A stretch of 64,000 nucleotides of DNA from the NCBI GenBank assembly GCA_947450025.1, contig CANFTW010000005.1, positions 62,001-126,000 of the forward strand, read 5' to 3'. The stretch is from Bacteroidota bacterium. GTDB lineage: Bacteria; Bacteroidota; Bacteroidia; B-17B0; Aurantibacillaceae. A program made the translations under genes and the position numbers. Of the stretch, positions 1-64,000 are shown in pieces. The number at the start of each line of letters is the position of its first letter. Position 1 is the stretch's first letter. A model generated the notes under the pieces. That model saw only the letters and a program-made list of their open reading frames with translations, searched no databases and was not told where the DNA came from.

Positions 1-1200
1 GGCGGCGGCGGCGGCGGAAACTATTCTGCCGGTGGGCAAGGAGGGAACGGATATAATACTTCAAGTACTGCATGCATGGCATATCCATCAGGAGGTCTTG
101 GAGGCTTGAGTTTATCAAGTTCCATTTCAAGTAACAGAATTTTTATGGGTGGTGGTGGTGGTGGTGGCCAGCAAAATAACTCAAGAGGATCTGATGGTGG
201 TTTTGGCGGTGGGATTATTTTGATAAAGGCTGGTACTATTTTAACCAATTCAACTTGTGCAAGTGCTATAAAAATTACAGCTAACGGATTAAATGCAAAC
301 AATACTTCGAGTGGCGGTAATGATGGTGCTGGAGGAGGAGGCGCAGGCGGTAGCATTGTCCTTCAAGTGAATAATTACAGCAATACAAGTACCTGTCCAT
401 TAACCATTAACGCTAATGGAGGCAATGGAGGCAGCGTTAGTACAACTGAACCCCATGCGGGTGGCGGTGGCGGTGGCCAAGGTGTTATTGTGTTTTCCGG
501 AAGCCAACCAACCATTAATGTTACAAGTGGAACAAATTTTGGTACTCCAGGATTAGATAACACTGGAGGAACAGCTACAGGAACCGCTGGCGGCGGACCA
601 GCAAATGGAGGAATATTTGTATCAAGTCCTAGTGTGCTTCCTGTTGAATTAATTTATTTTAATGCCATTTCAGAAGACTCTTACAATTTAATTAGTTGGG
701 AGTCCGCAATTGAAACAAACTTTAAGAATTATGAATTAGAGAGTTCAGAAGATGGAATAAATTTTATGAAAATTGCAACGATGAATCCTAAGGGTAATTT
801 ATCAAGCTATAATAATTATTCTTATTTAGATTTTAATTTCTATAAACCTATTACATATTATAGACTTAAAATGGTTGATTTAGACAACTCTTTTAAATTC
901 AGTCCAATCACATCTGTAGAATATGGTTCCTCCAAAGAAGTTTTATTTTCAGTTTTTCCAAATCCTGCAATTAATGAATTATTTGTTTCTCTAATTGCTC
1001 CTAAGCATGAGACAGCTGAATTGAAAATCATTGATGTTTTGGGAAGAGTAATTTATCATCAACCTATAAATTTGGAACAAGGATTTGCAGATCATCAAAT
1101 TAGCACCACAAACTTTGAAAATGGCTTTTATTTTGTAAATGTCTATTATGAAGACAAAACATCTGAAAGTATAAAAATCATTATTTCTCATAAAAATTAA
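1..1200 (+). CDS. Glycine-rich secreted protein with T9SS type A sorting domain (5' partial)
   Basis: The reading frame is open to the first base of the window, so the true start lies upstream; the first ATG inside is at 76. About 200 residues are extremely glycine-rich (runs of Gly with Asn, Ser and Thr), including a poly-Gly stretch encoded by GGC/GGT repeats. Then comes a 'LPVELIYF...' beta-sandwich module with ITYYRLKMVD, the usual linker domain in these exports, and a final ~75 residues with FPNPAINELFV, GRVIYH and ENGFYFVNV. That is the layout of a type A C-terminal domain, which directs transport by the type IX system and surface attachment. A strong terminator follows. The function of the glycine-rich part is unknown; a structural or adhesive surface role is inference. 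Confidence 0.85.
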   Translation, partial: GGGGGGNYSAGGQGGNGYNTSSTACMAYPSGGLGGLSLSSSISSNRIFMGGGGGGGQQNNSRGSDGGFGGGIILIKAGTILTNSTCASAIKITANGLNANNTSSGGNDGAGGGGAGGSIVLQVNNYSNTSTCPLTINANGGNGGSVSTTEPHAGGGGGGQGVIVFSGSQPTINVTSGTNFGTPGLDNTGGTATGTAGGGPANGGIFVSSPSVLPVELIYFNAISEDSYNLISWESAIETNFKNYELESSEDGINFMKIATMNPKGNLSSYNNYSYLDFNFYKPITYYRLKMVDLDNSFKFSPITSVEYGSSKEVLFSVFPNPAINELFVSLIAPKHETAELKIIDVLGRVIYHQPINLEQGFADHQISTTNFENGFYFVNVYYEDKTSESIKIIISHKN

Positions 1201-1221
1201 AAAAATATTTATCTTACTCTG

Positions 1222-1254
1222 AAAGCCCTATTTGTCTTATAAATAGGGCTTTTT
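1222..1254 (+). terminator. Intrinsic terminator after the glycine-rich cargo gene
   Basis: A 12-bp perfect stem (AAAGCCCTATTT with AAATAGGGCTTT) around a 7-nt loop is followed by a T run. It starts 22 bases after the stop codon at 1200. Confidence 0.85.
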
Positions 1255-1343
1255 CATAAACCAAAAATACAATTACAAACGACTACAATTAGTTATATCC
1301 GGATCTAAATGACTAATAACCGAATCTTTTTTTGTGTTGTACT

Positions 1344-1351
1344 TACCTTTG
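1344..1351 (+). promoter_or_regulatory. Possible -7 box (TACCTTTG) upstream of ssb
   Basis: TACCTTTG fits the Bacteroidota -7 consensus TAnnTTTG, about 90 bases before the ssb start. No TTTG sits at the expected -33 distance, so only half of the promoter is visible. Confidence 0.35.
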
Positions 1352-1438
1352 TATCGTCGAAAATGATGAAGCGCTTCAAAATCAAAAAACGACAAAATTT
1401 AATTTGTAGAAAGTATAATAATTTAAAAAAGAAAACAC

Positions 1439-1777
1439 ATGAACACTTTAAGAAACCGCGTACAATTAATTGGAAATTTAGGTACAACTCCAGAAGTAAA
1501 AACCTTAGAAGGAGGATTAAAAATGGCAAAACTAGTTATTGCTACAAACGAGGTATATAAAAATCAAAAAGGAGAAAAAATAACAGACACAACATGGCAT
1601 AATGTTACCGCATGGGGTAATCAAGCTGCCTTTGCTGAAAAATTTTTAGAAAAAGGTGTTGAAGTTGCTATTGATGGTAAATTACAAAACAATCATTATA
1701 CTGATAAAGATGGTGTAAAGCGTTATGTAACAAATATCATCGTGAACGAATTTACCTTATTAGGAAAAAAGAAATAA
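1439..1777 (+). CDS. ssb: Single-stranded DNA-binding protein (short form)
   Basis: A 112-residue OB-fold protein. The order NRVQLIGNLG, then TWHNVTAWG, then FLEKGVEVAIDGKL and a final beta strand is that of bacterial SSB, which coats single-stranded DNA during replication and repair. It ends right after the OB fold with TLLGKKK, so it lacks both the flexible Gly/Gln-rich linker and the acidic DDDIPF-type tip that normally recruits partner proteins. Bacteroidota often carry several SSB paralogues, and this short basic-ended form may be a specialised copy. The start is the ATG after an A-rich leader; an overlapping frame at 1309-1560 is a shadow. A terminator follows closely. Confidence 0.93.
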   Translation: MNTLRNRVQLIGNLGTTPEVKTLEGGLKMAKLVIATNEVYKNQKGEKITDTTWHNVTAWGNQAAFAEKFLEKGVEVAIDGKLQNNHYTDKDGVKRYVTNIIVNEFTLLGKKK

Positions 1778-1795
1778 TCATATATTCTTTAAAAT

Positions 1796-1833
1796 AAAAA
1801 AAGCGCGATCTCTATGAGATGGCGCTTTTTTTA
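1796..1833. terminator. Bidirectional terminator between ssb and the DUF4920 gene
   Basis: The hairpin AAGCGC-GATCTC / GAGAT-GGCGCTT is flanked by A and T runs on both sides. It can stop ssb from the left and the convergent DUF4920 gene from the right. Confidence 0.8.
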
Positions 1834-1848
1834 TGAGTTAGCGTTGAT

Positions 1849-2322
1849 TTATTTAACCACTAAAATTCCTTTTGCTAGAAAACGTATTTCTTTCTTAGGT
1901 TCCTTAATGGCATCAATTTCTGATTGCGATTTTTTTCCATCTTCAGCATAATGCTTTAATTCTTCTACGGTCGTTGTTTTTATAAAAGCAATTCCATCCA
2001 CCACTACATTTTTATCAGCAATAGCTGTTGGAACAAAAAAACCATAATCTTTCATTTTAACAAATGCTGAATTTTTTTCATCTATTTGCAAGGTCATCCA
2101 ACATCCTTTACTAGCACATGAACTTAATGCCTTTGCTTTTACCTTAACTGCTAATGTATCCTTAGTATTAAGCAGATTTGGTAATTCTGAAATGGCGATT
2201 GCATTAGTTTCCGAAATTTTTTCACCATAATAATCACCAACTTTTGCTTTACCAGCTGGTGCTTGTGCGGATAAACCGAGAGTTATGAATGCTAATCCTA
2301 ATGTTAATGTAATTTTTATCAT
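1849..2322 (-). CDS. Secreted DUF4920 family protein
   Basis: A 157-residue protein with an N-terminal signal peptide (hydrophobic core, then LSAQ at residues 17-20). The mature part carries YYGEKISE near the start and a CASKGCWM motif with C69 and C74, then GFFVPTAIADK and a VDG strand. This combination matches the DUF4920 family, small exported proteins of Bacteroidota with no established biochemical role. The two cysteines close to a Trp-Met pair could bind a metal or form a disulfide; this is inference. It lies downstream of the S1/P1-like gene on the same strand with a 21-base gap, so the two are probably co-transcribed. Confidence 0.8.
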   Translation of the reverse strand: MIKITLTLGLAFITLGLSAQAPAGKAKVGDYYGEKISETNAIAISELPNLLNTKDTLAVKVKAKALSSCASKGCWMTLQIDEKNSAFVKMKDYGFFVPTAIADKNVVVDGIAFIKTTTVEELKHYAEDGKKSQSEIDAIKEPKKEIRFLAKGILVVK

Positions 2323-2343
2323 TGTATATAAATTATTGATTAT

Positions 2344-3333
2344 CTATTCTTCATGCCCTTTGGCATTTTTTATTTTTTGTTGTAAATATAGTTCTTCTTC
2401 CTTTTGCATGGCTATTTTTAATGAATCACTGATGTCTTTTTCACCTAATTTATTTAAATTAGGCTTGCCAGCATTTACCCAGGCTGTATACCACAAGCAA
2501 CCAACCATTGTAATACTTTCTCGCATCCTACGTTCTACTTGACCTTTTATCATCATGTCGTAACGATTGGTATATTCAACAGAATAGGTTTTCAGCATAA
2601 CACTTCCTCTATTTTCGTAGGCATATTTTCTATCCGAAGGAAAATCTTTATTTAAAATAGCTTCAAATTTTAAAACACTATCCACAGCTAAGTGACTATC
2701 GTAAACAATCTTCCAAGCCGTCTTAATAGGCGAATCAATATATTTTGCTCTTCCAACAAAATAATCATAATCCTCTGCTTTTAATTCTGGGATCCTACTT
2801 TCCCAAAAACCATGAATACCTCTTTGTCCTGTTAATTGCCCATTATAATTTTCGGTTGTATGAAGAGGAACGTGAGCGTCAGCAATGTAATGCCCTAAGT
2901 CGGCACTATAACTTAAAATGCGATCAATATTTTCATCTTTAAATGCACTCAATAATTTATAGTAATGCTTTTCTATTTGCCAAGGAACAATACCATATGC
3001 CATTAAGGTATCTTCGGTATATTTTGCGACAGCTGTTTTCCAAAACATGGGAACACTATCAAAAGCGTGTAATCCATAATGATCAATATCGATGTAATGG
3101 CGTGGCGCCTCACCCTCTACTCCATATCTTCTTTTATCTGGATCTACAGCATGGTTTGTTATAAACTCGATATGCTTTTTATAAAACGACACCATTTCGG
3201 GAGGTAATGTAAATACGGCCATTCGATTGATACGCTTATGTCCATAAAATCCCCATGACTGAGAAATCTCATTGGGTAGAAAAATCAAAAAAAATAAACT
3301 AATGATAGTGATTAATAATATTCTCTTAAACAT
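2344..3333 (-). CDS. S1/P1 nuclease / zinc-dependent phospholipase C-like hydrolase
   Basis: A 329-residue exported protein. After a signal peptide the mature chain would begin at W27 in SQS-WGFYGHKRIN. In S1/P1 nucleases and bacterial phospholipase C the mature N-terminal Trp itself is a zinc ligand, and here H32 follows at the right distance. Further ligands are visible: HYIDIDHYG (D82/D84), LGHYIADAHVPLH (H148, D152, H158) and GIHGFWE (H174, E178). The fold is therefore a trinuclear-zinc helical hydrolase acting in the periplasm or outside the cell. Whether the substrate is nucleic acid or phospholipid cannot be read from the sequence. It is upstream of the DUF4920 gene. Confidence 0.85.
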   Translation of the reverse strand: MFKRILLITIISLFFLIFLPNEISQSWGFYGHKRINRMAVFTLPPEMVSFYKKHIEFITNHAVDPDKRRYGVEGEAPRHYIDIDHYGLHAFDSVPMFWKTAVAKYTEDTLMAYGIVPWQIEKHYYKLLSAFKDENIDRILSYSADLGHYIADAHVPLHTTENYNGQLTGQRGIHGFWESRIPELKAEDYDYFVGRAKYIDSPIKTAWKIVYDSHLAVDSVLKFEAILNKDFPSDRKYAYENRGSVMLKTYSVEYTNRYDMMIKGQVERRMRESITMVGCLWYTAWVNAGKPNLNKLGEKDISDSLKIAMQKEEELYLQQKIKNAKGHEE

Positions 3334-3379
3334 ACACGATTTACAATTTCTTTAAATTAATAAAAAACAGTATAAAAAC

Positions 3380-3412
3380 AAAAAATCCCATCCGAGTATC
3401 GAATGGGATTTA
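3380..3412 (-). terminator. Intrinsic terminator of the citrate synthase gene
   Basis: Read on the minus strand, AAATCCCAT pairs with ATGGGATTT and is followed by TTTTTGTTTTT. It starts 16 bases past the citrate synthase stop. Confidence 0.8.
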
Positions 3413-3427
3413 AAAATAAAAAAACAA

Positions 3428-4750
3428 TTATGCTTTTGCTTCTTGAGCTGCTTTAATTTTAGCTTTAATATTTTCGGTAGTTGTTGAATTTGGTCTTTCA
3501 ATAGCAGAACCTGTTGCTCTATCCCATACTAAACTTGCTAATACACCTAATGCACGAGACACACCAAATAAAACAGTGTAGAAATCATATTCATGCATTC
3601 CATAATGAACTAATAATGCTCCAGAATGAGCATCAACATTTGGCCAAGGATTTTTGATTTTACCTGTTGACTCTAAAATTGGAGGTGCAACTTCGTAAAC
3701 CATTTGAACGATTTCGCAGATATTATCATGCTTAATGTAGGTTTTATAGAAATCTTGTTGAGCTGTGAAACGCGGATCTGTTTTACGCAATACAGCGTGA
3801 CCGTATCCTGGCACAACTTTTCCTTCAGCTAATGTTTTCTTAATATATTCAGCTATTTGTTCTTTAGTTGGTAAACCACCTCCTAAATTTTCTTTTAACT
3901 CCATAATCCAACTCAACACTTCTTGATTTGCTAAACCATGCAATGGACCAGCTAAACCATTCATCCCTGCAGCAAAAGCTAAATAAGGATCAGACAATGC
4001 TGAACCAACTAAATGTGTTGTATGAGCCGATACATTTCCTCCTTCATGATCCACATGAATGGTTAAATATAAGCGCATTAAACGTTTCATATCAAACTCT
4101 TCATAACCTAACATATGAGCAAAGTTAGCTGCCCAATCTAATTTATGATCTGGTTCAATATGTGCACCACCTTTATATTTGCGGCGATAAATATATGCTG
4201 CTATTCTAGGTAAACGAGCAATAAGATTCATAGAATCTTCATACACATAATCCCAATAATCTTTTTTATTAATCCCTTTTGCATAAGCTTTTGCAAATAA
4301 ACTTTCAGTTTGCATCGCCATTATACCAATTACAAATTGAGTCATTGGATGGGTATCAGTTGGTAATTTTTCAATAACATCAAATACATGTTTTGGAACA
4401 TTACTACGTTTTTGCCACTCATTAGTAATAAAACTAACATCTTCTTGAGTTGGCAACTCTCCAACTAACATTAAATAAAATATTCCTTCAGGTAATGGTT
4501 CAGTGCCACCTGGTGCTTTTGGCAAGTGTTTACGTAATTCTGGAATTGAGTAGCCTCTAAAACGAATTCCCTCTTCTGCATCTAATTTAGATGTTTCTGT
4601 AACCATCCCAATCATACCTTTCATTCCTTGGTATACTTGCGCTACAGTAATTTCACCTAATTTTAAATCACCATGATTTTTGATAATATCTTTAATCTCT
4701 GCCGCTAATGGCACTGCTTTCTCGCGAAACTTATCTTTTAATCTATCCAT
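3428..4750 (-). CDS. gltA: Citrate synthase, eukaryotic/mitochondrial type
   Basis: Condenses acetyl-CoA with oxaloacetate to citrate at the entry of the TCA cycle. Numbered from the start used here (440 residues), the catalytic triad is H235 in VDHEGGN, H271 in AGPLHGLAN and D325 in LRKTDPR. Blocks such as EEGIRFRGYSIPE, GGNVSAHTTHLVGSALSDP, KVVPGYGHAVL and KNPWPNVDAHSG follow mitochondrial citrate synthase much more closely than the hexameric Gram-negative enzyme. The frame can be extended by 18 residues to an ATG at 4804. The ATG at 4750 is preferred because homology to mature mitochondrial enzymes begins there, and because a TAAATTTG box overlaps the upstream ATG. Confidence 0.95.
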   Translation of the reverse strand: MDRLKDKFREKAVPLAAEIKDIIKNHGDLKLGEITVAQVYQGMKGMIGMVTETSKLDAEEGIRFRGYSIPELRKHLPKAPGGTEPLPEGIFYLMLVGELPTQEDVSFITNEWQKRSNVPKHVFDVIEKLPTDTHPMTQFVIGIMAMQTESLFAKAYAKGINKKDYWDYVYEDSMNLIARLPRIAAYIYRRKYKGGAHIEPDHKLDWAANFAHMLGYEEFDMKRLMRLYLTIHVDHEGGNVSAHTTHLVGSALSDPYLAFAAGMNGLAGPLHGLANQEVLSWIMELKENLGGGLPTKEQIAEYIKKTLAEGKVVPGYGHAVLRKTDPRFTAQQDFYKTYIKHDNICEIVQMVYEVAPPILESTGKIKNPWPNVDAHSGALLVHYGMHEYDFYTVLFGVSRALGVLASLVWDRATGSAIERPNSTTTENIKAKIKAAQEAKA

Positions 4751-4801
4751 TTTTATTGTCGTTTTAATACCTTGTAAATTTATGCAGTGTATTGATTTAA
4801 A

Positions 4802-4809
4802 CAAATTTA
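4802..4809 (-). promoter_or_regulatory. Possible -7 box (TAAATTTG) for the citrate synthase gene
   Basis: On the minus strand TAAATTTG matches TAnnTTTG, about 50 bases before the ATG at 4750. Transcription from it would start downstream of the alternative ATG at 4804, which supports the shorter protein. A clear -33 partner is not seen. Confidence 0.4.
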
Positions 4810-5252
4810 ATTTGCATAATTTTTAAGTTATTTATGAAATAAAAAATAACTTGTTTTTTATATGATTTATATATGTATAACCAGTAAATACAAATCTCTT
4901 TTATTCATAAAATAATTGACCTATTTAATGCATTTACAGATAATAAACATGTAAAAATACATCACTAAAATCAAGTTATATTACCTACTAATTTTAGAAA
5001 CAAGGAAAGATGAAATTTTAATGAGTCTAAGAGTCAATTACTTGACGAAAAAAATAAAATAAAAAAGATGTTAGTATTAATAAACTAATTCTTAAAATAA
5101 AAATCTGAAACTCTTTAGTAGCTTTGTTTTGAAAGGTTTTCAATTTTATAACGCTCATATAATCTTATTAAATTTAACATTCAAACTTAAATAACAGAAA
5201 AATAATCTATTAGGGGGGCAGCACCCCAAATGCAAAAATTCAAAAAATTATA
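4810..5252. other. Long AT-rich intergenic stretch without a supported gene
   Basis: About 440 bases between the citrate synthase promoter region and the tRNA pair. I find no ORF with a recognisable product or coding-like composition on either strand. The one distinct structure is a small G/C palindrome at 5212-5229, listed separately. Confidence 0.6.
5212..5229. repeat. Small GC-rich palindrome in AT-rich DNA
   Basis: GGGGGGCAGCACCCC forms GGGG/CCCC arms around a short centre, standing out sharply against flanks that are almost all A and T. It has no T run, so it is a poor terminator. It could be a copy of a short dispersed palindromic element, but only one copy is in the window. Confidence 0.35.
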
Positions 5253-5282
5253 CAAAAAAGCCCTGAATTTCTTCAGGGCTTT
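5253..5282 (-). terminator. Intrinsic terminator after tRNA-Met
   Basis: On the minus strand AAAGCCCTGAA pairs with TTCAGGGCTTT around a 4-nt loop and is followed by a T run. It lies immediately after the tRNA-Met 3' end. Confidence 0.85.
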
Positions 5283-5283
5283 G

Positions 5284-5357
5284 TAGTGAGAAGGAGATTT
5301 GAACTCCTGACCTTCGGGTTATGAATCCGATGCTCTAACCAACTGAGCTACCTCACC
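5284..5357 (-). tRNA. tRNA-Met (anticodon CAT)
   Basis: The reverse complement folds as a 74-nt cloverleaf: acceptor GGTGAGG with TCTCACT (two G-T pairs) and discriminator A; D stem GCTC/GAGC; anticodon loop TTCATAA; T arm AGGAG-TTCAAAT-CTCCT. The anticodon stem has an A-C mismatch next to the loop. CCA is not encoded. The acceptor start does not have the initiator-type 1-72 mismatch. Elongator Met is the best reading, with lysidine-modified Ile(CAT) the less likely alternative. Confidence 0.93.
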
Positions 5358-5368
5358 AAATATTAAAA

Positions 5369-5401
5369 TAAAAACCCTCTGTTATAGTCAAAGGGTTTTT
5401 T
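5369..5401 (-). terminator. Hairpin between the two tRNA genes
   Basis: On the minus strand AAAACCCT pairs with AGGGTTTT across a 13-nt loop, followed by TTTATTTT. It may partly terminate transcription leaving tRNA-Arg or act as a processing spacer. Confidence 0.5.
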
Positions 5402-5403
5402 AG

Positions 5404-5477
5404 TGATCGTGTAGGGATTCGAACCCCAAACCTTCTCATCCGTAGTGAGATGCTCTATCCAGTTGAGCTACACAACC
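5404..5477 (-). tRNA. tRNA-Arg (anticodon ACG)
   Basis: The reverse complement gives a 74-nt cloverleaf: acceptor GGTTGTG/CACGATC, D stem GCTC/GAGC, anticodon stem TCTCA/TGAGA with loop CTACGGA (anticodon ACG, presumably edited to ICG), T arm TGGGG-TTCGAAT-CCCTA, and discriminator A. It is the first gene of a two-tRNA unit with tRNA-Met. Confidence 0.95.
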
Positions 5478-5497
5478 ATTCCAAAAATTTTGGAGTG

Positions 5498-5527
5498 CAA
5501 ATATAGTTATTTTAGTTAAATTGCAAA
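5498..5527 (-). promoter_or_regulatory. Promoter of the tRNA-Arg/tRNA-Met unit
   Basis: On the minus strand TTTG (5524-5527), an 18-base spacer and TATATTTG (5498-5505) give both halves of the Bacteroidota promoter (TTTG or TTG, 17-23 bases, TAnnTTTG). It ends 20 bases before the tRNA-Arg 5' end. Confidence 0.65.
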
Positions 5528-5546
5528 CAATTTTAAACGTTTTTTT

Positions 5547-6356
5547 ATGCAATCTACTATTGAATCGATTTGGGATAATCGTGAATTATTAAAAGAAGTC
5601 TCTAATCAACAGATTATCCGACAAATCATTGAAGATTTAGACAAGGGGAAAATTAGAGTGGCAGAACCAAAAACGGATGGGACTTGGCAAGTAAATGATT
5701 GGATCAAGAAAGCTGTTATTTTATATTTCCCTATACAGCAGATGGAAACTATGGAAGTTGGACCCTTTGAATTTCATGATAAAATGAAGTTAAAAACCAA
5801 TTTTGCAAATGCTAGCGTGAGAACCGTTCCTGGTTCCATCGCAAGATATGGTAGCTATATTTCAAAAGGGGTAATCATGATGCCAAGCTTTGTTAATATT
5901 GGAGCATATGTAGATGAAGGAACCATGGTTGATACATGGGCAACGGTTGGAAGCTGCGCTCAAATAGGCAAGCACGTTCATTTAAGCGGTGGGGTTGGTA
6001 TTGGCGGCGTGTTAGAACCTGTTCAAGCAGCGCCAGTAATTATTGAAGATAATTGTTTTATTGGCTCTAGATGTATTGTTGTTGAAGGTGTTCATGTGGG
6101 AAAAGAAGCTGTTTTAGGAGCAAATGTTTGCTTAACGATGTCTACCAAAATTATTGATGTTACTGGCTCTATTCCAATTGAAACAAAAGGTTATGTTCCT
6201 GAAAGAAGCGTGGTCATTCCGGGCTCTTATACAAAACAATTTCCTGCTGGTGAATATCAAGTACCCTGTGCATTGATTATTGGAAAGCGTAAAGAAAGCA
6301 CTGATCTAAAAACATCCTTAAACGACGCTTTAAGAGAGCATAATGTAGCTGTATAG
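5547..6356 (+). CDS. dapD: 2,3,4,5-tetrahydropyridine-2,6-dicarboxylate N-succinyltransferase
   Basis: 269 residues, the usual length for DapD. It transfers succinyl from succinyl-CoA to tetrahydrodipicolinate in the lysine and diaminopimelate pathway that feeds peptidoglycan. The N-terminal helical domain carries the conserved GTWQVNDWIKKAVILYF block. The middle is a left-handed beta-helix of hexapeptide repeats (FVNIGAYV, TMVDTWATVGSCAQIG, VGIGGVLEP). The C-terminus ends with a typical YQVPCALIIGKR strand. The next gene begins 4 bases after the stop, suggesting a two-gene operon with a GT9 glycosyltransferase. It is divergent from the tRNA unit. Confidence 0.97.
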   Translation: MQSTIESIWDNRELLKEVSNQQIIRQIIEDLDKGKIRVAEPKTDGTWQVNDWIKKAVILYFPIQQMETMEVGPFEFHDKMKLKTNFANASVRTVPGSIARYGSYISKGVIMMPSFVNIGAYVDEGTMVDTWATVGSCAQIGKHVHLSGGVGIGGVLEPVQAAPVIIEDNCFIGSRCIVVEGVHVGKEAVLGANVCLTMSTKIIDVTGSIPIETKGYVPERSVVIPGSYTKQFPAGEYQVPCALIIGKRKESTDLKTSLNDALREHNVAV

Positions 6357-6360
6357 AATC

Positions 6361-7338
6361 TTGACTCATAAAAACATACTCGTTATTCAAACTGCTTTTA
6401 TTGGTGATGCAATATTAGCCTCCTCTGTATTAGAGAAACTACATACTTTTTATCCTCAGTCTAAAATCTCAATACTTGTTAGAAAGGGGAATGAATCCTT
6501 ATATCAAGAGCATCCTTTTTTAACACAAACTTTAGTTTGGAATAAGCAAGATGGAAAATATAAGAGTTTATTTCAGTTATTAAAAGTGATAAGAAGTCAA
6601 CAATTTGATACTGTTATAAATTTACACCGCTTTGCTAGTTCTGGTTTTTTAACCGCATTTTCAAAAGCAAAATACACTTCAGGGTATGACAAGAATCCTT
6701 TTTCTTTTTTATTCGATCATAAATCAAAACATAAAATTGGCGATGGAAGGCATGAAGTAGACCGTTATAATGATTTAATAGAAGCCATTACTGATAAAAC
6801 TGTTGCTAAACCCAAACTATACCCGAGCTTTAAACAGTTTTCTAAGATTGAACAATACGTCTCCAAGGCCTTTGTATGCATGGCGCCATCATCCGTTTGG
6901 TTTACCAAACAATTGCCAAAAGATAAATGGATTGAACTATGTCATACTATTCCAAAAGATATAAACATTTATTTGTTAGGCGGTCCTTCCGATAAAATAT
7001 TATGCGAAGATATTAAAAATAAAAGTGCGCACCCATTCGTTCAAATTTTAGCAGGCGAATTATCTTTATTAGAATCCTGTGAATTAATGAAACATGCCAA
7101 AATGAATTATGTAAACGATAGCGGACCACTCCATTTAGCATCGGCCGGAAATTCACCTACCACAGCTTTCTTTTGCTCCACAATTCCCGAATATGGTTTT
7201 TTTCCTTTGTCATACAATTCTAAAGTAATTGAAGTAACTAATTTAGATTGTAGACCTTGCGGATTACATGGTCACAAAAGTTGTCCTAAAAATAATTTCA
7301 AATGTGGAAATGAAATTAAACTTCCACTATTTAATTAG
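6361..7338 (+). CDS. Glycosyltransferase family 9 (heptosyltransferase-like)
   Basis: 325 residues. The N-terminus KNILVIQTAFIGDAILASSVLEKL is the standard opening of ADP-heptose:LPS heptosyltransferases, and NDSGPLHLASA is the family's donor-binding block. It has two Rossmann-like halves (GT-B fold) with no transmembrane segment, consistent with a cytoplasmic enzyme that extends lipopolysaccharide core or another glycan. The start is TTG at 6361: homology begins there and no ATG precedes it. The C-terminus has a Cys cluster (CRPCGLHGHKSC) common in Bacteroidota members. Its last 12 bases overlap the convergent repeat protein gene. Confidence 0.88.
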   Translation: MTHKNILVIQTAFIGDAILASSVLEKLHTFYPQSKISILVRKGNESLYQEHPFLTQTLVWNKQDGKYKSLFQLLKVIRSQQFDTVINLHRFASSGFLTAFSKAKYTSGYDKNPFSFLFDHKSKHKIGDGRHEVDRYNDLIEAITDKTVAKPKLYPSFKQFSKIEQYVSKAFVCMAPSSVWFTKQLPKDKWIELCHTIPKDINIYLLGGPSDKILCEDIKNKSAHPFVQILAGELSLLESCELMKHAKMNYVNDSGPLHLASAGNSPTTAFFCSTIPEYGFFPLSYNSKVIEVTNLDCRPCGLHGHKSCPKNNFKCGNEIKLPLFN

Positions 7339-10300
7339 TTGAAAAAAGCCTTGCATTTTAATATCTTTTTGATTGATATCTTTTGCGTTGATTAAATAAA
7401 AATAAGTTCCATCAGGCACAGATTTTCCATCTATTAGACCATCCCAGCCTTCATTAATATCATTCCAAGAATACATTTGTAAGCCCCAACGATCAAATAT
7501 TACACATTTAAAATCAATAATATTAAATCCCTTTACTTTAAAAATATCATTTGAATGATCATCATTTGGGGTAAATACATTAGGAACAATAATCGTAGGC
7601 TCTTCATTTAATACATTAATCACCACAAAATCCACATCAGAACATAATCCATTAGTTGCGGTTAGATAAACCGTATAACTTCCTGCAACCGAATAAGTTT
7701 GAGATGGAGCTAATTGAGTAGTTGCAGAATTGCCGTTTCCAAAATCCCAAACATAGGAATTTGCACCCGCACTATTATTAGTAAAATTAACAAGTAATGG
7801 TTTTACACCACCTGTTGGAGTTGCGCTAATATTTGCATTTACATTGACAACCACAACATTAATTGTTTGAGAAGTAGTCCCACAAACGTTAGTATTAGAA
7901 ACAGCCACTACTCCTCCACTTGTTGTTACAATAGAGTTAGTTGATGAACTATTTGACCATGAATACACAACTGGACTTCCTGTTGTTAATGGAACACCTC
8001 CTGTGACCGTTAATGTTGCTGTTTCATTTGGACAAATAGAATTACTACTAGATGTTAATACTAAAGAAGGAAAAGAAAAGTTACTGATGTTAGCTGATGC
8101 CGTTGCTGTTCCACATGCATTACTAACCGAAACCGTTTTCACTCCGGATGTATTTACCACAATAACATTAGTTGTTTCTCCTGAACTCCAACTATAGTTA
8201 GTAGCATTACTTATAGCTGTTAAAGTAGCGCTACTGCCTGGGCATAAAATATTTGAAGATGGAGTAACAGTCACAGTTGGCATTGGCAAAGCTGCAATTG
8301 AAATTGAAGCTGTTGCTTGTCCGCAAAAATTTGAAACAGTTACTGAATAAACACCCGAACTATTGATAGAAGTTGTATTTGTGGTTACTCCATTACTCCA
8401 TGAATAATTATTAATATTACTTAATGCAGTTAAAATTGCTGAACTTCCTGGGCATAAGCTTGTGGTTGATGAGGATACTGAAATGGTTGGAATTGGTAAA
8501 GAACTAATTGTTATAGAAGAACTCGCTTGACCACACAAATTTGAAACAGTTACCGAATAAATACCATTGCTATTTACCGAAATAGAATTTGTGGTAGCTC
8601 CACTACTCCAGTTATAATTATTTTCATTACTAGATGCGATTAACGTGGCACTGCCATTAGGACACAAGACACTTGAAGTTGAAGCTACAGATATTGTAGG
8701 TGTTTGCATAGTAGTAATAGAGATAGATGCACTTGCTACTCCACATAAATTTGAAACACTGGCCGTATAAACACCTGCACTATTAACAGATATTGTTGAG
8801 GTTGTTGCAGTATTACTCCAAGAGTAATTAGTTTCATTGCTCAATGCCGATAAAACTGCGGAATTAGAAGGGCATAGAATAGTTGTAGACGAAGCAATAG
8901 AAATGGTTGGAGTTGGTAAACTAGTAATTGAAACGGAAGAACTCGCTTGCCCACATACATTTGAAACGCTTACAGAATAAACACCGGCTGTGTTTACAGA
9001 AGCGGTATTTGTGGTAGCTCCACTACTCCATGAATAATTATTTTCGTTACTAAATGCGGTTAATGTGGCGTTGCCATTAGGACACAAAACACTTGACGTT
9101 GATGCAACAGATATCGTAGGTGTTTGTATAGTGGTAATAGAAATAGAGGCACTTGCTGCTCCACATAAATTTGAAACACTTACAGTATAAATCCCTCCAC
9201 TATTTACAGATGTTGTGGCAGTTGAAGCGGCGTTACTCCAAGAATAATTAGTTTCATTACTCAAAGCTGTTAATATTGCTGAAGAACTTGGGCATAGAAT
9301 TGAGGTAGATGTTGAAATAGAAATGGTTGGAGTTGGCAAACTAGTAATGAAAACAGAGGAACTAACTTGTGCACATGAATTTGAAACATTAACTGAATAC
9401 GTTCCTGACGTATTTAAAGAAATGGAATTAGTTGACGCACCTGTGCTCCAAGTATACGAAACAGCAGTATTCGTATTTGCTTGCAAAATAGCAGATTGAC
9501 CATTACACAATAAAGTAGCAGTTGGACTAATTGTTAAAGTGGGTAAAGGAATCACATTTAAACTTACGCTATCTTTTACAGTAGTAGTTTGGGTTCCGCA
9601 AGTTTTCACCACGGTGCAATATAATTTCACAACACCTGTTTCTGAAATTCCAGGAGTATAAACAGTCGATAAAGAATTAGTGGGGACAAAGTTACCTAGT
9701 GCGCCCGCACCTAAGCTCCAGTTAATGGAAGTGTAAGATCCTGAAGCGGTGGCTGAAAAACTTTGTGACGCATTAGCACAAATAGTTTGATTTGGACCAG
9801 CATCAACTGCCAAAGGTATATATGGCGCTTGACAGCCATGATTAACATAAGAAGCAGTACCAGATGGTGTAAATTCAACAGCACCTCCATCTTGCCCTCC
9901 TGGATTTCCGGCTTGATTAATTAAAAGCGCTCTATCATAGGTAACCGCATCAGAACATCCAACAGGAGAAGAAAACGATATTGTTAATGTTCTTAATCCA
10001 CCACCCGCTGTATAATTAGCAAAATGTCCAGTAGTATTTCCTGCGGTTTGAAAAATAATATAGAGGGTATCCGTTAAATTGACAAAACTTTGCGCTAAGG
10101 GTGTCCAAGCTGTACTTGTTACTAATAACACTTTAGCATTAGCAGGTAAAACCCCACCAACAGGTTCTCTTAAATAGCCACAACCTAAAATAGTAGCATT
10201 AACAGTAGCGACATCAGCTGCCGTAGAAGCATTTTTAGTTAATCCTAAAAAAGAATTGTTAGGCCATGTAACTGATAAACTGGCTGTATTTAAAGCCGTT

Positions 10301-10446
10301 GAACCAACTTTAAAAATAACCATTTCATTTTGACCTTCTTGTGAACCTGCGCAGGCATCTACTAAAATACTTTGAATTTCAAAACATTGTGATTTTAGTT
10401 GTCTTGTTGAGATAACAATTATTATTAATAAAACAATTTTCTTCAT
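7327..10446 (-). CDS. Large secreted Ig-like repeat protein with PKD and T9SS type B sorting domain
   Basis: 1039 residues. Signal peptide 1-19, then an N-terminal domain of about 200 residues (CFEIQSILVDACAG, GGQDGGAVEFTPSG) seen at the head of many gliding-associated exports. Residues ~300-865 hold eight ~70-residue Ig-like repeats of the pattern PTISV...LCPxxSAxLTA...NYSWS...GxYSVSVSNxCG. A PKD module follows (YVWDFGNGNS). The last ~90 residues (VPNVFTPNDDHSNDIFKVKG, FDRWGLQMY, GWDGLIDGK, PDGTYFYLI) are a textbook type B gliding-motility C-terminal signal. It is likely a surface or released adhesin; the ligand is unknown. Confidence 0.9.
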   Translation of the reverse strand: MKKIVLLIIIVISTRQLKSQCFEIQSILVDACAGSQEGQNEMVIFKVGSTALNTASLSVTWPNNSFLGLTKNASTAADVATVNATILGCGYLREPVGGVLPANAKVLLVTSTAWTPLAQSFVNLTDTLYIIFQTAGNTTGHFANYTAGGGLRTLTISFSSPVGCSDAVTYDRALLINQAGNPGGQDGGAVEFTPSGTASYVNHGCQAPYIPLAVDAGPNQTICANASQSFSATASGSYTSINWSLGAGALGNFVPTNSLSTVYTPGISETGVVKLYCTVVKTCGTQTTTVKDSVSLNVIPLPTLTISPTATLLCNGQSAILQANTNTAVSYTWSTGASTNSISLNTSGTYSVNVSNSCAQVSSSVFITSLPTPTISISTSTSILCPSSSAILTALSNETNYSWSNAASTATTSVNSGGIYTVSVSNLCGAASASISITTIQTPTISVASTSSVLCPNGNATLTAFSNENNYSWSSGATTNTASVNTAGVYSVSVSNVCGQASSSVSITSLPTPTISIASSTTILCPSNSAVLSALSNETNYSWSNTATTSTISVNSAGVYTASVSNLCGVASASISITTMQTPTISVASTSSVLCPNGSATLIASSNENNYNWSSGATTNSISVNSNGIYSVTVSNLCGQASSSITISSLPIPTISVSSSTTSLCPGSSAILTALSNINNYSWSNGVTTNTTSINSSGVYSVTVSNFCGQATASISIAALPMPTVTVTPSSNILCPGSSATLTAISNATNYSWSSGETTNVIVVNTSGVKTVSVSNACGTATASANISNFSFPSLVLTSSSNSICPNETATLTVTGGVPLTTGSPVVYSWSNSSSTNSIVTTSGGVVAVSNTNVCGTTSQTINVVVVNVNANISATPTGGVKPLLVNFTNNSAGANSYVWDFGNGNSATTQLAPSQTYSVAGSYTVYLTATNGLCSDVDFVVINVLNEEPTIIVPNVFTPNDDHSNDIFKVKGFNIIDFKCVIFDRWGLQMYSWNDINEGWDGLIDGKSVPDGTYFYLINAKDINQKDIKMQGFFQLIK
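7855..9548 (-). repeat. Eight tandem ~70-residue Ig-like repeats, two of them in duplicated pairs
   Basis: Units 2-3 and 4-5 alternate two subtypes ('SLPTPTIS...ETNYSWSN' and 'QTPTISVASTSSVLCPNG...ENNYNWSSG' style), so a two-unit block of about 420 bases appears to have duplicated. The outer units 1, 7 and 8 are more diverged. Confidence 0.8.
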
Positions 10447-10496
10447 GGGGTGATTTTAATAATATAATTTAGGATTATATACCTAGAATAAAAATA

Positions 10497-13487
10497 CTAA
10501 TTCTGAATGACAATTTTAAAATTTTCAGTCTTATACGGGGTTTCTATTTTTGCAAAATAAATTCCCGGCGCAATAATAGCGATATTGATTTCTGTTTGAG
10601 AACTTGTAATTTTATTTTCTGTAACCAATTGTCCTGACAGATCATATAAGGCTATTGTAGCATTTTTAGGGACTGATTTTTTGAATTCAATCACTAAATC
10701 ATTTTCGTTTTGATAATAATTATAAACCCAATGGTCAGTTTGTAACCGGTCAATATAAACTGGACTATATACTTTAAATACTCCTGAATTTTCAATCGCA
10801 GATAAACGGTAATATGTAATCGCTTTATTTGGTGAAGGATCAGAAAATGAGTAGTTTTTAACTCCAATTGTTTCCGTATTCTTAACATAGATACTTCCTA
10901 AATATGAAAAATTTATTCCATCATCACTTCTTTCAATTATGTATTTTTCAATATTCTCTTCCATCATCACCTTCCATATCACGTAATTCTTATCCTCATT
11001 TTCCACAACAAAATAGTCTACCAATTCAACGGGTAATGGTATTGCACACATACTGCAAGTGCCTGAAGTTGTTATAGAATAAGTGATGATTTCATCTCCT
11101 CTATTCATTGTTCCTCCAATAGAAGCAGAGCCGCCAGTAATAATCATTTTTACTGTTCCGTTCGCATTATTACAACCCGCAGCTAAATTAGCTGTCGAAG
11201 TAGTATATGTTCCTAAGGAAGAATAAAGCGTACAAGTTCCATTTGATACAGTCATAGTTGATGACTGAGCAGAAACTGTTCCTCCTGAATTTGTAATTGA
11301 AATTTTATCGCTGCCATCCATCGCCGAATTTGAGCAACCACTTGCTCTAGCTTTAAACTCTGCCGTGATAGTAGCGGTGCAAGTAGATTCTAAGTTAAAT
11401 GTTGTGGAAACATTTGTAGTGGAACATCCGGATCCACAAGCAACTGTTGCCGAACCACTACAAAAAGTGCCATAAGCAGAATAGGTTGAATTCAAATTAC
11501 AAGGTCCAATATTATCGCCACAACCAAATGTGTAACCTGTTCCCATAGCTCCATTTGCTATACAAACAGTTCCACTTCCTGCGGGACAATTCCATTGGGC
11601 ATACAAAGTAAGATCAGCAGTAAATGCATAAGAAGCATTGTTACCATAAGAGCTACCACTTCCATTAACTGCAGTATTCCACCCAGTAAATGTACATGCT
11701 CCATTGGAGTTACTATTTGTAAACCCATTACTAGTTAAATTTGTGGTGACACTCCCTGTTTGAGACGCCATAGATCCAGAACCACCATTCCCATTAAAGG
11801 TAACCGTATGAGAGCAGTTCCATTGCGCATATAAAGTTATGTCTGCTGCAAAACTGTATGCTTGAGCATCTGTATAAGCTGTTCCACTTCCATTAGCCAA
11901 AGTATTCCATCCAGTAAAGGAACATCCGCTTTGGCTAAACCCATTGCTTGTTAAATTTGTGGTGACACTCCCTGTTTGAGACGCCATAGATCCAGAACCA
12001 CCATTAGCATTAAAAGTTACTGTATGGGATGCGCCGCTACAGTTCCATTGCGCATATAAGGTTAAATCAGCTGCAAAGCTATATGATTGAGCATCTGTAT
12101 AAGATGTTCCACTGCCATTAACCGCTGTATTCCAACCTGTAAAAATACAAACACCGTTGGTAAACCCATTACTTGTTAAATTTGTTGTAGAACTTGCTAT
12201 TTGAGCAGTCATAGAACCTGAACCACCATTAGCATTAAAGGTAACTGTGTGAGGACAATTCCATTGCGCATATAAGGTTAAATCGGCTGCAAAGCTGTAT
12301 GCTTGTGCATTTGTATAAGAGGTGCCAGTACCATTAGCCGCTGTATTCCAACTAGTAAAAGTACAGCCACTTTGGGTAAACCCATTGCTGGTTAAATTTG
12401 TGGAGACACTTGCCGTTTGAACCGCCATTGAACCTGAACCTCCATTAGCATTAAAGGTAACCGTGTGAGAACAGTTCCATTGTGCATACAAGGTTAAGTC
12501 TGCTGCAAAACTATATGCCTGAGAATTTGTATAAGCTGTTCCAGTACCATCAGCCGCTGTATTCCAACCAGTAAAAGTACAGCCACTTTTTGTAAAGGCA
12601 TTGCTGGTTAAATTTGTGGAGACACTGGCCGTTTGAACAGCCATTAAACCTGAACCTCCATTAGCATTAAAGGTAACCGTGTGAGAACAGTTCCATTGTG
12701 CATACAAGGTTAAGTCTGCTGCAAAGCTGTATGCCTGAGAATTTGTATAAGCTGTTCCAGTACCATTAGCCGCTGTATTCCAACCTGTAAAAGTACAGCC
12801 ACTTTTTGTAAAGGCATTGCTGGTTAAATTTGTGGAGACACTAGCTGTTTGTGCAGACATACTTCCTGCACCTCCATTAGCATTAAAGGTAACGGTGTGT
12901 GAAGTGCTGCAAGCGCCAACTAATTTCACATCATCTATTCTAAACTGAACTGTAGTTGCAGAAGTATTTAAAAATCTAATTCGTAAATTTGAAGCCGATG
13001 GTATTCCAGAAGTAATAGTTACTAAAGACCAAACAGCAGTTCCGGAACCAGCAGTTAAAGACAGCGTAGGCAAAGCAGTATAAGAAATTCCATCCGTACT
13101 AACTGTAATTGCTAATTCAGAACCAGTAGATGCTGTAGTACTTTTAAATACACCAAAAGTTAATGTTGAGGAAGAGCAGGCGCTATTATTTATACCTGCA
13201 ATTTGAAAATCTTTTGTACCACCTGTTGTTAAAAATACATTACCTGAAGCAGAGAATCCAGGGTATGTCGATGATGGGGTTGAAGTCCTAACATCGCCCG
13301 ATCCTGTAAAAGTAATTGGAGATCCATTTTGAAAAGTATTTGCAGTAATTAAAGTGTTTGCAGAAGGGCTGCCCATGTTTTCGGAAAAAATCGTGGTTTG
13401 TCCCCAGCTATTCATAAAAGCAAGCAAAAGCAAAGTAATGAAGCTGATGGATGTAAAATGTTTTTTTGAAATGATATATTTGCCCAT
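10497..13487 (-). CDS. Secreted InlB-type (Listeria-Bacteroides) repeat protein with T9SS type A sorting domain
   Basis: 996 residues from the ATG at 13487. That start is preferred over the ATG at 13574 because it opens directly onto a signal peptide (MGKYIISKK, hydrophobic stretch, SWGQ). An N-terminal jelly-roll-like domain is followed at about residues 195-633 by six ~71-residue repeats with SHTVTFNANGGSGSM, GWNTAANGTGT and LTLYAQWNC, the Listeria-Bacteroides (InlB B-type) repeat. A Cys-rich region of unknown fold comes next, then an LPVELVDY/ITYYRLSAIE module and a type A sorting domain ending YKTENFKIVIQN. A surface adhesion or matrix role is inference. Confidence 0.9.
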   Translation of the reverse strand: MGKYIISKKHFTSISFITLLLLAFMNSWGQTTIFSENMGSPSANTLITANTFQNGSPITFTGSGDVRTSTPSSTYPGFSASGNVFLTTGGTKDFQIAGINNSACSSSTLTFGVFKSTTASTGSELAITVSTDGISYTALPTLSLTAGSGTAVWSLVTITSGIPSASNLRIRFLNTSATTVQFRIDDVKLVGACSTSHTVTFNANGGAGSMSAQTASVSTNLTSNAFTKSGCTFTGWNTAANGTGTAYTNSQAYSFAADLTLYAQWNCSHTVTFNANGGSGLMAVQTASVSTNLTSNAFTKSGCTFTGWNTAADGTGTAYTNSQAYSFAADLTLYAQWNCSHTVTFNANGGSGSMAVQTASVSTNLTSNGFTQSGCTFTSWNTAANGTGTSYTNAQAYSFAADLTLYAQWNCPHTVTFNANGGSGSMTAQIASSTTNLTSNGFTNGVCIFTGWNTAVNGSGTSYTDAQSYSFAADLTLYAQWNCSGASHTVTFNANGGSGSMASQTGSVTTNLTSNGFSQSGCSFTGWNTLANGSGTAYTDAQAYSFAADITLYAQWNCSHTVTFNGNGGSGSMASQTGSVTTNLTSNGFTNSNSNGACTFTGWNTAVNGSGSSYGNNASYAFTADLTLYAQWNCPAGSGTVCIANGAMGTGYTFGCGDNIGPCNLNSTYSAYGTFCSGSATVACGSGCSTTNVSTTFNLESTCTATITAEFKARASGCSNSAMDGSDKISITNSGGTVSAQSSTMTVSNGTCTLYSSLGTYTTSTANLAAGCNNANGTVKMIITGGSASIGGTMNRGDEIITYSITTSGTCSMCAIPLPVELVDYFVVENEDKNYVIWKVMMEENIEKYIIERSDDGINFSYLGSIYVKNTETIGVKNYSFSDPSPNKAITYYRLSAIENSGVFKVYSPVYIDRLQTDHWVYNYYQNENDLVIEFKKSVPKNATIALYDLSGQLVTENKITSSQTEINIAIIAPGIYFAKIETPYKTENFKIVIQN
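11587..12903 (-). repeat. Six tandem InlB-type repeats of about 213 bases
   Basis: Each unit encodes HTVTFNANGG...GWNT...YAQWNC. The first three units (12250-12903) are nearly identical at the DNA level; the later ones are more diverged and one has a short insertion of Asn/Ser residues. Confidence 0.85.
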
Positions 13488-13584
13488 TGCATTTAAAAAA
13501 TTAAAATTAATTAAAGCGGTTTCGGATGTTTTTTCGTCAAATGTTCTTGATGAAAAACCCTCTAGGGTGATCACTTTGCGAGGG

Positions 13585-13592
13585 CAAATTTA
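13585..13592 (-). promoter_or_regulatory. Possible -7 box (TAAATTTG) of the InlB-repeat gene
   Basis: TAAATTTG on the minus strand lies 97 bases before the ATG at 13487 and upstream of the alternative ATG at 13574. No properly spaced -33 element is visible. Confidence 0.3.
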
Positions 13593-13736
13593 AAGGGTAC
13601 AGGAATAGTTTTCATATCGTTTTCATTAACAAATTGTTAAAGTTCGGGTAATTTGAAGTCATTTAACAACTAATAATCTTTAGACGAACTTGATTTTTTA
13701 TTCGAGGAAATTTCAATATTTCATAATACCTTTCAT

Positions 13737-13744
13737 TAACTTTG
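13737..13744 (+). promoter_or_regulatory. Possible -7 box (TAACTTTG) of the thioredoxin-like gene
   Basis: TAACTTTG matches TAnnTTTG and is followed by GCA, 21 bases before the ATG at 13766. The -33 region has only an imperfect TTTC. Confidence 0.45.
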
Positions 13745-13765
13745 CAGTAAATTAAATGAGTTAAC

Positions 13766-14380
13766 ATGAAAAAAGGATACATATTTTTTGCATTACTAAT
13801 TGCTTGCGGTGTTTTATTATCATTTATTAATACCGTTTCTGTTACTGAGCTTGGCTTAAATGCTGCATTACCAATGCCTAATGAAAAAATGAAAGATGTT
13901 AGCGGAAAAGAGGTGTCGCTAAACACGGCTAAAACTGCTAAAGGCTTATTGATTATTTTTTCTTGTAATACCTGTCCTTATGTAAAGTTAAGTGAAAGTC
14001 GCATTAAAGCATTAACGGACAGTTGTCTTAAAAAAGGGATTGGATGTGTCATTCTAAATAGTAATGAAGCACAACGTGCGGAAGAGGATAGTTTTGAAGA
14101 AATGAAAAAATATGCGGGAGCTCAGGCTTTCAATTGTTATTACCTAGTTGATACAAACTCCAAGCTAGCGGACGCTTTTGGTGCAAACAAAACACCCCAA
14201 TGTTTTTTGTTTAACAACAAAGGTTTGATTTACAAAGGATCGATTGACGACAATGTAAAAGACCCCGCTTTGGTTAAAGAGCATTATTTACAAGATGCCA
14301 TTGATGCTTTATGTAAAAATGAAATTCCTAAATTTCAAGAAACTAAATCTATAGGCTGTTCTATTAAACGACTTGAATAA
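13766..14380 (+). CDS. Exported thioredoxin-like / redoxin family protein
   Basis: 204 residues with an N-terminal hydrophobic segment (residues ~4-22) serving as signal or membrane anchor. The thioredoxin fold shows C67-N-T-C70 in IFSCNTCPYVK, then a VDTNSKLADAFGANKTPQCFLF block that holds the cis-proline loop (KTPQC) and an extra Cys. This places it with periplasmic thiol-disulfide or AhpC/TSA-type redox proteins. CNTCPY instead of WCGPC suggests an atypical redox potential. It stands alone between divergent and convergent genes, with its own -7 box and a strong terminator. The physiological partner cannot be read from context. Confidence 0.85.
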   Translation: MKKGYIFFALLIACGVLLSFINTVSVTELGLNAALPMPNEKMKDVSGKEVSLNTAKTAKGLLIIFSCNTCPYVKLSESRIKALTDSCLKKGIGCVILNSNEAQRAEEDSFEEMKKYAGAQAFNCYYLVDTNSKLADAFGANKTPQCFLFNNKGLIYKGSIDDNVKDPALVKEHYLQDAIDALCKNEIPKFQETKSIGCSIKRLE

Positions 14381-14391
14381 AGAAAAAAATA

Positions 14392-14434
14392 CCACATTAA
14401 AAAGGCCAATCAATGATTGGCCTTTTTAATGTGG
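14392..14434. terminator. Long bidirectional terminator
   Basis: A 20-bp perfect inverted repeat (CCACATTAAAAAGGCCAATC / GATTGGCCTTTTTAATGTGG) separates the convergent thioredoxin-like gene and frr. Confidence 0.85.
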
Positions 14435-14451
14435 GTTAAATTAATTTTATT

Positions 14452-15012
14452 TTAAACCGTTAAAATTTCTTTTTCTTTTTGCTCTAAATGTTTTTCGCAT
14501 TTAGAGACATATTCATCTATAATGGATTGCATTTTAACTTCCCCACCCTTTGCTTCATCTTCAGGTAAACCTGCTTTTTGTAATGCTTTAATTTTATCTA
14601 TCGATTCTTTACGAATTGTTCTTAAACTTACTTTAGCATCTTCACCACATGATTTAGATGTTTTCACTAAATCTTTACGGCGTTCCTCTGTTAATGGTGG
14701 GACAATGATACGAATCAATACGCCATCATTTTGAGGATTAAATCCTAAGTTAGCTGCTTGAATTGCTTTTTCAATTGGTGTTAACATTGATTTTTCCCAA
14801 GGTTGAACTAAAATCGTTCTAGAATCCTGAGTATTTACACTTGCAACATTACCTAGGGTTGTTTTTGCTCCATAATAATCAACAAAAATACTATCCAACA
14901 TACTTGGATTTGCTTTCCCGGCACGAATTTTCGATAATTCAGATTCTAAATGAGAAATAGTTTTCTCCATTTGTGACTTTGCACTTTCTAATACTGTTTT
15001 AATATCACTCAT
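14452..15012 (-). CDS. frr: Ribosome recycling factor
   Basis: 186 residues, the normal RRF length. With EF-G it splits post-termination ribosomes. Domain I is the three-helix bundle, with KIRAGKANPSMLDSIFVDYYG near the start and PPLTEERRKDLVK later. Domain II is the inserted beta region (TLGNVASVNTQDSRTILVQPWEKSM). The start is the ATG giving MSDIKTVLE. In many bacteria pyrH lies immediately upstream; here thyA is upstream on the same strand instead, with a 60-base gap. Confidence 0.98.
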   Translation of the reverse strand: MSDIKTVLESAKSQMEKTISHLESELSKIRAGKANPSMLDSIFVDYYGAKTTLGNVASVNTQDSRTILVQPWEKSMLTPIEKAIQAANLGFNPQNDGVLIRIIVPPLTEERRKDLVKTSKSCGEDAKVSLRTIRKESIDKIKALQKAGLPEDEAKGGEVKMQSIIDEYVSKCEKHLEQKEKEILTV

Positions 15013-15072
15013 AATTAAATTTTATGTAAAGTTAATTGTATTCTAATGATTGATGAAATTTTATTTACTTTT

Positions 15073-15867
15073 TTATACAGCCACTTCTGCTTTAATGTGT
15101 GGATGAGGATCGTAATTCTCTAATGTAAAATCGTCAATTGTAAAATCAAAAATTGATTTTACATCTGGGTTTATTTTCATACTTGGCAAGCTCCTAAAAT
15201 CTCTTGTCAATTGCAATTTAGCTTGATCTATATGATTTGAATACAGATGTGCGTCGCCTAATGTGTGAACAAAATCACCTAATTGCAAATTACACACCTG
15301 AGCAATCATCATCGTTAATATAGCATAAGAAGCGATATTAAAAGGAACACCTAAAAAAATGTCTGCACTGCGTTGATATAATTGGCAACTTAATTTTCCA
15401 TTAGCGACATAAAACTGAAAAAATGCATGACATGGTGGCAATTTCATATGGTTAATATCAGCAACATTCCAAGCACTCACAATTAATCTTCTTGAATCGG
15501 GATTATTTTTAATCATGTCAACTACCTGAGTAATTTGATCAATATGTTTACCATCAGGGGTTGGCCAACTTCTCCATTGATAACCATAAACAGGCCCTAA
15601 GTTCCCTTCGGCATCAGCCCATTCATCCCAAATACGTACACCGTTTTCTTTTAAATACTTGATATTAGTATCTCCTTTTAAAAACCATAACAATTCATGA
15701 ATAATTGATTTGGTGTGAAGTTTTTTTGTTGTTAATAAGGGAAATCCTTCGGCTAGGTTATAACGCATTTGATAACCAAATACACTAATGGTTCCTGTTC
15801 CAGTTCTATCTTCTTTTTTAACGCCGTGTTCTAAAACATGACGCATTAAATCATGGTATTGTTTCAT
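15073..15867 (-). CDS. thyA: Thymidylate synthase (ThyA type)
   Basis: 264 residues, identical in length to the E. coli enzyme. It methylates dUMP to dTMP using methylene-tetrahydrofolate. The nucleophile is C146 in [12 protein letters not shown], the phosphate-binding Arg pair is R126-R127 in [11 protein letters not shown], and [17 protein letters not shown] and [11 protein letters not shown] are the substrate-binding blocks. The C-terminus ends in Val after IKAEVAV, as required for ring closure. No folA follows in the window. frr is downstream on the same strand. Confidence 0.98.
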
Positions 15868-15898
15868 CTTGATAATATAAATACTTTACGAAAATAAA

Positions 15899-15927
15899 AA
15901 ATCCTTTCTGCAAAAACAGAAAGGATT
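15899..15927 (-). terminator. Intrinsic terminator after the PKD/Ig-like adhesin gene
   Basis: On the minus strand AAATCCTTTCTG pairs with CAGAAAGGATTT and is followed by a T run. It sits 24 bases past the adhesin stop and just before thyA. Confidence 0.85.
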
Positions 15928-15950
15928 TATCAATCTTTATTAAGAACCTA

Positions 15951-18440
15951 TTACAATACTGTAATATGTCCAACAAATTCTTTATCGCGGCGCTTAAAAT
16001 CTTTTAGTTTAATTTTATATACATAAACGCCTTGAGGAGCAACAGGGCCTCCCTTTACAGCCCCGTCCCAACCTTTGTAAACATCATTTGTTTTGAATAT
16101 CAAATTCCCCCATCGGTCATAAATACTCATTTCAAAATTATCTGATAAAAAGCCCATTCCTTGAACATTAAATACATCATTTTTTCCTTCAATATTTGAA
16201 GGGCTGAATGCATTTGGTATATATAATGCAAAATCATCTTCTACATCTACTATTTTAGTAATACTATCTCTACAGCCATATACATTCGTGACTTGTAATG
16301 TAACTGGATAGGTTCCCACATTATTATACAAATGAAAAGGATTTTGCCCATTAGAGGTATCCTGACTATATCCTATGGAATAATCACCAAAATTCCAACT
16401 CCAACTTTGCATAGGCAATCCAACAGTTGATTCATCATAAAAACCAACATCATTAACCAATATCGTAGGATTTCCTGGATTCCAACTGAAATCTGCAAAA
16501 GGCTTAGGATCAACAATTATAAATGAATTTTGGCTAATAGAATCCACGCAACCATTAATATCTATAACTGTTAACGACGCATTATAAACTCCGTGCACTG
16601 GAAAGCAAAATGGATTTTGGTTACAACTCATAGCGCTTGTATTATTAGAGAATTTCCAAATACAATTTGTTGAAGCTGGAACACTAGAACTAATTAAATC
16701 CGTACAAAAAGGTTCACAACCTCTGGAATTACTTGTTGACATCGTTATTTGAGGTAAGGAATTTACTGTTGCTAGAACAGTTACCGTAGCTGGAAGAGTT
16801 ACCGGACAATTTACGTCAGTTAATGTTAAAGTATAAGTTGTGGTAACACTCCCTGAAGCTAATGTTGAAGGAGAATTAGGTGAGGTTAAACCTGTAGTTG
16901 GAGACCAAGAGTAGTTATAACTGCTTGTTCCTCCTAGTCCATTCGAATTTAAAATACCTGACTTTCCTTCACAAAAAACAATTGGTGTTGGGGATGTAGC
17001 AAAACTTAATGGATTATAAACAGTTACGCCTACTGTGCCAGTATTTAAACAAGATCCAACGGTCACTGACAAGGAATATACACCTTGATTTATCAATGTC
17101 ATATTATTAATACTAGGGTTTTGAAGCGATGATGTAAAAGAATTTGGTCCAGCCCACGCATAAGAGGTGCCTCCTGAAGGTCCGCTTAAATTTAATGTTC
17201 CGTTGCTGCAAACAGTAGGTATAGCAGGTAAGACAACTGATATAGCAGGAATAACAGTCACACTAATTGTATTAATTGATAAACAAGGAACACCCATAGT
17301 TGTTAAAGTATAAATTCCTGATGCAGTAGCCATTGGGATGACAGGGTTTTGACTAGTAGAACTATACCCTCCTGGACCAGTCCAAGTATAAGAGGTTGCA
17401 CCACTTGTAGCGGTTAAACTTAATGTAGCCCCAGCACATAATGGTCCATTTGAACTTAGTGTTGGCGAGAACGCCGAACCTAAAGACACATTAACAGTAG
17501 TTGTTCCTATACATCCTGAAGCATTAGTTACTGAAACAGAATAAACACCAGCTAATGCGGAAGTTATATTAGCTACTGATGGTGATTGAATTGAAGATGA
17601 AAATCCTCCAGGGCCACTCCAAGTATATGATGTGCTTGCAGATGTTGATAAATTTAACGTAGCACCTGGACAAAGTGGTGAGTTTGATGAAGTAGTAGGA
17701 GTTGAAGATGCTAAAATAGTAACAGTTCCAGAGTTAACAACCGTTGTAGCGGTTCCTGTAGCTGGATTAGTACCAGAAATAGAGACTGAATAGATAGTTG
17801 TGGATCCTGGACTAACTGAAACGCTTGGAGTTGTTGCGCCTCCTGGTGTCCATAAATAAGTGGGATTGATAATATTAGAATTTGCAGTTAAAATTGCAGG
17901 AGCTCCTGCACAAACAGATTGACTTGTAACGCCAGAAGATAATAATCCACAATTAGTTGCTCCAGTTCCAGATGATTGACTAAACGTAATATTTTGAACC
18001 TGATTAGAAAAATTAGTTAAAAGTAAGGTGTAATACTGTCCAACAGTGGCATTATTAATTGTACAAGTCTCTGTGGCGCTGGCTGAATAGCTACAATCTA
18101 CAGTATTTCCTGCATTTAAATTGTTACAATTACCTGTTGGAGATGTAAAAGGCCCCCAACATATAAAATCCACATCGCTACCACCTGTTCCTGCAATCCC
18201 AATTATAATTGGGCCAGTTTGAGAAACTTGAAAATAATACCAAGCCGGATTTGGTTGAGAAAACAAACATCCATAATCTGGTCCCGCCGCCGCACTTCCA
18301 TTATTAACACCAGCAGGAAATGAAACTGCTCCTTGATTAGCACAAAATGGAGCAGAACTACCACAATTAGTTTGTGCATCAATTGAATAAAAAAAACAAA
18401 AGTGTAGAACTAAAATTAATAAAAATCTCATTTTTTTCAT
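15951..18440 (-). CDS. Secreted Ig-like/PKD adhesin with T9SS type B sorting domain
   Basis: 829 residues. The signal peptide ends at DAQ (residues 21-23). The N-terminal ~150 residues (SAPFCANQGAVSFPAG, AWYYFQVSQTG, GSDVDFICWGPF) form a jelly-roll-like module frequent in Bacteroidota adhesins. Several Ig-like repeats of ~80 residues follow, each with LCPGATLNLS...SYTWSGPGGFSS...GVYSVSVT. Then two PKD-like modules (SWSWNFGDYS) and a C-terminal type B sorting domain (YIPNAFSPSNIEGKNDVFNVQG, YDRWGNLIFK, GWDGAVKGG, PQGVYVYKIKL). It is a probable surface-exposed or released adhesive protein. Confidence 0.9.
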   Translation of the reverse strand: MKKMRFLLILVLHFCFFYSIDAQTNCGSSAPFCANQGAVSFPAGVNNGSAAAGPDYGCLFSQPNPAWYYFQVSQTGPIIIGIAGTGGSDVDFICWGPFTSPTGNCNNLNAGNTVDCSYSASATETCTINNATVGQYYTLLLTNFSNQVQNITFSQSSGTGATNCGLLSSGVTSQSVCAGAPAILTANSNIINPTYLWTPGGATTPSVSVSPGSTTIYSVSISGTNPATGTATTVVNSGTVTILASSTPTTSSNSPLCPGATLNLSTSASTSYTWSGPGGFSSSIQSPSVANITSALAGVYSVSVTNASGCIGTTTVNVSLGSAFSPTLSSNGPLCAGATLSLTATSGATSYTWTGPGGYSSTSQNPVIPMATASGIYTLTTMGVPCLSINTISVTVIPAISVVLPAIPTVCSNGTLNLSGPSGGTSYAWAGPNSFTSSLQNPSINNMTLINQGVYSLSVTVGSCLNTGTVGVTVYNPLSFATSPTPIVFCEGKSGILNSNGLGGTSSYNYSWSPTTGLTSPNSPSTLASGSVTTTYTLTLTDVNCPVTLPATVTVLATVNSLPQITMSTSNSRGCEPFCTDLISSSVPASTNCIWKFSNNTSAMSCNQNPFCFPVHGVYNASLTVIDINGCVDSISQNSFIIVDPKPFADFSWNPGNPTILVNDVGFYDESTVGLPMQSWSWNFGDYSIGYSQDTSNGQNPFHLYNNVGTYPVTLQVTNVYGCRDSITKIVDVEDDFALYIPNAFSPSNIEGKNDVFNVQGMGFLSDNFEMSIYDRWGNLIFKTNDVYKGWDGAVKGGPVAPQGVYVYKIKLKDFKRRDKEFVGHITVL

Positions 18441-18628
18441 AAAAATTATCGATTACTAAAAATCAATTAACAACTGAGAGGGGGGTATTACAATATGCAA
18501 GTTAATTATTCTTAAGTAATTAACACTATAATTTAATCAGTTTAATGGCAATATCACTAGTTAAAAGGTCTACTTTAATAATTAACCTCCATTTTATTCA
18601 ATAAACAATGAAGTTTTAGCTTTTATTA

Positions 18629-19393
18629 CTAAAACAGATATCGAACTTCTTTAATATCAAATTCTGTTAAGGATAAATCTTCTAGCTCTAAGACTAATTT
18701 ACCGTTTTTTGAAACATTGATGGTTTTTGCAGTAAATCTTAAATTATTAATATCTTCAAAGTCCATTTTAATTCCCATTCCAAATACATTTTTCAAATAG
18801 AAATTGTCTATCAATTCATAATTACGTTCCCTTAATTTCAAATACCATTTTTCTATCTTAGAGAATAATAACTTCATCACATAATCACGGTCTAAATCTA
18901 AATTTAACAACTGTTTTAATGACGTAACCTCCCTATCTATGCCAATAAAATTGACTTGATTGACATTTAAGCCAATGCCTATAACAGAATGTTGTATAAA
19001 ATTGCTAGTGAAATTATTTTCAATTAAAATCCCTGCTATTTTGCTTTGATTTACCAATATGTCATTTGGCCATTTAATTTTAATGTCATATTGACTATTA
19101 ACTAAAATATCAGTCAATAAGTCATAAACAGCTAAAGCGCTTACTTTACTCAAATAAAACGATTGTTGAAGTGAAAGAAAATGTGGTTTTATAATAACCG
19201 ATAAAGTAATGTTTTCCCCAATTTTACTAGTCCATGCAGAGCCTCTTTGACCTTTTCCCTGAGTTTGATAATCAGTATAAACAACCGTCCCCTCAATCGC
19301 ATTAACATTCCTTAACAAGTTCATGGCATAAGTATTGGTACTTTCTACCTCGTGTAAAAAAAGTAAGTTCTTTCCAATAAACAATGTTTCCAT
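18629..19393 (-). CDS. birA: Biotin--[acetyl-CoA-carboxylase] ligase
   Basis: 254 residues. It activates biotin with ATP and attaches it to the biotin carrier of acetyl-CoA carboxylase. The ligase domain shows EVESTNTYA, the adenylate-binding loop GKGQRG (46-51), KWPNDIL (from 107) and KIAGILIEN, plus a small C-terminal beta domain. It lacks the N-terminal helix-turn-helix of the E. coli repressor form, so it is a monofunctional ligase. The start ATG at 19393 faces rsfS across a 79-base divergent promoter region. Confidence 0.95.
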   Translation of the reverse strand: METLFIGKNLLFLHEVESTNTYAMNLLRNVNAIEGTVVYTDYQTQGKGQRGSAWTSKIGENITLSVIIKPHFLSLQQSFYLSKVSALAVYDLLTDILVNSQYDIKIKWPNDILVNQSKIAGILIENNFTSNFIQHSVIGIGLNVNQVNFIGIDREVTSLKQLLNLDLDRDYVMKLLFSKIEKWYLKLRERNYELIDNFYLKNVFGMGIKMDFEDINNLRFTAKTINVSKNGKLVLELEDLSLTEFDIKEVRYLF

Positions 19394-19407
19394 TTAGGCA
19401 AAAAGAT

Positions 19408-19415
19408 TAAATTTG
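19408..19415 (+). promoter_or_regulatory. Possible -7 box (TAAATTTG) of rsfS-ftsH
   Basis: TAAATTTG on the plus strand in the birA/rsfS divergent gap, 57 bases before the rsfS ATG. The -33 half is not clear. Confidence 0.35.
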
Positions 19416-19430
19416 TTGCTTATAGCAAAA

Positions 19431-19464
19431 CAAAAGTAAAAAACGGAATAGTATTAGCAACAAA
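19431..19464 (-). promoter_or_regulatory. Promoter of birA
   Basis: On the minus strand TTTG (19461-19464), a 22-base spacer and TACTTTTG (19431-19438) match both halves of the Bacteroidota promoter, 37 bases before the birA ATG. Confidence 0.5.
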
Positions 19465-19472
19465 AAATATAT

Positions 19473-20015
19473 ATGGCAAAAATACCAGTAAAAAAAGTAG
19501 CAACTAAAAAAGCAGTAAGTAAGAAAGCTGCTGTAAAAAAAGTAGTAAAAAAACCTTTAACAGAAAAGGAAGAACTACAAAAGGAAGCTAATAGAATTGC
19601 TAATACAGAAAATAAAAAGAAAGTTTCTAGTGGCGCTAAACGCCCTAAAAAAATTGCTACAAAGGCCCAAACAACTAGTTTACTAGATGCCATTGTAGAA
19701 GGCATGAAAGAAAAAAAAGCTAAAAATATTACGATTATTAATTTAATTGGATTAGAAAATAGAGTAGCAGATTATTTTATAATTTGTGATGCAGATAGCT
19801 CTACGCATGTTAATGCTATTGCTGATACTTTAGAAGAATCTGTTATTAAAAACACTGGCGAAAAACCTTACCATAGTGAAGGGCATCAAAATGCAGAATG
19901 GATTTTGATTGATTATGTGAATATTGTAGCTCATGTATTTATGAGAGAAACTAGAGAGTTCTATAATATTGAAGGATTATGGGCAGATGGAGAAGTGACA
20001 AGAATTGAAGATTAA
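19473..20015 (+). CDS. rsfS: Ribosomal silencing factor RsfS with lysine-rich N-terminal tail
   Basis: 180 residues. The RsfS/Iojap domain occupies about residues 67-180 (LLDAIVEGMKEKKAKNITIINL, NRVADYFIICDADSSTHV, EWILIDYVNIVAHVF, FYNIEGLWADGE). It binds ribosomal protein uL14 and blocks subunit joining when nutrients are short. The first 66 residues are an unusual extension dominated by Lys, Ala and Val (KKVATKKAVSKKAAVKKVV), resembling histone H1 tails. There is no Met near residue 65 that would restore the usual short form, so the tail is probably real. ftsH follows 35 bases later. Confidence 0.92.
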   Translation: MAKIPVKKVATKKAVSKKAAVKKVVKKPLTEKEELQKEANRIANTENKKKVSSGAKRPKKIATKAQTTSLLDAIVEGMKEKKAKNITIINLIGLENRVADYFIICDADSSTHVNAIADTLEESVIKNTGEKPYHSEGHQNAEWILIDYVNIVAHVFMRETREFYNIEGLWADGEVTRIED

Positions 20016-20050
20016 TAAAGAAAAGAAATAATACGATATATAGTTTTATT

Positions 20051-22204
20051 ATGAGCGACGAACAACAAGATAATATTCCGAAAAATCCAAAGCCAACATC
20101 TCCTCCTTCATCTGAAGATGAAAGAAAAAAGCAATTTGAGAAAATGAAAGATCGATTTGGAAAAAAAACACCTAATCCTTTTGGAGGATCTGGTAATAGT
20201 GGTGGAAACGGAGGAAATAGTTTTTACTGGATTTACGGTTTAGTCATCGTTGGTCTTTTAGGATTTGTATTTTTTGGGCAAGACTTTGAAGGTAGAGTTT
20301 ATGATGTAGATCAAACACGTTTTGAGCAAAACATGTTAGCTAAAGGTGATGTGAGAGCTATTGTGATTGTTAATGAAAAAGTCGCAGAAATAACCATTAA
20401 CCAAGATAGTTTAAAACTACCTCGTTATTTTGAACCTGATAAAAGTGGAAAATTAGTACAACTATTTCCTAATCCTAAAAATTCTCCTGGTCCACATTTC
20501 AAATTATCGATTGCAGACAAAAAAGACTTCATTGAACAAGTAAGAAGAATTCAGGAAACAGCCAGTATTCCATTAAACTTCAGAGTATCGCCTACACGCG
20601 AAGATAGAACAGAATGGAGTGATCATTTAGGTTGGATGTTGCCAATTGCAATTATGGTGGTTCTATGGATAGTGATGATGCGAAGAATGGGCGGCGGCGG
20701 AAGCGGCGGCGCAGGACAAATATTTAATATTGGAAAATCAAAAGCTGTTTTATTTGATAAAGATTCTAATGTTAATGTAACTTTTAATGACGTTGCAGGC
20801 TTAGATGGTGCTAAAGTAGAAATCATGGAAATTGTTGATTTCTTGAAAAATCCAAAAAAATATACTGATTTAGGAGCAAAAATACCTAAAGGCGCTTTAT
20901 TAGTAGGTCCTCCAGGCACTGGTAAAACCCTTCTTGCAAAAGCAGTTGCTGGCGAAGCAAAAGTACCATTTTTCTCATTATCTGGTTCTGATTTTGTGGA
21001 GATGTTTGTTGGTGTTGGCGCATCTCGAGTTCGTGATTTATTTAAACAAGCCAAAGAAAAAGCACCTTGTATTATTTTCATTGATGAAATTGATGCAATT
21101 GGTAGAGCTCGTGGAAAAAATGCTGCTGCTGGAGGAAATGATGAACGCGAAAACACCTTAAATCAGTTGTTAACTGAAATGGATGGATTTGGAACAAATA
21201 GTGGTGTGATTATTTTAGCAGCTACTAACCGTGCCGACATCTTAGATAGAGCCTTAATGCGCGCTGGTCGTTTTGATAGACAAATTTATGTAGATATGCC
21301 AGATGTTGTTGAACGTCAGGAAATTTTTAAAGTTCACTTAAAGAAAATAAAAATTGATGCAACCGTTGATGTCGAATTTTTAGCAAAACAAACCCCTGGT
21401 TTCAGTGGTGCAGATATTGCTAACATTTGTAACGAGGCTGCATTAATTGCCGCTAGAGCAAATAAAAAACAAGTAACTAAACAAGATTTTTTAGATGCTG
21501 TTGATAGAATTATTGCAGGTTTAGAAAAGAAAAATAAAATCATCACTCCTGCTGAGAAACGCGTGATTGCTTTTCACGAAGCAGGACATGCTACAGTAAG
21601 TTGGATGTGTGAGTTTGCCTCGCCATTAATTAAAGTAACTATAGTGCCTCGCGGACGTTCGTTAGGAGCTGCCTGGTACTTGCCAGAAGAAAGACAAATT
21701 ACTACAACAGAACAAATTGTAGATGAAATGTGTGCTACTTTAGGTGGACGAGCAGCAGAAGAAATTATTTTCGGAAAAATTTCAACTGGAGCTTTAAGTG
21801 ATTTAGAAAAAATTACTCGTCAAGCTTATGCAAGTATTGTGTATTATGGTTTAAATGATAAAATCGGTAACGTAAGTTATTACGATAGTTCAGGGCAAAG
21901 CGAATACAGTTTTAATAAACCATATAGTGAAAATACAGCGAAAATAATTGACGAAGAAGTTAAAAAGATGATTGATATTGCATACGCAAGAACTAAAACC
22001 ATCTTATTAGCTAATAAAGAAAAATTAACTCAACTAGCTGAAAAATTATTAGAACAAGAAGTTATTTTTAAAGAAGATTTAGAAGCTATTTTCGGTAAAC
22101 GTCCATTTGCAAAAGACATTGCTGAGGAAGCTGAAGAAAAAGAAAAAGAAAAAGAATTAAAAGCAGGAACAGACTCACAAAACGATCAGCCTGCAGTGTC
22201 ATAG
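20051..22204 (+). CDS. ftsH: ATP-dependent zinc metalloprotease FtsH
   Basis: 717 residues. A membrane-bound AAA+ protease that degrades misfolded membrane proteins and regulatory substrates. An N-terminal cytoplasmic segment of ~55 residues (Pro, Lys, Gly-rich) precedes TM1 (about 57-75) and a periplasmic domain; TM2 lies near 197-214. The AAA module has Walker A GPPGTGKT (286-293), Walker [10 protein letters not shown] and the SRH region ([18 protein letters not shown]). The protease has HEAGH at 509-513, with the downstream Asp of the zinc site in ALSDLEKIT. The C-terminus is Glu/Lys-rich. Second gene of the rsfS-ftsH unit, closed by a terminator. Confidence 0.98.
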
Positions 22205-22228
22205 TTAAAAAACTGATCTTATAATCTT

Positions 22229-22258
22229 AAAAAATCCCTCAAAAATGAGGGATTTTTT
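22229..22258 (+). terminator. Intrinsic terminator after ftsH
   Basis: AAATCCCTCA pairs with TGAGGGATTT around AAAA, followed by a T run. Confidence 0.88.
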
Positions 22259-22309
22259 ATATACTAAGCAATTATTTTTCTTTGTATCTTCGTTAAACAA
22301 ATAATAAAA

Positions 22310-23323
22310 ATGAAAAAACTAATTACATTAATACTTGTATCTAGTATTACTTTTTCTTGTAAGAAAAAAACAGAAGATGAACCTTCTCCAGTAACACCTT
22401 CCACAACAGGAACTATAGAAAATGTATATCCTGATACCGTTTGGACGCCAACCGGTTCTGGGCCAAGGCTTATTTTTAAATTTAAATTCGACTCTACTCA
22501 AGTACGATTAGATAATTTTGGTAATCCAGCTCTAACTATACCTTCTGGACATGGAGCATACTCACCTAAATTTAATCAAATGGCAGCCCATTACATTGAG
22601 TTAGCGCCAAGTGACTTTACAGCATTAGGTTCAGGAAGCGTACTTTATCATGCCCCAGAAACAGCTGTTGGAGGAACAACCGCTATACAATTCAGTAAAT
22701 CAATTGTCGTTAGAGAAAACACCATATTTTTCTCAACACCATTAAACCAACTAACAGCAGGCTCTTATAAGTGGTTAAGATTATCATTGTCATATCAAAA
22801 TTATGATATACCATATAAAGCAAACGCACTTCCCGGAAATCATATTGGAACAGGTACAATTGCCTCTTTTGTAGGATATAAAACCTACGTTACGAAATAT
22901 AAAATTAAAGATAAAGATTACATTCCTTCATCATCAGTTGGCGGTCCAAATGTAAATCACCCACAGGGTTATTGGGGCTTTGAAACCTATATACCTGGTT
23001 ATACTGTTAATAATGGATATTGGACTGCTGATGGCCAAGCACCTGCAGGATCAACAACAGTTGTTAATCCAAATTTTGCTAACTCTCCGATTCCCGCTGG
23101 TAGTTGCGTTGTAACAGCGCAATTTACAGATGCCGCAAGTGTTAACCAACCACTAACAATTACAGGAAGTGAAACTCAAGATATTATTGTAACCGTTTTC
23201 TTATCAACCAATAAGAGTTTTGAATGGATTGAAGTTGGAACACCTGATGGCTATTACCAACCTGAGATTGGAGAAATACCTGTCGATATGGGAATTAGAG
23301 GAATTATTCCTAAAGTTCAATAA
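22310..23323 (+). CDS. Predicted lipoprotein of unknown function
   Basis: 337 residues. The N-terminus MKKLITLILVSSITFSC is a lipoprotein signal with C17 as lipidation site, followed by KKK and an acidic/Pro linker. The rest is beta-rich with no motif I recognise. It contains GPRLIFKFKFDSTQVRLDN near the start, YIELAPSDF, and a C-terminal FEWIEVGTPDGYYQPEIGE segment. FKFKFDSTQ and the later 'TVFLSTNKSFEW' recur in Bacteroidota lipoproteins that I cannot assign to a named family. The gene stands alone, with an A-rich leader and no clear -7 box. Confidence 0.75.
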   Translation: MKKLITLILVSSITFSCKKKTEDEPSPVTPSTTGTIENVYPDTVWTPTGSGPRLIFKFKFDSTQVRLDNFGNPALTIPSGHGAYSPKFNQMAAHYIELAPSDFTALGSGSVLYHAPETAVGGTTAIQFSKSIVVRENTIFFSTPLNQLTAGSYKWLRLSLSYQNYDIPYKANALPGNHIGTGTIASFVGYKTYVTKYKIKDKDYIPSSSVGGPNVNHPQGYWGFETYIPGYTVNNGYWTADGQAPAGSTTVVNPNFANSPIPAGSCVVTAQFTDAASVNQPLTITGSETQDIIVTVFLSTNKSFEWIEVGTPDGYYQPEIGEIPVDMGIRGIIPKVQ

Positions 23324-23436
23324 TTAAAAGGCAACAATAAATGAAACTGATTAATTTATTCTTTATTTTTACCTTAGAAATAAATAAAACAGATTAGTCT
23401 TACAAATAAAAACAATTAAAAAACAAAAAATCTAAT

Positions 23437-23853
23437 ATGAAAAATGCAATTTTATTGGCAGTATGTTTATTATCTATGACAACTGTAATTAATGCTCAAG
23501 AAGGGCAAAAACACAAAAGCACAGAAAAAACTTCGAAAGAAAAATTAACTGCAGAACAACGTGCGAAAAAACAAGTTGAAACTTTAAACACAGAAGTAGC
23601 GCTTACTGATGATCAAAAAACAAAAATTTATAATTTAGCTTTAACTAAAGTTAAAAAAGTAGATGAAATCAGAGCTAAATACAAAGGGCAACCTGAAAAC
23701 AAAGATGCTTCTGAACGCGAAATTTTAACTGTAAAACAAGAATTTCGTAAAAATGTAAATGCACTATTAACTCCTGAACAAGCAGAAAAAGCAAAAGCAA
23801 AACATAAAGAAATGAAAGCTGCTGGTAAAGCTAGTTCTTTAGATCACGATTAA
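23437..23853 (+). CDS. Small exported Spy/LTxxQ-like helical protein
   Basis: 138 residues with a signal peptide (VINAQ, residues 17-21). The mature chain is strongly charged and helical. It has EKLTAEQRAKKQVETLN, LTDDQKTKIYNLAL and a late LLTPEQAEKAKAKHKE, i.e. two or three LTxxQ-type motifs as in Spy/CpxP-like periplasmic chaperones and the related small Bacteroidota proteins. A chaperone or envelope-stress role is inference from this motif; no binding data can be read. It is followed by a perfect terminator and preceded by an AT-rich gap. Confidence 0.7.
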   Translation: MKNAILLAVCLLSMTTVINAQEGQKHKSTEKTSKEKLTAEQRAKKQVETLNTEVALTDDQKTKIYNLALTKVKKVDEIRAKYKGQPENKDASEREILTVKQEFRKNVNALLTPEQAEKAKAKHKEMKAAGKASSLDHD

Positions 23854-23867
23854 ATATAAAATACTAT

Positions 23868-23903
23868 TAAACAAAAAAGGTTCGCAAATGCGAACCTTTT
23901 TTG
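23868..23903. terminator. Bidirectional terminator between the LTxxQ protein and DUF2795
   Basis: AAAAAAGGTTCGCA pairs with TGCGAACCTTTTTT, so both convergent genes have a stem plus T run. Confidence 0.88.
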
Positions 23904-23904
23904 T

Positions 23905-24126
23905 TTAATATTCATCTTCATTGAAAAAGAAATCATCTTTAGTTGGGTAATCAGGCCAAATTTCTTCAATGGTTTCGTAAGCCTCACCTTCGTCTTCCAT
24001 TTCTTGTAAATTTTCTATTACTTCCATTGGCGCACCAGAACGAATAGCAAAATCAATTAATTCATCCTTAGTTGCCGGCCAAGGCGCATCTTCTAACCAC
24101 GATGCTAATTCTAATGTCCAATACAT
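23905..24126 (-). CDS. DUF2795 family small acidic protein
   Basis: 73 residues, MYWTLELASWLEDAPWPATK at the start, then ELIDFAIRSGAP, VIENLQEMEDEGE, IEEIWPDYP and an acidic FNEDEY tail. This is the highly conserved DUF2795 protein found across Bacteroidota. It is cytoplasmic by sequence (no signal). Its function is not established. The fixed length and near-invariant sequence suggest a core role, perhaps in binding a partner or nucleic acid; this is inference. Confidence 0.9.
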   Translation of the reverse strand: MYWTLELASWLEDAPWPATKDELIDFAIRSGAPMEVIENLQEMEDEGEAYETIEEIWPDYPTKDDFFFNEDEY

Positions 24127-24149
24127 AATTTTATACTTTAATTTTCATG

Positions 24150-24157
24150 CAAAAGTA
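24150..24157 (-). promoter_or_regulatory. Possible -7 box (TACTTTTG) of the DUF2795 gene
   Basis: TACTTTTG on the minus strand, 23 bases before the ATG at 24126. It is the same octamer as the birA -7 box. No -33 partner at the proper distance. Confidence 0.4.
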
Positions 24158-24247
24158 AAAAATTAATTGAATTATACTAATGAATCTTTTAAAAAAGACA
24201 TAAATCTTAATTTCAATATAATACATTGATATACAAATGCTTAATTG

Positions 24248-25102
24248 TTAAATTTTAAAAGATTTTTCAAACAAAGAGGTGTTTTTTCCTTCTAAAACTA
24301 ATTTGTAATCCCCCTTTTTTAAACCCGCTACATTAAAGCTTACATTATAGTCATTATTTTGGGCTAATAGCCATTTACCATAAATTTCAGAAACCTTTTG
24401 TCCTTTTGAATCGATGATATAACAATAAGAATAACAAGTTTCAGTCACATTATAATTAATGCTTGCTTTAAACTTTACTGGCTGATCAGACACATTACCA
24501 ACTGATGAGATCCTTGCTCGTTTTAAGAGTGTATACCATGGCAAAGGCTCCCCTTTTAAATTAGAAACAAACATTCTTAATAATGCTGCAATCGAGTCAT
24601 TATTGCTTGTAATATTCGCCGTTTCCTTTCCATCACTGATTGCCCAAACACTGTATTGTTCTGTATTTGAATCAGTTTTATGTGTATTTAAATATTGTGC
24701 TAGTGATACCAAACTACTATCAGCCATTTTACCTAATGTATAAGGAACACCTGCTTTAGGTCCTGCTTTTGTCACTTCGCAGCAATATCCTTTAACATCA
24801 AACGCTTTGGTTTGTTTTGGGCCAAGAACAAAAATCTCCTCGTGGGCAATTAAAATATCTTGATAATCATTTTTTCCGGCATTTGAATTAAATCTCCATC
24901 CTGCAGGAACATAAATAAACAAGGAATCTTTTAATAAATTAGAGACTATATAATCTAATTCTAAGCCACCTTTACAAATGGCTTTAGCTTTAATGTATTT
25001 TTTATCAAAAGCTGTTTTTAAAGCAATTTTAGTTTTACTGCTCACCATCGTAACGCTAAAAAAGCTAACGATTACTATCAAAACAAATTGTTTTCGTACC
25101 AT
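24248..25102 (-). CDS. Secreted protein of unknown function
   Basis: 284 residues with a signal peptide (residues 1-22, ending MVSS). I do not recognise the family. The N-terminal half is beta-rich (LELDYIVSNLLKDSLFIYVPAGWRF, EEIFVLGPKQTKAFDVKGYCCE), which looks like an Ig-like immunoglobulin or DUF-type sandwich. A helical middle part includes SLAQYLNTHK and AISDGKE. The C-terminal ~80 residues form another beta sandwich (YNVTETCYSYCYIIDSKGQK ... GLKKGDYKLVLEGKN). Cysteine pairs CC and CYSYC could form disulfides. It has its own strand and neighbours that do not suggest a role. Confidence 0.7.
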   Translation of the reverse strand: MVRKQFVLIVIVSFFSVTMVSSKTKIALKTAFDKKYIKAKAICKGGLELDYIVSNLLKDSLFIYVPAGWRFNSNAGKNDYQDILIAHEEIFVLGPKQTKAFDVKGYCCEVTKAGPKAGVPYTLGKMADSSLVSLAQYLNTHKTDSNTEQYSVWAISDGKETANITSNNDSIAALLRMFVSNLKGEPLPWYTLLKRARISSVGNVSDQPVKFKASINYNVTETCYSYCYIIDSKGQKVSEIYGKWLLAQNNDYNVSFNVAGLKKGDYKLVLEGKNTSLFEKSFKI

Positions 25103-25207
25103 GATTTCAGGGGATTTATCAGATATAATGCATAACTTATTTTTAGTGACATTTTTTATTGTAAATCATTTTTAAAATTTATACATTGCTCATAATTAAT
25201 ATACAAC

Positions 25208-26440
25208 ATGGATAGATTTACTGGATTAATAGGTATTATTGTAATATTTGGGATTGCCTTTTTATTATCAAATAATAAATCAAAAATAAACTACCGATTA
25301 GTATTTAGCGGTTTAGCTTTACAGTTATTAATTGCTGTACTAGTATTAAAAGTTCCTATGATTACTCGTTTTTTTGCCATGCTTGGAAAAGGCATGGGTA
25401 AAATTGAAGAATTTGCGGCTCAAGGAGCTGGGTTTGTTTATGGAGGGATTATGGTAGATGGACACGATGGGACATCTAAAAATTTTTCGACACCTCACAG
25501 TTTTGTATTTGCCTTTAGTGTAACCTCAACCATCATTTTGGTTTGTGTGTTAGTTGCCATTTTGTATCATGTAGGAATTATGCAACGTGTTGTAGCATTA
25601 ATTGCCAAGGTGATGAACTTTGTAATGAGGGCAAGTGGAGCCGAAGCCTTAAGTAATGTAGCTAGCGCTTTTGTAGGCCAAGTTGAAGCTCAAGTGATGA
25701 TTAGACCTTACTTAGCGACAATGACTCGTAGTGAGTTATTATCTTCTATGGCAGGTAGCATGGCATGTATTGCAGGCGGTATTTTAATTGTTTATGTCAA
25801 TATGGGGGCAAAAGCTGAATACTTGCTAACAGCAAGTTTAATGGCAGCGCCTGCAGCAATTGTGATTTCTAAAATTATCTATCCTGAAACTGAAGAATCT
25901 CAAACTAAAGGTGAGGTAAAATTAGAAGTTAAAAAAGAACACACAAATCTTATTGATGCCATTTCACATGGTGCAGGCGACGGAATGAAAATAGCAATTA
26001 ACGTTATTGCGATGCTTATTGGTTTTATTGCCTTGATTGCATTTATTAATTATGGTTTGGGGAAAATTTACCCAGGACTCTCATTAGATTATATATTTGG
26101 TAAATTATTTTATCCTTTAGCATGGTGCATGGGTGTTCCTGATCAAGATGTTCAGCAAGTGGCAACAATTATGGGGCAAAAATTAACCATTAATGAATTT
26201 GTTGCATTTGATACATTAACTCATAAACTAACTACACCACTGAGTGATAAAGGATTAATTATTACCAGTTTTGCTATTTGTGGCTTTGCAAACTTTAGTT
26301 CAGTTGGTATGCAAATTGGAGGCATTGGAGCATTAGCACCTGAAAGAAGAGCTGATTTAGCTAAATTAGGAATCAGGGCCTTAATAAGTGGCACATTGGC
26401 CTCATATTTATCAGCCACTATAGCTGGCATGCTACTTTAA
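25208..26440 (+). CDS. Concentrative nucleoside transporter (NupC/CNT family)
   Basis: 410 residues with about ten hydrophobic segments. It imports nucleosides with H+ or Na+ across the inner membrane. The order is N-terminal Nucleos_tra2_N helices (IVLKVPMI), gate region, and C-terminal core. Family blocks are ALSNVASAFVGQVEAQVMIRPYL, MACIAGGILIVYVNMG, LTASLMAAPAAIVISKI and the closing CGFANFSSVGMQIGGIGALAPERR. A hydrophilic loop of charged residues (KGEVKLEVKKEH) separates two helix groups. A universal stress protein follows 45 bases later in the same direction. Confidence 0.93.
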   Translation: MDRFTGLIGIIVIFGIAFLLSNNKSKINYRLVFSGLALQLLIAVLVLKVPMITRFFAMLGKGMGKIEEFAAQGAGFVYGGIMVDGHDGTSKNFSTPHSFVFAFSVTSTIILVCVLVAILYHVGIMQRVVALIAKVMNFVMRASGAEALSNVASAFVGQVEAQVMIRPYLATMTRSELLSSMAGSMACIAGGILIVYVNMGAKAEYLLTASLMAAPAAIVISKIIYPETEESQTKGEVKLEVKKEHTNLIDAISHGAGDGMKIAINVIAMLIGFIALIAFINYGLGKIYPGLSLDYIFGKLFYPLAWCMGVPDQDVQQVATIMGQKLTINEFVAFDTLTHKLTTPLSDKGLIITSFAICGFANFSSVGMQIGGIGALAPERRADLAKLGIRALISGTLASYLSATIAGMLL

Positions 26441-26485
26441 AAAAAATATTAAATTTACAACACTAAACCATATCCTGAAAACTAT

Positions 26486-27382
26486 ATGATACATTTACAC
26501 ACAAAAAAAATCATCATCACTACTGACTTCTCAGAAACCGCTTCTTTAGCAATTAAACACGGAGCATTTTTAGCACAATATACTAAGGGAGAAATTTACC
26601 TAGTGCACATAATTACTAAACACTGGGAAAAATTTAATGTATTTACGCCAAGTATTACACTTGAAAATATTGAAAAAGCATCTGATGCAGTTCAATTAAA
26701 ATTAGATGAATTAGCTAATGATATTAAAAAAGAATATGGTGTAGCCGTTACAACAGTTGTAAACTCTGGAAACCCAACCTCCGAAATCGTAAAATTTGCT
26801 AAAGAAATAAATGCTGACTTAATCGTCATGGGTACCCATGGTTATAGCGCTTGGGAAGACTTAACAATAGGAAGTAATACTTTAAAAGTAATAACAAAAA
26901 GCCCTTGCCCTGTTTTAACGATGAGTGAGCGTGCTGAAAAATTAGGATACCATAAAATCATTTTACCTATTGATACTTCTGAACATACAAGACATAAGGT
27001 CATTGCTACCTTAGAATTAGCAAAACAATTTGTAGCACATGTGTATGTCGTTGGTTTATTAGCAGCAGATGAATCCAATAAAAAACATGCCATGGAAACT
27101 ATTTTGAGTCAAATTACGAAAGCAGCTGCAGATAGAAATGTAGCTTGCTCAACTGAGTTAATAGAAAATGTAAAAAACAGAGCAGTTACTACTGTCAGTT
27201 ACTCTGAAAAAATTGGTGGTGATTTAATTTCAATTATGACTGATCAAGATGCTGAATTAAGTGGATTCTTTTTAGGACCATACTCTCTTCAAGTGATTCA
27301 TCACTCAAAAGTTCCTGTGTTAAGTTTTAAACCTGAAGGACAAGGAGATAATTTCAATTTACAAATGTTAGCAGGAACCTAA
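26486..27382 (+). CDS. Double-domain universal stress protein
   Basis: 298 residues with two UspA domains. Domain 1 (about 6-145) starts KIIITTDFSETASLAIKHG and ends with LIVMGTHGYSAWEDLTIGSNT, which holds the G-x2-G-x9-G(S/T) ATP-binding motif, then SPCPVLTM. Domain 2 (about 155-290) starts KIILPIDTSEHTRHKV, but its loop (ISIMTDQDAELSGFFLGP) lacks the glycine-rich ATP site, so only the first domain is likely to bind nucleotide. Cytoplasmic. It is probably induced under starvation or respiratory stress, by family knowledge. A terminator follows. Confidence 0.9.
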   Translation: MIHLHTKKIIITTDFSETASLAIKHGAFLAQYTKGEIYLVHIITKHWEKFNVFTPSITLENIEKASDAVQLKLDELANDIKKEYGVAVTTVVNSGNPTSEIVKFAKEINADLIVMGTHGYSAWEDLTIGSNTLKVITKSPCPVLTMSERAEKLGYHKIILPIDTSEHTRHKVIATLELAKQFVAHVYVVGLLAADESNKKHAMETILSQITKAAADRNVACSTELIENVKNRAVTTVSYSEKIGGDLISIMTDQDAELSGFFLGPYSLQVIHHSKVPVLSFKPEGQGDNFNLQMLAGT

Positions 27383-27401
27383 TTTTCAAAAAACATTCAT
27401 T

Positions 27402-27434
27402 TAAAAACGCACATAAAATTTATGTGCGTTTTTT
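27402..27434 (+). terminator. Intrinsic terminator after the universal stress gene
   Basis: AAAACGCACATA pairs with TATGTGCGTTTT and is followed by TTATTTTTT. It separates the Usp gene from the riboswitch transcript. Confidence 0.88.
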
Positions 27435-27464
27435 ATTTTTTAATAGTTACATTTGTTTCGCAAT

Positions 27465-27624
27465 TTGGTTTTTAGGTATTTATATATCAAAAATTAAAAG
27501 GGAATCATGTGAAATTCATGAACAGTGCCCGCTGCTGTAAGTCTTAAATACTGTTTTTAAAAATGCCACTGTCAAAATAAGATGGGAAGGCTTAAAAACT
27601 GAGACGAGTCAGAAGACCTGCCAA
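27465..27624 (+). ncRNA. Cobalamin riboswitch aptamer
   Basis: All conserved parts are readable in order: P1/P2 sides TTGG...AGGT (27465-27477) pairing with ACCTGCCAA; AAAAGGGAATCATGTGAAATT with the stem-loop CATG/CATG; CAGTGCCCGCTGCTGTAAG core; GCCACTG; GATGGGAAGG; and the B12 box AGTCAGAAGACCTGCC at 27608-27622. It senses adenosyl- or related cobalamin in the nascent transcript of the B12 operon that follows. Confidence 0.95.
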
Positions 27625-27662
27625 TATGCATTTTGAAGCTTTCGGGGAAACAAAAGCTAACA

Positions 27663-27696
27663 AAAAACAGGATGTTTAGGCAACATGCTGTTTTTC
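27663..27696 (+). terminator. Riboswitch-linked intrinsic terminator (attenuator)
   Basis: AAAAACAG-ATGTT pairs with AACAT-CTGTTTTT, with one internal G-G mismatch, around TAGGC, then CTATTT. It lies between the aptamer and the receptor ATG at 27732, so cobalamin binding probably stops transcription there. The stretch in between has an AGCTTT...AAAGCT stem that may take part in switching. Confidence 0.8.
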
Positions 27697-27731
27697 TATT
27701 TGTACCCTCAAAAACTATATTGTTTAATTAA

Positions 27732-29735
27732 ATGGATTGTTTAAAAACATATACCTCCTCGTTTTCATACTTTTTAGTGTGTTTCTTAGTATATGTATTC
27801 AATATCTCAAACATCAATGCTCAACAAAAAGACACCAGTATTCATCAATTAAATGAAGTAACTATTTCTGAAAATAAACAACAGATGATTGAATCATCAA
27901 AAAAAATAACAAAATTTGATAGTCTAACATTAACTAATTATAACACTAGTACATTAGCTGATTTACTTTCAAATCAATCAACCATTCACATTAACACCTA
28001 CGGAAACGGAAACATTTCAACAACAAGTATGAGGGGCGGAAATGCTAATCATACTGCCTTATTGTGGAACGGATTGAACATTCAAAATGCGATGTTAGGT
28101 CAAGCTGATTTAAGCATTATTCCAGTTTTATTTTTTAACGACGTTAGTATAGAATATGGAGGAGGCAGTGCCATGTGGGGAAGTGGCGCCATTGGAGGCA
28201 GTATTCACCTTAAAAATAAATTAGCATTTAATCAAGGATTTAAAACTAAATTACAAGTAAGCAAAGGGAGTTTTGGAACTATAAAATTAAATTCAGGGAT
28301 ACTGCTTAGTTATAATAAAATAGTTTCTAATACTAAACTATATATTAATCAATCGGAAAACAACTATGCATATAAAGATACTGCTGATAAAGAATATCCT
28401 AATAAAACAGTAAAACATGCCAATTATACTTCAAAAGGATTATTGGAAGAGTTATCATTTTTGATCCATCCAAATCAAAAAATAAACATAAGAGCTTGGT
28501 ATCAAAACACCAATCGTCATTTACCATCCTATTCATCCATCAATAATAATAAAAATCAAGAAGATGAAAACTTAAAATTAAATGCTGATTGGAACTTCAC
28601 AAAAAGAAATTTAAATTCAACTATAAGGTTAGGTTATTTTAATGATAAATTAAATTTTTCGGATAGTTTAAAAGACATTTTTAGCAAAAGTTCAGTTAAA
28701 ACATTCATTACAGAAAATGATAACATCTATCAATTAAAAAATCATACATTAAATTTTGGAATAAACTACACACAATATAATTCAACATTAACAGAAAAAG
28801 AACCTTCAATATATTCAAACATTAGCGCTAATCAGAGCTTCCAATCTACTTATCATCATCTTTATAAATTCTCACTATTTGCAGCGTATAAAATAATCTG
28901 TTTTAATTCAAAAATTCATTATAATTTATCCATTCGAAAAGAATTCACCTCACAAACCTATATACCAATTACAGGAAACACTGGCATTCAATATCAATTA
29001 ACAAAACATCTTATTACTAAGCTAAACTTCAATAAATCATACAGACAACCTACCCTTAATGATCTATATTGGAATCCAGGCGGAAATCCAAATTTAAAAC
29101 CAGAAGATGGCTACGAAATGGAAGGCGGGTTAGAATATCGTTACACAAAAAATCATTTTGGGTTATCTATGGAAGCTACTTACTTTAATAGACATACTAA
29201 AAACTGGATTATATGGCTACCAAATAAAGATAATATATGGAGCCCGAAAAACATAGCAGAAGTATACAGCAGAGGGACGGAAACTAAAACTGAACTAAGT
29301 TATCTAAATGAGAATTTATTAATAAAAATGATATTGAGTACATCCTATATTCTCTCCACTTATCAAAAAACGAATGGCGAAAATGATAATTCTGTTGGCA
29401 GACAATTAATATTTACGCCACGATATAATGGTCAAGCCAGTTTACTAATTAAATACAAACATTTTAATTTTCTTTTCAATTCCAATTATACAGGATATCG
29501 TTTCACAGCAACAGATAACAGCAGTTGGCTTAACCCTTACTATATTTCAAATTTTAAATGTTCATACTCATATTCAATAAATACTGTAAACACGGAATTA
29601 TTTTGTAACATTAACAACCTCTTTAACAAAACCTATGTGATTATTTCAAATAACCCAATGCCTTTAAGGAATTATGAAATAGGAATTTCCTTAACTTACC
29701 AAAAAACAAAAAAAGAAAAACTACCTACTAACTAA
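27732..29735 (+). CDS. btuB: TonB-dependent cobalamin receptor (BtuB-like)
   Basis: 667 residues. An outer-membrane 22-strand barrel that imports vitamin B12 with energy from TonB. It has a signal peptide (residues 1-30) and then a short leader with QLNEVTISE as a possible TonB box. The plug domain has STSMRGGNANHTALLWNGLNIQNAMLG and VSIEYGGGSAMWGSGAIGGSIHL. The barrel has NFNKSYRQPTLNDLYWNPGGNPNLKPE, typical of BtuB and CirA-like receptors. There is no CarboxypepD-like N-terminal domain, so it is a simple receptor rather than SusC-type. Cobalamin specificity rests on the riboswitch and on the BtuG-like gene downstream. Confidence 0.92.
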   Translation: MDCLKTYTSSFSYFLVCFLVYVFNISNINAQQKDTSIHQLNEVTISENKQQMIESSKKITKFDSLTLTNYNTSTLADLLSNQSTIHINTYGNGNISTTSMRGGNANHTALLWNGLNIQNAMLGQADLSIIPVLFFNDVSIEYGGGSAMWGSGAIGGSIHLKNKLAFNQGFKTKLQVSKGSFGTIKLNSGILLSYNKIVSNTKLYINQSENNYAYKDTADKEYPNKTVKHANYTSKGLLEELSFLIHPNQKINIRAWYQNTNRHLPSYSSINNNKNQEDENLKLNADWNFTKRNLNSTIRLGYFNDKLNFSDSLKDIFSKSSVKTFITENDNIYQLKNHTLNFGINYTQYNSTLTEKEPSIYSNISANQSFQSTYHHLYKFSLFAAYKIICFNSKIHYNLSIRKEFTSQTYIPITGNTGIQYQLTKHLITKLNFNKSYRQPTLNDLYWNPGGNPNLKPEDGYEMEGGLEYRYTKNHFGLSMEATYFNRHTKNWIIWLPNKDNIWSPKNIAEVYSRGTETKTELSYLNENLLIKMILSTSYILSTYQKTNGENDNSVGRQLIFTPRYNGQASLLIKYKHFNFLFNSNYTGYRFTATDNSSWLNPYYISNFKCSYSYSINTVNTELFCNINNLFNKTYVIISNNPMPLRNYEIGISLTYQKTKKEKLPTN

Positions 29736-29744
29736 TATACGACT

Positions 29745-30752
29745 ATGAAAAAAACAATCATCAAATTAACAATCCTTCTAGGGTTAACTATAAATAACAA
29801 TTTACAATCTCAAACCATATCGTTTGATACATTTACATTATCTACAAACTCTTATTATAAAGATACTACAGGAGCAGATTTTTCATCAAACGGCTTAACA
29901 TTTAGATATAATTGGAATTCATCTTGGGGAGGATATTGGGAATCAGGATCAGCTTATACCAATGTTGCAGATACAGTTAACGGAACATATACAAATTTAT
30001 ACGGATGCATACCAGGCTCTGCATTTGCTGGTAATAACTATGCTACTATTCAAAGTGGTGCTATTATAGCCATGTCAAATACAACAACTGCTGTTAGTGG
30101 ATTTTATTTGACAAATACCACTTATGCTTGGAAAGAAATAAAAAACGGAGGCTTTGGTAGAAAATTTGGTGACACCACAGGAACAGGATCAGGTACAAGT
30201 ATCGCTCAAGGGCAATATCCTGATTGGTTTAAAGTTTTAGTGAAGGGGTACCGTGGAGGTAATTTACTGAGTGATAGTATAGAGTTTTATTTAGCAGATT
30301 ACAGACCAGCTGGCGTAATAGACGATTATGTAGTAAAGAATTGGCAATTTGTAAATTGTATATCATTGGGCCAAGTTGACAGTTTAACTTTTGAAATGAA
30401 ATCCAGCGACAATAATGCCTTTGGCATGAAAACACCAGCGTTTTTTTCAATTGATCATTTAACTATTCAAAGTACTGTTGGTATTAAAGAATTAAATAAT
30501 ATTTCAAACATTTATATTTATCCTAATCCAACCAAACAAACTTTATTTTTAAATTACGAATCAAAAAATCCTCACGAATTAAACATTCATATAACTGATA
30601 TTAGCGGAAAAGAAATTCAAAACTATACATCATTAAGTACTATTGGAAACAACCAGATCAAATTAGAAACAGAAAATTATGAAGCTGGAATTTATTTTAT
30701 TGAATTAAACGACGGAACAATTTCTAAGACAATTAAATTCATCAAATTATAA
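29745..30752 (+). CDS. DUF4465 surface protein with T9SS type A sorting domain
   Basis: 335 residues, 9 bases after the receptor stop. Signal peptide 1-22 (NLQSQ). The middle ~220 residues (FDTFTLSTNSYYKDTTG, GLTFRYNWNSSWGGYWESG, YATIQSG, GFYLTNTTYAWKEIKNG, DWFKVLVKGYRGG, FYLADYRPAG, FGMKTPAFFSIDHL) match the DUF4465 beta-sandwich family that accompanies B12 uptake genes in Bacteroidota. The last ~75 residues (IYIYPNPTKQTLFLNY, ITDISGKEIQ, EAGIYFIEL) are a type A sorting domain, so it would be displayed on the cell surface by T9SS. A direct B12-binding role is plausible but unproven. Confidence 0.85.
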   Translation: MKKTIIKLTILLGLTINNNLQSQTISFDTFTLSTNSYYKDTTGADFSSNGLTFRYNWNSSWGGYWESGSAYTNVADTVNGTYTNLYGCIPGSAFAGNNYATIQSGAIIAMSNTTTAVSGFYLTNTTYAWKEIKNGGFGRKFGDTTGTGSGTSIAQGQYPDWFKVLVKGYRGGNLLSDSIEFYLADYRPAGVIDDYVVKNWQFVNCISLGQVDSLTFEMKSSDNNAFGMKTPAFFSIDHLTIQSTVGIKELNNISNIYIYPNPTKQTLFLNYESKNPHELNIHITDISGKEIQNYTSLSTIGNNQIKLETENYEAGIYFIELNDGTISKTIKFIKL

Positions 30753-30759
30753 GTACAAC

Positions 30760-31791
30760 GTGAAATTTTATCTTTTCATATTTAGCTCATTTATATTTAG
30801 CTCTTGCGTTAAGGATAAACCGCAAGAGCCTATAAAAACAACAGTATCTGTTAATTCAGATTCAAAGGTATTAGTAATTAATGAAGGTAATTTTGGATGG
30901 GGAGTAGGCAGTATTTCATTATACGACCCATCATCTAATGCTATTATTGAAGACTATTATAAACAACAAAACAATAATTCAACTCTAGGTAATGTATGTC
31001 AGAGTATAACCAAATACAACAACAACTATTATATTGTGATGAATAACTCCAATAAAATAGTTGTTGTAAATACTTCTGACTTTGTAAAAAAAGCCACCAT
31101 AAATGGATTTAATTCTCCACGCTACATTTTGCCAATTACCTATAATAAAGCCTATGTAAGTGATTTATACGCCAACTCCATTCAAATTGTGGATTTAAAT
31201 ACAAATACAATATCTGGTTCTATTCCATCCGCAAAATCAACAGAACAAATGGTGTCATTATATAACAAAGCATTTATAACATGTTCGAATTCTGATTACT
31301 GTTATGTCATTAATACCACTTCCGATATCATAACCGATAGCATTAATGTAGGGAGGGGGAATTCTAGTATTTGTATTGATAATCAATCCAAAATATGGAT
31401 ACTAAGTACAGGTAATAGTAGCCAAAACAACACCGGAAAATTATGCAGAGTTGATCCAATCACTTTACAAATAGAGCTTAGTTTAAATTTTTTGAATAGC
31501 CAAAGTCCAAATAAATTATGCATTAACAAAACAAGAGATACCTTATATTATTTAAATAATGGTGTGTTTCAAATGCCCATATCTTCCATAACTCTTCCAT
31601 CAACACCGCTCATAAATCAAGGGTCAAAAGTATATTATGGCTTAGGTATTAATCCAAAAGACTATCATATTTATGTTGCTGATGCCATTGATTACGTTCA
31701 AAAATCGAAAATAGAAATATACAATCCTAATGGAAGTTTTATAACTAAATTTAACGCTGGCATTATTTCAAATGGATTCATGTTTGAATAG
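30760..31791 (+). CDS. BtuG-like surface beta-propeller lipoprotein
   Basis: 343 residues starting at GTG 30760, 7 bases after the DUF4465 stop. The signal MKFYLFIFSSFIFSSC gives lipidation at C16, followed by VKDKPQEP. The mature part is a YncE/DUF5074-type beta-propeller: repeated blades with KVLVINEGNFGWGVGSISLYD, NNNYYIVMNNSNKIVVVNTSDF, NKAYVSDLYANSIQIVDLNTNT and YVADAIDYVQKSKIEIYNPNG. BtuG in Bacteroides is such a seven-bladed lipoprotein that binds B12 very tightly above BtuB. Position in a B12-riboswitch operon right after the receptor supports the same job here. No btuF-C-D genes lie nearby. Confidence 0.85.
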   Translation: MKFYLFIFSSFIFSSCVKDKPQEPIKTTVSVNSDSKVLVINEGNFGWGVGSISLYDPSSNAIIEDYYKQQNNNSTLGNVCQSITKYNNNYYIVMNNSNKIVVVNTSDFVKKATINGFNSPRYILPITYNKAYVSDLYANSIQIVDLNTNTISGSIPSAKSTEQMVSLYNKAFITCSNSDYCYVINTTSDIITDSINVGRGNSSICIDNQSKIWILSTGNSSQNNTGKLCRVDPITLQIELSLNFLNSQSPNKLCINKTRDTLYYLNNGVFQMPISSITLPSTPLINQGSKVYYGLGINPKDYHIYVADAIDYVQKSKIEIYNPNGSFITKFNAGIISNGFMFE

Positions 31792-31802
31792 CGAGATTCT
31801 AT

Positions 31803-31810
31803 TATCTTTG
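31803..31810 (+). promoter_or_regulatory. -7 box (TATCTTTG) immediately upstream of a GTG start
   Basis: TATCTTTG ends 5 bases before GTG 31816, with a TTTG 16 bases upstream of it (31783-31786). If used, the transcript would begin at or next to the start codon, i.e. leaderless. Confidence 0.4.
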
Positions 31811-31815
31811 TTTTA

Positions 31816-32937
31816 GTGCAAAGTCATTTACATATTATTTCTTTTGATATACCCTACCCTGCTAATTATGGTGGTGCAATAGATGTGTTTCATAAAATAA
31901 GATGTTTACATGCACAGGGTATTAAAGTTATTTTACATTGTTTTGAATATGGTGACAGAAAAGATTCTCCTGAATTAGAAAAATTGTGTGAGAAGGTTTA
32001 TTATTACAAACGCAACAACTCTTTTCTCAATCAATTATCTTTTTTGCCCTTTAATGTAAAATCACGCATTAACTCTGAGTTAAAACAAAATTTATTAAAA
32101 GATAATTACCCTATTTTATTTGAGGTATTACATACGTGTTATTTATTGAAAGACCCTGATTTTAAAAACCGAAAAAAACTATTTAGACATAGTAATATTG
32201 AACATGATTATTTTTTAGAATTAGCGAAGGGAGAAAAATCATTTCTAAAAAAGTTATATTTAAAAGTAGAAGCTTTTAAATTAAAACGATTTGAGAAACA
32301 AATTACTTATGCAGATTGTATTTTATCAGTCTCAGAAGCGGATTTAAACTACTTTAAAAAAACATATCCAAATACTCTAAGCGTTTATTTACCAAGCTTT
32401 CATCAATTTGATAAATTACAATGCAAAACAGGTCAAGGCGATTACATTTTATATCATGGTAATTTATCCATTTCCGAAAATTACAATGCTGCTTTATGGT
32501 TAATCAAAAATGTATTTTCTAAAATTAAACAAACAGTAGTAATTGCTGGGTTAAATCCTCCATCTCATTTAGTGGAAGAAATAAAAAAATATTCACACAT
32601 AACTCTAAAACAAAATTGTTCAGAACAAGACATGCAATCTTTAATTGAAGATGCTCAAATACACTGTTTATATACCGAACAAGCTACTGGATTGAAATTA
32701 AAATTATTAAACGTATTATTCTCTGGACGTTTTGTGATTGCAAACAACAGTATGCTTGCTGGTACTTCTTTGAAAGATGCTTGTTTCATTGCTAATAAGC
32801 CTCAACAATATATTGAGGCTATTAATTATTTTTTTGATAAAGAATTTATTGAAAATGAAATTGAAAACAGAAAAAGAGTTGTCGAACCAATGAATAATCA
32901 AGAGAAAACGAAAAAATTAATAGAACTACTTTCCTAA
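31816..32937 (+). CDS. Glycosyltransferase (GT4-like, GT-B fold)
   Basis: 373 residues from GTG. The N-terminal half begins HLHIISFDIPYPANYGGAIDVFHKIRCL, the acceptor-binding opening of GT-B enzymes with a 'GG' loop. The C-terminal half has YILYHGNLSISENYNAALWLI, VVIAGLNPP, and ATGLKLKLLNVLFSGRFVIAN, which occupies the place of the nucleotide-sugar site (an E-x7-E motif is not clear). Cytoplasmic or membrane-associated, probably working on envelope glycans. It does not belong to the B12 operon, because it has its own -7 box. The last 12 bases overlap the convergent ArsC-like gene. Confidence 0.82.
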   Translation: MQSHLHIISFDIPYPANYGGAIDVFHKIRCLHAQGIKVILHCFEYGDRKDSPELEKLCEKVYYYKRNNSFLNQLSFLPFNVKSRINSELKQNLLKDNYPILFEVLHTCYLLKDPDFKNRKKLFRHSNIEHDYFLELAKGEKSFLKKLYLKVEAFKLKRFEKQITYADCILSVSEADLNYFKKTYPNTLSVYLPSFHQFDKLQCKTGQGDYILYHGNLSISENYNAALWLIKNVFSKIKQTVVIAGLNPPSHLVEEIKKYSHITLKQNCSEQDMQSLIEDAQIHCLYTEQATGLKLKLLNVLFSGRFVIANNSMLAGTSLKDACFIANKPQQYIEAINYFFDKEFIENEIENRKRVVEPMNNQEKTKKLIELLS

Positions 32938-33282
32938 TTCAGCTTTTGCTTGTTCAATCACCGCTTTTGAATTACCGACAAATACTTTCTTTCCAATAAA
33001 AATAACAGGGCGTTTTAAAAAAGTATATTCTTCTAAAATAAATTTCTTGTAATCATTTTCTATTAAAGATTTTTCACTTAGTCCCAATTCTTTGTATTTA
33101 CGGGCAATACGACTAAATAAAGCTTCGTAGCTTCCAACAGCTCTTTTCATTTCATCTAATTGAGATGGAGTACTTTTTTCTGTTTTAATATCTTGAAATA
33201 CAAACCCTTTTTCTTTTAATTCCAAATCAAAAATGATTCGTTTGCAGGTATCACAAGTGGAGAGATAATATATTTTATTCAT
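32926..33282 (-). CDS. ArsC/Spx family protein (arsenate reductase-like)
   Basis: 118 residues, the family length. A thioredoxin-like fold with the redox motif C10-D-T-C13 at the end of strand 1 (YYLSTCDTCKR). FLKRPVIFIGKKVFVGN near the end carries the conserved Arg-Pro of the ArsC/Spx/YffB group. The CxxC pattern resembles Spx and YffB more than true arsenate reductase, which needs a single active Cys and three Arg residues. No ars genes are adjacent. It could be a regulator or a glutathione-independent reductase; the sequence does not decide. Confidence 0.85.
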   Translation of the reverse strand: MNKIYYLSTCDTCKRIIFDLELKEKGFVFQDIKTEKSTPSQLDEMKRAVGSYEALFSRIARKYKELGLSEKSLIENDYKKFILEEYTFLKRPVIFIGKKVFVGNSKAVIEQAKAELGK

Positions 33283-33358
33283 GTTTTCATTTTTTAAACC
33301 TCAAAGAATGCAACTTGTTTTTTCGCAAAGTCCTAAGAGGTATTTGATTATAAATATA

Positions 33359-33393
33359 AAAAAAAGAGATGTACATTTTGCACATCTCTTTTA
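33359..33393 (-). terminator. Intrinsic terminator after the pseudouridine synthase gene
   Basis: On the minus strand AAAAGAGATGT pairs with ACATCTCTTTT and continues into TTTTTATATTT. Confidence 0.82.
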
Positions 33394-33423
33394 TCTCTTT
33401 AGTCAAAAAGTCTTTTCAGTCTC

Positions 33424-34962
33424 TTATCCTAACATTTTTAAGAAATCAACTTCTTTCTCAGTTAAGAATCGGAACTTAGCACGAGGTAAATCTTTTTTAG
33501 TTAAACCTGCAAAAGCAACTCTATCTAATTTCATTACTTCATAACCTAAATGTTCAAACATACGACGAACAATACGATTACGTCCACTATGAATTTCAAC
33601 GCCTAATTCTGATTTTCCTTCTCCAACATACTCAATTGCATCTGGCTTAATTGGACCATCAGATAATTCAACACCTTCTGATAATGTTCTGAAATCTTCA
33701 GAAGTAATACGTTTATCTAAAACAACGTGATATACTTTTCTAACATTAAATTTTGGATGAGTTAACTTAGCAGTTAAATCGCCATCATTTGTAAATAACA
33801 ATAAACCTGTTGTATTTCTATCTAATCTTCCAACTGGATATAAACGCTCTTTACAAGCTTTACGAATTAATTCCATTACCGTTTTACGCTCCTCTGGATC
33901 ATCCATGGTTGTAATGTAATCTTTAGGCTTATTTAAAATTAAATATTTTTTAACCTCATTTTTAATAGGCACACCACCATACGTTACAACATCTGTTGGA
34001 TTTACTTTGTAACCCATTTCAGTGACAATTTTACCATTTACAGTAACCACACCTGTAGCAATCAAAACATCTGCTTCTCTACGAGAACAAATACCTGCAT
34101 TAGCCACATAACGATTTAAACGAACTGCATCATCACTCACATTTTTTTGAGTAGAGGTTTTTGATGGTCCAGCTTTTTTAGATTTTTCAACCACACGTTC
34201 AGATTTAGATAATCTTGGTTCGTATGGTTTATCAAATGCTTTATTATCACTATAAGATTTTCTTGGTCTTTCACTATCGCCACCCTCACGTTTTACAAAT
34301 GGTTTTCTTTCTCCATCTCCAAAACTTCTGCGTGGTCTGTCTTCGCTACTTCCTTCTCTTTTTGTGTATGAACGTTTTTCTCCATCACCATAACTCTTGC
34401 GAGGACCTGCACTTTCGTATTTTCCATCTTCACGTTTTGTAAATGGTTTTCTTTCACTATCGCCAAAACTTCTACGTGGTCTATCTTCGCTGCTTCCTTC
34501 TCTTTTTGTATATGAACGTTTTTCTCCATCACCATAACTCTTACGAGGTCCATTGCTTTCGTATTTTCCATCTTCACGTTTTACAAATGATTTTCTTTCA
34601 ACATCTCCAAAATTTCTACGCGGTCTATCTTCACTACTTCCTTCTCTTTTAGTATATGAACGCTTTTCTCCTCCACCAAAGCCACCGCTTGATTTAGATT
34701 TGAAACTACCATCTTGACGTTTACCAAATGTTCTTTTTCCTTCTGAATCACCAAAGCTTTTTCTTGGTCTTTCAGAACTATCTTCTCTTTTCGTGTAAGA
34801 GCGTTTTTCTGTTGATTCTCCATCACGTTTTTTAAACGAAGAATCTCCTGCACTACGTGGACGTTTTGCTTTATCGGAACTTGAAAAAGATTTTCTTTTA
34901 TTAAAATCTGATGAGCCTCCTTTTGAAAACGTTTTTCTAGGCCCTTGACTGTCTCTACTCAT
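33424..34962 (-). CDS. rRNA pseudouridine synthase (RluB/RsuA family) with long charged repeat tail
   Basis: 512 residues from ATG 34962; the frame can extend to a TTG at 34980, but that codon lies inside a TACATTTG box. Residues ~1-270 are low-complexity, rich in Arg, Lys, Ser, Gly and Asp, with 48-residue repeats (KREDGKYES.GPRKSYGDGEKRSYTKREGSSED). The S4 RNA-binding domain follows (VRLNRYVANAGICSRREADVLIATG), then the catalytic domain with the Asp in YPVGRLDRNTTGLLLFTNDG. The reaction is uridine to pseudouridine in 23S or 16S rRNA. Such disordered tails occur on Bacteroidota RluB, but this is a long one and may add RNA affinity. Confidence 0.9.
   Translation of the reverse strand: MSRDSQGPRKTFSKGGSSDFNKRKSFSSSDKAKRPRSAGDSSFKKRDGESTEKRSYTKREDSSERPRKSFGDSEGKRTFGKRQDGSFKSKSSGGFGGGEKRSYTKREGSSEDRPRRNFGDVERKSFVKREDGKYESNGPRKSYGDGEKRSYTKREGSSEDRPRRSFGDSERKPFTKREDGKYESAGPRKSYGDGEKRSYTKREGSSEDRPRRSFGDGERKPFVKREGGDSERPRKSYSDNKAFDKPYEPRLSKSERVVEKSKKAGPSKTSTQKNVSDDAVRLNRYVANAGICSRREADVLIATGVVTVNGKIVTEMGYKVNPTDVVTYGGVPIKNEVKKYLILNKPKDYITTMDDPEERKTVMELIRKACKERLYPVGRLDRNTTGLLLFTNDGDLTAKLTHPKFNVRKVYHVVLDKRITSEDFRTLSEGVELSDGPIKPDAIEYVGEGKSELGVEIHSGRNRIVRRMFEHLGYEVMKLDRVAFAGLTKKDLPRAKFRFLTEKEVDFLKMLG
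34255..34635 (-). repeat. Tandem ~144-base repeats encoding the charged tail of the pseudouridine synthase
   Basis: Two and a half copies of a 48-residue unit beginning RPRRSFGDSERKPFTKRE. DNA similarity between copies is high; the third copy is shortened after KREGG. Confidence 0.75.
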
Positions 34963-34977
34963 TATTGTATTTTTTTG

Positions 34978-34985
34978 CAAATGTA
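34978..34985 (-). promoter_or_regulatory. -7 box (TACATTTG) of the pseudouridine synthase gene
   Basis: TACATTTG on the minus strand ends 15 bases before ATG 34962 and overlaps the alternative TTG start, excluding it. The -33 half is not seen. Confidence 0.45.
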
Positions 34986-35059
34986 CGGATTATTTAGGGA
35001 TAAGTGTCTAGTTAATAGAGATTAGTAGCTTCTTCGTTAGCTGAATGACATAAAAAGCA

Positions 35060-35067
35060 TATCTTTG
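35060..35067 (+). promoter_or_regulatory. -7 box (TATCTTTG) of the TrmH gene
   Basis: TATCTTTG is followed by CAAA and then ATG 35072, only 4 bases downstream. The transcript would have almost no leader. Confidence 0.5.
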
Positions 35068-35071
35068 CAAA

Positions 35072-35764
35072 ATGTCTGATTTAGCATATAAAAACGCCTT
35101 AACTGAGTATTTAGAGGGTTTTGTGAGTGAACGTCGCAGAGGACGTTTAATAGAAGTATTAAAAGAACGAACTAACCACATGCAGTTAGTTTTGGAAGAT
35201 GTTTACCAAACACACAACTTTAGCGCCGTTTTGAGAAGTGCTGACATTTTTGGTATTCAAACCACTAATTTTATTGAAAATAGAAATAAATATAAAATCA
35301 GTGAAGATGTCTCCATGGGTTCTACTCAATGGCTTAACCTTAATCGTTATCAGCAGCATGAAAATAACACAAAGGCCTGTTTATCGGATTTAAAAGCTAA
35401 AGGATACAAAATTGTGGCAACATCGCTTCACAAAAATAGTGTTTCATTAGAGCAATTAGATATTTCTAAACCATTTGCTTTAGTGTTTGGAACAGAATTA
35501 ACAGGAATTACAAAAGACGTGGAAGATGTTGCTGATGAATTTGTAAAATTACCAATGTATGGATTTACAGAAAGTTTTAATATTAGTGTTTGTGCAGCTT
35601 TATGTATGTATCATTTAAGTTCAAGGATCCGAAATGAGGTACCTAATTATGGATTATCGGAAGAAGAAAAACGTGATATCTATCTTGAATGGCTTAAAGT
35701 ATCGATCAGAAAACAAGATTTAATCATTAAAGAATTTGACGCAAAATATTATCAAAACACTTAA
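35072..35764 (+). CDS. trmH: TrmH family tRNA/rRNA 2'-O-methyltransferase
   Basis: 230 residues. A SPOUT-fold methyltransferase that uses S-adenosylmethionine; the best match is tRNA guanosine-18 2'-O-methyltransferase. Motif 1 is QTHNFSAVLRSADIFGI with the catalytic Arg, motif 2 LVFGTELTGI and motif 3 LPMYGFTESFNISVCAAL, which form the trefoil knot. An N-terminal helix (YLEGFVSERRRGRLIEVLKERT) and a C-terminal charged helix fit the TrmH layout rather than RlmB. The gene is monocistronic between divergent promoter regions and lies just ahead of lpxD. Confidence 0.92.
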   Translation: MSDLAYKNALTEYLEGFVSERRRGRLIEVLKERTNHMQLVLEDVYQTHNFSAVLRSADIFGIQTTNFIENRNKYKISEDVSMGSTQWLNLNRYQQHENNTKACLSDLKAKGYKIVATSLHKNSVSLEQLDISKPFALVFGTELTGITKDVEDVADEFVKLPMYGFTESFNISVCAALCMYHLSSRIRNEVPNYGLSEEEKRDIYLEWLKVSIRKQDLIIKEFDAKYYQNT

Positions 35765-35773
35765 CACTGACTG

Positions 35774-35803
35774 TTGCGATTTTATAGAAAAACTGTATAT
35801 TTG
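35774..35803 (+). promoter_or_regulatory. Promoter of the lpxD-lpxC/fabZ-lpxA operon
   Basis: TTG (35774-35776), a 19-base spacer, and TATATTTG (35796-35803) give a full promoter. ATG 35808 follows after 4 bases, so the mRNA is predicted to be leaderless or nearly so. Confidence 0.6.
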
Positions 35804-35807
35804 AGAG

Positions 35808-36836
35808 ATGGAATTTTCTGCAGCTCAAATAGCAGCCTTATTAGGCGGAACAATAGAAGGGAATGAAAACGAAGCCGTTTCTAACCTTTCAAAAATAGAA
35901 GAAGGTTTGCCTGGAACTTTGTCGTTTTTGGCAAATCCAAAATACACCAATTACATTTACGAAACTAACGCAAGTATTGTGATTGTTAATAAAACATTAA
36001 TTCTTGACAGACCTGTAAAATCAACTTGCACCTTAATTCGTGTAGAAGATTCCTATGCTAGTTTCGCAACCTTATTGGAAATGTATAATCAATTTAAAGG
36101 TAATAAAACAGGAATCGAACAACCATCTTTTGTTGGAGAAAACTCAAAATATGGGACAGATTGTTACATTGGAGCATTTGCATACATTGGTAATAACGTA
36201 ACGATTGGTAACAATACAAAAATTTACCCTCATGTTTATATTGGCGATAATTGTGTTATTGGAGATAATACAACTTTATTTTCGGGTGTAAAAGTTTACC
36301 ATGAATGCAAAATCGGGAATAATGTCACCGTTCATTCAAGCACTGTAATTGGCAGTGATGGATTTGGTTTTGCGCCGCAAGATGGAAAAGAATTTGCTAA
36401 AGTTCCACAAATTGGCAATGTAATTATTGAAGATAATATTGAAATTGGTTCTAATTGCTCAATCGATAGAGCAACTTTAGGCTCAACCATTTTAAGAAAA
36501 GGCGTTAAACTAGACAACCTAGTTCAAATTGCTCACAATGTTGAAGTGGGAGAAAATACTGTAATTGCCGGGTTATCTGGTGTAGCTGGGTCTACTAAAG
36601 TTGGGAAAAATTGTATGATTGCCGCTCAAGTTGGAATTGTGGGGCATATCAAAATTGCCGATGGAGTGAAAATTGCTGGTCAAGCTGGTGTAGGATCATC
36701 TATTGAAAAAGAAAACGAAATTGTTCAAGGCTCTCCATCATTCCCTTTAGGCGACTTCAGAAGAAGTTATGTTTTATTTAGAAGCCTGCCAAAATTAAAT
36801 GATAGAATCAAGGATATTGAAAAAAAATTAAAATAA
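35808..36836 (+). CDS. lpxD: UDP-3-O-(3-hydroxyacyl)glucosamine N-acyltransferase
   Basis: 342 residues. It adds the second hydroxyacyl chain from acyl-ACP in lipid A biosynthesis (third step). The N-terminal uridine-binding domain ([23 protein letters not shown]) is followed by a left-handed beta helix of hexapeptide repeats ([26 protein letters not shown]) and a closing helical segment. The catalytic His lies in [11 protein letters not shown], and VIGSDGFGF is the conserved block for the acyl chain. It is the first gene of the lipid A cluster, with lpxC/fabZ 42 bases on. Confidence 0.97.
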
Positions 36837-36878
36837 AATTACACAGATAAATTATTTGACGTGTAACAACATAAACTT

Positions 36879-38309
36879 ATGAGCGACAAACAAAGAACCA
36901 TTCAAAAAGCAGTATCTATTACAGGTAAAGGCTTACACACAGGTGCCCCTGTAACATTAACATTTAATCCTGCCCCTGAAAATCACTGGTATAAATTTCA
37001 AAGAACAGATTTAGAAGGCCAACCGATTATCGAAGCAGATTGTGATTTAGTAGTAGATACTTCTCGTGGAACAACGTTAGAAAAAAATGGAGCTCGTGTT
37101 CATACAACCGAGCACGTATTAGCAGCTTTAGTTGGAATGGGTATTGACAACTGTTTAATTCAAGTGACTGGCCCAGAAATGCCAATTATGGATGGTAGTT
37201 CATTAAATTTTATCGAGATTTTAGAAACAGTAGGAATTTTTGAGCAAGAGGCATTTAGAGACTACTTTGAGCTTACAGAAAATCTAACATACGAAGACCC
37301 TATTAAAAAAGTAGAGATGCTTGCGGTTCCGCAAGATGAATTTAGAATCACCGTTATGGTTGATTACGGTAGTGAAGTTTTAGGGACTCAACATGCAGGC
37401 ATGTATAATATTGGAGAATTTAAAAAAGAAATTGCTCCATGCAGAACATTTGTGTTTTTAAGAGAATTAGAGGCTCTTATAGCTCATAATTTAATTAAAG
37501 GTGGAGATTTAGATAATGCAATCGTTTTAGTAGATAGTGATTTAGAGGAAGACAAATTAAATAATTTAAGAAAGGTATTTAATAAACCAGATGTTGAAGT
37601 TAAAGGAAGAGGTGTTTTAAATAACACAAAACTTCGTTTCTTTAACGAACCAGCTCGTCATAAATTGTTAGATATTGTTGGGGATTTAGCATTAGTTGGG
37701 AAACCAATGAGAATACATGTTCTAGCTGCTCGTCCTGGACATGCTGGAAATGTTGATTTTGCAAAAAAATTAAAAGCATTAGCTAAAACTCAAAAAGCTG
37801 AAAGAGATTATCCAAAAATTGATATGAATAAACCACCGGTTTTAAATATCATGGATATTATGAAATTATTACCACACCGTCAACCAATGTTGTTGGTAGA
37901 TAAAATCATGGAGTTATCTGAGCAACATGTGATTGGTGTGAAAAATGTCACCTTAAATGAAGAATTTTTCAAAGGGCATTTTCCTGACAATCCAGTAATG
38001 CCAGGAGTTTTATTAATTGAAGCCATGGCTCAATGTGGAGGTGTATTAGTTTTAAAAACGGTTCCTGATCCTGAAAATTATTTAACCTATTTCATTAAGA
38101 TTGATGGTGTCAAGTTTAAACAAAAGGTAATTCCTGGAGACACGGTTGTATTTAGTTTAAATTTAGTAACTCCTATTCGTAGAGGTATTTGTCATATGAA
38201 AGGTGTTGCCTATGTAAATAATAAACCAGTAATGGAGGGTGAAATGATGGCTCAAATTGTCAAAGTAAAAGGTAACGAAGTAAAAACATCAGAAGCACAA
38301 TTAGCATAA
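36879..38309 (+). CDS. lpxC/fabZ: Fused LpxC deacetylase / FabZ dehydratase
   Basis: 476 residues with two enzymes in one chain, a fusion characteristic of Bacteroidota. Residues ~1-300 are LpxC, the zinc deacetylase that commits UDP-GlcNAc to lipid A. TTEHVLAALVGMGIDNCLIQ carries one zinc His, and RHKLLDIVGDLALVG the other two ligands. Residues ~327-470 are FabZ, the beta-hydroxyacyl-ACP dehydratase: LLPHRQPMLLVDKI, the catalytic His in FFKGHFPDNPVMPG, and Glu in LLIEAMAQCGG. The fusion ties lipid A commitment to fatty acid elongation. lpxA starts 16 bases on. Confidence 0.97.
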   Translation: MSDKQRTIQKAVSITGKGLHTGAPVTLTFNPAPENHWYKFQRTDLEGQPIIEADCDLVVDTSRGTTLEKNGARVHTTEHVLAALVGMGIDNCLIQVTGPEMPIMDGSSLNFIEILETVGIFEQEAFRDYFELTENLTYEDPIKKVEMLAVPQDEFRITVMVDYGSEVLGTQHAGMYNIGEFKKEIAPCRTFVFLRELEALIAHNLIKGGDLDNAIVLVDSDLEEDKLNNLRKVFNKPDVEVKGRGVLNNTKLRFFNEPARHKLLDIVGDLALVGKPMRIHVLAARPGHAGNVDFAKKLKALAKTQKAERDYPKIDMNKPPVLNIMDIMKLLPHRQPMLLVDKIMELSEQHVIGVKNVTLNEEFFKGHFPDNPVMPGVLLIEAMAQCGGVLVLKTVPDPENYLTYFIKIDGVKFKQKVIPGDTVVFSLNLVTPIRRGICHMKGVAYVNNKPVMEGEMMAQIVKVKGNEVKTSEAQLA

Positions 38310-38325
38310 TATTTAATAATAAAAT

Positions 38326-39099
38326 ATGATTTCTCCTCTAGCAAACGTTAGCCCAAAAGCTAAAATAGGAAATAATGTAACCATAGAAGCATTTGCAACA
38401 GTTTATGAAGATGTTGAAATTGGAGATAATACGCATGTTCATCCAAATGCTATTATATATCCAGATACCACCATTGGTAGTGATTGTCAAATATTTCCTG
38501 GAGCATTAATAGGGATTGTATCTCAAGACTTAAAATACAAAGGCGAAAAAGCAAAAACAACGATAGGTAATAATACAATTATTAGAGAATATGTTACGGT
38601 GCATAAGGGAACCTCAGACAGGATGTTAACAGCTATTGGTAATAACTGTTTGGTAATGGCTTATGCCCACGTTGCTCACGATTGCATTATTGGCGACCAT
38701 GTTATTTTAGCCAATTATGTTGGTTTAGCTGGACATGTAACAATCGAAGACTATTCAATTCTAGAAGGCTACGTAGCTGTTCAACAATTTGTAACCGTAG
38801 GAGCGCATACATTTTTAGCAGGCACATCTAAAGTTCGTAAAAATGTTCCTCCTTATATTCGCGTTGCTCGCGAACCATTACAATACATTGGAGTCAACTC
38901 TGTAGGCTTATCTCGTAGAGGATTTGACAAAGAAACTATTAATCAAATTGAAGATATCTATCGTTTAATTTTTGTAAGAGGCCATAATACAACAAAAGCC
39001 TTAGAATTAGTTGAACAAGAAATTCCAAACTCTGCTGTTCGTAAACAAATTGTTGAATTTATAAAAAATTCGGCCGATGGAATTGTAAAAGGAATATAA
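38326..39099 (+). CDS. lpxA: UDP-N-acetylglucosamine O-acyltransferase
   Basis: 257 residues. It transfers a 3-hydroxyacyl chain from ACP to UDP-GlcNAc, the first lipid A step. Hexapeptide repeats form the left-handed helix (ISPLANVSPKAKIGNNVTIEAFATVYEDVEIG begins it). The catalytic His lies in AYAHVAHDCIIGDHVILAN. The C-terminal helical domain starts at NVPPYIRVAREPLQYIGVNSVGLSRRGF. It is the third gene of the cluster; trpS begins 14 bases later and probably shares the transcript. Confidence 0.97.
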   Translation: MISPLANVSPKAKIGNNVTIEAFATVYEDVEIGDNTHVHPNAIIYPDTTIGSDCQIFPGALIGIVSQDLKYKGEKAKTTIGNNTIIREYVTVHKGTSDRMLTAIGNNCLVMAYAHVAHDCIIGDHVILANYVGLAGHVTIEDYSILEGYVAVQQFVTVGAHTFLAGTSKVRKNVPPYIRVAREPLQYIGVNSVGLSRRGFDKETINQIEDIYRLIFVRGHNTTKALELVEQEIPNSAVRKQIVEFIKNSADGIVKGI

Positions 39100-39113
39100 T
39101 CATACCACATACC

Positions 39114-40085
39114 ATGTCACGCATTTTAACAGGAATAACCAGTAATAACATTCCTCACTTAGGAAATATTTTAGGAGCAGTGCTGCCAGCAATTGAGCTT
39201 AGCAAACAATCAGATAACGAATCTCTTTTTTTTATCGCAGACTTACATTCTCTTATTTCTCAAAAAGATGCTTCAACTCGAATTGAGAGTGTAAATTCTG
39301 TTGCCGCAACATGGTTAGCTTTTGATTTTGATACGCAAAAAAACTTATTGTATCGTCAAAGTCGAATACCTGAAGTATGTGAACTTACCTGGTATTTAAA
39401 TTGCTTTACGCCTTATCCCATGTTAGCAAACTCACATTCATTTAAGGATAAATCAGATCGTTTAAGTGATGTGAATTCAGGGTTATTTACCTATCCAATA
39501 TTAATGGCTGCAGATATTATTTTATATGATGCAGAATTTGTTCCAGTTGGAAAAGATCAAATTCAACATTTAGAAATCACAAGAGATATTGCCACTGCAT
39601 TTAATAACAAATACCAACAAGAGATATTTGTCTTACCTCAAGTAAAAATTGATGAAAATATGATGACTATTCCTGGCACAGATGGTCAAAAAATGAGTAA
39701 ATCATACAATAATTTTATTAATATATTTTTACCTGAAAAGGATTTGCTAAAAGTTGTAAAAACAATTGTAACAGATACTACTCAGCTTGAAGAGCCTAAA
39801 AATCCGGATACATGTAATGTTTTTAAATTATATAAACTACTAGCAAATGATGCACAAGTAGCCGAAATGAGAGGCAATTATCTTAAAGGTGGTTATGGTT
39901 ATGGTCATGCTAAAACAGCATTATATGAGTTAATTTTAACAAAGTTTGAAAAGCCAAGAATTCGCTATCATGATTTAATGAGTCATCCAGATTTATTAGA
40001 AAAAGAACTTCAAATAGGCGAAGCTAAAGCTAGAAAAATGGCTCAAAAAAAATTAAAACAGGTTAGAAACGTTTTAGGATTTTAA
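39114..40085 (+). CDS. trpS: Tryptophan--tRNA ligase
   Basis: 323 residues. A class I synthetase that charges tRNA-Trp. The HIGH-like site is IPHLGNILGA, the second signature is GQKMSKSYNNFINIF, and FIADLHSLIS and GLFTYPILMAADIILYDAEFVPVGKDQIQHLE are the Trp and tRNA binding blocks. It ends with a basic helix (KKLKQVRNVLGF). It is the last gene on the lpx strand and meets a convergent glycosyltransferase gene 1 base later. Placement after lpxA probably reflects shared transcription rather than function. Confidence 0.97.
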   Translation: MSRILTGITSNNIPHLGNILGAVLPAIELSKQSDNESLFFIADLHSLISQKDASTRIESVNSVAATWLAFDFDTQKNLLYRQSRIPEVCELTWYLNCFTPYPMLANSHSFKDKSDRLSDVNSGLFTYPILMAADIILYDAEFVPVGKDQIQHLEITRDIATAFNNKYQQEIFVLPQVKIDENMMTIPGTDGQKMSKSYNNFINIFLPEKDLLKVVKTIVTDTTQLEEPKNPDTCNVFKLYKLLANDAQVAEMRGNYLKGGYGYGHAKTALYELILTKFEKPRIRYHDLMSHPDLLEKELQIGEAKARKMAQKKLKQVRNVLGF

Positions 40086-42038
40086 TTAGCTTCCTAATTT
40101 CTTGAGGCATTTCCATAACATCATCACATCTTTTTCAATACGATAATCTTTTGCATATCGCAAGTTTGCTAACTTAATTTTATTATGATCAGAATCACTT
40201 TCTATAAACATCGATGGTGATAATACAGAACGTTTAATTTCCGGCAATGACTTATCTGAAATTTTTCCATAACCTACCCATGAATAAAATCCAAATAACA
40301 CATTAAAACAATTAATAAAGTATTTATTCTTATTATCTTGTATTAAAAATAAGATAGGACTTAAAGCAATAGCCAATAGGCTAATGGCAATATCCAATAA
40401 GCGCTTGTTACGTTTATTATTTGATTTTGATATACTATTAACATCAATCACATATAAATCACCGGCGGTATCCACATCGTGACTACCAATAATTGATAAA
40501 CTTTCAGGAGGAGCAATTTTAAAATCTACTCCACTCGAAACTAGCGTCAACATATTATTAATAATAAATTGAGAGCTAATATCTTTAGCGCAAAATATAA
40601 TTTCATTAATTTGATGAACCTTAATGATTTCATCAATTTGATTAATTTTTCCAACAAAAAATGGATTATGGACGCCATTTATCTCTGCACTAACAAATCC
40701 AACAAAACTAGGATTGGCGTGTGTTTCTTTTAGCAATGCGGATACTCTATTAAACTCCTCTTCCTCTCCAATAATAGCAATTCGTTTTGTTTTAGCTGAA
40801 CTTAACGTATAGGATTTAAATTTTAAAAAATGAAATAATAGACGAGTCATAACAAAAGAACATAATGCCCAACTTGTTCCTAATAAAATTAGAGCTCTTG
40901 AAAACCTTAAAGATTCAGGTAATAACGAATAAGCCATTAAAATAAAAACACTACCTATCAATACGCCCCTCACTATTTTTAATAACTTAATTGGTTTATC
41001 ATATCCCCCATTAAAATAAACCATAATGATCCACGCCAAAGAATATAAAGGAAATGCAATGCTTAATAATTTCTCTGAATAAACATGTTCACCTATGCCA
41101 CTATTATGTTGATACACATTTTTTATTAAAAATAAACCCAAGGTTATTAAACTAAAATCTAACATTGGTATTGTAAAAGCTTTAAGAAATCTAGATAACA
41201 ATGCTAAACTAGCTTTCAAAAATATGGCTAAATGAATTAACGCATTAAACCAAAAAGCATGGGAGCCACTAAAGTGTTTTTTAGAAAAAATAGCCATGGC
41301 TTTATAAAAAATTACCACGTAATTTAAACTACTGCGTTTTGTACTTTCTCCCTTATAATGAATAATTTGAGTGTCTGGAAAATAATAATTCTTATATCCG
41401 GCTTGCTTAATGCGATAAGATAAATCAATATCCTCTCCGTACATAAAAAACGTTTCGTCCAAAAATCCAATTTTATCTAAAACTGTTTTACGAATTAGCA
41501 TAAATGCGCCACTCATCACGTCGATTTCATTTAATTCATCTTCTGATAAATAGCTTAAATGATATTTACCAAAACGCTTAGATTTTGGGAAAAATCTTGA
41601 AAATCCAAACATTTTATAAAATGCTACTTCGGGCGTTGGCAATCCTCTTTTCGATTCAGGAGCAAAATTACCTTGTCCATCTAGCATCTTAACTCCTAGA
41701 CCACCCGCGTCTGGGTGACTATCCATGAACGTTACTATTTTTGTAAAGGTATCCTCTTGAACAACCGTATCAGGGTTTAACAACAATACATACTCGCCTT
41801 GAGAAATCCTGAGAGCTTGATTATTGGCTACTGAAAAGCCTGTATTAACTTTATTTTCAATTAAATGAACATCAGGAAACTTCTCTTTTATGAGTATTAC
41901 AGAGCCGTCGACTGAATTGTTGTCAACTACAAATACCTCACAAGCAATATTTTCTGAAGCCTTAAGCACAGAAAACAAGCACTGTTCAATAAAGTGCTTG
42001 ACATTATAATTGACAATAACGACGGATAATTTAGTCAC
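40086..42038 (-). CDS. GT2 glycosyltransferase fused to a degenerate polyprenyl-phosphate sugar transferase
   Basis: 650 residues. Residues ~1-230 are a family 2 glycosyltransferase: LSVVIVNYNVKHFIEQCL, VVDNNSVDGS, NTGFSVANNQAL, LLLNPDTVV and the ED acceptor base of FFMYGEDIDLSYR, as in rhamnosyltransferases. Five membrane segments follow (about 265-425), then a nucleotide-binding-like domain (KRIAIIGEEEEFNRV ... VVD-style DLYVIDVNSISK) and a final part that begins KRLLDIAISLLAIALSPILFLI. The latter resembles the membrane start of WcaJ-type phosphoglycosyl transferases, but it lacks their KFRSM and PRP blocks, so this half is probably not catalytic. Confidence 0.85.
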   Translation of the reverse strand: MTKLSVVIVNYNVKHFIEQCLFSVLKASENIACEVFVVDNNSVDGSVILIKEKFPDVHLIENKVNTGFSVANNQALRISQGEYVLLLNPDTVVQEDTFTKIVTFMDSHPDAGGLGVKMLDGQGNFAPESKRGLPTPEVAFYKMFGFSRFFPKSKRFGKYHLSYLSEDELNEIDVMSGAFMLIRKTVLDKIGFLDETFFMYGEDIDLSYRIKQAGYKNYYFPDTQIIHYKGESTKRSSLNYVVIFYKAMAIFSKKHFSGSHAFWFNALIHLAIFLKASLALLSRFLKAFTIPMLDFSLITLGLFLIKNVYQHNSGIGEHVYSEKLLSIAFPLYSLAWIIMVYFNGGYDKPIKLLKIVRGVLIGSVFILMAYSLLPESLRFSRALILLGTSWALCSFVMTRLLFHFLKFKSYTLSSAKTKRIAIIGEEEEFNRVSALLKETHANPSFVGFVSAEINGVHNPFFVGKINQIDEIIKVHQINEIIFCAKDISSQFIINNMLTLVSSGVDFKIAPPESLSIIGSHDVDTAGDLYVIDVNSISKSNNKRNKRLLDIAISLLAIALSPILFLIQDNKNKYFINCFNVLFGFYSWVGYGKISDKSLPEIKRSVLSPSMFIESDSDHNKIKLANLRYAKDYRIEKDVMMLWKCLKKLGS

Positions 42039-42160
42039 AACCTATAAAGCGTTAAAAATAACAAAATATTGTAATAATTAAAGTATTTAAAAAAGACCGT
42101 TTATATTGAAAAAAAAGTATTAAATTCGCATTCCAAATTATTAGCTAACACTAATAAGCT

Positions 42161-42234
42161 GGTCCCGTAGCTCAGCTGGATAGAGCAACAGCCTTCTAAG
42201 CTGTGGGCCATTGGTTCGAATCCAATCGGGATCA
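42161..42234 (+). tRNA. tRNA-Arg (anticodon TCT)
   Basis: A 74-nt cloverleaf: acceptor GGTCCCG/CGGGATC, D stem GCTC/GAGC, anticodon stem ACAGC/GCTGT with loop CTTCTAA (TCT), variable GGGCC, T arm ATTGG-TTCGAAT-CCAAT, discriminator A. CCA is not encoded. Confidence 0.96.
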
Positions 42235-42240
42235 CGATTA

Positions 42241-42272
42241 AAAAAACCTCCTTAACTAAGGAGGTTTTTTAT
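42241..42272 (+). terminator. Intrinsic terminator after tRNA-Arg(TCT)
   Basis: AAAAAACCTCCTTA pairs with TAAGGAGGTTTTTT around a short AC loop, followed by ATTTTT. Confidence 0.85.
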
Positions 42273-42311
42273 TTTTCAAAAACTGCTATATTTATCATAA
42301 ATTAAAAAAAC

Positions 42312-42776
42312 ATGCAGTCAAAAGCTAAACTAGTAAAAGATTACCTAGCAGAACTTCCTGAAGATCGAGCTCCTTATTTTTCAAAATTAAGAGATGCCAT
42401 TTCAAAAAACATCCCTAAAGGATTTGAAGAATGTATGGGTTACGGTATGGTTGGGTACGTCGTTCCGCATTCATTATTTCCGGAAGGATATCATTGTGAC
42501 CCTAAATTGCCATTACCGTTTGTTAGTATTGGTTCACAAAAAAATTTCATTGTCATTCATCATATGGGATTATATGCGAACCCAAAATTATTAGAATGGT
42601 TTGTAAATGAATACCCTAAACACAGCCAAACGAAATTAGATATGGGAAAAGGATGTATCCGTTTTAAAAAGGTAGATCAAATCCCATATGATTTAATAGC
42701 AGAACTTATCAAAAAAATAACTGTGAAAGATTGGATAAAAATGTATCAAGAAGCCTTTTTAAAAACCAAAAAATAA
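42312..42776 (+). CDS. DUF1801 family protein
   Basis: 154 residues, no signal peptide. KLVKDYLAELPEDRAPYFSKLRDAI, EECMGYGMVGYVVPHS, LPFVSIGSQKNFIVIHHMGLY and GKGCIRFKKVDQIPYDLIAELI together match the DUF1801 (YdhG-like) fold, a small alpha/beta domain seen in cytoplasmic proteins of unknown activity. A TATATTTA box lies about 20 bases upstream. The neighbouring tRNA and porin genes give no functional clue. Confidence 0.85.
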   Translation: MQSKAKLVKDYLAELPEDRAPYFSKLRDAISKNIPKGFEECMGYGMVGYVVPHSLFPEGYHCDPKLPLPFVSIGSQKNFIVIHHMGLYANPKLLEWFVNEYPKHSQTKLDMGKGCIRFKKVDQIPYDLIAELIKKITVKDWIKMYQEAFLKTKK

Positions 42777-42834
42777 TCATCCGTGGACGTTAATCTAATA
42801 TGATTAAATTTACATAATAAACAACAACTGACAC

Positions 42835-44058
42835 ATGAATAGATTTTACAAATTACTAATTTTTATTTATTTACCCTTTCAACAATTCGGTCAAGGATTT
42901 CAGGTAAACCTACAAGGGCAGATACAACAAGGTATGGGAGGAGCGGGAACAGCTTTGATGCAAGATGCCTCTTCTCTATTTTTCAATCCAGGTGGAGCGA
43001 GTTTTGTTCATCAAACATCTGTTAATCTTGGCGTAACACCAACCTTTGCACGTGGTGCTTTTTTAAATGCAAATACCAATGAAATATCTCGCACTAATTC
43101 TCCAGTAAGCACTCCATTTGCAGCATATGGATTATTTGAAATAAAGGATAGTTCAAAATTAAAATTAGGCTTAGCTATTTATACACCATTTGGAAGCACC
43201 GTTCAATGGGAAGATAATTGGACAGGGCGCTTTGCTTTGACTCGTTTAGAATTAAGAGCTATATTTTTTCAACCAACGGTGAGTTATCAAATTAATCGAA
43301 AATTGGGCATAGGAGCAGGATTTGTTTATGCTAATGGAAAAGTAAATTTACAAAAAGACATACCATTAATTGATCCAAATGGAAACTACGGTCATGCTGA
43401 ATTAAATGGTAAAGCCTCTGGATATGGTTTTAATGTTGGAGTATATTTTAAAGCTACGGAAAAATTTTCGATTGGATTAACCTACCGTTCAAAAGTTAAT
43501 ATGAAAGTAAGTGACGGGCAAGCAACATTTAAAGTACCATCCTCAGTTGCAAATAATTTCCCTGATGGGAAATTTGCATCAAGCCTTCCTTTACCAAACG
43601 TAACAACCTTGGGATTAGCATACCAAATCAATGAAAAATTTAATCTTGCATTAGATGTAAACTACGTTGGATGGAAAGCCTATGATACCTTATCATTTGA
43701 TTATGAAAATAATACAACTTCTTTAATTGATACAAAATCTGCAAGAATGTATAAAAATACATTTGCATTCAGAGGAGGTGCTCAATATAAAATCACCAAA
43801 CAATTTACTGCTCGTATTGGATTAGCCTATGGTATAACACCAGTTCAAAATGGCTATGTAACTCCAGAAACTCCTGATGCTAACCGTATTAATTATACAG
43901 CTGGAATTGGCTATGATTTAGGGAAACATTTAAAAATAAATGCATCTTTCTTATTTACTCATTTAGAAAGGATGGATACAAATCTTGAAACAAATTTAAG
44001 CGGAACGTTTAAAACTAACGTTTGTGCTCCTGGTATTTCTATTGGATATAAATTTTAA
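42835..44058 (+). CDS. OmpP1/FadL family outer-membrane transporter
   Basis: 407 residues with a signal peptide (QQFGQ, residues 17-21). A 14-strand barrel whose N-terminal hatch has GQIQQGMGGAGTALMQDASSLFFNPGGASFV, the FadL signature where the N-terminus plugs the pore. Strand repeats include NWTGRFALTRLELRAIFFQPTVSYQINRKLGIGAGFVYANGK and a final ...GISIGYKF with a terminal Phe, as required for barrel insertion. It passes hydrophobic substrates such as fatty acids or alkanes. An SGNH-like lipoprotein begins 11 bases later and is probably co-transcribed. Confidence 0.93.
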   Translation: MNRFYKLLIFIYLPFQQFGQGFQVNLQGQIQQGMGGAGTALMQDASSLFFNPGGASFVHQTSVNLGVTPTFARGAFLNANTNEISRTNSPVSTPFAAYGLFEIKDSSKLKLGLAIYTPFGSTVQWEDNWTGRFALTRLELRAIFFQPTVSYQINRKLGIGAGFVYANGKVNLQKDIPLIDPNGNYGHAELNGKASGYGFNVGVYFKATEKFSIGLTYRSKVNMKVSDGQATFKVPSSVANNFPDGKFASSLPLPNVTTLGLAYQINEKFNLALDVNYVGWKAYDTLSFDYENNTTSLIDTKSARMYKNTFAFRGGAQYKITKQFTARIGLAYGITPVQNGYVTPETPDANRINYTAGIGYDLGKHLKINASFLFTHLERMDTNLETNLSGTFKTNVCAPGISIGYKF

Positions 44059-44068
44059 AAAACACTTT

Positions 44069-45388
44069 ATGACATTTTATAAAATAGCAATTTTAGCCAT
44101 CAGTTCAACCCTAATTGTTAGCTGTAAACCAAAATTTAATGTACCTGAATCAGAGCAAGGTAATATTAATGTTTCCAACTATGTGGCCATCGGAAGCTCA
44201 ATGACTGCTGGATATGCAGATGGGGCCTTATCTTATGATGCTCAAAAAAATTCGTATGCCAATTTATTATCCGAACAATTAAAATACATTGGAGCAAACG
44301 AATTTAAAATTCCATTTATATCCATCAATTCAATCGGAATTGGCAATACTAATAATGCACCTTCTGTTTTAGGTAACAGAACAGATTGTCAAGGTGTCGT
44401 ATCTTTAGGGCCAGTAAAATTAGCAACACAAGGCGACCTATCTGTTTTTTCTACAAATGTATATAACAGCCAAGGACCATTTAATAATTTTGGTGTTCCA
44501 GATATTAAGGTAACTGATTTTAGTATGAATGGTTATAGTAATCCTTTTTATCAAAGAATGGCCTCAAGCTCAACATCATCTGTTTTATCAGATATCACTG
44601 CTCAAAATCCAACCTTTTTTACAATGATGCTTGGATTAAATGATGTATTAAATTATGCCTTAAAAGGTGCGGCATCAGAAAGCATCACACCTATAAATGG
44701 TCCTGTAGGGATTGGTTTTGAAACCAGCGTGAATGACATTATCAATAAACTAACCGCAAATGGTGCTAAAGGAGCAATTGCAAACATACCTAGTATTAAA
44801 ACCATGGCTTATTTTAATACCATTGCTTGGAACGCTTTAAAATTAGATGCAACGAATGCTGAAGCCTTAACACAATTTTACTCAACCTTGAGTCCTACAG
44901 TTAATTTTCAAGAAGGTAACAACGGATTTATTATTGCAGATGCTACTCAACCATTTGGTTATAGACAAGCTGTGGAAGGTGAATTTATTTTATTAAATAT
45001 TCCTTTAGATTCAGTAAAATGCAATAAAATGGGATCTCTTGTTATTATACCAGACCAATACGTATTAACTTTAGCTGAAATTAATACGATTGAAAATACT
45101 ATTAATAACTATAATACCATTTTACAAAATATTGCAAGTGCAAAGGGATTAGCATTTGTGGATATCAATGCTTTTTTCTCAAAAATGAAAACTGGCTTTA
45201 CCTATAACGGAGTCACAATAAATGCAAATTATGTATCTGGTGGAGCCTACTCATTAGATGGTTTAAATTTAACCCCTAGAGGAAATGCACTTTTAGCAAA
45301 TGAATTTATAAAAGCTATCAATCAAATGTATCAATCTTCTATTCCCGAATTAGTTGCTACCAAATACCCTGGCGTTATATTTCCCTAA
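44069..45388 (+). CDS. SGNH/GDSL-hydrolase-like lipoprotein with altered active site
   Basis: 439 residues from ATG 44069. The longer frame from ATG 44024 overlaps the porin gene and would spoil the signal. MTFYKIAILAISSTLIVSC makes C19 the lipidation site. Block I is YVAIGSSMTAGYADG (S44 as nucleophile), block III MLGLNDVLNYA, and block V SLDGLNLTPRGNALLANE. In active family members block V reads D-x-x-H; here it is D397-G-L-N400, so the catalytic His is replaced by Asn. The protein may be an inactive binding partner of the FadL-type porin, or use another base. Confidence 0.85.
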   Translation: MTFYKIAILAISSTLIVSCKPKFNVPESEQGNINVSNYVAIGSSMTAGYADGALSYDAQKNSYANLLSEQLKYIGANEFKIPFISINSIGIGNTNNAPSVLGNRTDCQGVVSLGPVKLATQGDLSVFSTNVYNSQGPFNNFGVPDIKVTDFSMNGYSNPFYQRMASSSTSSVLSDITAQNPTFFTMMLGLNDVLNYALKGAASESITPINGPVGIGFETSVNDIINKLTANGAKGAIANIPSIKTMAYFNTIAWNALKLDATNAEALTQFYSTLSPTVNFQEGNNGFIIADATQPFGYRQAVEGEFILLNIPLDSVKCNKMGSLVIIPDQYVLTLAEINTIENTINNYNTILQNIASAKGLAFVDINAFFSKMKTGFTYNGVTINANYVSGGAYSLDGLNLTPRGNALLANEFIKAINQMYQSSIPELVATKYPGVIFP

Positions 45389-45482
45389 CTAAATAGTTTA
45401 GCAATTCTTTAAAAAACCTTTACTAAACACTAAAATGATTTAAAATAATTTATTAAATTTATCATAACCTAAACTATACACA

Positions 45483-46799
45483 ATGAAGAAAATTTACCTA
45501 TTAACACTTTCTACTTTAACCTTTTTCAGTTCCATAAAAGCACAATCACCATGCGCTACAGGACGATATGCATCAGATACCTTTACAAGTGTATCAACTA
45601 GCAGCGTAGCCTATGGATCTAATGTTGGAGCTGGATCCACAGTTCCTCAAACGCTTACCATGGATATTTACCAACCAACTGGTGATGCAGAAACTAAGCG
45701 TCCACTTATTATCTGGGCGCATGGAGGGAGTTTTCAAACAGGTAGCAGCGCGGATGGTGATGTTGTTGCCTTATCGCAAGCTTTCGCAAAAAAAGGTTAT
45801 GTATGCGCATCGATTAATTATCGATTAGGATTTTTTCCTTTGGATTCTGTGAATGCGATTAAAGCAGTTTTAAGAGCCGTTCAAGATATGAAGGCGTCTG
45901 TTCGTTTTTTTTATAAAGATAAATTAACTACTGATTCCTATAAAATTGATACTAATAACATTTTTATTGGAGGTAGCTCTGCTGGAGCCATCACAGCTTT
46001 ACACATGGCATACTTAGATAAATCCTGTGAAATTAATTATTATATTTCTCCAAGCGTATTAAGTTCATTAGGAGGAATGGAAGGATATAGTGGGAATCAA
46101 TGTTATTCTTCTAAGGTAAAAGGAGTTATTAATTTATGTGGAGCTATAGGCAGATATGGTTGGATTGAACCAGGTGATGTTCCATTCTGCTCAATGCACG
46201 GAACGATTGACGGAACTGTAAAATACAATAGAGGAATTGTTAATCCTGGTGTTCCAATTTTATTATTAGACGGAAGTAGAATGTTAAAAGAACATGCTAA
46301 TGCCATTGGGATAAATAACCCATTTTATACTTGGTACGGAAAAAATCATGTGCCTTATGCAACCTCAACCCAATACATGGATACCACAATTAGTTTTGTA
46401 CGAGATTTTTTAATTTCGCGCTTAGGCTGCACTGATGCGGCATTACTTCCAGAAAATACACCTGCACAAACGGCAACATTATATGCTTTTACTACTTGTA
46501 CCGTAAACGTTCCTTTTAATTGTTCATCGGCGGTAAGTGTTCAAGAATTAAGTCAAAACGCAGTCATATCTGAAGTATATCCTAATCCTTCTGAAAGTAA
46601 TATGACTATTGTATTTGCCAATAAAAATACTTCTCACCATATAGAATTATTTGATGTGACAGGAAAATTAATCAGTTCTGAATCAACTGAAAATGCTCAA
46701 TTTATAATTCAAAAAAATAATTTATCAATTGGATTATACTTTTTAAAAGTGACTAATAAAACAGGTGAAACAACTACTCAAAAGGTAATTTTCAAATAA
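45483..46799 (+). CDS. Secreted alpha/beta-hydrolase (carboxylesterase-like) with T9SS type A sorting domain
   Basis: 438 residues. The signal peptide ends KAQ (19-21). The catalytic domain (~25-330) has the oxyanion HGG at 80-82, nucleophile S166 in FIGGSSAGAIT, an Asp in HGTIDGTVKY and a His in KNHVPY, so the triad is complete. The overall plan is BD-FAE/carboxylesterase type B-like. The last ~85 residues (VYPNPSESNMTIVF, FDVTGKLISSE, SIGLYFLKV) form a type A sorting domain, so the enzyme should be surface-exposed or released by T9SS. The substrate, a polysaccharide or lipid ester, is not known. Confidence 0.88.
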   Translation: MKKIYLLTLSTLTFFSSIKAQSPCATGRYASDTFTSVSTSSVAYGSNVGAGSTVPQTLTMDIYQPTGDAETKRPLIIWAHGGSFQTGSSADGDVVALSQAFAKKGYVCASINYRLGFFPLDSVNAIKAVLRAVQDMKASVRFFYKDKLTTDSYKIDTNNIFIGGSSAGAITALHMAYLDKSCEINYYISPSVLSSLGGMEGYSGNQCYSSKVKGVINLCGAIGRYGWIEPGDVPFCSMHGTIDGTVKYNRGIVNPGVPILLLDGSRMLKEHANAIGINNPFYTWYGKNHVPYATSTQYMDTTISFVRDFLISRLGCTDAALLPENTPAQTATLYAFTTCTVNVPFNCSSAVSVQELSQNAVISEVYPNPSESNMTIVFANKNTSHHIELFDVTGKLISSESTENAQFIIQKNNLSIGLYFLKVTNKTGETTTQKVIFK

Positions 46800-46817
46800 G
46801 TAATTATTACAATGATT

Positions 46818-46850
46818 TAAAGCCCGAATAACTATTCGGGCTTTTTTTAT
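46818..46850 (+). terminator. Intrinsic terminator after the secreted esterase
   Basis: AAAGCCCGAATA pairs with TATTCGGGCTTT, followed by a T run. Confidence 0.88.
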
Positions 46851-46885
46851 TTTCTGCTATCAGATAAACTATTAATTTTATATCG

Positions 46886-47398
46886 ATGTTTGCAATTATT
46901 GATATAGAAACTTGCGGAGGGAAATTTGATTATCCCAAAGGGCGAATTACAGAAATTTGCATTTTAATTCATGATGGTTTACAAGTCACCGAAAAGTTCT
47001 CAAGCCTTATTAATCCAGAATGCTACATTTCTCCTTTGTATACAAATATCACGGGTATTACTAATCAAATGGTAGCCAATGCACCTAAATTTCATGAGAT
47101 TGCAAATACTATTTTAACCTTAACCGAAAATCGAACTTTTGTAGCACATAACGTGAGTTTTGATTACAATTTTATTAAAGGAGAATTTGCTTCAATAGGG
47201 TATGATTACGATCGTGAGAAATTATGTACTGTAAAATTGAGCCGAAAATTAATCCCCGGTAAAAAAACATATAGCCTAGGGCCTTTGTGCGAATCATTAG
47301 GAATTAATAATCAAGCCAGGCATCGCGCTGAAGGCGACGCGCTAGCAACCGCTGAATTATTTAATATATTGCTTCAAATAAAAAGTATGAATAAGTAG
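46886..47398 (+). CDS. DnaQ-like 3'-5' exonuclease
   Basis: 170 residues with the DEDDh layout: D6-I-E8 in FAIIDIETCGG, Asp in FVAHNVSFDYNFI, and H-x4-D in RHRAEGDALATAEL, which coordinate two metal ions. It resembles DNA polymerase III epsilon. Many Bacteroidota proteins of this type continue into a GIY-YIG nuclease domain; here the chain stops after the exonuclease domain. It may proofread or act in repair. An RfbD-like reductase begins 30 bases on. Confidence 0.88.
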   Translation: MFAIIDIETCGGKFDYPKGRITEICILIHDGLQVTEKFSSLINPECYISPLYTNITGITNQMVANAPKFHEIANTILTLTENRTFVAHNVSFDYNFIKGEFASIGYDYDREKLCTVKLSRKLIPGKKTYSLGPLCESLGINNQARHRAEGDALATAELFNILLQIKSMNK

Positions 47399-47428
47399 TC
47401 GTATTTTGTTGTTTTTGTATATTTACAC

Positions 47429-48361
47429 ATGCAAAAAATATTAATTACAGGCTCTAATGGGTTACTTGGACAAAAATTAGTATACAAACTAAAAGATAAG
47501 GCTAACGTATTATGCATTGCCACCGCTCGTGGCGAGAACAGATTAGTCAATAAATCTGGATACGAATATGCGGAGTTAGATATTACTAGCTTAGAACATG
47601 TTGAGGCTGTATTTAGTCAATTTATGCCAGATATCATTATCAACACAGCGGCTATGACCAATGTGGATGCATGTGAAACAGATAGAGATGGAGCGTATCT
47701 TTTAAATACAATATCTGTGAAAAATCAAGTAGAGGTTTTAGAGAATTTACAAAAAGAGAATCCAAACTATAAACCTCACCTTATTCATCTCTCCACTGAT
47801 TTTATTTTTGATGGTACACATGGGCCTTTAGATGAAACAGAAAAACCAAACCCACTAAGCTATTATGCTGAAACAAAACTAGAAGCTGAAAAAATAGTAC
47901 AATCATCGTCTTTACATTGGGCTATAGCGCGTACAGTTTTAGTATATGGCATTGTAGACAGCATGAGCAGAAGCAATATTGTATTATGGGTAAAGCAAAA
48001 TTTAGAACAAGGAAAAACAATTAATGTAGTTGATGACCAATACAGAACTCCTACTCTAGCTGAAGATTTAGCAGATGGATGTATACTCATTGCGGAGAAA
48101 AAAGCGAGTGGAATTTATAATATTTCTGGTAAAGATTTTTTAAATATTTTAGAGGTAGCTCATTTAGTAGCAGATTATTACAAATTGGATAAATCGTTAA
48201 TTAAACCCTCAAAATCTGCCGACATTAAACAACCTGCTAAACGCCCACCAATTACTGGATTTATTATCGATAAAGCAAAACGCGATTTAGGTTATAACCC
48301 GCATAGTTTTGTAGAAGGCATAAAATTTTTAGAAGAGCAATTAAAACAAATGGGATTTTAA
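47429..48361 (+). CDS. RfbD-like SDR family oxidoreductase
   Basis: 310 residues. An extended short-chain dehydrogenase with the NAD(P) loop GSNGLLGQK, the VDACETD block, STDFIFDGTHGPLDE and the YxxxK motif in SYYAETKLEAEK. This layout fits dTDP-4-dehydrorhamnose reductase (RfbD), but no rfbA, rfbB or rfbC is adjacent, so the sugar could be another nucleotide hexose. The C-terminal part (YRTPTLAEDLADGCI, GIYNISGKDFLNILE) is the substrate-binding domain. It is a cytoplasmic enzyme. Confidence 0.85.
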   Translation: MQKILITGSNGLLGQKLVYKLKDKANVLCIATARGENRLVNKSGYEYAELDITSLEHVEAVFSQFMPDIIINTAAMTNVDACETDRDGAYLLNTISVKNQVEVLENLQKENPNYKPHLIHLSTDFIFDGTHGPLDETEKPNPLSYYAETKLEAEKIVQSSSLHWAIARTVLVYGIVDSMSRSNIVLWVKQNLEQGKTINVVDDQYRTPTLAEDLADGCILIAEKKASGIYNISGKDFLNILEVAHLVADYYKLDKSLIKPSKSADIKQPAKRPPITGFIIDKAKRDLGYNPHSFVEGIKFLEEQLKQMGF

Positions 48362-48394
48362 AATAAATGGTTTTGGTAACTGAGCTAGTAGAAG

Positions 48395-49003
48395 CTACCA
48401 CTTACATTTACAACTAGGCGACATATAAACTTTTGCCTTAGGTAACATATTAATAATTGAATTCTGCACTTCGTCACTGATAAGAATATTTCGTAAATCT
48501 AAAACTCTTAGTGATTTTAAATTAGAAAAGGTTGCGGGATATTCACTAAAATTATTACTCCATAAATCTAATATTTCTAGCTTTTCTAAATTACCAATCT
48601 GAGGAGGCAAGCTTTCTAAATCATTTTGATTTAAATTAAGATATGTTAATTGAGATAATTGACCAATCTCTTTAGGAACCCGTTCAAGACCTGTTTTACT
48701 ACAAGCTAAATATTGCAATTGGCTTAGCATAAAAATACTATCAGGCAATTCTTTAATTGTGTTTTTACTTATATCTAAATATTGCAAATTTTTAAACTGC
48801 AATATCTCTAACGGAAATGTTTTTAGATGTTGCTTTCTTAAAACCAATTTAATAACGGTATCTGGATTTTTTAAAGCTTCTTGAATAGACACATGACCTT
48901 GCATGGTATCTAGTGTTAATGAATCTAGTAACTGAGCTGGAGATTTATGAACCGCAAAAGTTAATAAGCAAATGAAACATATTTTATAATACAAATTATA
49001 CAT
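48395..49003 (-). CDS. Exported leucine-rich repeat protein
   Basis: 202 residues with a signal peptide (residues 1-23, ending SPAQ). From about residue 50 it has five to six 23-residue LRRs of the LxxLxLxxNxLxxLPxxIxxLxx type (LQYLDISKNTIKELP, LTYLNLNQNDLESLP, LEILDLWSNNFSEYP). It ends in a short Cys-containing tail (SCKCKW). The ATG at 49003 lies 8 bases inside the ribF reading frame, so translation is probably coupled. It is a protein-interaction scaffold in the periplasm or outside; the partner is unknown. Confidence 0.85.
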   Translation of the reverse strand: MYNLYYKICFICLLTFAVHKSPAQLLDSLTLDTMQGHVSIQEALKNPDTVIKLVLRKQHLKTFPLEILQFKNLQYLDISKNTIKELPDSIFMLSQLQYLACSKTGLERVPKEIGQLSQLTYLNLNQNDLESLPPQIGNLEKLEILDLWSNNFSEYPATFSNLKSLRVLDLRNILISDEVQNSIINMLPKAKVYMSPSCKCKW

Positions 49004-49919
49004 GGCTGCAAGCTATTTTATCATTCGCTAAGGCTGATTTCAGTTCATCTAAGTTAGCAAATTTTTTTTCATCTCGAATACGTTTAACAAATTCTACGCT
49101 TATTGTTTTTCCATAAACATCTTCATTAAAATCAAAAATATTGACTTCAATTTTTATGGATTGATCTGAATCGGTTGTTGGATTCGTTCCAATATTAAGC
49201 ATTCCTCTATAGCGATTATTTTCTATTTTTACATCGACCGCATAAACACCTATTTTAGGAATTAATTTATCAGCGTCCTTAATCAATAAATTAGCAGTAG
49301 GATAGCCAATTGTTTTACCTAGCTGCTTGCCTTTAATAACATCGCCAGTCATAAAAAATGAATAGCCTAAAAATTCATTAGCCGTTTGAATATCACCTTC
49401 TTCAATTGCTTTTCTAATGCGAGTACTACTCACATTTAATTGATTAATTTCCTGCGCAGGAATTTCTTCTACTATAAAATGATATTGTTCTGAAAGTTTT
49501 TTTAAAGTTTCAATATTACCTTCTCTATTACTTCCAAATCGATGATCATAACCAATGACCAATGTTTTAGTTTTCAATCCTTTGATAATGATTTCAGAAA
49601 CATATTTTTCTGCCTGCATCTGCGAAAACTCTTTTGTAAAAGAGAACACTAATATATGGTCAACACCATAGTGTTTTAATACTTCACATTTTTCTTGAGT
49701 AGTTGTAATTAATTTTAGATCTTTTTGTTCAGGAAATAAAACTTTACGAGGATGAGGGTCAAACGTAAATACAACAACATCTCCGCCCTTTTGTTTCTTT
49801 AATTCCATCAAACGTTTTATAATTTTTTGATGTCCCAAATGAACACCATCAAACGTTCCAATGGTAACAATAGAATGGTTTAATTTTTCTAATTCGGATA
49901 TATGATGATAGATACTCAC
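48996..49919 (-). CDS. ribF: Bifunctional riboflavin kinase / FAD synthetase
   Basis: 307 residues. It converts riboflavin to FMN and then FAD. The N-terminal adenylyltransferase domain has TIGTFDGVHLGHQKI, the FDPHPRKVLFPE block, and SSTRIRKAIEEG. The C-terminal flavokinase domain starts near residue 183 (GDVIKGKQLGKTIGYPTANL), with RGMLNIGTNPTT and EVNIFDFNEDVYGK. It is the first gene of a pair with the LRR gene. Confidence 0.97.
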   Translation of the reverse strand: MSIYHHISELEKLNHSIVTIGTFDGVHLGHQKIIKRLMELKKQKGGDVVVFTFDPHPRKVLFPEQKDLKLITTTQEKCEVLKHYGVDHILVFSFTKEFSQMQAEKYVSEIIIKGLKTKTLVIGYDHRFGSNREGNIETLKKLSEQYHFIVEEIPAQEINQLNVSSTRIRKAIEEGDIQTANEFLGYSFFMTGDVIKGKQLGKTIGYPTANLLIKDADKLIPKIGVYAVDVKIENNRYRGMLNIGTNPTTDSDQSIKIEVNIFDFNEDVYGKTISVEFVKRIRDEKKFANLDELKSALANDKIACSHV

Positions 49920-49946
49920 AAAAAATAGTGACTAAAGATACAAGAT

Positions 49947-51104
49947 TTAAAATACTTTCACGCTACCATTTTTAATAATGTAATCTACGCCATTAATGTT
50001 GAATTTTTTATCTGTGCTTTGTTTCATTAAATCTGTAATATCTTGTTCAATGGTATGCACAGATCCTTTTGTTTTATAAGCTAAATTTAAATAATCTTCA
50101 TTTATTTCCATCCCTTCATATACCCCACATAAAACAACCCGAACAGGCACTTTAATGCGGGCTAACAATTTAATATCCCTTGCTTTGGCCCAATTATCAG
50201 CAATTAAAATCACATCATCTACTTTACCGCTTTTATTTAAACCAAATATAATTGCTTCAACAGGATTTTCAGGAGCATCCCCACCCTGCCCTTTTTTAAT
50301 GGTTAACTCCATCGTAGAAATAAGTTCATCAACTGTTTTAGCTTTGCAATGGTATAATCCACCGGTTGCTCCTATTTTTTTGTCTTCATCTAGCTTTTTA
50401 TCTCCATCATTAAAAAAAACAAAATGTTGACTTGTAGTATCTTTCATGAAGTGCAATTTTAACCAAGTGCTCATTTGTTGAGCGTAAGGGTACATACTGC
50501 CTGTTAAGTCGGCTACAATTAATTTATTTTTCCAATGTTTGTTTCTATTTAACACATTAAACACAACGTTATTCATTGTATCAGAAATGTTTGGCTCTAA
50601 ATTAGTTTCATTATCAGTGCTTCTACTTTCAAAAGAAAAAAGGCCATTTTTATCATACATTTTATAATATCCATCTAGATTGCCTTTTCTAAATTTTCCC
50701 TCGGCCTTAACCCTTCCATTTGGATAGTATTCTAACTCTAAGCCCTCTTTTAAACCATTTTTATAATTCTCATAAACTTCTTTTTTACATTTTTTTGAAT
50801 AATAAATAGAAGGGCCGTCTAGTAATCCATCCTTATAATAAGCCTCTAACTCCAAACAATCAGGATCATCAAACCAATTGATTTCCAAACCTTGTTTTTT
50901 ATTGTTTTTATAAAAAACTTCACTTTTTAAATCCCCATTTGACCAAAATTCTTTCCATATACCTTGCTTTAGCGTATCCTTATCAAGGATATTAATCGTG
51001 TCATTTTCATATATTTTATAACTCATGGCAGACTGCGCCTTCGTACTATATGCAAATAAGAGAGCATAAATAAACAGGATATATACAAAAAGTTGACTTT
51101 TCAC
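49947..51104 (-). CDS. Secreted MORN-repeat and von Willebrand A fusion protein
   Basis: 385 residues from GTG 51104, which gives a good signal peptide (ends TKAQ, 21-24). Residues ~47-160 carry five or six MORN-like strands (GIWKEFWSNGDLKSEVFY, GLEINWFDD, GPSIYYSKK, GLELEYYPNGRVKAEGKF, DGYYKMYDKNG), as in YwqK-type antitoxin-like proteins. Residues ~193-370 are a vWA fold: the MIDAS start is D199-L-T-G-S203 in IVADLTGSMYPY, with a later DDVILIADNWA strand. A metal-dependent adhesion function is inference; I know of no characterised protein with this order. Confidence 0.8.
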   Translation of the reverse strand: MKSQLFVYILFIYALLFAYSTKAQSAMSYKIYENDTINILDKDTLKQGIWKEFWSNGDLKSEVFYKNNKKQGLEINWFDDPDCLELEAYYKDGLLDGPSIYYSKKCKKEVYENYKNGLKEGLELEYYPNGRVKAEGKFRKGNLDGYYKMYDKNGLFSFESRSTDNETNLEPNISDTMNNVVFNVLNRNKHWKNKLIVADLTGSMYPYAQQMSTWLKLHFMKDTTSQHFVFFNDGDKKLDEDKKIGATGGLYHCKAKTVDELISTMELTIKKGQGGDAPENPVEAIIFGLNKSGKVDDVILIADNWAKARDIKLLARIKVPVRVVLCGVYEGMEINEDYLNLAYKTKGSVHTIEQDITDLMKQSTDKKFNINGVDYIIKNGSVKVF

Positions 51105-51126
51105 TACCTAAAATTGCTTAAATTTG
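51093..51126 (+). promoter_or_regulatory. Promoter of pheS
   Basis: TTG (51093-51095), a 23-base spacer, and TAAATTTG (51119-51126), 19 bases before ATG 51146. It lies within the 5' end of the divergent MORN-vWA gene. Confidence 0.45.
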
Positions 51127-51145
51127 ACATCATTATCAAATTATT

Positions 51146-52171
51146 ATGCTAGAAAGAATAAACAATCTATTACAAGAAGTTGAAGATTTTGCTGCGCACA
51201 GTAAAGATCAAGTTGAAGAATATCGAATTAAGTGGTTAAGTAAAAAAGGAGAGATTACTTCTTTGTTTGATGATTTTAAAGCGGTAGCTCCTGAAATAAA
51301 AAGAGAAGTTGGTCAAAGATTAAATGAATTAAAAAATAAAGCTCAAGATAAAATTAATGAGCTAAAAGATAAATTTGAAAACGCTTCAGACAAAAATACC
51401 TCAAAGGAAATAGATTTAACGTTACCTTCAGACCCTAGCATACAAGTTGGTTCTCGTCATCCATTATCATTAGTAAAAAATCAAATTATTGATGTATTTG
51501 CTCGTATTGGTTTTACCGTAAGTGATGGACGAGAAATTGAAGATGATTGGCACAATTTCACCGCATTAAACACGCCTGAAAATCACCCAGCACGTGATAT
51601 GCAGGACACCTTTTATGTGGAACTGAATCCTGAAATGGTCTTGCGTACACAAACATCATCGGTACAAGTTCATATCATGGAGAATCAACAACCTCCAATA
51701 AGAACAATTTCTCCAGGACGTGTATACCGTAACGAAGCTATCAGCGCGCGCGCGCATTGTCAGTTCCATCAAATAGAAGGTTTATATATTGATGAAAAAG
51801 TATCGTTTGCTGATTTAAAACAGACCTTAAATTTCTTTGCCAAAGAATTATTTGGAACGGAGACCAAAATTAGAATGCGACCTAGTTATTTTCCATTTAC
51901 AGAGCCGAGTGCGGAGGTTGACATTAGCTGTACCATCTGTAAAGGAGAAGGTTGTAATGTTTGTAAACATACTGGTTGGGTAGAAATTTTAGGATGCGGA
52001 ATGGTTGATCCTCAAGTATTAGAAAATTGCGGCATTGACAGTAAAAAATACAGCGGTTTTGCTTTCGGAATGGGCATTGAACGTATTACCATGTTAAAAT
52101 ACCGAGTGAAAGATTTACGTTTGTTTTTTGAAAATGATGTTCGTTTCTTAAAGCAATTTGCTGGCGAATAA
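51146..52171 (+). CDS. pheS: Phenylalanine--tRNA ligase alpha subunit
   Basis: 341 residues. The catalytic subunit of the (alpha-beta)2 synthetase. An N-terminal coiled-coil of ~90 residues contacts tRNA. Class II motifs follow: motif 1 around HPLSLVKNQIIDVFARIGF, motif 2 with TISPGRVYRNEAISARAHCQFHQIEGL, and motif 3 GFAFGMGIERITMLKYR. RMRPSYFPFTEPSAEVDISC and the CTICKGEGCNVC Cys cluster are usual in this phylum. pheT is not in the window; in many genomes it would be elsewhere. A TPR gene follows 2 bases on. Confidence 0.97.
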   Translation: MLERINNLLQEVEDFAAHSKDQVEEYRIKWLSKKGEITSLFDDFKAVAPEIKREVGQRLNELKNKAQDKINELKDKFENASDKNTSKEIDLTLPSDPSIQVGSRHPLSLVKNQIIDVFARIGFTVSDGREIEDDWHNFTALNTPENHPARDMQDTFYVELNPEMVLRTQTSSVQVHIMENQQPPIRTISPGRVYRNEAISARAHCQFHQIEGLYIDEKVSFADLKQTLNFFAKELFGTETKIRMRPSYFPFTEPSAEVDISCTICKGEGCNVCKHTGWVEILGCGMVDPQVLENCGIDSKKYSGFAFGMGIERITMLKYRVKDLRLFFENDVRFLKQFAGE

Positions 52172-52173
52172 AC

Positions 52174-52494
52174 ATGGAAAAACTTCCTAGAAAAGAATTA
52201 ATTTTTGACATGTTGTTGAAAGAACCCAACGATGTGTTTTTAAATTATGCCTTGGCAATGGAACATCTTTCTGCTAATGAACTTAAAGAAGCAGAAAACC
52301 AATTCAAAAAAGTACTTGCTATAAACGACAGCTATCTTCCTTGTTTCTATCAGTTAGGGCAAGTAAATGAAAAAATGGGCAATAATGATATTGCCTTAAT
52401 CTATTATAAACAAGGTGTTGAATTAGCGAAATCGCAGACTAACCAAAAGGCTTTAGGAGAATTGAATGAAGCTATCTGGATGTTAGAAGATTAA
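52174..52494 (+). CDS. Small tetratricopeptide repeat protein
   Basis: 106 residues with two to three TPR helices pairs (DVFLNYALAMEHLSANELKEAENQFKKVLAIND, YLPCFYQLGQVNEKMGNNDIALIYYKQGVELAK). It has no signal and is soluble. It follows pheS by 2 bases, so it is translationally coupled. A protein-binding role is all that can be said. Confidence 0.85.
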   Translation: MEKLPRKELIFDMLLKEPNDVFLNYALAMEHLSANELKEAENQFKKVLAINDSYLPCFYQLGQVNEKMGNNDIALIYYKQGVELAKSQTNQKALGELNEAIWMLED

Positions 52495-52500
52495 TAAAGT

Positions 52501-54153
52501 TTATAGTTCTCTATTCAAAATAGTTTTATTTCCAACTTTGTCAATTACCTCTATTCTTAATTTTTTAGGAGTTGTTTCCTTAAAATCACAAGTAACAGTA
52601 TTTGATTTTGCATCATATTCGGCAATTTGCCAAACCTCATTTACATACACGTGATATTCACCAATACCACTCAAATTATCAGCAATTTTAAAATGAATAG
52701 AGTTTTTAGGAACAACATTTTTAGAAGACTTCTTTTTAGAAGAAGGTAATGTAATGGTTGGGGCAACCGTATCATATTTATAATTAAAAGAACCAAATGA
52801 CTTAGAATCTGCATATAACCAACCATCGTTGTATTGGCCTCCTATCACATCGCCATTTACCGTCATAACTAGTCTTGATTCCTTGTTTTTTAATGGGTTG
52901 GCAATTTTTAAACCCATTTTAAAAGCCTTAATCACTTTAGTGTTCTCATCTCCCAACTCTACATCTCCTCCTGCGGGTGCTTTTATATAAACACACTTAT
53001 GAATATAAACTGGATTCGCTAATGAACCTTGCGGTATAAATAGATCAAAATTATCCTCTTTTAATCTAAAGTCTTTATTACAAAAAACATTATTATTGAT
53101 TGTGTTAGCATGGTATCCTTTCAAATTTTTTGTTTTAACAAAAAATGTCAACACATTTTTATTACCCTTTTCATCATTTATTTGTAACGAGATTTTATGT
53201 GTTAAGGTATCATTCAAAATAATTTTTCCACCATTAACCAATGTTTTATAAATAGAAATATTATAACAACTAGGCGAAAAACATTTTTGAAATATAATGC
53301 CATTTTCCTTTTCGCTAAACACATTAACATATCGTCCATTATCAAAAGAAATATTGTTTAATTGATGATGATATATTAATTGGTTATCCAATAAAATTTT
53401 TGCTTCATAAATATTGTTTTTATTTATTGTAGCATCTGCTCGATCAAATCCTGAAAATCCAATCGCAAAGGTGTTTTCAGATAAAACTTGCGTGTATTTA
53501 GGCAAAGATAATTGATGATTTATGTTTTTGACAGGAACTGTCAATTGGTGTGTCATATGATTTGTATCCGAGGTGTTATAAAATGCAATATGTGTTAACT
53601 CAGGCTTTATATGATCCTCGATATCATAAACTAACAAAGGGTTAATAGGTATTTCCGATTTTTCTTCTCTAATTTCAAAATGTAAATGTGGCCCTGAAGA
53701 GTTCCCTGAATTACCCGTATAACCAATTACCTCCCCTTTTTGAATAGGTAATTCATCAGGGGTAAGAAATAATTCCAGCTCATTTTTTTTTGAACTTAAT
53801 TGTTTTTGTTTAACATAATCATCAATTTTTGATGCATACCGTTTTTGATGCGCGTAAACCGATACGTAACCGTTTGGATGAGTAATATAAATAACCTTAC
53901 CATAGCCAACACTACTAATTTTTATTCGACTAACATATCCTTCACTTACACTTTTTATAGGCAAATTCGCTACAGCATCCGTACTAAAATCTAATCCTGC
54001 ATGAAAATGATTTGGCCTGATCTCACCATAGTTTCCGGTAATAACTGAACTTCTATCAAGAGGGTACAAAAACCCAAAACCGTTATATTGCGAATAATAG
54101 CATAAGGGGAGCGTTAGTAAAAAAAACAATGAGGGTATTCTAAAATTGATCAT
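52501..54153 (-). CDS. M23 family metallopeptidase, exported
   Basis: 550 residues from ATG 54153. The frame can extend to a TTG at 54189, but MINFRIPSLFFLLTLPLCYYSQ is a complete signal peptide, so the ATG is preferred. The LytM-type domain is N-terminal: H51 and D55 in NHFHAGLDFS, the VSVYAHQKRY strand, and H156-L-H158 in SGPHLHFEIRE. It should cut peptide crosslinks of peptidoglycan or elastin-like proteins in the periplasm. The remaining ~370 residues form beta-sandwich domains of unknown type (IIYKTLVNGGK, KVIKAFKMGLKI, ITLPSSKKKSS), as in several Bacteroidota M23 proteins. Confidence 0.88.
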   Translation of the reverse strand: MINFRIPSLFFLLTLPLCYYSQYNGFGFLYPLDRSSVITGNYGEIRPNHFHAGLDFSTDAVANLPIKSVSEGYVSRIKISSVGYGKVIYITHPNGYVSVYAHQKRYASKIDDYVKQKQLSSKKNELELFLTPDELPIQKGEVIGYTGNSGNSSGPHLHFEIREEKSEIPINPLLVYDIEDHIKPELTHIAFYNTSDTNHMTHQLTVPVKNINHQLSLPKYTQVLSENTFAIGFSGFDRADATINKNNIYEAKILLDNQLIYHHQLNNISFDNGRYVNVFSEKENGIIFQKCFSPSCYNISIYKTLVNGGKIILNDTLTHKISLQINDEKGNKNVLTFFVKTKNLKGYHANTINNNVFCNKDFRLKEDNFDLFIPQGSLANPVYIHKCVYIKAPAGGDVELGDENTKVIKAFKMGLKIANPLKNKESRLVMTVNGDVIGGQYNDGWLYADSKSFGSFNYKYDTVAPTITLPSSKKKSSKNVVPKNSIHFKIADNLSGIGEYHVYVNEVWQIAEYDAKSNTVTCDFKETTPKKLRIEVIDKVGNKTILNREL

Positions 54154-54275
54154 TATGGAAAGGTTAAATTGTATGAAGTTAATTAACAACCAGTTGTTGA
54201 TGTAAAGTTAAAGTCTTAAGTAAAATGAGCTGGTGTAAAGTCTATTTTTAACCAACAACAAACTGTTTATTGAAC

Positions 54276-56558
54276 ATGAATGTAGAAAATATAAAATCGG
54301 AATTACAACAAGTGTTAGATAGCGACGTAGCGCTGCGCAAAGAATACAATGAGATTAAACGCTCATTAAGTGATTACCGTAATCAATTAATTCAACGTGA
54401 CGAGGATTATAAACGTTTACAAGTTTCGATTGACGTCTTAAACACCAAATTAGCGGTGATGGAGCGTGATAACTTAAACTACAAAAACGAAGTAAGTGCC
54501 TTTAAGGAACTTCGCAGTAGTATTCATGAGCAAATACAAGAGAAACAAGATGAAATTAACGGATTATTAAGCAAAATTGAAGAATTAAACGGTCAGTTAG
54601 CGAGTATTTCATCTGAATATGAAACTCGTATTGCTGAATTACAAGCATCTTCTCAATCTGAGATTTCTAGTTTAAAGGCTACTTACGAAAGTCAATTAGC
54701 AGAATTAAAATCAAATACATCTTATCAACAAACAGGAATTCGTTCAGAGTTAGAATCAAAAATACACGACTTAACTAACTCTTACAATACCACATACCAA
54801 GAAACTGTATCGTCATACGAATCACAAATTGAGCAATTAAAATCGGAATATAATGCTCAAATAGAATCTATAAAACAAGACTCTGAATCTCGAATTTCTT
54901 CTTTATCTGGTTCAAGCGAAGAAACTGTATCAGCTTTAACCACAGAATACGAATCAAAAGTTAATGGTTTAATATCTCAATGGAATACTGAAAAAACTGA
55001 AATTACAGCATCTTACGAAAATCAAATTTCATCTTTAAATGGAGCTTACACTTCTGAAAAGTCAGAATTAATCGATACGTATGAATCAAGAATAACTGAT
55101 TTAAATACAGAATTATCGAACAAGCAAATTGAATTTGAAACTGAATTAAATTCAACCATAGAGTCATTATCTCAATCGTATTTACAAAAAGAGGCTGAAT
55201 TAAAAGCTTATTACGAAAATGAATTATCAAACACATCGCATTCATCGGGATCTTTAGTAGAATCTATGAATGCAGAGTTTGAAACAAAAAATTTACTATT
55301 AACTGACAGCATGAATAAAGTGATTGTTGAAAACGATCACTTTAAAGAAAAAATCAGAGAGATGGTTTATTTTATTGATGAACAAAATACCAAGATGGAT
55401 GAACTCACAAAAGATATTGAGTTTAAAGCTGAACAAATAAATAAACAAATAGACAGCTACAATTTATTATCAGGTGAATTTGATGCATATAAAACTTCTC
55501 AATTAGCGACTATTGATGAGCAAGTTGGTTCTTTAAATTCCAAAATAACAGAATTTGAATCAATCATTTTATCTAAAGATGCCACCATATCAGAATTAAC
55601 AGCATCAATTGAAGAGAAGATTAATCAATGTAATAACTTAACAAATTCATATAACGAATTACAAGATCAATTTAATGTTTTATCAGTTTCTTTTAATATA
55701 GAAAAAGAAAATTTTGAAAACTTTAAAAATGAACTAGAGGTATCAAACTCTCAATTATTACAAAGTAAAGATGTTGAGTTTAATAAGTTACTTGCAGAAA
55801 ACACCTCTTTAATTAATGAGATTGATGCGACATCTGATAAATTAGAAACAACTGAAGCGGAATTACAATTAGTTCAAGCTGAGTTATCTGAACTAAAAGC
55901 AGTAGCAGAAGGTAAAGCTGCTGATTTAAAAGAAACATTGAATAGCAAAAACTACGAAATTACTACACTATCTGCTAATAATATGGCTCTTCAAACAGAG
56001 CTAGATTTATTGAAGGCTGAATTAGAAGGTGTACGTGGCGAATTAAATTCTGCTATTGAATCAAACCAAGTAAGTTCGACTTTACAAGAAGATTTTAATA
56101 CATTAATGTTTGCTAAAACTGAATTAGAAAATCAGTTATCTGGCTTTAAAATAAATATTGAGGGATTAAATGCTCAAGTTTCTGAATTAACCGCTTCTAT
56201 TTCTGGTTACCAAACTGAAATTACCAATTTAAAATCTGCTTCAAAAGTGGATGAGCAAGATGCCTTTATTGATCGTTTATTTAAACAAATCGACATTTTA
56301 AGTGATGAGCGTTTAAGCTTATTAAATGAGAAAGAAGAAATGGCAAATCAATTGCTAAAAATGAATGAAACAGTTGCTACAATTTCGCAACATGTTGATT
56401 CTCATAATATTGACATAACTGAATTGGATAATCACAGAAAAAATGTTATTTTAGCAGGGAGTTCTAATAATGTAAGTTCTGAAAAGACAGTTATGAAGAA
56501 ACAAATAAATGAGTTGGTGCGTGAAATTGATAAATGTATAGCTCTGTTGAGTGCTTAA
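54276..56558 (+). CDS. Giant coiled-coil protein immediately upstream of zapA
   Basis: 760 residues from ATG 54276 (the frame also has a TTG 6 bases earlier). Nearly the whole chain is heptad-like coiled-coil, with recurring YESQIxxLxxxY and YE(S/N)xI phrases between residues ~110 and 350, rich in Ser, Glu, Leu and Lys. There is no signal and no membrane segment. The C-terminal ~25 residues (VMKKQINELVREIDKCIALL) look like the tail of the small coiled-coil protein that often precedes zapA in this phylum. zapA begins 22 bases later, so a role at the division ring is plausible but inferred. Confidence 0.85.
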   Translation: MNVENIKSELQQVLDSDVALRKEYNEIKRSLSDYRNQLIQRDEDYKRLQVSIDVLNTKLAVMERDNLNYKNEVSAFKELRSSIHEQIQEKQDEINGLLSKIEELNGQLASISSEYETRIAELQASSQSEISSLKATYESQLAELKSNTSYQQTGIRSELESKIHDLTNSYNTTYQETVSSYESQIEQLKSEYNAQIESIKQDSESRISSLSGSSEETVSALTTEYESKVNGLISQWNTEKTEITASYENQISSLNGAYTSEKSELIDTYESRITDLNTELSNKQIEFETELNSTIESLSQSYLQKEAELKAYYENELSNTSHSSGSLVESMNAEFETKNLLLTDSMNKVIVENDHFKEKIREMVYFIDEQNTKMDELTKDIEFKAEQINKQIDSYNLLSGEFDAYKTSQLATIDEQVGSLNSKITEFESIILSKDATISELTASIEEKINQCNNLTNSYNELQDQFNVLSVSFNIEKENFENFKNELEVSNSQLLQSKDVEFNKLLAENTSLINEIDATSDKLETTEAELQLVQAELSELKAVAEGKAADLKETLNSKNYEITTLSANNMALQTELDLLKAELEGVRGELNSAIESNQVSSTLQEDFNTLMFAKTELENQLSGFKINIEGLNAQVSELTASISGYQTEITNLKSASKVDEQDAFIDRLFKQIDILSDERLSLLNEKEEMANQLLKMNETVATISQHVDSHNIDITELDNHRKNVILAGSSNNVSSEKTVMKKQINELVREIDKCIALLSA

Positions 56559-56580
56559 AAAAGAAAATTAGCTTAGTTTA

Positions 56581-56889
56581 ATGAGCGATGTAAGTGTAAA
56601 AGTAGAAATTGCAGGCGGTATTTATACGCTGAAAATTAAAAGTGAGGACGAAAGCAACGTTAAACAAGCTGTTGAATTAATAAATCAGAAAATTTCGGAG
56701 TTTGAAAGAAACTACGGAGTAAAAGATAAAAAAGATGTATTGTCCATGGTTACTTTGCAATTGGTTAGCCAATTAGCTAAAGAAAAAAACCAAGCACAAG
56801 AAGAGTTAAGCACTCTAAGATTGGTGTTAGAAGATGTAGAACACATGTTAGTTCAACATAAAGAAAACATACAAGACACAGAAGAATAA
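56581..56889 (+). CDS. zapA: Cell division protein ZapA
   Basis: 102 residues. VSVKVEIAGGIYTLKIKSEDE begins the FtsZ-binding globular head, followed by an AVELINQKISEFERNYGVKDKKDVLSMVTLQLVSQLA helix and a C-terminal coiled-coil. ZapA bundles FtsZ filaments at mid-cell. It follows the giant coiled-coil gene and precedes rny, a gene order seen in many Bacteroidota. Confidence 0.93.
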   Translation: MSDVSVKVEIAGGIYTLKIKSEDESNVKQAVELINQKISEFERNYGVKDKKDVLSMVTLQLVSQLAKEKNQAQEELSTLRLVLEDVEHMLVQHKENIQDTEE

Positions 56890-56920
56890 ACATATAACGT
56901 CTTTTTAAAGACCCTTTTTA

Positions 56921-56965
56921 AGCGCACAAACTTTGAAGAAATTCAATTGTTTGTGCGTTTTTTAT
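56921..56965 (+). terminator. Strong intrinsic terminator after zapA
   Basis: CGCACAAAC / GTTTGTGCG with an inner TTGAA-GAAA-TTCAA stem forms a long hairpin followed by TTTTTTATT. Confidence 0.85.
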
Positions 56966-57035
56966 TAATGCATGTTTGGATAGTCGCCCTAAACATTGCC
57001 TTAAGTAATATAAACAACGTGCGACAAACAAAATT

Positions 57036-58586
57036 ATGAGTGTATTAGCCATTATATTTATTGCCATTGCATTAATTGCAGGCGTTGTAGCGGGATTTGT
57101 GATTGCCAACTCCCGATTGAACCAAAGTAGTGTTCAAGCAAAAGAAAATTTAGTAAAAGAAGCTGAAGTAAAGGCTGAAAGCTTAAAACAAGAGAAGATT
57201 TTACAAGCCAAAGAAAAATTCTTGCAGTTAAAGGCTGAACATGATAAAACAGTTAACGAACGGAATCAACAATTAGCTGTTTTAGAAAATAAAGCCAAAC
57301 AAAGAGAAAGCGAATTAGCTAAAAAGGTTGAAGAAGCTTCTAAAAAAGATAAAGATATAGAGCATCAAAAAACTCAACTCAACTCTCAACTAGAGCTTTA
57401 CAAAAAGAAAAGCGAAGAGATTGAAAAATCACATCGTAAGCAAGTAGAGTTATTAGAAAAAGTATCGGGTTTAAGTGCTGATGAAGCAAAAGCTCAATTA
57501 ATTGAAAGTGTGAAAGCAGAGGCTAAAACCGAAGCGATGGCTTTTATTAAAGATACCATGGATGAAGCGAAAATCAATGCGAATAAAGAAGCAAAGAAAA
57601 TTATTATCCAATCTATACAACGTTTAGCAACAGAAACTGCTATTGAGAATTCAGTAACGGTGTTTCATATTGAAAGTGATGAAATTAAAGGACGTATTAT
57701 TGGTCGTGAAGGTCGTAATATTCGTGCTTTAGAAGCTGCTACAGGGGTAGAGGTAATTGTAGATGATACGCCAGATGCTATTACCTTATCTTGCTTTGAT
57801 TCTATTAGAAGAGAAATTTGTCGTTTATCATTACATCAATTAGTAACAGATGGTCGTATTCACCCAGCTCGTATTGAAGAGATTGTGGAGAAAACCAAAA
57901 AGATGATTGATGAAGAGATTGTAGAAACTGGAAAACGTGCTTGTATCGACTTAGGAATTCATGGTTTACATCCTGAATTAATAAGAATGGTAGGTCGTAT
58001 GAAATACCGTTCATCATACGGACAAAACTTATTACAACACAGTAGAGAAGTTGCAAACCTTTGTGCGATTATGGCTAGCGAAATGGGCTTAAATCCTAAA
58101 ATTGCAAAACGCGCTGGTTTATTACATGATATTGGTAAAGTGCCTGATGAAGAACCAGAATTACCACATGCTATTTTAGGTATGAAGTTGGCAGAAAAAT
58201 ATAAAGAGAAACCAGAAGTATGCAATGCTATTGGTGCGCATCACGATGAAATTGAGATGACAACTTTATATTCTCCAATTGTTCAAGTATGTGATGCTAT
58301 TAGCGGTGCTCGCCCTGGTGCTCGTCGTGAGGTGGCTGAGCAATACATGAAACGTTTAAAAGATTTAGAAGCATTAGCATTAGGATATGAAGGTGTAGAA
58401 AAGACTTATGCAATTCAAGCAGGACGTGAAGTGCGTGTATTAGTATCGGCTGATAAAGTAGATGATAAACAATCAGAGCAATTAGCGTTTGATATCTCTC
58501 AAAAAATACAAACCGAAATGACTTACCCAGGACAAGTTAAAGTAACGGTAATACGAGAAGTGCGAGCGACGGCATACGCGAAGTAG
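57036..58586 (+). CDS. rny: Ribonuclease Y
   Basis: 516 residues. A membrane-anchored endoribonuclease that starts mRNA decay. One N-terminal helix (residues ~3-25, [20 protein letters not shown]), a coiled-coil of ~170 residues, a KH domain ([34 protein letters not shown] at ~208), and the HD domain with [10 protein letters not shown] and AHHDEIE. The start ATG follows an A-rich leader. It is alone on its transcript between the zapA terminator and its own terminator. Confidence 0.97.
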
Positions 58587-58608
58587 GTAATTGAAAATTA
58601 GTTTACAT

Positions 58609-58646
58609 ACACCTGTCAGGATTTAAAACCTGACAGGTGTTTTTAT
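58609..58646 (+). terminator. Intrinsic terminator after rny (also a common palindrome)
   Basis: ACACCTGTCAGG pairs with CCTGACAGGTGT and is followed by TTTTATTT. This ACCTGTCAGG-type palindrome is widespread between Bacteroidota genes. Confidence 0.8.
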
Positions 58647-58671
58647 TTCCAGGCATTTTGTATCTTTAAGT

Positions 58672-59028
58672 ATGAAAAAAATATTTTCATTAGCAGTCAT
58701 TCTTATAATTTTAAACAACTCATGTTCAAAGCAGCGATTGTTTGGGAAAGCTATCTGTGAGGGGTATATTTATGATTCAATTGGCGGAAAAGGAAGTGAA
58801 GGAATAAGCGTGATTTTAAAAGCCTGCCATCCAAATGATGGTCGAAATTTTTGCGCCACATTTACCCTTGGATCAACCACTACGGATGCGTCTGGTTACT
58901 ATAAAATAGAAGAGAAGTCAGCTAGATCAGGAAGATACTATATATCTGGAATGGGTATCAAATATCAGGAGTTAAATGAAAATGATTTAAAAAACACAAA
59001 TTACACGACTGGATATTTAAAAAAATAA
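58672..59028 (+). CDS. Small lipoprotein, carboxypeptidase-regulatory-like
   Basis: 118 residues with a lipoprotein signal (LNNSC, C18). The mature part begins with CEGYIYDSIGGKGSEGISVILKAC and ends with DASGYYKIEEKSARSGRYYISGMG, the order of a CarboxypepD-regulatory beta-sandwich. Two extra cysteines (C in KACHP and FCATF) may pair. Its stop overlaps the start of the next hydrolase by one base (TAATG), so the two are coupled. A TATCTTTA box ends 3 bases before the ATG. Confidence 0.8.
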   Translation: MKKIFSLAVILIILNNSCSKQRLFGKAICEGYIYDSIGGKGSEGISVILKACHPNDGRNFCATFTLGSTTTDASGYYKIEEKSARSGRYYISGMGIKYQELNENDLKNTNYTTGYLKK

Positions 59029-59861
59029 TGAACAAAAAACTACTTAAATTCTTTAAAATAATAGGAATTATAGTTTTAGTGCTATATGTAACTATATGCT
59101 CACTGCTATATTTCAATCAAGATGATTTATTGTTTCATCCGCAACCAAAAACATTAGCGGATATTTCAAAAATTTTAGAGGCTACCCCGGATTTTGATAC
59201 ACTTACTTTTGTGATGCAAGATGGCAACCGAACTTGTGGTTATATTTCTAAAGACACCATCAAAGAAAAATTGCCACTGATAATTTATTTTGGCGGTAAT
59301 GCGGAAGAAGTATCACACTTAGCAGATTACAAAGCATACTTCCAAAACTCTATCATGGTTTTAATGAACTATAGAAGCTTTGGATTAAGTCAGGGGAAAA
59401 TCTCAGAACAAACCATGTTTAGTGATGCCTTAGAAGTGTATGATAAACTAATTGCCAATCCTGAAATAGATTCAAAAAATATCATTGTTGTAGGGAGAAG
59501 TATTGGAACTGGTGTGGCGACATATGTGTCATCGCAACGCAAAGTGAATGCTACTGTTTTAATTACGCCTTACGAAAACATGATTGATGTGGCTTTCGAA
59601 AAATATCCTTTTGTACCCATCAGCTTACTCATCAAACATCGTTTCGAATCTGATATATATGCACCAAACATTTCAACACCAATGTTGGCGCTTATCTCTG
59701 CAAACGATCAGGTCATTCCAAAACATCATGCTTATAAATTAAAAGTGGCATGGAAAGGAAAAACAGAAGCATTTGAAGTCAATGAGGATCACAATACAAT
59801 TATGAAGAATGAGGATGTTTGGAAAAAGATTGAGGGTTTTGTGAAGGCGAATATTAAGTAG
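59028..59861 (+). CDS. Membrane-anchored alpha/beta-hydrolase (BEM46/ABHD-like)
   Basis: 277 residues. One N-terminal membrane helix (~10-30) anchors an alpha/beta hydrolase: YRSFGLSQG, nucleophile Ser in VVGRSIGTGVATY, an Asp in SANDQVIPKHHA and a His in NEDHNTI. PLIIYFGGNAEEV supplies the oxyanion hole. This is the serine aminopeptidase S33-like/BEM46 arrangement on the inner membrane facing the periplasm. Its substrate is unknown. It is coupled to the small lipoprotein. Confidence 0.87.
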   Translation: MNKKLLKFFKIIGIIVLVLYVTICSLLYFNQDDLLFHPQPKTLADISKILEATPDFDTLTFVMQDGNRTCGYISKDTIKEKLPLIIYFGGNAEEVSHLADYKAYFQNSIMVLMNYRSFGLSQGKISEQTMFSDALEVYDKLIANPEIDSKNIIVVGRSIGTGVATYVSSQRKVNATVLITPYENMIDVAFEKYPFVPISLLIKHRFESDIYAPNISTPMLALISANDQVIPKHHAYKLKVAWKGKTEAFEVNEDHNTIMKNEDVWKKIEGFVKANIK

Positions 59862-59885
59862 ACTTCGACTCCGCTCAATCTGACA
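59862..59885. repeat. Dispersed-repeat-like segment between hydrolase and DedA genes
   Basis: ACTTCGACTCCGCTCAATCT followed by GACA matches a short sequence that I recognise as a frequent intergenic repeat in Bacteroidota genomes. It fills nearly all of the 26-base gap between two convergent genes. Only one copy is in the window. Confidence 0.4.
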
Positions 59886-59887
59886 AA

Positions 59888-60508
59888 TTATTTTTTTCTG
59901 CTTTTTAAATAAGTCATTAAAACTGGAATAGTAGTAATAACAATTAATCCAATCACGATATAACCTATGTAGTTTTCAATAACAGGAAATTGTTTACCTA
60001 AAAAATAAGCGATACTCGCAATGCTTCCAATCCAAGCAACCGCACCAATCACATTATACATCATAAATATTTTAAAATCTACTTTAATCACTCCTGCTAG
60101 TATAGGTGCAAAAGTTCTGATGATGGGTAAGAAGCGGCCTAATATTAAAGTCTTTCCGCCATGCTGATTATAAAAATCTTTCGTAGCGATTAAATGCTTT
60201 TTCCTAAATAAAAAACTATCTTCTCTGGTATATAATTTTTCACCTGTTTTTTTTCCAAACCAATAGCCAAAAACATTTCCTGTAATAGCTGCTAACATTA
60301 ATAAAGGAAGTAGTATTAAAAAAGGCGTGTCTAACAATTGTGGTTTGGTAGCACATAATAATCCTGAAATAAAAATTAATGAATCTCCCGGCAAGAAAAA
60401 ACCAACAAACAAACCTGTTTCGGCAAATACTACGAATAACAATAACCACAAGCCACCGTAATGGATAATACTTTGTGGATCGGTTAATTGTTTGAGGAAA
60501 TCAAGCAT
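59888..60508 (-). CDS. DedA family membrane protein
   Basis: 206 residues with about five hydrophobic segments. ETGLFVGFFLPGDSLIFISG is the re-entrant DedA loop and GRFLPIIRTFAPILAGV the second signature with the conserved Arg. These proteins flip polyprenyl phosphate or phosphatidylethanolamine across the inner membrane. The N-terminal LLDFLKQLTDPQSIIHYGG is usual. It is convergent with the hydrolase gene and alone on its transcript. Confidence 0.93.
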   Translation of the reverse strand: MLDFLKQLTDPQSIIHYGGLWLLLFVVFAETGLFVGFFLPGDSLIFISGLLCATKPQLLDTPFLILLPLLMLAAITGNVFGYWFGKKTGEKLYTREDSFLFRKKHLIATKDFYNQHGGKTLILGRFLPIIRTFAPILAGVIKVDFKIFMMYNVIGAVAWIGSIASIAYFLGKQFPVIENYIGYIVIGLIVITTIPVLMTYLKSRKK

Positions 60509-60604
60509 AATTCAGAAAACGAAATTAAGAAGAAAAAAAGCAAATACATTTGAGAAATATGACTTTTCATAGCCACGCCCCCTTCAGAGGTGGATAAAGA
60601 ATAA

Positions 60605-62413
60605 CTAAGCAATATCAAAAGACATTTTCTTTTTATCGATACTTGCCTGAATATCTGTTAATTGTCCTTTAGGGATAGAATTAATTAAGTTTTTAGTGTA
60701 TTGAGATTGAGGGTTCATGTAAATCTCATCTGCATCACCCATTTCCTCAATCTTTCCTTTATTCATCACCACCATTCGATCACTCATAAATTTAACGACC
60801 GATAAATCATGTGAAATAAAAATATAAGTAAACTTAAATTCACGTTTTAAATCATTCAATAAATTTAATACTTGCGCTTGAATAGAAACATCTAATGCAC
60901 TGACGCTCTCATCACAAATAATAAATTTTGGATTTAAGGCTAAGGCGCGAGCAATGCAAACACGTTGACGTTGACCACCACTAAACTCATGTGGATAACG
61001 CCCGAATTGTTTTTCAGTTAAACCAACTTTGTTTAATAATTCGTAAACTTTTTCTTTTCGTTGATTGTTGTTAGACAAAATATGATGCACCTGCATTGGC
61101 TCCATCAAAGCTTCGCCAATAGTAATTCGAGGATTTAAAGAAGAATAAGGATCTTGAAAGATAATCTGCATATCTTTTCTTAATTGCCTCATGTCTTCTG
61201 GCTTTAAAAGCAATAAATCATTTCTTTGAAAAAATATTTTTCCTTCAGTTGGTTCATTTAATCTTAAAATCGTGCGCCCTAATGTCGTTTTACCACAACC
61301 ACTCTCTCCTACTAATCCTAAAGTTTCTCCTTCATAAACATCCAATGTAACATCATCCACTGCTTTTACATAGTCAATAGTTTGACCAAAAAATGATTTT
61401 GTTTTAGGAAAATAAGTTTTGATATTTTGAATCTCTAGAATTTTAGAACGACTATATAGTTCCTTATGCTCTGCCTCGCGTTGTTCCTTAGTGATAATCA
61501 CACTATTGATGGTTTCACTAACTGTAGTTGGTATTTCCAACATATTGCCATCAGAATCTGTACTCATAAAATCAGCTGAAACCGGCAAGCGCTTTATTCG
61601 CTTATCTAATGGTGGACGACAAGCTAATAAACTTTTTGTATATGGATGCTTTGGATTACTAAATATTTCAAGGACAGGCCCTTGCTCCACAACCTTTCCC
61701 TTATACATCACCATTACTTTATCAGCAAGTTCTGCTATAACCCCTAAATCATGCGTGATAAACATAATACCCATATCATGTTCTCTCTGTAATTTTAGCA
61801 TTAAATCTAAAATCGTTTTCTGAACAGTCACATCAAGAGCCGTGGTTGGCTCATCAGCAATTAATACACGAGGATTACAACTCATGGCCATCGCAATCAT
61901 CACCCGCTGTTTTTGACCTCCTGAAATTTGATGTGGATATACATTAAATATTCTTTCTGGATCAGGTAATTGAACCTGTTCAAACAGTCTTATGGTTTTC
62001 TTCTTAGCTTCTTTTTTGGATACTTTTTGATGTAAAATAATAGCCTCCATAACTTGGCTCCCACAAGTATAAACAGGGTTTAAACTTGTCATAGGTTCCT
62101 GAAAAATCATAGCAATTTCATTACCTCTAAATGAACGCATTTCTTCAGAAGATAAATTACGCAAATTAACAACCCCTTTGTGTTTTGAATGATACAAAAG
62201 CTCGCCACCAAATATACGCCCCGGAGGATTTGGAATTAACTGCATAATCGATAAAGAGGTTACTGATTTACCTGAGCCACTCTCTCCAACAATACCAATT
62301 GTTTCACCTTTATGCAAGGTAAACGAGACATCGTTGACTGCCTTTACAAACTCACCATCTGATTTAAACTCAGTAACTAAATTTTTAACTTCTAGTAATA
62401 CCTCTTTTTGCAT
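60605..62413 (-). CDS. Fused oligopeptide/dipeptide ABC transporter ATPase (DppD-DppF type)
   Basis: 602 residues from ATG 62413; a GTG 9 bases upstream is less likely because homology begins at [11 protein letters not shown]. It has two complete ABC domains. The first has Walker A GESGSGKS, signature [13 protein letters not shown] and [12 protein letters not shown]; the second has [21 protein letters not shown] and [25 protein letters not shown] and [12 protein letters not shown] are the typical Opp/Dpp tails. It powers peptide import; the permeases and binding protein are elsewhere. The fused form is common in Bacteroidota. Confidence 0.95.
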
Positions 62414-62500
62414 AATAATCACTACGAATATAGGGAATTTGAATTAAAAACAACGCTTTTAATTAAACAGAAAAGCATTTTTTGAACCACCTGACATTGC

Positions 62501-63313
62501 TTATGGCTCTAAGCCGCAATCGGTATTTTTTTTATCAAAAACATCGTATATAAAAGGCTCTTTCCTGACATAAGACGAGAAATTGCCATTTTTAAAAAAA
62601 TTCAAAATTTCAGGACCTATATTACTGAATTGAAAATACATTTCATCATGATTAATACATTCATATAGGTAATCATCACAAGGCTGTTTTAAGGAATCTT
62701 TACTAAAGTTAAATTCACCTAGCATTAATGCCGTTTTTTTATGTTTAAGAATTAGTTGTGTGGGTTTATTCTCAATAATAATTCCAATATTTTTTGAATC
62801 ATTAGCGTTTGTTGGATATAATGTTAGAGAAAAATCATACATGATTTTACCGACCACTAATTTGATTAATAAAGGCTTATCCTTCACTAACACATAGGGT
62901 GCTCTCTCTTGAAAAGGGCTACGGTCATAAACAATGGAGGCAATATTATTAACTGAATGTTTTTGCAACCACATATTTAGTAACCAAGAGCCAGCAATAT
63001 AACTAAACACATGCAGTTTCTTGTAATTTAGTAAATGATGCTTTTCAATAAATATATTTAAATTGAACACGCACTGTTGTAGAGAATCTCTGCCAATGTA
63101 ATGAGGTATATAAACATCATACCCTTTATGAATAAAAAAATCTCTAATATCCTTGACTCCATGTATTTTAGAACCAAATCCTGGCAATATTAAGATGGCT
63201 TCTTTTTGAGATAGAGGAATACTTGTATCTTCTATCACAATAATATCTTTACGGTGAGCAAAACAGGTGGTTACATATAAAAACAAAACTGTTAAAGCAA
63301 ATTTCAACGGCAT
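62501..63313 (-). CDS. Exported alpha/beta-hydrolase-like protein lacking a standard nucleophile motif
   Basis: 270 residues with a signal peptide (ends CFAH). AILILPGFGSKIHGVKD looks like the first strand and oxyanion region of an alpha/beta hydrolase, and KLHVFSYIAGSWLLN occupies the nucleophile elbow. The usual G-x-S-x-G is absent (the Ser is preceded by V-F), and I cannot place an Asp/His pair with confidence, so activity is doubtful. It follows the NatB-like gene with one base between, so it may be an accessory to the exporter. Confidence 0.7.
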   Translation of the reverse strand: MPLKFALTVLFLYVTTCFAHRKDIIVIEDTSIPLSQKEAILILPGFGSKIHGVKDIRDFFIHKGYDVYIPHYIGRDSLQQCVFNLNIFIEKHHLLNYKKLHVFSYIAGSWLLNMWLQKHSVNNIASIVYDRSPFQERAPYVLVKDKPLLIKLVVGKIMYDFSLTLYPTNANDSKNIGIIIENKPTQLILKHKKTALMLGEFNFSKDSLKQPCDDYLYECINHDEMYFQFSNIGPEILNFFKNGNFSSYVRKEPFIYDVFDKKNTDCGLEP

Positions 63314-63314
63314 A

Positions 63315-64000
63315 TTATCCCTTATAAAACAACCATTTTCCTAGTTCCTTCCAAGTAGTTTTTTTACCATACATTAAAATACCCGTACGATAAATCTTTC
63401 CGGCTAACCATGTAAAAAATAAGAAACCAACCACCAACATTACCATTGATAAAGCTAACTCCCAAGTCGGAACTCCAAACGGTAAGCGCACCATCATTAC
63501 AATAGGTGATGTGAGAGGAAATATAGAGAAAAACTGAGCTAAACCACTATCAGGGTCTGAAGCAACACCTTGTGCAATCGCAAAACTAATAATCAATGGC
63601 GCGGTAACAGGAATCATAAATTGCTGTGTATCGGCTTCGCTGTCAACCGCTGAGCCAATTGCTGCAAAAAGAGCCGCATATAATAAATAACCCAATAAAA
63701 AATAAAAAGCAAACACAAGAATAACATGTGACACATCAATTTTTGATAAATTATCTAGGACATCTATCGCTTCATTAGGTGTTTTTACCTTTTCCATTTT
63801 GTCAGAATGAGATGTAATATCATCCTTCATGACTTTTGAAATTTGTTGCTCTTGTTTAATTTTGTCAGCAATTTGATCTTTGAACAAAACGCCTGTTACA
63901 AAAGTGCTTATAGCAAAAGTTAAAATAATCCACAAAACAAATTGGGTTAAGCCTACCATGGCTACGCCAATAATTTTACCAAGCATTAATTGAAATGGCT
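63315..64000 (-). CDS. NatB-like ABC-2 transporter permease (5' partial)
   Basis: The frame is open to the last base of the window (PFQLMLGKIIGVAMVG continues upstream), so only the C-terminal ~228 residues are present. It contains an AMVGLTQFVLWIILTF helix, a charged periplasmic loop (KIKQEQQISKVMKDD), FAFYFLLGYLLYAALFAAIGSAVDSEADTQQFMIPVTAPL, and closing helices with FPLTSPIVMMVRLPFG. This matches the NatB/ABC-2 group of sodium or drug exporters. The ATPase partner would lie beyond the window. Confidence 0.9.
   Translation of the reverse strand, partial: PFQLMLGKIIGVAMVGLTQFVLWIILTFAISTFVTGVLFKDQIADKIKQEQQISKVMKDDITSHSDKMEKVKTPNEAIDVLDNLSKIDVSHVILVFAFYFLLGYLLYAALFAAIGSAVDSEADTQQFMIPVTAPLIISFAIAQGVASDPDSGLAQFFSIFPLTSPIVMMVRLPFGVPTWELALSMVMLVVGFLFFTWLAGKIYRTGILMYGKKTTWKELGKWLFYKG

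Follow-up and report, generated by a model that had tools for sequence, protein, structure and literature searches.

What is a cargo protein of the type IX secretion system (T9SS) doing between a vitamin B12 receptor and its surface partner? To our knowledge, surface competition for B12 in Bacteroidota has been described almost solely in gut Bacteroides, where the binders are lipoproteins. The locus considered here lies in a 64,000-nucleotide stretch of DNA from a Bacteroidota bacterium of the family Aurantibacillaceae (contig CANFTW010000005.1, positions 62,001 to 126,000; hereafter the window), and it places a gene for a T9SS-tailed DUF4465 protein in an operon with btuB and a btuG-like gene behind a cobalamin riboswitch.

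The riboswitch aptamer (RF00174) occupies 27449–27639 on the forward strand and scores 106.2 bits with the covariance model (cmscan E 1.4e-25; gathering score 31.5); the original prediction had started the locus at 27465, 16 bases inside it. Three co-directional genes follow on the same strand, namely btuB (27732–29735), the DUF4465 gene (29745–30752), and the btuG-like gene (30760–31791), with intergenic gaps of 9 and 7 bases, so that the gene calls and the riboswitch score bear out the predicted arrangement. The terminator predicted after the aptamer is supported in part: folding of 27640–27725 gives a forward-strand hairpin leading into a U run at 27663–27695 (-19.6 kcal/mol, z -2.46), tentatively the riboswitch terminator or expression platform, but a consensus terminator scan returned a sole match at 27403–27433. 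This match, on the forward strand, ends the universal stress protein gene that lies upstream and sets the operon apart from it. A glycosyltransferase gene begins at 31816, 24 bases past the operon end. Considered as a whole, the locus is best explained as a B12-repressed corrinoid uptake operon of the order btuB–btuJ(T9SS)–btuG, a reading that we hold with high confidence, and by itself it is a further member of a known locus type.

The outer two genes have close counterparts of known structure. BtuB (667 aa) carries the plug (PF07715) and barrel (PF00593) of a TonB-dependent B12 receptor, and among solved structures it is closest to BtuB of B. theta, 8p97/8p98 (E 1e-66) and 8bmx (E 5e-65). 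It also matches TIGR01779, which we take to be a model of the enterobacterial BtuB type, at E 2e-26 and 92.5 bits, far below the equivalog cut-off of 599.7; by sequence comparison, the Bacteroides BtuB proteins are closer to it than that enterobacterial type. The BtuG-like product (343 aa, GTG start) is a putative surface lipoprotein with a DUF5074 beta-propeller (PF16819, 4e-21) and a lipobox FSSC containing Cys16, judged by eye, and it aligns over nearly its full length with BtuG2 (8bmx_D, E 8e-53). BtuB and BtuG form an importer in B. theta (PMC10404256), and the BtuB2-BtuG2 complexes of Bacteroides (8bmx, 8p97) are the nearest solved relatives of the window pair. They are likewise encoded together, whereas the window pair is interleaved with a T9SS cargo gene.

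The interleaved gene encodes a BtuJ-like protein of 335 aa with a signal peptide (judged by eye), a DUF4465 domain at about residues 24–244 (PF14717, 8e-35, 121 bits against a cut-off of 25), and a tail at 258–334 that matches PF18962 (2e-13) and the type A sorting model TIGR04183 (48.4 bits against a cut-off of 23). The original prediction regarded DUF4465 as having no settled role, a view overtaken by papers of 2025–2026 that identify DUF4465 as BtuJ (PMC12751083, PMC13398666). Both BtuJ1 and BtuJ2 have a very high affinity for cobalamin, and each was crystallised in its B12-bound form (PMC12751083); DUF4465-B12 crystal structures include 9FCT, 9I2L, and 9HMU (PMC12751083, PMC13398666), and B12 binding was demonstrated for eight divergent members (PMC13398666). 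BtuJ1 is also the nearest solved structure to the window protein (E 5e-17), and the structure prediction that had been suggested for the domain yields a model (mean pLDDT 75) that aligns with B12-bound BtuJ1 (9qpm) at Z 24.4 over 204 aa with an rmsd of 2.0. In all probability the protein binds B12 and is exported by T9SS, as had been proposed. Lipidation of BtuG and a type A tail on the DUF4465 protein appear side by side around one BtuB, again as foreseen.

DUF4465 proteins with a T9SS tail had been recorded before: among 824 members an earlier survey counted 229 with the T9SS-type sorting domain IPR026444, besides 275 lipoproteins and 88 with IPR013424 (PMC12751083). The 229 share the architecture of the window protein and are reported there by number; neither that paper nor any other that our searches found describes their operon context, T9SS dependence, or a BtuH-like partner. 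BtuJ1 and BtuJ2 of B. theta (DUF4465, IPR027828) share with the window protein the domain, the fold, the type of btu riboswitch operon, and most contact residues. They differ in that B. theta lipidates where the window protein has a T9SS tail, and in that the window btuJ gene sits between btuB and btuG.

Is the linkage a peculiarity of one genome? We surveyed the window's GTDB family, the one family of its order among the genomes covered (87 genomes, 80 of them with DUF4465), mapping neighbours at each locus and detecting riboswitches with a profile built from 20 Rfam-confirmed copies. DUF4465-T9SS genes lying mostly outside B12 loci would have spoken against the original prediction, and the survey gives the opposite picture, since 74 of 83 loci (84 genes) adjoin BtuB and a cobalamin riboswitch precedes 70 of the 73 with readable upstream sequence. 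The T9SS tail is present on 81 of the 84 genes, several loci stopping at contig edges. Duplications also occur: one riboswitch operon holds a tandem pair of DUF4465 genes (L126:5833-7970), and tandem domains occur within single proteins at L201:5675-7399, L205:2902-4683, and L243:3656-5290, the first of which bears a T9SS tail.

The binding pocket departs from BtuJ1 at one position that the original prediction had passed over. In our alignment, the BtuJ1 contacts W78, Y97, Y146, and T242 are kept as W61, Y82, Y127, and T230, while Y245 becomes Phe233 and N241 becomes Lys229. The HI-loop motif NTPxY accordingly reads KTPAF in the window protein, with T and P retained (KTPAFF, 30429–30446). The HI-loop tyrosine (Y245 in BtuJ1) is described as critical and 97% retained in DUF4465 (PMC13398666), a retention that fails in this clade, because 63 of 80 readable family members have Phe and 17 have Tyr. 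Phenylalanine would keep the ring and lose the hydrogen bond to a corrin side chain, and affinity or cobamide preference may differ. One could go further and suppose that the protein has drifted from B12 to another corrinoid or ligand, with the Phe, prevalent across the family, and the Lys as marks of changed specificity. We judge this quite improbable: linkage to the cobalamin riboswitch, BtuB, and BtuG is strict, the remaining contact residues and the fold are preserved, and Phe could still line the pocket. What the window protein lacks is a hallmark given in the literature; it still fits the definition of the domain, and we continue to regard it as a DUF4465 member that presumably binds B12.

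The host genome contains exactly one other cobalamin riboswitch, on another contig, and it too had escaped the original prediction, as had the gene that it precedes. The riboswitch and gene together span L024:4047-5250 (C7:156046-157249); the riboswitch lies 41 bases upstream of a lone gene (L024:4267-5250) whose product of 327 aa combines a signal peptide and a T9SS tail with an N-terminal domain (about residues 23–243) to which no Pfam or NCBIfam domain name could be assigned. Another 2.2 kb along, L024:7410-8210 encodes a BtuF-like periplasmic-binding protein in which no signal peptide is obvious. Elsewhere the genome encodes enzymes with B12-binding domains and one FecCD permease.

To place this product, which we call BtuH-like, we compared the fold of a 60%-identical relative (predicted model, mean pLDDT 90). 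The best match of its N-terminal domain is B12-bound BtuH2 (7biz; Z 12.3, 157 aa, rmsd 3.1 A, 18% identity), over the B12-domain residues 318–593, followed by the BtuG1 H-domain (8blw, Z 10.7), the next unrelated row standing at Z 9.4. A broad profile of the family finds 8blw at E 6e-7 and 7biz at E 7e-4, and a domain-only profile finds them at E 2e-5 and 3e-3. One narrow profile from close relatives reaches 7biz at E 0.11, below significance, another gives no Btu match, and phmmer with the protein alone returns T9SS tails and noise; the BtuH link accordingly rests on the fold and the broad profile. The best 50 Foldseek matches listed contain beta-glucuronidases and T9SS tails and not 7biz, which surfaced in a second structural comparison. 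In the profile alignment, the invariant Asn of the family's FENxF motif pairs with the Asn of GNAF in 7biz, which would be Asn399 if the construct carries two extra N-terminal residues. BtuH2 contacts B12 through Asn399, Gln333, His476, Tyr510, Trp511, and Trp577. We consider it likely, on predicted fold and profile evidence, that the product is a T9SS-tailed BtuH-type B12 binder.

BtuH2 has been described as a lipoprotein with no known structural homologues (PMC8941943). Compared with BtuH2 and the BtuG1 H-domain of B. theta (7biz, 8blw), whose B12-binding fold its predicted fold matches, the BtuH-like family has no Ig/PKD or propeller part and no lipidation; it has a T9SS tail instead, and in many cases its gene stands alone, preceded by a riboswitch of its own. 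Our search of open-access papers for T9SS with cobalamin or BtuH found none describing such a system, and this second putative surface protein is apparently undescribed. The BtuH-like domain also matches the NCBIfam LIC_13355 family lipoprotein weakly (24 of 34 members of sequence set A1, best E 2e-4), by sequence possibly a BtuH-like protein outside Bacteroidota.

Relatives of the BtuH-like protein, at 55–77% identity, occur in 79 of the 87 family genomes. The 80 family genes comprise 38 in the riboswitch-gene arrangement, 23 inside a riboswitch-BtuB-DUF4465-X-BtuG operon or parts thereof, one at a contig edge, and 18 that are unlinked, having neither a riboswitch, which was sought and not found before them, nor B12 neighbours; these 18 count against a B12 role for the whole family. 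A riboswitch precedes 57 of the 75 with readable upstream sequence, and 79 of 80 carry a T9SS tail. At several loci, including L164, L165, L166, L169, and L175, the BtuH-like gene has neighbours that look CrcB-like and YhhQ-like by eye, and it has no cobalamin riboswitch. A wider scan found at least 455 relatives across Bacteroidota, including cultured Flavobacterium, Mariniflexile, and Aequorivita. For the best 80 of these at least 455, which partly overlap the family census, 68 loci have a cobalamin riboswitch or BtuB/BtuG alongside, and a BtuB- or BtuG-like gene, in some cases by a weak match, adjoins 19 of 21 loci from more distant genomes. Loci L210, L229, and L232 show the order riboswitch, btuB, btuG, btuH-like. 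In one protein (L222:5946-7610) the two families are fused, in the order signal peptide, DUF4465, BtuH-like domain, T9SS tail, and the gene is flanked by BtuB and BtuG in a locus that a cobalamin riboswitch precedes. Four BtuH-like reading frames have an in-frame Cys-rich CWC stretch before the signal peptide (L123:5740-6951, L174:5740-7032, L180:5710-6945, and L183:5734-6909) and a fifth (L287:1177-2211) has an in-frame DUF5522 there; such a cytosolic-looking domain before an exported protein may be genuinely fused to it, or it may belong to a preceding gene whose frame simply continues into the next.

The window DUF4465 protein combines a signal peptide and a TIGR04183 tail with a host genome that encodes SprA (2425 bits), as expected of type A T9SS cargo. 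That the riboswitch might accompany T9SS genes by chance was considered and is rejected because a cobalamin riboswitch was found at none of eight other T9SS loci in this genome. The same result weighs against the idea that the tail is incidental, borne by a periplasmic protein or by an ordinary surface protein whose gene strayed into this operon, as might happen in a genome with 117 T9SS tails. With the tail kept on nearly every family gene of both kinds (81/84 for DUF4465 and 79/80 for BtuH-like), we find this scarcely credible. We sampled ten Bacteroidota genomes that contain a DUF4465 match; SprA is encoded in eight and absent from the other two. The two tail-less DUF4465 proteins in our alignment (L003 and L012) have a Cys after the signal peptide, and both come from a single SprA-less genome. 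Tiny as the sample is, this pairing agrees with the lipoproteins BtuJ and BtuH of Bacteroides; gut Bacteroides, as far as we know, are without T9SS.

Our observations cover the riboswitches, the order and domains of the genes, the predicted folds, the tails, the T9SS genes, and conservation; for homologues, published work has demonstrated that DUF4465 and BtuH bind B12 and that BtuB and BtuG form a complex. For the window DUF4465 protein and the BtuH-like protein, we infer B12 binding, export, surface location, and hand-over. At low B12, the riboswitch would permit transcription of the operon, and BtuG, as a surface lipoprotein, would cap BtuB and feed B12 in. The DUF4465 protein, directed by its C-terminal tail, would exit via the type IX translocon from the periplasm, stay on the surface or be shed, bind cobalamin with its jelly-roll loops, and pass it to BtuG/BtuB. 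The second riboswitch would yield a further T9SS cargo, the BtuH-domain protein, with the same task; the counterparts of these two binders in gut Bacteroides are lipoproteins. Our best reading is that T9SS is the export route of both accessory B12 binders, BtuJ and BtuH-like, in those Bacteroidota that have it and that gut Bacteroides lipidate them.

Whether the exported proteins stay on the cell bears on how they would work. Type A tails mostly lead to attachment, which tells against both proteins being released as diffusible, hemophore-like binders that return B12 to BtuG/BtuB. Some T9SS cargo is nevertheless released instead of anchored, and the stand-alone BtuH-like gene is not bound to a transporter operon. 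BtuJ of B. theta, moreover, acts on vesicles away from the cell (PMC12751083). On balance, we think release of this kind unlikely. More tentatively, and as a speculation that we would not yet favour, the whole accessory B12-capture arm, BtuJ together with the unnamed BtuH-type family, might be T9SS-exported across T9SS-bearing Bacteroidota, sometimes as a fused two-site protein and in part perhaps released as a diffusible carrier, with T9SS loss in gut Bacteroides answered by lipid anchors.

The interpretation first offered for this locus is largely pre-empted by the 2025–2026 papers, and the novelty lies in the system with a putatively T9SS-exported BtuH-like partner. Our analysis proposes a likely function for a widespread family of T9SS-tailed proteins that no Pfam domain covers, and it draws attention to a naturally occurring form of the DUF4465 pocket in which Phe replaces Tyr. 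The same B12 binders would appear as T9SS cargo in a group abundant outside the gut, and the role of T9SS in B12 uptake becomes a testable question in tractable Flavobacterium.
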